This document shows positions 1 to 7,374 of a stretch of DNA of 7,374 nucleotides, one piece after another. The translations under genes were made by a program, and so were the position numbers. The number at the start of each line of letters is the position of its first letter. The first letter of the stretch is position 1. Source of the DNA: Brachyspira pilosicoli (GTDB taxonomy: Bacteria; Spirochaetota; Brachyspiria; Brachyspirales; Brachyspiraceae); contig NZ_SRZM01000151.1 of assembly GCF_019402445.1 (NCBI RefSeq), positions 1 to 7,374 on the forward strand, given 5' to 3'. Below the pieces are notes generated by a model. The model had not been told where the DNA came from. It worked only from the letters and a program-made list of their open reading frames with translations, and made no database searches.

Positions 1-582
1 AAACATATTAAATAATAATAAACTATTTTCTTTTCCTAAAAATATAGTAATATGGTCGCTCAATGAAGTTCTATGAGAAGCATATTTAATTTCTCCTTCA
101 TATGATAATTTGGCCAATTCTATAATATCACTTTTATCCAAACCATTTACATCAAAAATAGCATAAGTTAAACAAGCACATAATGAACTAGATGAAGCTA
201 ATGAAGTATTAAAAGGCAAATCTGTATATGCATAAATATCCATACCAGTTATTTTATATTCTCTTTCCAATAATACAGAAAAAACACCCTTAAAATATAT
301 AGCCCATTCATCTTCTTTATTTTTTTCTAATTCATTAAAAGTAAATGATTTTTTAGCTTTAAATGAATGACCATAAATATTAATTTTATTGTCTGGTCTT
401 TTTCTAACTACTAAATAAGTACCTCTATCTATGGCAGCTGTAATAGTATCACCGCCAGAATAGTCAATAAGTTCTCCTATAAAAGTTAGTCTTCCAGGAG
501 CAAAATATAATTTTACTTCACCTTTTTGTCCAAAGACATCTCTAAATCTTTCTACTAATCTTAAATGTAATTTTGGTATCAT
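1..582 (-). CDS. Galactokinase-like GHMP kinase, N-terminal 194 residues (cut by window edge)
   Basis: This frame opens at ATG 582-580 and stays open to the window edge, giving 194 codons; I translated it by hand. Residues 28-44 (APGR, then IGELIDYSGG) match galactokinase motif 1. 'AAIDRGTY' (49-56) and 'LPFNTSLASSSS' (122-133) occupy the next substrate segment and the phosphate-binding GLSSSA loop. 'SLSDHITIFLG' (173-183) occupies the place of MDQ-ISALG, so Asp176 would be the catalytic base and Arg31 the partner Arg. The family phosphorylates a sugar at C1 with ATP in the cytoplasm. It is a divergent member: the galactokinase EHTDY motif is ELIDY (His to Leu38), the loop Gly is Ser127, and MDQ is SDH. 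The sugar may therefore not be galactose. An in-frame TGA lies five codons upstream of the start, and GAGAAGG (587-593) is a ribosome site four bases before it, which fixes the start. Superfamily assignment is strong; substrate is uncertain. Confidence 0.85.
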   Translation of the reverse strand, partial: MIPKLHLRLVERFRDVFGQKGEVKLYFAPGRLTFIGELIDYSGGDTITAAIDRGTYLVVRKRPDNKINIYGHSFKAKKSFTFNELEKNKEDEWAIYFKGVFSVLLEREYKITGMDIYAYTDLPFNTSLASSSSLCACLTYAIFDVNGLDKSDIIELAKLSYEGEIKYASHRTSLSDHITIFLGKENSLLLFNMF

Positions 583-610
583 ATAACCTTCTCAGTTAAA
601 TTATTTGTTA

Positions 611-638
611 TTTATATTATAAATTTGAAAAAAGTCAA
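611..638 (-). promoter_or_regulatory. Candidate promoter of the galactokinase-like gene
   Basis: On the minus strand TTGACT (638-633) is followed after 16 bp by TATAAA (616-611), which would start transcription near 604, about 22 nt before the ATG at 582. A TGTTAAAATA box (640-649) lies immediately upstream of the -35. A second TTGACT at 739-734 has no good -10. In DNA this A/T-rich chance matches are common, so this is a reasonable but unproven call. Confidence 0.4.
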
Positions 639-639
639 C

Positions 640-716
640 TATTTTAACAGATAATATAATCGATAATATTATTAAAAAGTTAACATATTTTTATACAATT
701 TTATTCTGTTAAAATA
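640..716. repeat. 12-bp inverted repeat with nested palindromes, operator-like
   Basis: TATTTTAACAGA (640-651) and TCTGTTAAAATA (705-716) are exact reverse complements 53 bp apart. The right copy extends into a perfect short palindrome, TGTTA-AAA-TAACA (707-719). The left copy reads TGTTAAAATAGTT on the minus strand (649-637) and overlaps the -35 of the downstream gene. Between them lies an imperfect 20-bp palindrome centred on ATCGAT (652-671) and a GTTAAC (680-685). Box placement suggests a regulator binding at two sites about 70 bp apart. As RNA the long repeat could pair, but U6 (633-628) starts six bases after the stem, so it is a poor terminator. No bound protein can be named. Confidence 0.45.
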
Positions 717-740
717 ACATATAAAAACTAAAAAGTCAAT

Positions 741-757
741 TATAAATGGTATTTATA
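741..757 (-). terminator. Weak A/U hairpin just after the ATPase stop
   Basis: TATAAAT-ACC-ATTTATA forms a 7-bp stem with a 3-nt loop three bases after the ATPase stop codon (762-760). A run of five U residues (734-730) follows on the minus strand, but only after a six-base gap, and the stem has no G-C pair. It is the only hairpin near the end of the ATPase gene, so it is the best local candidate for a 3' end. It would be inefficient as an intrinsic terminator. Confidence 0.2.
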
Positions 758-759
758 TC

Positions 760-3408
760 TTATCTTTTTCCAAAAAACAATTTAGCACATAATTTAAAAA
801 TCTCAGATGCTATAATCACTATAAAAGATAAAGCAACTATTTTCACCCAAGTATATAAACTTAAAGGCACAGTATTAAAGAAAGCACCAGCAAATTGCGT
901 AGCTAATATCTGTAATATAAAAGTACCAAGCATACTTAAAAGCACTAATTTGTTATCAAGGAAATGTTTAAATACACTATCATAACCTAATTCTCTACTG
1001 TTGAAAGAATTAAATATCTGGAACATTACAAACATAACAAATAATACAGTAGAAGCTTCAGCATCACTTACATTTAATATATTAAGTTTGCTTTGAAGCA
1101 TAAATAGTATAATCATCACAGTACCAGAATATATAATCTTTCTAAGCATACTAAAAGTAACAATATTAGCATTTCTTTTAATAGGCTTTCTTTTCATTAA
1201 GTTGCTTCTAATAGGCTCAAGTCCTAAAGCAATAGCAGGAGGTCCATCCATAATAATATTTATCCATAATAACTGTATAGCTGTAAATGGAGATTTAAAT
1301 CCTGTTAGAGTAGATAACAATACAACTACAACAGAAGCAAAGTTAACAGTAAGCTGAAACTGTATAAATCTTTGGAAATTGTCATATATACCGCGTCCCC
1401 ATTGTACTGCTTTAACTATTGTAGCAAATGAGTCATCAAGAAGCACTATATCACTAGCCTCTTTTGATACTTCTGTACCTGTTATACCCATAGCCACACC
1501 AACATCAGCATTTTTTATAGCAGGAGCGTCATTTATACCATCACCAGTAACCGCAACAACATTACCCATCTCTTTTATAGCATTAACAACACGCATCTTT
1601 ACTGTAGGTGTACTTCTTGCTATAACAGAAATCTTACTTAAATTCTGTTTTAATATATTATCGTCCATAGCATCTATGTCTTTTGCCTCAAGAACTATGC
1701 TATTTTCATCAAGTATTTTTAATTCTCTTGCAATAGCCCTTGCTGTAACTATATTGTCCCCTGTAAGCATTTTTATGTTTATACCAGCACTTCTGCATTG
1801 TTCTACTGCATCATAAACCTCTTTTCTAACAGGGTCAGATATAGCAACAAAGCCGTCATATATCATATTGCTTTCAAGTTTTTCTCTTATGTTCTCTACA
1901 TTATCATCAACTTTCTTATGAGCAAATGCTATAACCCTCTTTGCCTCCTCCTGAAACTTCTCTATAGCCTCTTCTATGCATTTTTTCTCTTCGCTACTGA
2001 TACTGCACATAGCCATTATCTTTTCAGGACTTCCCTTTGTAAATACAATGCTTTCACCGTCTATTTTAGCTACTGTAGTCATATTTTTAGTTTCTGATGA
2101 GAAAGGATACTCATATATTATTTTTGCACTTTCTCTTATAGTTTTATAATCAAAACCAGATTTTTTAGCCCCAACAAGTAATGCACATTCTGTAGGGTTA
2201 CCTAAAAACTTAATCTGTCCATCTTCTTTATAATCAATATCAGCAGTAGAGTTAATAGCAAAGTTATTAATTATGTTTTTGTCTTTTATATTCTCTGGCT
2301 CTACATAAGCACAATTAACAAATAATTGATTTAATGTCATTTTGTTTTCTGTGAGAGTACCCGTTTTATCAGAACAAATTACATTAACGCTTCCTATAGT
2401 TTCACAAGCAACCATCTTTTTAACCAATGCATTTTGTCTAGCCATTTTTATAATATTAATAGATAAAGACACCGCCACTATTGTAGGAAGTCCCTCTGGA
2501 ACAGAAGCAACAATCAATACTATACTAGTAATAAAAGCCTCAGATATAGTTTCAAAATTAGCAGTTCCAAGTCTAATATGATTAACCACTTGAATTATAA
2601 ATACTATCATAGAAGCAGTGATACCAATTATAGCTATTTTTTTACCCAATTCTGCTAATTTCTCTTGTAGAGGTGTTGAAGTTCTTTGTGTTTTTGAAAG
2701 CTCTCTTGCTATTTTACCAAACTCAGTAGAATCCCCTACGGCAGTAATAACCATTTTACCATTACCAGTAGTAACAAAAGAACCAGAATAAGCCATATTT
2801 ATTCTATCTGCAACTGCTGTTTTTTCATCTGTAATCACGGCCTCAGCATCTTTTTCTACAGGAACACTTTCACCTGTTAAAGCAGATTCATCTATATTAA
2901 GTGATACACTTTCAATAAGTCTTCCATCTGCTGGAAGTTTGTTACCTGTTTCTATAAAAGCAATATCTCCAACAAGCAAATCTTTTTGATTTATTATTTC
3001 TATCTTGCCTTCTCTTATAACTTTTACTCTAATATCTTCATTTATACTATTTAAAGCCTCAAATGCCTTAGCACTTTTGCCTTCCATCACTATTGTAATT
3101 GTGATAGATAAACTTATAGCGATAAATATTCCCAAACATTCCAAAAAGTCAGCATGTCCACCGTTGAAATATGCTACAGTATTTACGCCTATTGCTATTA
3201 AGCCTGCAAATATAAGCATAAGTATCATAGGCTCTTTTAATGATTCTAATATTTTTTGAATCAATGTGGCACTTTTTTCTTTGGTAAAACTATTAGCACC
3301 ATATTTCTCTAAGCTTAATTTTTGAGCTTCTTTTGTAAGACCTATTTTTGTGTCAACATTAAGCTCTTTGAGAATATCTTCTTTGTTTCCTAAAAAGCTA
3401 CTCATCAT
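760..3408 (-). CDS. P2-type cation-transporting ATPase (SPCA/Pmr1-like, probable Mn2+/Ca2+ exporter)
   Basis: An 882-residue pump, a normal length for the P2A group. From the chosen start, visible motifs are: a cytoplasmic N-terminus; TM1-TM2 at about 59-108; actuator TGES (178-181); TM4 with VPEGLP (303-308, Glu305 a cation ligand); CSDKTGTLT with phosphorylated Asp347; nucleotide-binding KGSPE (458-462); MLTGDN (547-552); and hinge TGDGINDAPA (621-630). Membrane segments follow to the end. TM5 has QLTVN with Asn689. TM6 reads WINIIMDGPPAIALG, with Asn717 and Asp721, as in Golgi SPCA/Pmr1 pumps. The acidic TM5 ligand of SERCA is absent, so one ion per cycle is expected. The longest frame begins at 3471, but its first 21 codons lie in the leader terminator. 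ATG 3408 follows GAGAGG by nine bases (ATG 3405 is also possible). The upstream manganese riboswitch points to inner-membrane Mn2+ export; Ca2+ may also be carried. Confidence 0.93.
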   Translation of the reverse strand: MMSSFLGNKEDILKELNVDTKIGLTKEAQKLSLEKYGANSFTKEKSATLIQKILESLKEPMILMLIFAGLIAIGVNTVAYFNGGHADFLECLGIFIAISLSITITIVMEGKSAKAFEALNSINEDIRVKVIREGKIEIINQKDLLVGDIAFIETGNKLPADGRLIESVSLNIDESALTGESVPVEKDAEAVITDEKTAVADRINMAYSGSFVTTGNGKMVITAVGDSTEFGKIARELSKTQRTSTPLQEKLAELGKKIAIIGITASMIVFIIQVVNHIRLGTANFETISEAFITSIVLIVASVPEGLPTIVAVSLSINIIKMARQNALVKKMVACETIGSVNVICSDKTGTLTENKMTLNQLFVNCAYVEPENIKDKNIINNFAINSTADIDYKEDGQIKFLGNPTECALLVGAKKSGFDYKTIRESAKIIYEYPFSSETKNMTTVAKIDGESIVFTKGSPEKIMAMCSISSEEKKCIEEAIEKFQEEAKRVIAFAHKKVDDNVENIREKLESNMIYDGFVAISDPVRKEVYDAVEQCRSAGINIKMLTGDNIVTARAIARELKILDENSIVLEAKDIDAMDDNILKQNLSKISVIARSTPTVKMRVVNAIKEMGNVVAVTGDGINDAPAIKNADVGVAMGITGTEVSKEASDIVLLDDSFATIVKAVQWGRGIYDNFQRFIQFQLTVNFASVVVVLLSTLTGFKSPFTAIQLLWINIIMDGPPAIALGLEPIRSNLMKRKPIKRNANIVTFSMLRKIIYSGTVMIILFMLQSKLNILNVSDAEASTVLFVMFVMFQIFNSFNSRELGYDSVFKHFLDNKLVLLSMLGTFILQILATQFAGAFFNTVPLSLYTWVKIVALSFIVIIASEIFKLCAKLFFGKR

Positions 3409-3417
3409 AAAATACAA

Positions 3418-3423
3418 CCTCTC
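3418..3423 (-). promoter_or_regulatory. Ribosome binding site that sets the ATPase start
   Basis: GAGAGG on the minus strand lies nine bases before ATG 3408-3406 and twelve before the adjacent ATG 3405-3403. The upstream in-frame ATGs at 3471 and 3453 lie in or just after the terminator hairpin and its U tract, with no purine-rich site at a suitable distance. This supports starting the ATPase at MMSSF rather than at MHESF. Confidence 0.75.
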
Positions 3424-3453
3424 ATTAAATAATAAACTGTATAAAAAATGCAT

Positions 3454-3523
3454 AAAAAAAGACTCATGCATAAATAAATCATCAAAGTTTTTTTTACTGT
3501 GAAAATTTATTTATACCTGAGTC
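3454..3523 (-). terminator. Riboswitch-controlled intrinsic terminator in the ATPase leader
   Basis: On the minus strand GACTCAGGTATAAATAAAT (3523-3505) pairs with ATTTATTTATGCATGAGTC (3479-3461). The stem has 6 bp (GACTCA/TGAGTC), a 3-nt internal loop and then 10 A/U pairs, with a 25-nt apical loop. One extra A-U pair closes the base. Seven U residues (3460-3454) follow at once, the classic intrinsic terminator layout. The 5' arm contains the riboswitch's GAC and the 3' strand of P1, so the aptamer and terminator cannot both form. It lies before the ATPase ribosome site. It could also stop transcripts reading through from fucU. Confidence 0.85.
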
Positions 3524-3623
3524 TCATTAATTAAGGCTAGCCAAACTTCTATTATTATAGTTAGAAGTTGCGATTGTTGACTTAGCCACGTAAAAAATTA
3601 CGTCAACTACTCCCTCTGAGTAT
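3513..3623 (-). promoter_or_regulatory. yybP-ykoY family manganese riboswitch (aptamer)
   Basis: The RNA carries the family's signature blocks in order and spacing: GGGAGUAG (3614-3607), GUCAACA (3581-3575), and AAUGAGAC (3530-3523) just before the closing strand. P1 pairs AUACUCAGA (3623-3615) with UCAGGUAU (3520-3513), giving eight pairs with one bulged U and an A-A mismatch. GUUGAC (3607-3602) pairs with GUCAAC (3581-3576). Inside is a small CGUAA/UUACG hairpin. A second arm is AACUUCUA/UAGAAGUU (3569-3562 with 3551-3544). GGCUAGCC (3542-3535) precedes the last conserved block. Members of this family bind Mn2+ and control Mn2+ exporters and P-type ATPases, matching the gene that follows. 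The predicted effect is transcription ON with Mn2+. Family identity was judged by eye from the motifs, not by a covariance search. Confidence 0.9.
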
Positions 3624-3630
3624 GTTAATT

Positions 3631-3659
3631 ATAATAAACTATAATTTATATAATGTCAA
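3631..3659 (-). promoter_or_regulatory. Promoter of the riboswitch-ATPase transcript
   Basis: TTGACA (3659-3654), a perfect -35 hexamer, is followed after exactly 17 bp by TATTAT (3636-3631). The expected transcription start is near 3624, one base before the first base of the riboswitch P1 helix. That agreement makes it the best-supported promoter in the window. The -35 begins only 16 bp after the fucU stop codon, so the ATPase has its own promoter but fuc read-through can also enter. Confidence 0.8.
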
Positions 3660-3675
3660 GCAAAATTTACATTAA

Positions 3676-4110
3676 TTATTTATTTGGAAAAATTACACCT
3701 TTTTTAAGTATAATATTTGCATATATTTCAAGTTCGCTTGTAGCGACTATTGCATAAACATTTTTACATCTGTCATAATAAGCAAATCTTTCCAAATACT
3801 CATAATTTACTTTTTGATGTTTAGAAATTATGTCTTTATATTTAGCCCACACATCAGGCTCCCTTCCAAAATCAGCATTAGGCTGCATCAATACAACAGG
3901 GCTTTCTACAAAAGTATCTAAAGGAAATAAAGGCATAATAGCTTTTAAAACTGTAGGTATATCTATACCATCAAGTCTTATTATTTTTTTCACGTTGTAG
4001 TCATGAGAAGGAAAATTACCGTCAGCAAATAATATTTCACTTCCATGTCCCATTTCGCATAATGTTTTTAATAATTCAGGTGAAACAACAGGGTCTATTC
4101 CTTTTAACAT
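3676..4110 (-). CDS. fucU: L-fucose mutarotase FucU
   Basis: A 144-residue protein of the RbsD/FucU family (E. coli FucU is about 140). It interconverts the alpha and beta anomers of L-fucose in the cytoplasm, supplying the form used by the isomerase or released by glycosidases. Recognisable segments are the N-terminus MLKGIDPVVSPELLK and MGHG with the catalytic His22. LFADGNFPSH (27-36), IMPLFPLDTF (58-67), RFAYYDRC (108-115) and the C-terminal YANIILKKGV (130-139) complete the match. All match FucU rather than the ribose pyranase RbsD. The start ATG 4110-4108 is preceded by AAGGA (4122-4118) with a seven-base gap. It lies 90 nt after fucI in the same direction, so the two are very likely one transcript. 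No truncation or missing key residue is seen. Confidence 0.95.
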   Translation of the reverse strand: MLKGIDPVVSPELLKTLCEMGHGSEILFADGNFPSHDYNVKKIIRLDGIDIPTVLKAIMPLFPLDTFVESPVVLMQPNADFGREPDVWAKYKDIISKHQKVNYEYLERFAYYDRCKNVYAIVATSELEIYANIILKKGVIFPNK

Positions 4111-4148
4111 ATCTAAATCCTTAAATAAAATTTTAATATTTTTAATAA

Positions 4149-4184
4149 AAGCCCCATTTAATAATAATTTATTAAATGGAGCTT
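4149..4184 (-). terminator. fucI-fucU intercistronic hairpin
   Basis: The 90-nt gap between fucI and fucU contains a near-perfect hairpin. On the minus strand AAGC-U-CCAUUUAAUAA is followed by a 4-nt loop and a matching 3' arm ending in GCUU, giving 15 pairs with one internal mismatch. Only four U residues follow before the run is broken (UUUUAUUAAA), so it is at best a partial terminator. It may instead be a 3'-end stabiliser or processing point that sets the fucI:fucU ratio. The structure is plain in the sequence; the role is inferred. Confidence 0.55.
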
Positions 4185-4200
4185 AAAAAATAATAATTAA

Positions 4201-5982
4201 TTATTTAGTTACTTTTCCAAATAAAGGTCCAAAATGTTTACAAGCTCTGAAATCAGCACCTTCTAAATCTTTTGTACCAAATGCTTTCCAAGCTTTAGGT
4301 CTAAATACTTTCTCTTCACTTACGTTATGCATACTTACAGGTATACGAAGCATAGAAGCTAATGTAATTAAATCAGCACCGATATGACCATAAGCAGCAG
4401 CACAATGGTTAGCACCCCAATCATTCATTACAGAATAAACATCTTTGAAAGAATCTTTACCTGTAAGTATAGGAGCAAACCAAGTAGTAGGCCAAGTAGA
4501 GTCAGTTCTTTTGTTAATAGGATCAAATATACTATTATCAATATTAACAGCATAACCTTCAGCTATTTGAAGTACAGGACCATAACCTTTAACTAAATTA
4601 AGTCTGATTATAGTCATAGGCATTTCACCTTTAGTTAAGAAAGTAGATGAGAATCCGCCTCCTCTAAAATATTCTCTGCTTGCAGGAGAGAACTCTGTAG
4701 CATCAAGACATTTTTTAGCCTCTTCTTCAGTAATATTCCAATATTCTTTTAAAGCAGGATTTCCATTAACTTTTTGTTCACCAGTCCAGTCTAAAGAAGC
4801 AGCACCAGAATTGATTAAGTGAATAATACCATTTTTAGCTTTTCCAGTAAGCTCTTTACCAGTAACTCTTTTTACAGCTTCAGGACTCCAATAAGTTCTA
4901 ACATCAGCAAAAAGCTGAGATTTGCAAGTTAATAAATGAGCAAATAGCATAGAAAGACCATTCAAAGAGTCATTTTCAGTAGCAACAACGTAAGGTTCTC
5001 TTATACCATTCCAGTCAAAAGATGAGTTAAGAATAGCTTCAGCAAAGTCACCATTAGGCATAAAGTCAGTCCAATGTCTTTGACCTTGGAAACCTCCAGC
5101 TATAGCATTATGACCTTGTGCTTCTTCTATATATCCCATTTCTGCCAACTTAGGGTTACCTACCATTAAGTCACGCATAATCATAGCCATTTTTATAGAA
5201 GTAGCCCATTCTTTTTCTTTTTCTTCTGGAGTAGCTTGTACTTTATTTTTATCAACTCCAAACTTACATTGTTTAGCCCATTCCCAAGCTTTTTTGAACT
5301 CTTCTTTGTCATAGATTTCTAGTTCTAATCTTCTTTTGATTTCACTCATATCCACAAATTCAGTTCTCATTCCTAAATAGTCAAGTAAAAACTCAGCATC
5401 AACCATAGAACCCATAATACCCATAGCAACATATCCCATACTTATATATGATTGATCTTTCATAGTAGCAACAGCAAGACCAGCTCTTACAAATCTTAAT
5501 ATTTTTTCTTTAACATCATCAGGAACATTTTCATCACCTGCATCTTGAACATCTTTACCATAAATAGAAAATACAGGAAGTCCTAATTGAGTATGACCAG
5601 CATCAGCAGCAGCCAAATAAACTGCCCCTGGTCTTTCAGTACCATTAAATCCCCAAATTGCTTTAGGTATAGCAGGAGTCATATCAATAGTCTCAGAACC
5701 ATAACACCAACAAGGTGTAACAGTAAGAGTTAATTTAACATTATTTTCATCAAATTTTTTCTGACATCTAGCAGCTTCAGCAACTCCTCCAATTGTAGTA
5801 TCAGCTATTACACATTCAACTTTTTCACCACTAGGATGTTTAATATTTTCTTCTATTAGTTTTGCAGCTATTTTAGCCATATTCATAGTGGTATCTTCTA
5901 ATGACTCTCTAACGCCATTTCTTCTGCCGTCTATGACAGGCCTTATACCAACTTTTGGTAAATTATTTTGCATTCTAAACAT
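4201..5982 (-). CDS. fucI: L-fucose isomerase FucI
   Basis: A 593-residue protein, essentially the E. coli FucI length (591). It converts L-fucose to L-fuculose (and commonly D-arabinose to D-ribulose) in the cytoplasm, using Mn2+. The start [20 protein letters not shown] and the segments [10 protein letters not shown] (88-97), [10 protein letters not shown] (140-149) and [13 protein letters not shown] (299-311) are typical. The metal and catalytic ligands are present: Glu336 in VATENDS, Asp360 in LFADVRTYW, and His526 in [13 protein letters not shown], equivalent to E. coli Glu337, Asp361 and His528. The start at ATG 5982 is supported by a strong AGGAGG (5998-5993), ten bases upstream; the next in-frame ATG, at codon 4, is too far from it. 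The gene is followed by fucU and preceded by a LacI-type regulator. Fuculose kinase, aldolase and permease genes are not in the window. Confidence 0.98.
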
Positions 5983-6062
5983 ATTATATTTTCCTCCTTT
6001 TTATTTTTTTATATAATTATCAAATATTTTTCAATTTATATACTAATAACTATTTTCTATTC

Positions 6063-6097
6063 ACTTATATTTTAGTAAAAAAAATAAGTATAATCAA
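6063..6097 (-). promoter_or_regulatory. Candidate fucI promoter with operator-like inverted repeat
   Basis: TTGATT (6097-6092) is followed after 17 bp by TAAAAT (6074-6069) on the minus strand, giving a start near 6062 and a leader of about 80 nt before fucI. The inverted hexamers ACTTAT (6063-6068) and ATAAGT (6084-6089) flank the -10 element, a position at which a repressor could block polymerase. In DNA with this composition such matches occur by chance, so it is a candidate only. Confidence 0.35.
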
Positions 6098-6156
6098 TAT
6101 TTTTGTGTCTTTTTTTTATATAAAATTGTATTTTTTTTAAAATTGTTTCAATATTC

Positions 6157-6233
6157 TTGATTTATTTTCAAAAGTCATTATTTTTTGATTTATTTTAAAA
6201 CAAATTATTATTTTTTTATTGTTTATTTTACAA
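6157..6233. promoter_or_regulatory. Cluster of TTG(N)CAA-type boxes upstream of fucI
   Basis: Two 15-bp imperfect palindromes share one layout: TTGATTTATTTTCAA (6157-6171) and TTGTTTATTTTACAA (6219-6233), each with 4-bp arms around seven A/T bases. A third similar box, TTGATTTATTTTAAAA (6185-6200), keeps only the left arm. On the other strand the second reads TTGTAAAATAAACAA, similar in half-sites to LacI-family operators but without the usual central CG. They are candidate binding sites for the adjacent regulator. Confidence 0.35.
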
Positions 6234-6299
6234 CTATAGTATTAAACTTATTATTATATGCAATTTTATATCCTAAATAAATATATAAAACTAATTGTA

Positions 6300-7283
6300 T
6301 TATTTCTTTTCACTTCCTCTCAAATGAAATTGAGCAGAATAATTATATATTTGCTTAGACATATTTATTGGTTTTCTATCTATTAGAATAGAAGTTGCAT
6401 TAGCACCTATATCAAATGCTGGAAACACAACTTCAGATATATTCATATTTTCTGAATACAAATTTTCTAACTTATCAAATGTCATCATAGAAACATCTTT
6501 AGGTATTGATATATTCTTTTCTCTAAATGCTCTAAGTATGCCAATAGCCAAAATTTGATTAGCTACTAACACAGAGTCAAATTTTATTTTCTTATTTTCT
6601 ATTATATCTTTTATTATTTTGTAACTACTTTCTGTATTATTAAAATCACCATAATATACTCTATCAACAGTAATATCCAAACCATGATCTTCTATACTCT
6701 GTAAAAAACCATCTCTTCTCTCTTGAGCATTACTCAAATTAGAATTTCCTGTTACTATTATTGGATTTTTAGCACCTCCTTCTATTAATAAATCTGTTGC
6801 TTTTTTGGCGGCACTAAAATTATCTGGTAAATTTTTTATATATATAGATTCAAATTCCAAATTTCTATCAACTAACGATATAATGTTATTATTATTTGAT
6901 GTATATGGAGGTCTATCTCTCTTAGCAGATGCTGGAACCCATATTATGCCTATATTACTTTCATTTTCCAATCTAGAAAATATCTTTATTTCTTCTTCTA
7001 TCAATTCATTTGTCAAATATATCTCAAAAGTAATATTATTTTTTTGAACAACATGTATTATTCCACTAAATAAATCTAAATAAAATGTATTTCTTAAGTC
7101 TGGTATAATTAATACTATTCGTTTTACACAATTTATATTAAAATATTTATCCATCCCCTTGTTTTTTAATACATCATTTACCTTATTTCTAGTAGATTCT
7201 TTAACAGAATTTGGATTTTTTAGCATTTTTGAAATTGTAGCAACAGAAATACCACTTATTCTAGACAATTCTCTTATTTTCAA
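6300..7283 (-). CDS. LacI/GalR-family transcriptional regulator, probably of the fuc genes
   Basis: A 327-residue regulator of normal family length. Residues 3-43 form the helix-turn-helix headpiece (IRELSRISGISVATISKMLKNPNSVKESTRNKV). The periplasmic-binding-protein-like core follows, with IIPDLRNTFY (59-68), LVDRN (137-141), QERRDGF (187-193), FDSVLVANQILAIGILRAFRE (split between 235 and 255), MTFD (267-270) and FHLRGS (319-324). The usual hinge helix pattern (PN-x-x-AR-x-L) is missing. KYFNINCVKR stands in its place and the linker is about five residues shorter, so DNA contact there should differ. The start is TTG 7283-7281: it gives the exact headpiece N-terminus, has AAGGAA eight bases before it, and no ATG lies between it and the upstream in-frame TAA. 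Its place directly upstream of fucI suggests it senses fucose or a derivative; that is inference from position. Confidence 0.9.
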   Translation of the reverse strand: MKIRELSRISGISVATISKMLKNPNSVKESTRNKVNDVLKNKGMDKYFNINCVKRIVLIIPDLRNTFYLDLFSGIIHVVQKNNITFEIYLTNELIEEEIKIFSRLENESNIGIIWVPASAKRDRPPYTSNNNNIISLVDRNLEFESIYIKNLPDNFSAAKKATDLLIEGGAKNPIIVTGNSNLSNAQERRDGFLQSIEDHGLDITVDRVYYGDFNNTESSYKIIKDIIENKKIKFDSVLVANQILAIGILRAFREKNISIPKDVSMMTFDKLENLYSENMNISEVVFPAFDIGANATSILIDRKPINMSKQIYNYSAQFHLRGSEKK

Positions 7284-7291
7284 TTTCGTAT

Positions 7292-7297
7292 TTCCTT
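7292..7297 (-). promoter_or_regulatory. Ribosome binding site supporting the TTG start of the regulator
   Basis: AAGGAA on the minus strand lies eight bases before TTG 7283-7281. Reading back in frame from the TTG gives AAA, ACG, AAT, GGA, CAA, ATC, TTT and then TAA, so no ATG start is available. The codon after TTG begins the standard LacI headpiece. A weak TTG start would keep repressor levels low. Confidence 0.7.
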
Positions 7298-7324
7298 GGA
7301 TAAATTATTTTTTAAATAAATACT

Positions 7325-7363
7325 ATTATATCTAATTATAATAATTAATCAAAAAAAAATCAA
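7325..7363 (-). promoter_or_regulatory. Two overlapping candidate promoters for the regulator gene
   Basis: On the minus strand TTGATT (7363-7358) is 17 bp from TATAAT (7340-7335), and a second TTGATT (7352-7347) is 16 bp from a second TATAAT (7330-7325). The two pairs are offset by about 10 bp, one helical turn, and give starts about 30-50 nt before the TTG codon. The -10 hexamers are perfect; the -35s are moderate. Upstream sequence lies outside the window. Confidence 0.5.
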
Positions 7364-7374
7364 TAAAATTAATA

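What the first reader, a model, noticed from the sequence alone, without database searches (positions are those of the whole stretch)
3513..3623. Manganese riboswitch (yybP-ykoY type) in front of a P-type ATPase
The leader RNA shows the family's conserved blocks (GGGAGUAG, GUCAACA, AAUGAGAC) in the right order, two helical arms and a closing P1, and the promoter would start transcription one base before P1. The family is known to sense Mn2+ and to control Mn2+ exporters. Here it precedes a pump of a Mn2+/Ca2+-transporting class, so ligand and gene function agree. If the genome is a spirochaete, as the composition suggests, this would be a Mn2+ homeostasis circuit in a poorly studied lineage.
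Basis: partly seen in the sequence, partly recalled or inferred. Interest (0 to 1): 0.75.

Follow-up and report, generated by a model that had tools for sequence, protein, structure and literature searches.

The report
Manganese riboswitch before spirochaete metal pump
In Brachyspira gut spirochaetes, the stretch in front of a calcium-pump-like P-type ATPase gene carries a conserved, covarying RNA element of the manganese-riboswitch kind, which likely lets the pump's message be completed only when manganese is plentiful; it is a new example of a known kind of switch.

Summary
The minus-strand element at 3513-3623 has the three blocks in order, with P1, P2 and P3. It matches in 24 of 26 Brachyspira-genus genomes, the same 24 that have the full ATPase. 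A covariance model built only from Brachyspira leaders finds leaders of MntP and GDT1 exporter genes in the same phylum (E 3.9e-13 to 7.5e-7), and the leader of the orthologous ATPase in two Lachnospiraceae (E about 1e-15); it does not find the E. coli leaders. Across lineages 18 of 30 pairs have two-sided changes. The P1.1 3' strand is also the 5' arm of a U-tailed terminator in 24 of 24 leaders, as in the L. lactis Mn2+-ON switch. There is no P4 (three-way junction), as reported for S. pneumoniae mgtA. Mn2+ binding and transport are inferred, not tested. Verdict: new member of a known kind; no held paper names yybP-ykoY and Brachyspira together. Brachyspira-specific details are an altered L3 loop (UCGC) and a predicted hairpin hiding the metal loop L1.

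The parts
3654..3659 (-). -35 box TTGACA
   Evidence: 11 of 12 consensus matches together with the -10 box; letters checked
3631..3636 (-). -10 box TATTAT, 17-nt spacer; predicted start near 3624
   Evidence: the start is a prediction
3513..3623 (-). manganese-riboswitch aptamer (whole element)
   Evidence: genus model R1 match 3513-3623; 24 of 26 genomes
3619..3623 (-). P1.1 outer 5' strand AUACU; overlaps the L1-hiding strand UACUC
3618..3622 (-). UACUC, can pair with GAGUA of L1 (predicted OFF-state hairpin)
   Evidence: one pair of it has predicted probability 0.98-1.00 in the full-length leaders of 24 genomes
3614..3616 (-). P1.1 inner 5' strand GAG
3608..3613 (-). L1 5' side GGAGUA
   Evidence: invariant in 24 leaders
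3605..3607 (-). P1.2 5' strand GUU
   Evidence: 3 of 3 pairs with two-sided changes across lineages
3588..3603 (-). P2 hairpin
   Evidence: two-sided changes in 2 of 5 pairs within the genus
3578..3587 (-). P3.1 5' strand GGCUA-A-GUCA
3570..3577 (-). L3 loop ACAAUCGC, with the discriminator adenosine near 3575
   Evidence: A follows CAAC in 64 of 64 leaders; its role from PMC6754395 passages
3544..3569 (-). P3.2 hairpin
   Evidence: 5 of 5 pairs with two-sided changes across lineages
3535..3543 (-). P3.1 3' strand UGGC-UAGCC
3529..3534 (-). UUAAUU linker where four-way members have P4
   Evidence: tail from UGG to GAGAC is 23 nt in 61 of 62 leaders scored
3526..3528 (-). P1.2 3' strand AAU
3522..3525 (-). 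L1 3' side GAGA
   Evidence: invariant in 24 leaders
3513..3521 (-). P1.1 3' strand CUC-A-GGUAU, shared with the terminator
3461..3523 (-). intrinsic-terminator hairpin, 5' arm overlaps P1.1
   Evidence: 99.8% of cells paired over 24 leaders, 4 of 19 pairs with two-sided changes; folds at -23.8 to -32.3 kcal/mol; not listed by the simple terminator scan
3454..3460 (-). U7 tract of the terminator
   Evidence: sequence; 6 or 7 U in the 24 leaders
3418..3423 (-). ribosome-binding site GAGAGG
   Evidence: letters; GAGAGG at this place in 19 of 24 aligned leaders
760..3405 (-). PMCA-type P-type ATPase, 881 aa (start 3405 or 3408)
   Evidence: TIGR01517 697 bits, cut-off 507 (scanned from 3471); full ortholog in 24 and a fragment in 1 of 26 genus genomes

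Best explanation
The 111-nt leader element at 3513-3623 (minus strand) shares conserved blocks and covarying helices with leaders of manganese-exporter genes (the yybP-ykoY riboswitch class), and it would likely act as a Mn2+-induced transcription antiterminator for the P-type ATPase gene behind it. Predicted course: with little Mn2+, the nascent RNA gives the P1.1 3' strand (CUC-A-GGUAU) to a long terminator hairpin with a U7 tail, transcription stops, and the freed 5' strand folds back on L1 (UACUC with GAGUA). With high Mn2+, L1 and L3 dock around the ion through the discriminator adenosine, P1.1 is held closed, the terminator cannot form and the pump is made, which would lower the metal. 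Shown by sequence: the blocks, the covariation, the P1.1/terminator overlap, and the link to the gene. Inferred: the ligand, the direction of the switch, and the pump's substrate.
For: Match in 24 of 26 genus genomes and linkage to the ATPase: the same 24 have the full pump; G003 has only a pump fragment at a contig start; G019 has neither. Two-sided changes in the genus (4 of 30 pairs, 17 cells) and across lineages (18 of 30 pairs, 81 cells; that alignment is fitted to the structure). A model from Brachyspira alone finds 8 of the 13 loci that the Rfam model weakly marked in the phylum, at E 3.9e-13 to 7.5e-7; behind these 8 and two further R1 loci the gene is MntP in 8 and GDT1 in 2 of 10. 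The same model finds the leader of the orthologous ATPase (57% identity) in Hungatella sp. and Lacrimispora algidixylanolytica at E 9.5e-16 and 2.9e-15. Discriminator A in 64 of 64 leaders. Terminator sharing the P1.1 strand in 24 of 24 leaders; the predicted P1.1 probability, median 0.87 at aptamer length, is 0 at full length. L. lactis works this way (PMC11087558 passages).
Against: No RF00080 match at the cut-off in the window or up to E 10 in the leader, none in the genome and none over the cut-off in 29 genomes of the family. R1 does not match the E. coli mntP or alx leaders; R2 matches only the P3 arm of mntP (E 0.11) and not alx. P4 is absent. L3 after the discriminator reads UCGC, unlike the UACUG usual elsewhere. 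P1.1 never changes on both sides within the genus, and its outer part pairs in only 80% of cells across lineages. Leaders L019 and L023 give P1.1 only 0.35 and 0.12 at aptamer length, and L013 0.26 for the outer part. The simple terminator scan lists no site in 3380-3720 (it allows only short loops and unbroken stems). The ATPase class is named for calcium.
Confidence: 0.87

Rival explanations
1. Same RNA architecture, but the ligand range has shifted in Brachyspira (for example toward Ca2+ or Cd2+, or a broader divalent sensor), because the L3 loop differs and the pump is of calcium type.
For: After CAACA, L3 reads UCGC or, with one more base, AUCGC in 24 of 24 Brachyspira leaders and in none of 40 others; the ATPase is above the PMCA calcium cut-off; a review passage says the S. 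pneumoniae mgtA aptamer forms its junction with Ca2+ or Mn2+ (PMC9495176).
Against: The adenosine that gives Mn2+ its nitrogen contact is kept in 64 of 64, and the letters after it already differ between two solved Mn2+ sensors (PMC6754395 passages). The orthologous ATPase in two Lachnospiraceae sits behind the usual UACUG loop.
Confidence: 0.09
2. A plain attenuator: the hairpin with its U tract is a constitutive or protein-controlled terminator and the upstream conservation has no ligand-binding role.
For: The terminator hairpin is strong by itself and no ligand was tested.
Against: The aptamer part alone is recovered in front of MntP and GDT1 genes; loop letters with no pairing role in the structure (L1, the start of L3) are invariant in 24 leaders.
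Confidence: 0.03
3. The ATPase is governed mainly by readthrough from the L-fucose genes just upstream, the element being a boundary terminator.
For: The FucU-like gene ends at 3676, 16 bases before the -35 box at 3659, on the same strand.
Against: A promoter-like pattern precedes 22 of 22 Brachyspira leaders scored, and a boundary terminator needs no aptamer.
Confidence: 0.01

Closest known systems
S. pneumoniae mgtA Mn2+ riboswitch and Mn2+/Ca2+ P-type ATPase (Martin 2019; paper not held; known here from PMC9331361, PMC9936198 and PMC9495176 passages)
   Same: Manganese riboswitch in front of a P-type ATPase; described as a three-way junction.
   Different: Different phylum; its sequence was not compared here, so neither pump orthology nor its L3 loop was checked.
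L. lactis yoaB yybP-ykoY riboswitch (PMC11087558, PMC9190785 and PMC6754395 passages)
   Same: Transcriptional ON switch in which the P1.1 3' segment is shared with an intrinsic terminator; discriminator A in L3.
   Different: Four-way junction with P4; L3 reads UCAAUUC.
E. coli mntP and alx leaders
   Same: mntP shares GGGGAGUAG, the GUCAACAU..UGGC arm and GAGAC with the window element.
   Different: Both have a hairpin where Brachyspira has the UUAA linker (my reading of the sequences); R1 matches neither, R2 only the P3 arm of mntP (E 0.11).
Leaders of MntP, GDT1 and P-type ATPases in the phylum and in Lachnospiraceae found here (L038-L045, L077, L079, L123, L126, L130, L131, L134-L155, L157-L162)
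   Same: Same P4-less layout with a 23-nt tail; in two Lachnospiraceae it precedes the 57% identical pump.
   Different: L3 mostly ACAUACU; P1.1 letters differ; expression platforms not analysed.

Membership tests
yybP-ykoY manganese riboswitch (RF00080) | Score over Rfam 15's cut-off (45 bits) | tested here: inconclusive
   Not reached: no match. The test fails its controls: E. coli mntP 41.6 bits and alx not found at E 0.01; over the cut-off in only 2 of 14 control genomes; 0 of 30 Lachnospiraceae leaders over it.
yybP-ykoY manganese riboswitch (RF00080) | L1 with GGAGUA opposite GAGA | tested here: met
   Invariant in 24 of 24 leaders; letters at 3613-3608 and 3525-3522.
yybP-ykoY manganese riboswitch (RF00080) | Asymmetric L3 loop with the invariable discriminator adenosine | tested here: met
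   CAACA in 64 of 64 leaders; its N7 contact is from PMC6754395 passages. The rest of the loop differs in Brachyspira.
yybP-ykoY manganese riboswitch (RF00080) | P1, P2 and P3 helices in that order, supported by covariation | tested here: met
   18 of 30 pairs with two-sided changes across lineages; genus alone 4 of 30, none in P1.1.
yybP-ykoY manganese riboswitch (RF00080) | Four-way junction with P4 (usual, not defining: S. pneumoniae mgtA is described as three-way) | tested here: not met
   UUAAUU linker instead of P4; mgtA statement from a PMC9495176 passage.
yybP-ykoY manganese riboswitch (RF00080) | Control of a manganese-homeostasis gene | tested here: inconclusive
   Relatives of the RNA precede MntP and GDT1; the gene here is PMCA-type, Mn2+ transport not shown.
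yybP-ykoY manganese riboswitch (RF00080) | Selective Mn2+ binding that changes expression | not testable with these tools
   Needs in-line probing and transcription assays.
Transcriptional ON switch of the L. lactis type | P1.1 3' strand also forms the terminator 5' arm | tested here: met
   24 of 24 leaders; the exchange is predicted by folding.

The most novel reading that the evidence does not exclude
Brachyspira carries a distinct three-state form of the manganese riboswitch, within a P4-less branch that Rfam's model hardly sees and that is common in Lachnospiraceae. Its 5' strand toggles between hiding the metal loop L1 (OFF, terminator formed) and closing P1.1 (ON), its L3 loop is rebuilt as UCGC, and the switch with its pump was exchanged as a unit between gut Clostridia and spirochaetes, standing in for the absent MntP and GDT1 exporters.
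Probability: 0.25. Interest if true: 0.55.

Novelty: new member of a known kind. Interest (0 to 1): 0.37.

Why it matters
It gives Brachyspira, in which the exporter families MntP and GDT1 were found in 0 of 26 genomes, a directly testable manganese-efflux circuit. It also suggests that the current Rfam model is nearly blind to a P4-less branch of a widespread riboswitch class: 154 of 299 genomes of the Lacrimispora family match the model built here, while 0 of 30 leaders examined pass Rfam's cut-off. Absence of an Rfam hit should therefore not be read as absence of manganese riboswitches in these bacteria.

Tried and rejected
Rfam scan as the decisive test: negative, then shown to be a poor test by its controls. 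The five weak RF00080 matches in the family (L031-L035) are on other contigs than the riboswitch, or in G028, which has no R1 match; rejected as chance. In the phylum, 5 of the 13 RF00080 matches (L046-L050) were not matched by R1 and were set aside; G088 (E 0.018) was not followed. G231 and G283 match R1 but not in the whole-genome run with stricter filters.

Phage origin: no similar DNA in phage records. A Spirochaetia MAG with a 65% identical ATPase (L120), an archaeal contig with a 38% one (L129) and two with 30% (L127, L128) have no R1 or RF00080 match, so the pump does not always travel with the switch.

The idea that the ATPase is the only possible manganese exporter was weakened: a CDF protein (PF01545; that some export Mn2+ is) is in 25 of 26 genus genomes. 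The longest open frame of the ATPase starts at 3471, inside the terminator; rejected for 3405/3408 on the ribosome site and alignment.

Rows dropped: L011 and L013 from the Brachyspira part (pattern window); L132, L133 and L156 from the downstream-gene count (no core pattern). Of the 154 matching genomes only the 30 best loci were fetched; 29 of these had the core pattern, and with L130 they make the 30 examined. They are the best-scoring ones, not a random sample, and the gene taken was the longest open frame starting within 450 bases.

Full report
What was claimed. The three blocks are there, in order, at 3614-3607, 3581-3575 and 3528-3521.

Where it is. The window is contig 59 of a 2.47-Mb assembly. 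The nearest named ATPase relatives in the one scan of named genomes are Brachyspira pilosicoli (97%) and B. hampsonii, B. innocens and B. alvinipulli (87%); Brachyspira is a spirochaete. The window holds, on the minus strand, a LacI-type regulator, L-fucose isomerase, a FucU-like gene, the leader, the ATPase and a cut galactokinase-like gene.

The Rfam test and why it does not decide. Rfam 15 finds no manganese riboswitch in the window at its cut-off, nor at E up to 10 in 3380-3720, nor in the whole genome, and none over the cut-off in 29 genomes of the family. But the same model gives the E. coli mntP leader 41.6 bits, under its cut-off of 45, does not list alx at E 0.01, and passes its cut-off in 2 of 14 control genomes. 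Its structure line shows no P1 pairs and a long region where P4 would be (alignment, my reading), so an element without P4 scores badly.

Conservation and covariation. The element matches in 24 of 26 genus genomes. In a structure that I named after the known class (P1.1, P1.2, P2, P3), 95.5% of cells pair over 23 distinct leaders against 24.8-37.0% for slid partners; 4 pairs have two-sided changes, reached by 2 of 500 shuffles. P1.1 never changes on both sides within the genus. Over 20 sequences from Brachyspira, other genomes of the phylum and Lachnospiraceae, 18 of 30 pairs have two-sided changes (81 cells), 0 of 500 shuffles reach that, and slid controls give at most 5 pairs. By helix: outer P1.1 3 of 5, inner P1.1 0 of 3, P1.2 3 of 3, P2 3 of 5, P3.1 4 of 9, P3.2 5 of 5. 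That alignment was fitted to the structure, which leans in its favour, and the measure of further pair types does not exceed the shuffles in either alignment.

Independent recognition of manganese exporter genes. Model R1 was built from the 24 Brachyspira leaders only. Of 13 loci that RF00080 had weakly marked among 296 genomes of the phylum, R1 matches 8, at E 3.9e-13 to 7.5e-7. In whole genomes R1 matches 33 of 296: 24 of the genus and 9 others, one of them weak. The genes behind 10 such leaders outside the genus are MntP in 8 and GDT1 in 2. A review table lists MntP and UPF0016 (the GDT1 family, by the title of PMC7380456) among manganese exporters (PMC9936198 passages). Nothing about the gene was used in building the model. 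R1 does not match the E. coli mntP and alx leaders.

The same switch before the same pump elsewhere. The scan of named genomes with the ATPase alignment used two short peptide patterns and gave 19 loci. In Hungatella sp. UBA7603 and Lacrimispora algidixylanolytica (both Lachnospiraceae), with 57% identical ATPases, R1 matches the leader at E 9.5e-16 and 2.9e-15, where Rfam lists nothing up to E 0.1. A joint model, R2, built from 20 sequences that include these two, matches 154 of 299 genomes of the Lacrimispora family. Of 30 such leaders, the gene behind is MntP in 16, a P-type ATPase in 7, a sodium/calcium-exchanger-type protein in 2, MgtE in 1 and an ABC ATPase in 4. RF00080 passes its cut-off in 0 of these 30 and gives weaker matches at E up to 10 in 6. 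These are the best-scoring leaders, not a random sample.

Linkage to the ATPase. In the genus the 24 genomes with the element are the 24 with a full-length ortholog (82-100% identity); G003 has an ortholog fragment at a contig start, so its leader cannot be read; G019 has only a distant match (33% over part) and no element. MntP and GDT1 were found in 0 of 26 (both searches rang in control genomes). A CDF protein is present in 25 of 26, so the ATPase need not be the only manganese exporter.

The pump. NCBIfam puts it over the PMCA-type calcium cut-off (697 against 507 bits) and under the PMR1-type cut-off (617 against 798). The nearest solved relatives are the calcium ATPase lmo0841, a plasma-membrane-type calcium ATPase 8 and calcium ATPase type 2C member 1 (SPCA1) (that these are Listeria, plant and animal proteins is recalled). 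In one aligned stretch, the sixth transmembrane segment by recall, the query reads WINIIMDGPPA, letter for letter as in SPCA1, whereas lmo0841 reads FINLVNDSLPA and the plasma-membrane pump WVNLIMDTLGA. That SPCA pumps carry Mn2+ is general knowledge, not from a call. It is a hint, no more. Among the best 120 protein relatives, 8 of the 10 entries outside Brachyspira whose listed name includes an organism are Clostridia (taxonomy recalled), the others Chitinispirillia and Alphaproteobacteria (names are cut short and most entries have none).

The metal site. Solved structures show Mn2+ held by five phosphates and the N7 of an invariable adenosine in L3 (A41 in L. lactis, A48 in X. oryzae), with UCAAUUC and ACAUACU as the loops (PMC6754395 passages). 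The A after CAAC is present in 24 of 24 Brachyspira, 10 of 10 other leaders of the phylum and 30 of 30 Lachnospiraceae leaders. After it Brachyspira reads UCGC (16 of 24) or AUCGC (8 of 24), while 9 of 10 and 20 of 30 of the others read UACUG. What this does to selectivity is unknown.

No P4. In 61 of 62 leaders scored the tail from UGG of P3 to GAGAC is exactly 23 nt, with UUAA or a near form in place of P4; the one exception, L135, was read at another place by the script, and its core also shows 23. R2 itself lacks P4, so it will favour such leaders. This makes a three-way junction. A review says the S. pneumoniae mgtA aptamer is three-way (PMC9495176 passage; the original paper is not held). 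So this is not new in kind.

The expression platform. In 24 of 24 leaders the 3' strand of P1.1 is also the 5' end of a long hairpin followed by a U tract; the hairpin pairs in 99.8% of cells, with 4 of 19 pairs changed on both sides. The simple terminator scan does not list it. Folding the window RNA at growing lengths predicts an early hairpin UACUC/GAGUA over L1, then P1.1 (0.63-0.84 between 112 and 148 nt), then the terminator with the L1 hairpin back. In 24 leaders the median P1.1 probability is 0.87 at aptamer length and 0 at full length; L019 and L023 are low, and L013 is low in the outer part. L. lactis yoaB works through the same exchange (PMC11087558 passages). The L1-hiding hairpin is a prediction. 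The strand UACUC is invariant in the 24 and was found in 22 of 22 scored against 1 of 10 and 3 of 30 elsewhere, though other 5' strands there also hide L1 in part (mean 0.73 and 0.66 against 0.97). Of 1000 shuffles of one leader's 5' strand 0.6% hide L1 as well.

Literature. No paper in the held library has both yybP-ykoY and Brachyspira or both manganese riboswitch and Treponema. Five hold Brachyspira and riboswitch and 39 hold Brachyspira and manganese, 15 listed; none of the listed titles is about manganese control in Brachyspira, and none was opened. This covers open-licence papers only. Of the papers cited I saw passages or, for PMC7380456, the listing, not whole texts.

Verdict. Observation confirmed, interpretation supported by comparative evidence, function untested. 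It is a new member of a known kind, with a lineage-specific loop and a possible extra hairpin as the unusual points.

Noticed in passing
window 3676-7283 (minus): Probable L-fucose use cluster directly upstream of the leader: LacI-type regulator (6300-7283), L-fucose isomerase (4201-5982, over two NCBIfam cut-offs) and an RbsD/FucU-family protein (3676-4110, 132 bits against the FucU cut-off of 141).
   Followed up: partly
window 1-582 (minus): Galactokinase-like protein cut by the contig end, below the NCBIfam cut-offs.
   Followed up: no
window 3448-3453 (minus): AUGCA after the terminator's U tract is kept in most of the 24 leaders and could pair with the terminator's 3' arm; role unknown.
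   Followed up: no
L140, L142, L144, L150: In 4 of 30 Lachnospiraceae leaders of this riboswitch type the gene behind is an ABC transporter ATPase, not a manganese gene known to me; possible new targets.
   Followed up: no
L148: A magnesium-transporter-like MgtE gene behind the same riboswitch type.
   Followed up: no
L132, L133: Second, weaker R2 matches (E 3.4e-6 and 1.2e-5) in the Hungatella and Lacrimispora genomes, without the strict core pattern.
   Followed up: no
Rfam RF00080: Rfam 15's manganese model scores E. coli mntP below its own cut-off, misses alx at E 0.01 and passes 0 of 30 P4-less leaders.
   Followed up: partly
genomes G002, G007, G009, G014, G023, G025: A second P-type ATPase, 31-32% identical to the window's, in at least six Brachyspira genomes; R1 finds one riboswitch in each.
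   Followed up: no
G019: One genus genome (2.0 Mb, 99% complete) lacks both riboswitch and pump ortholog.
   Followed up: no
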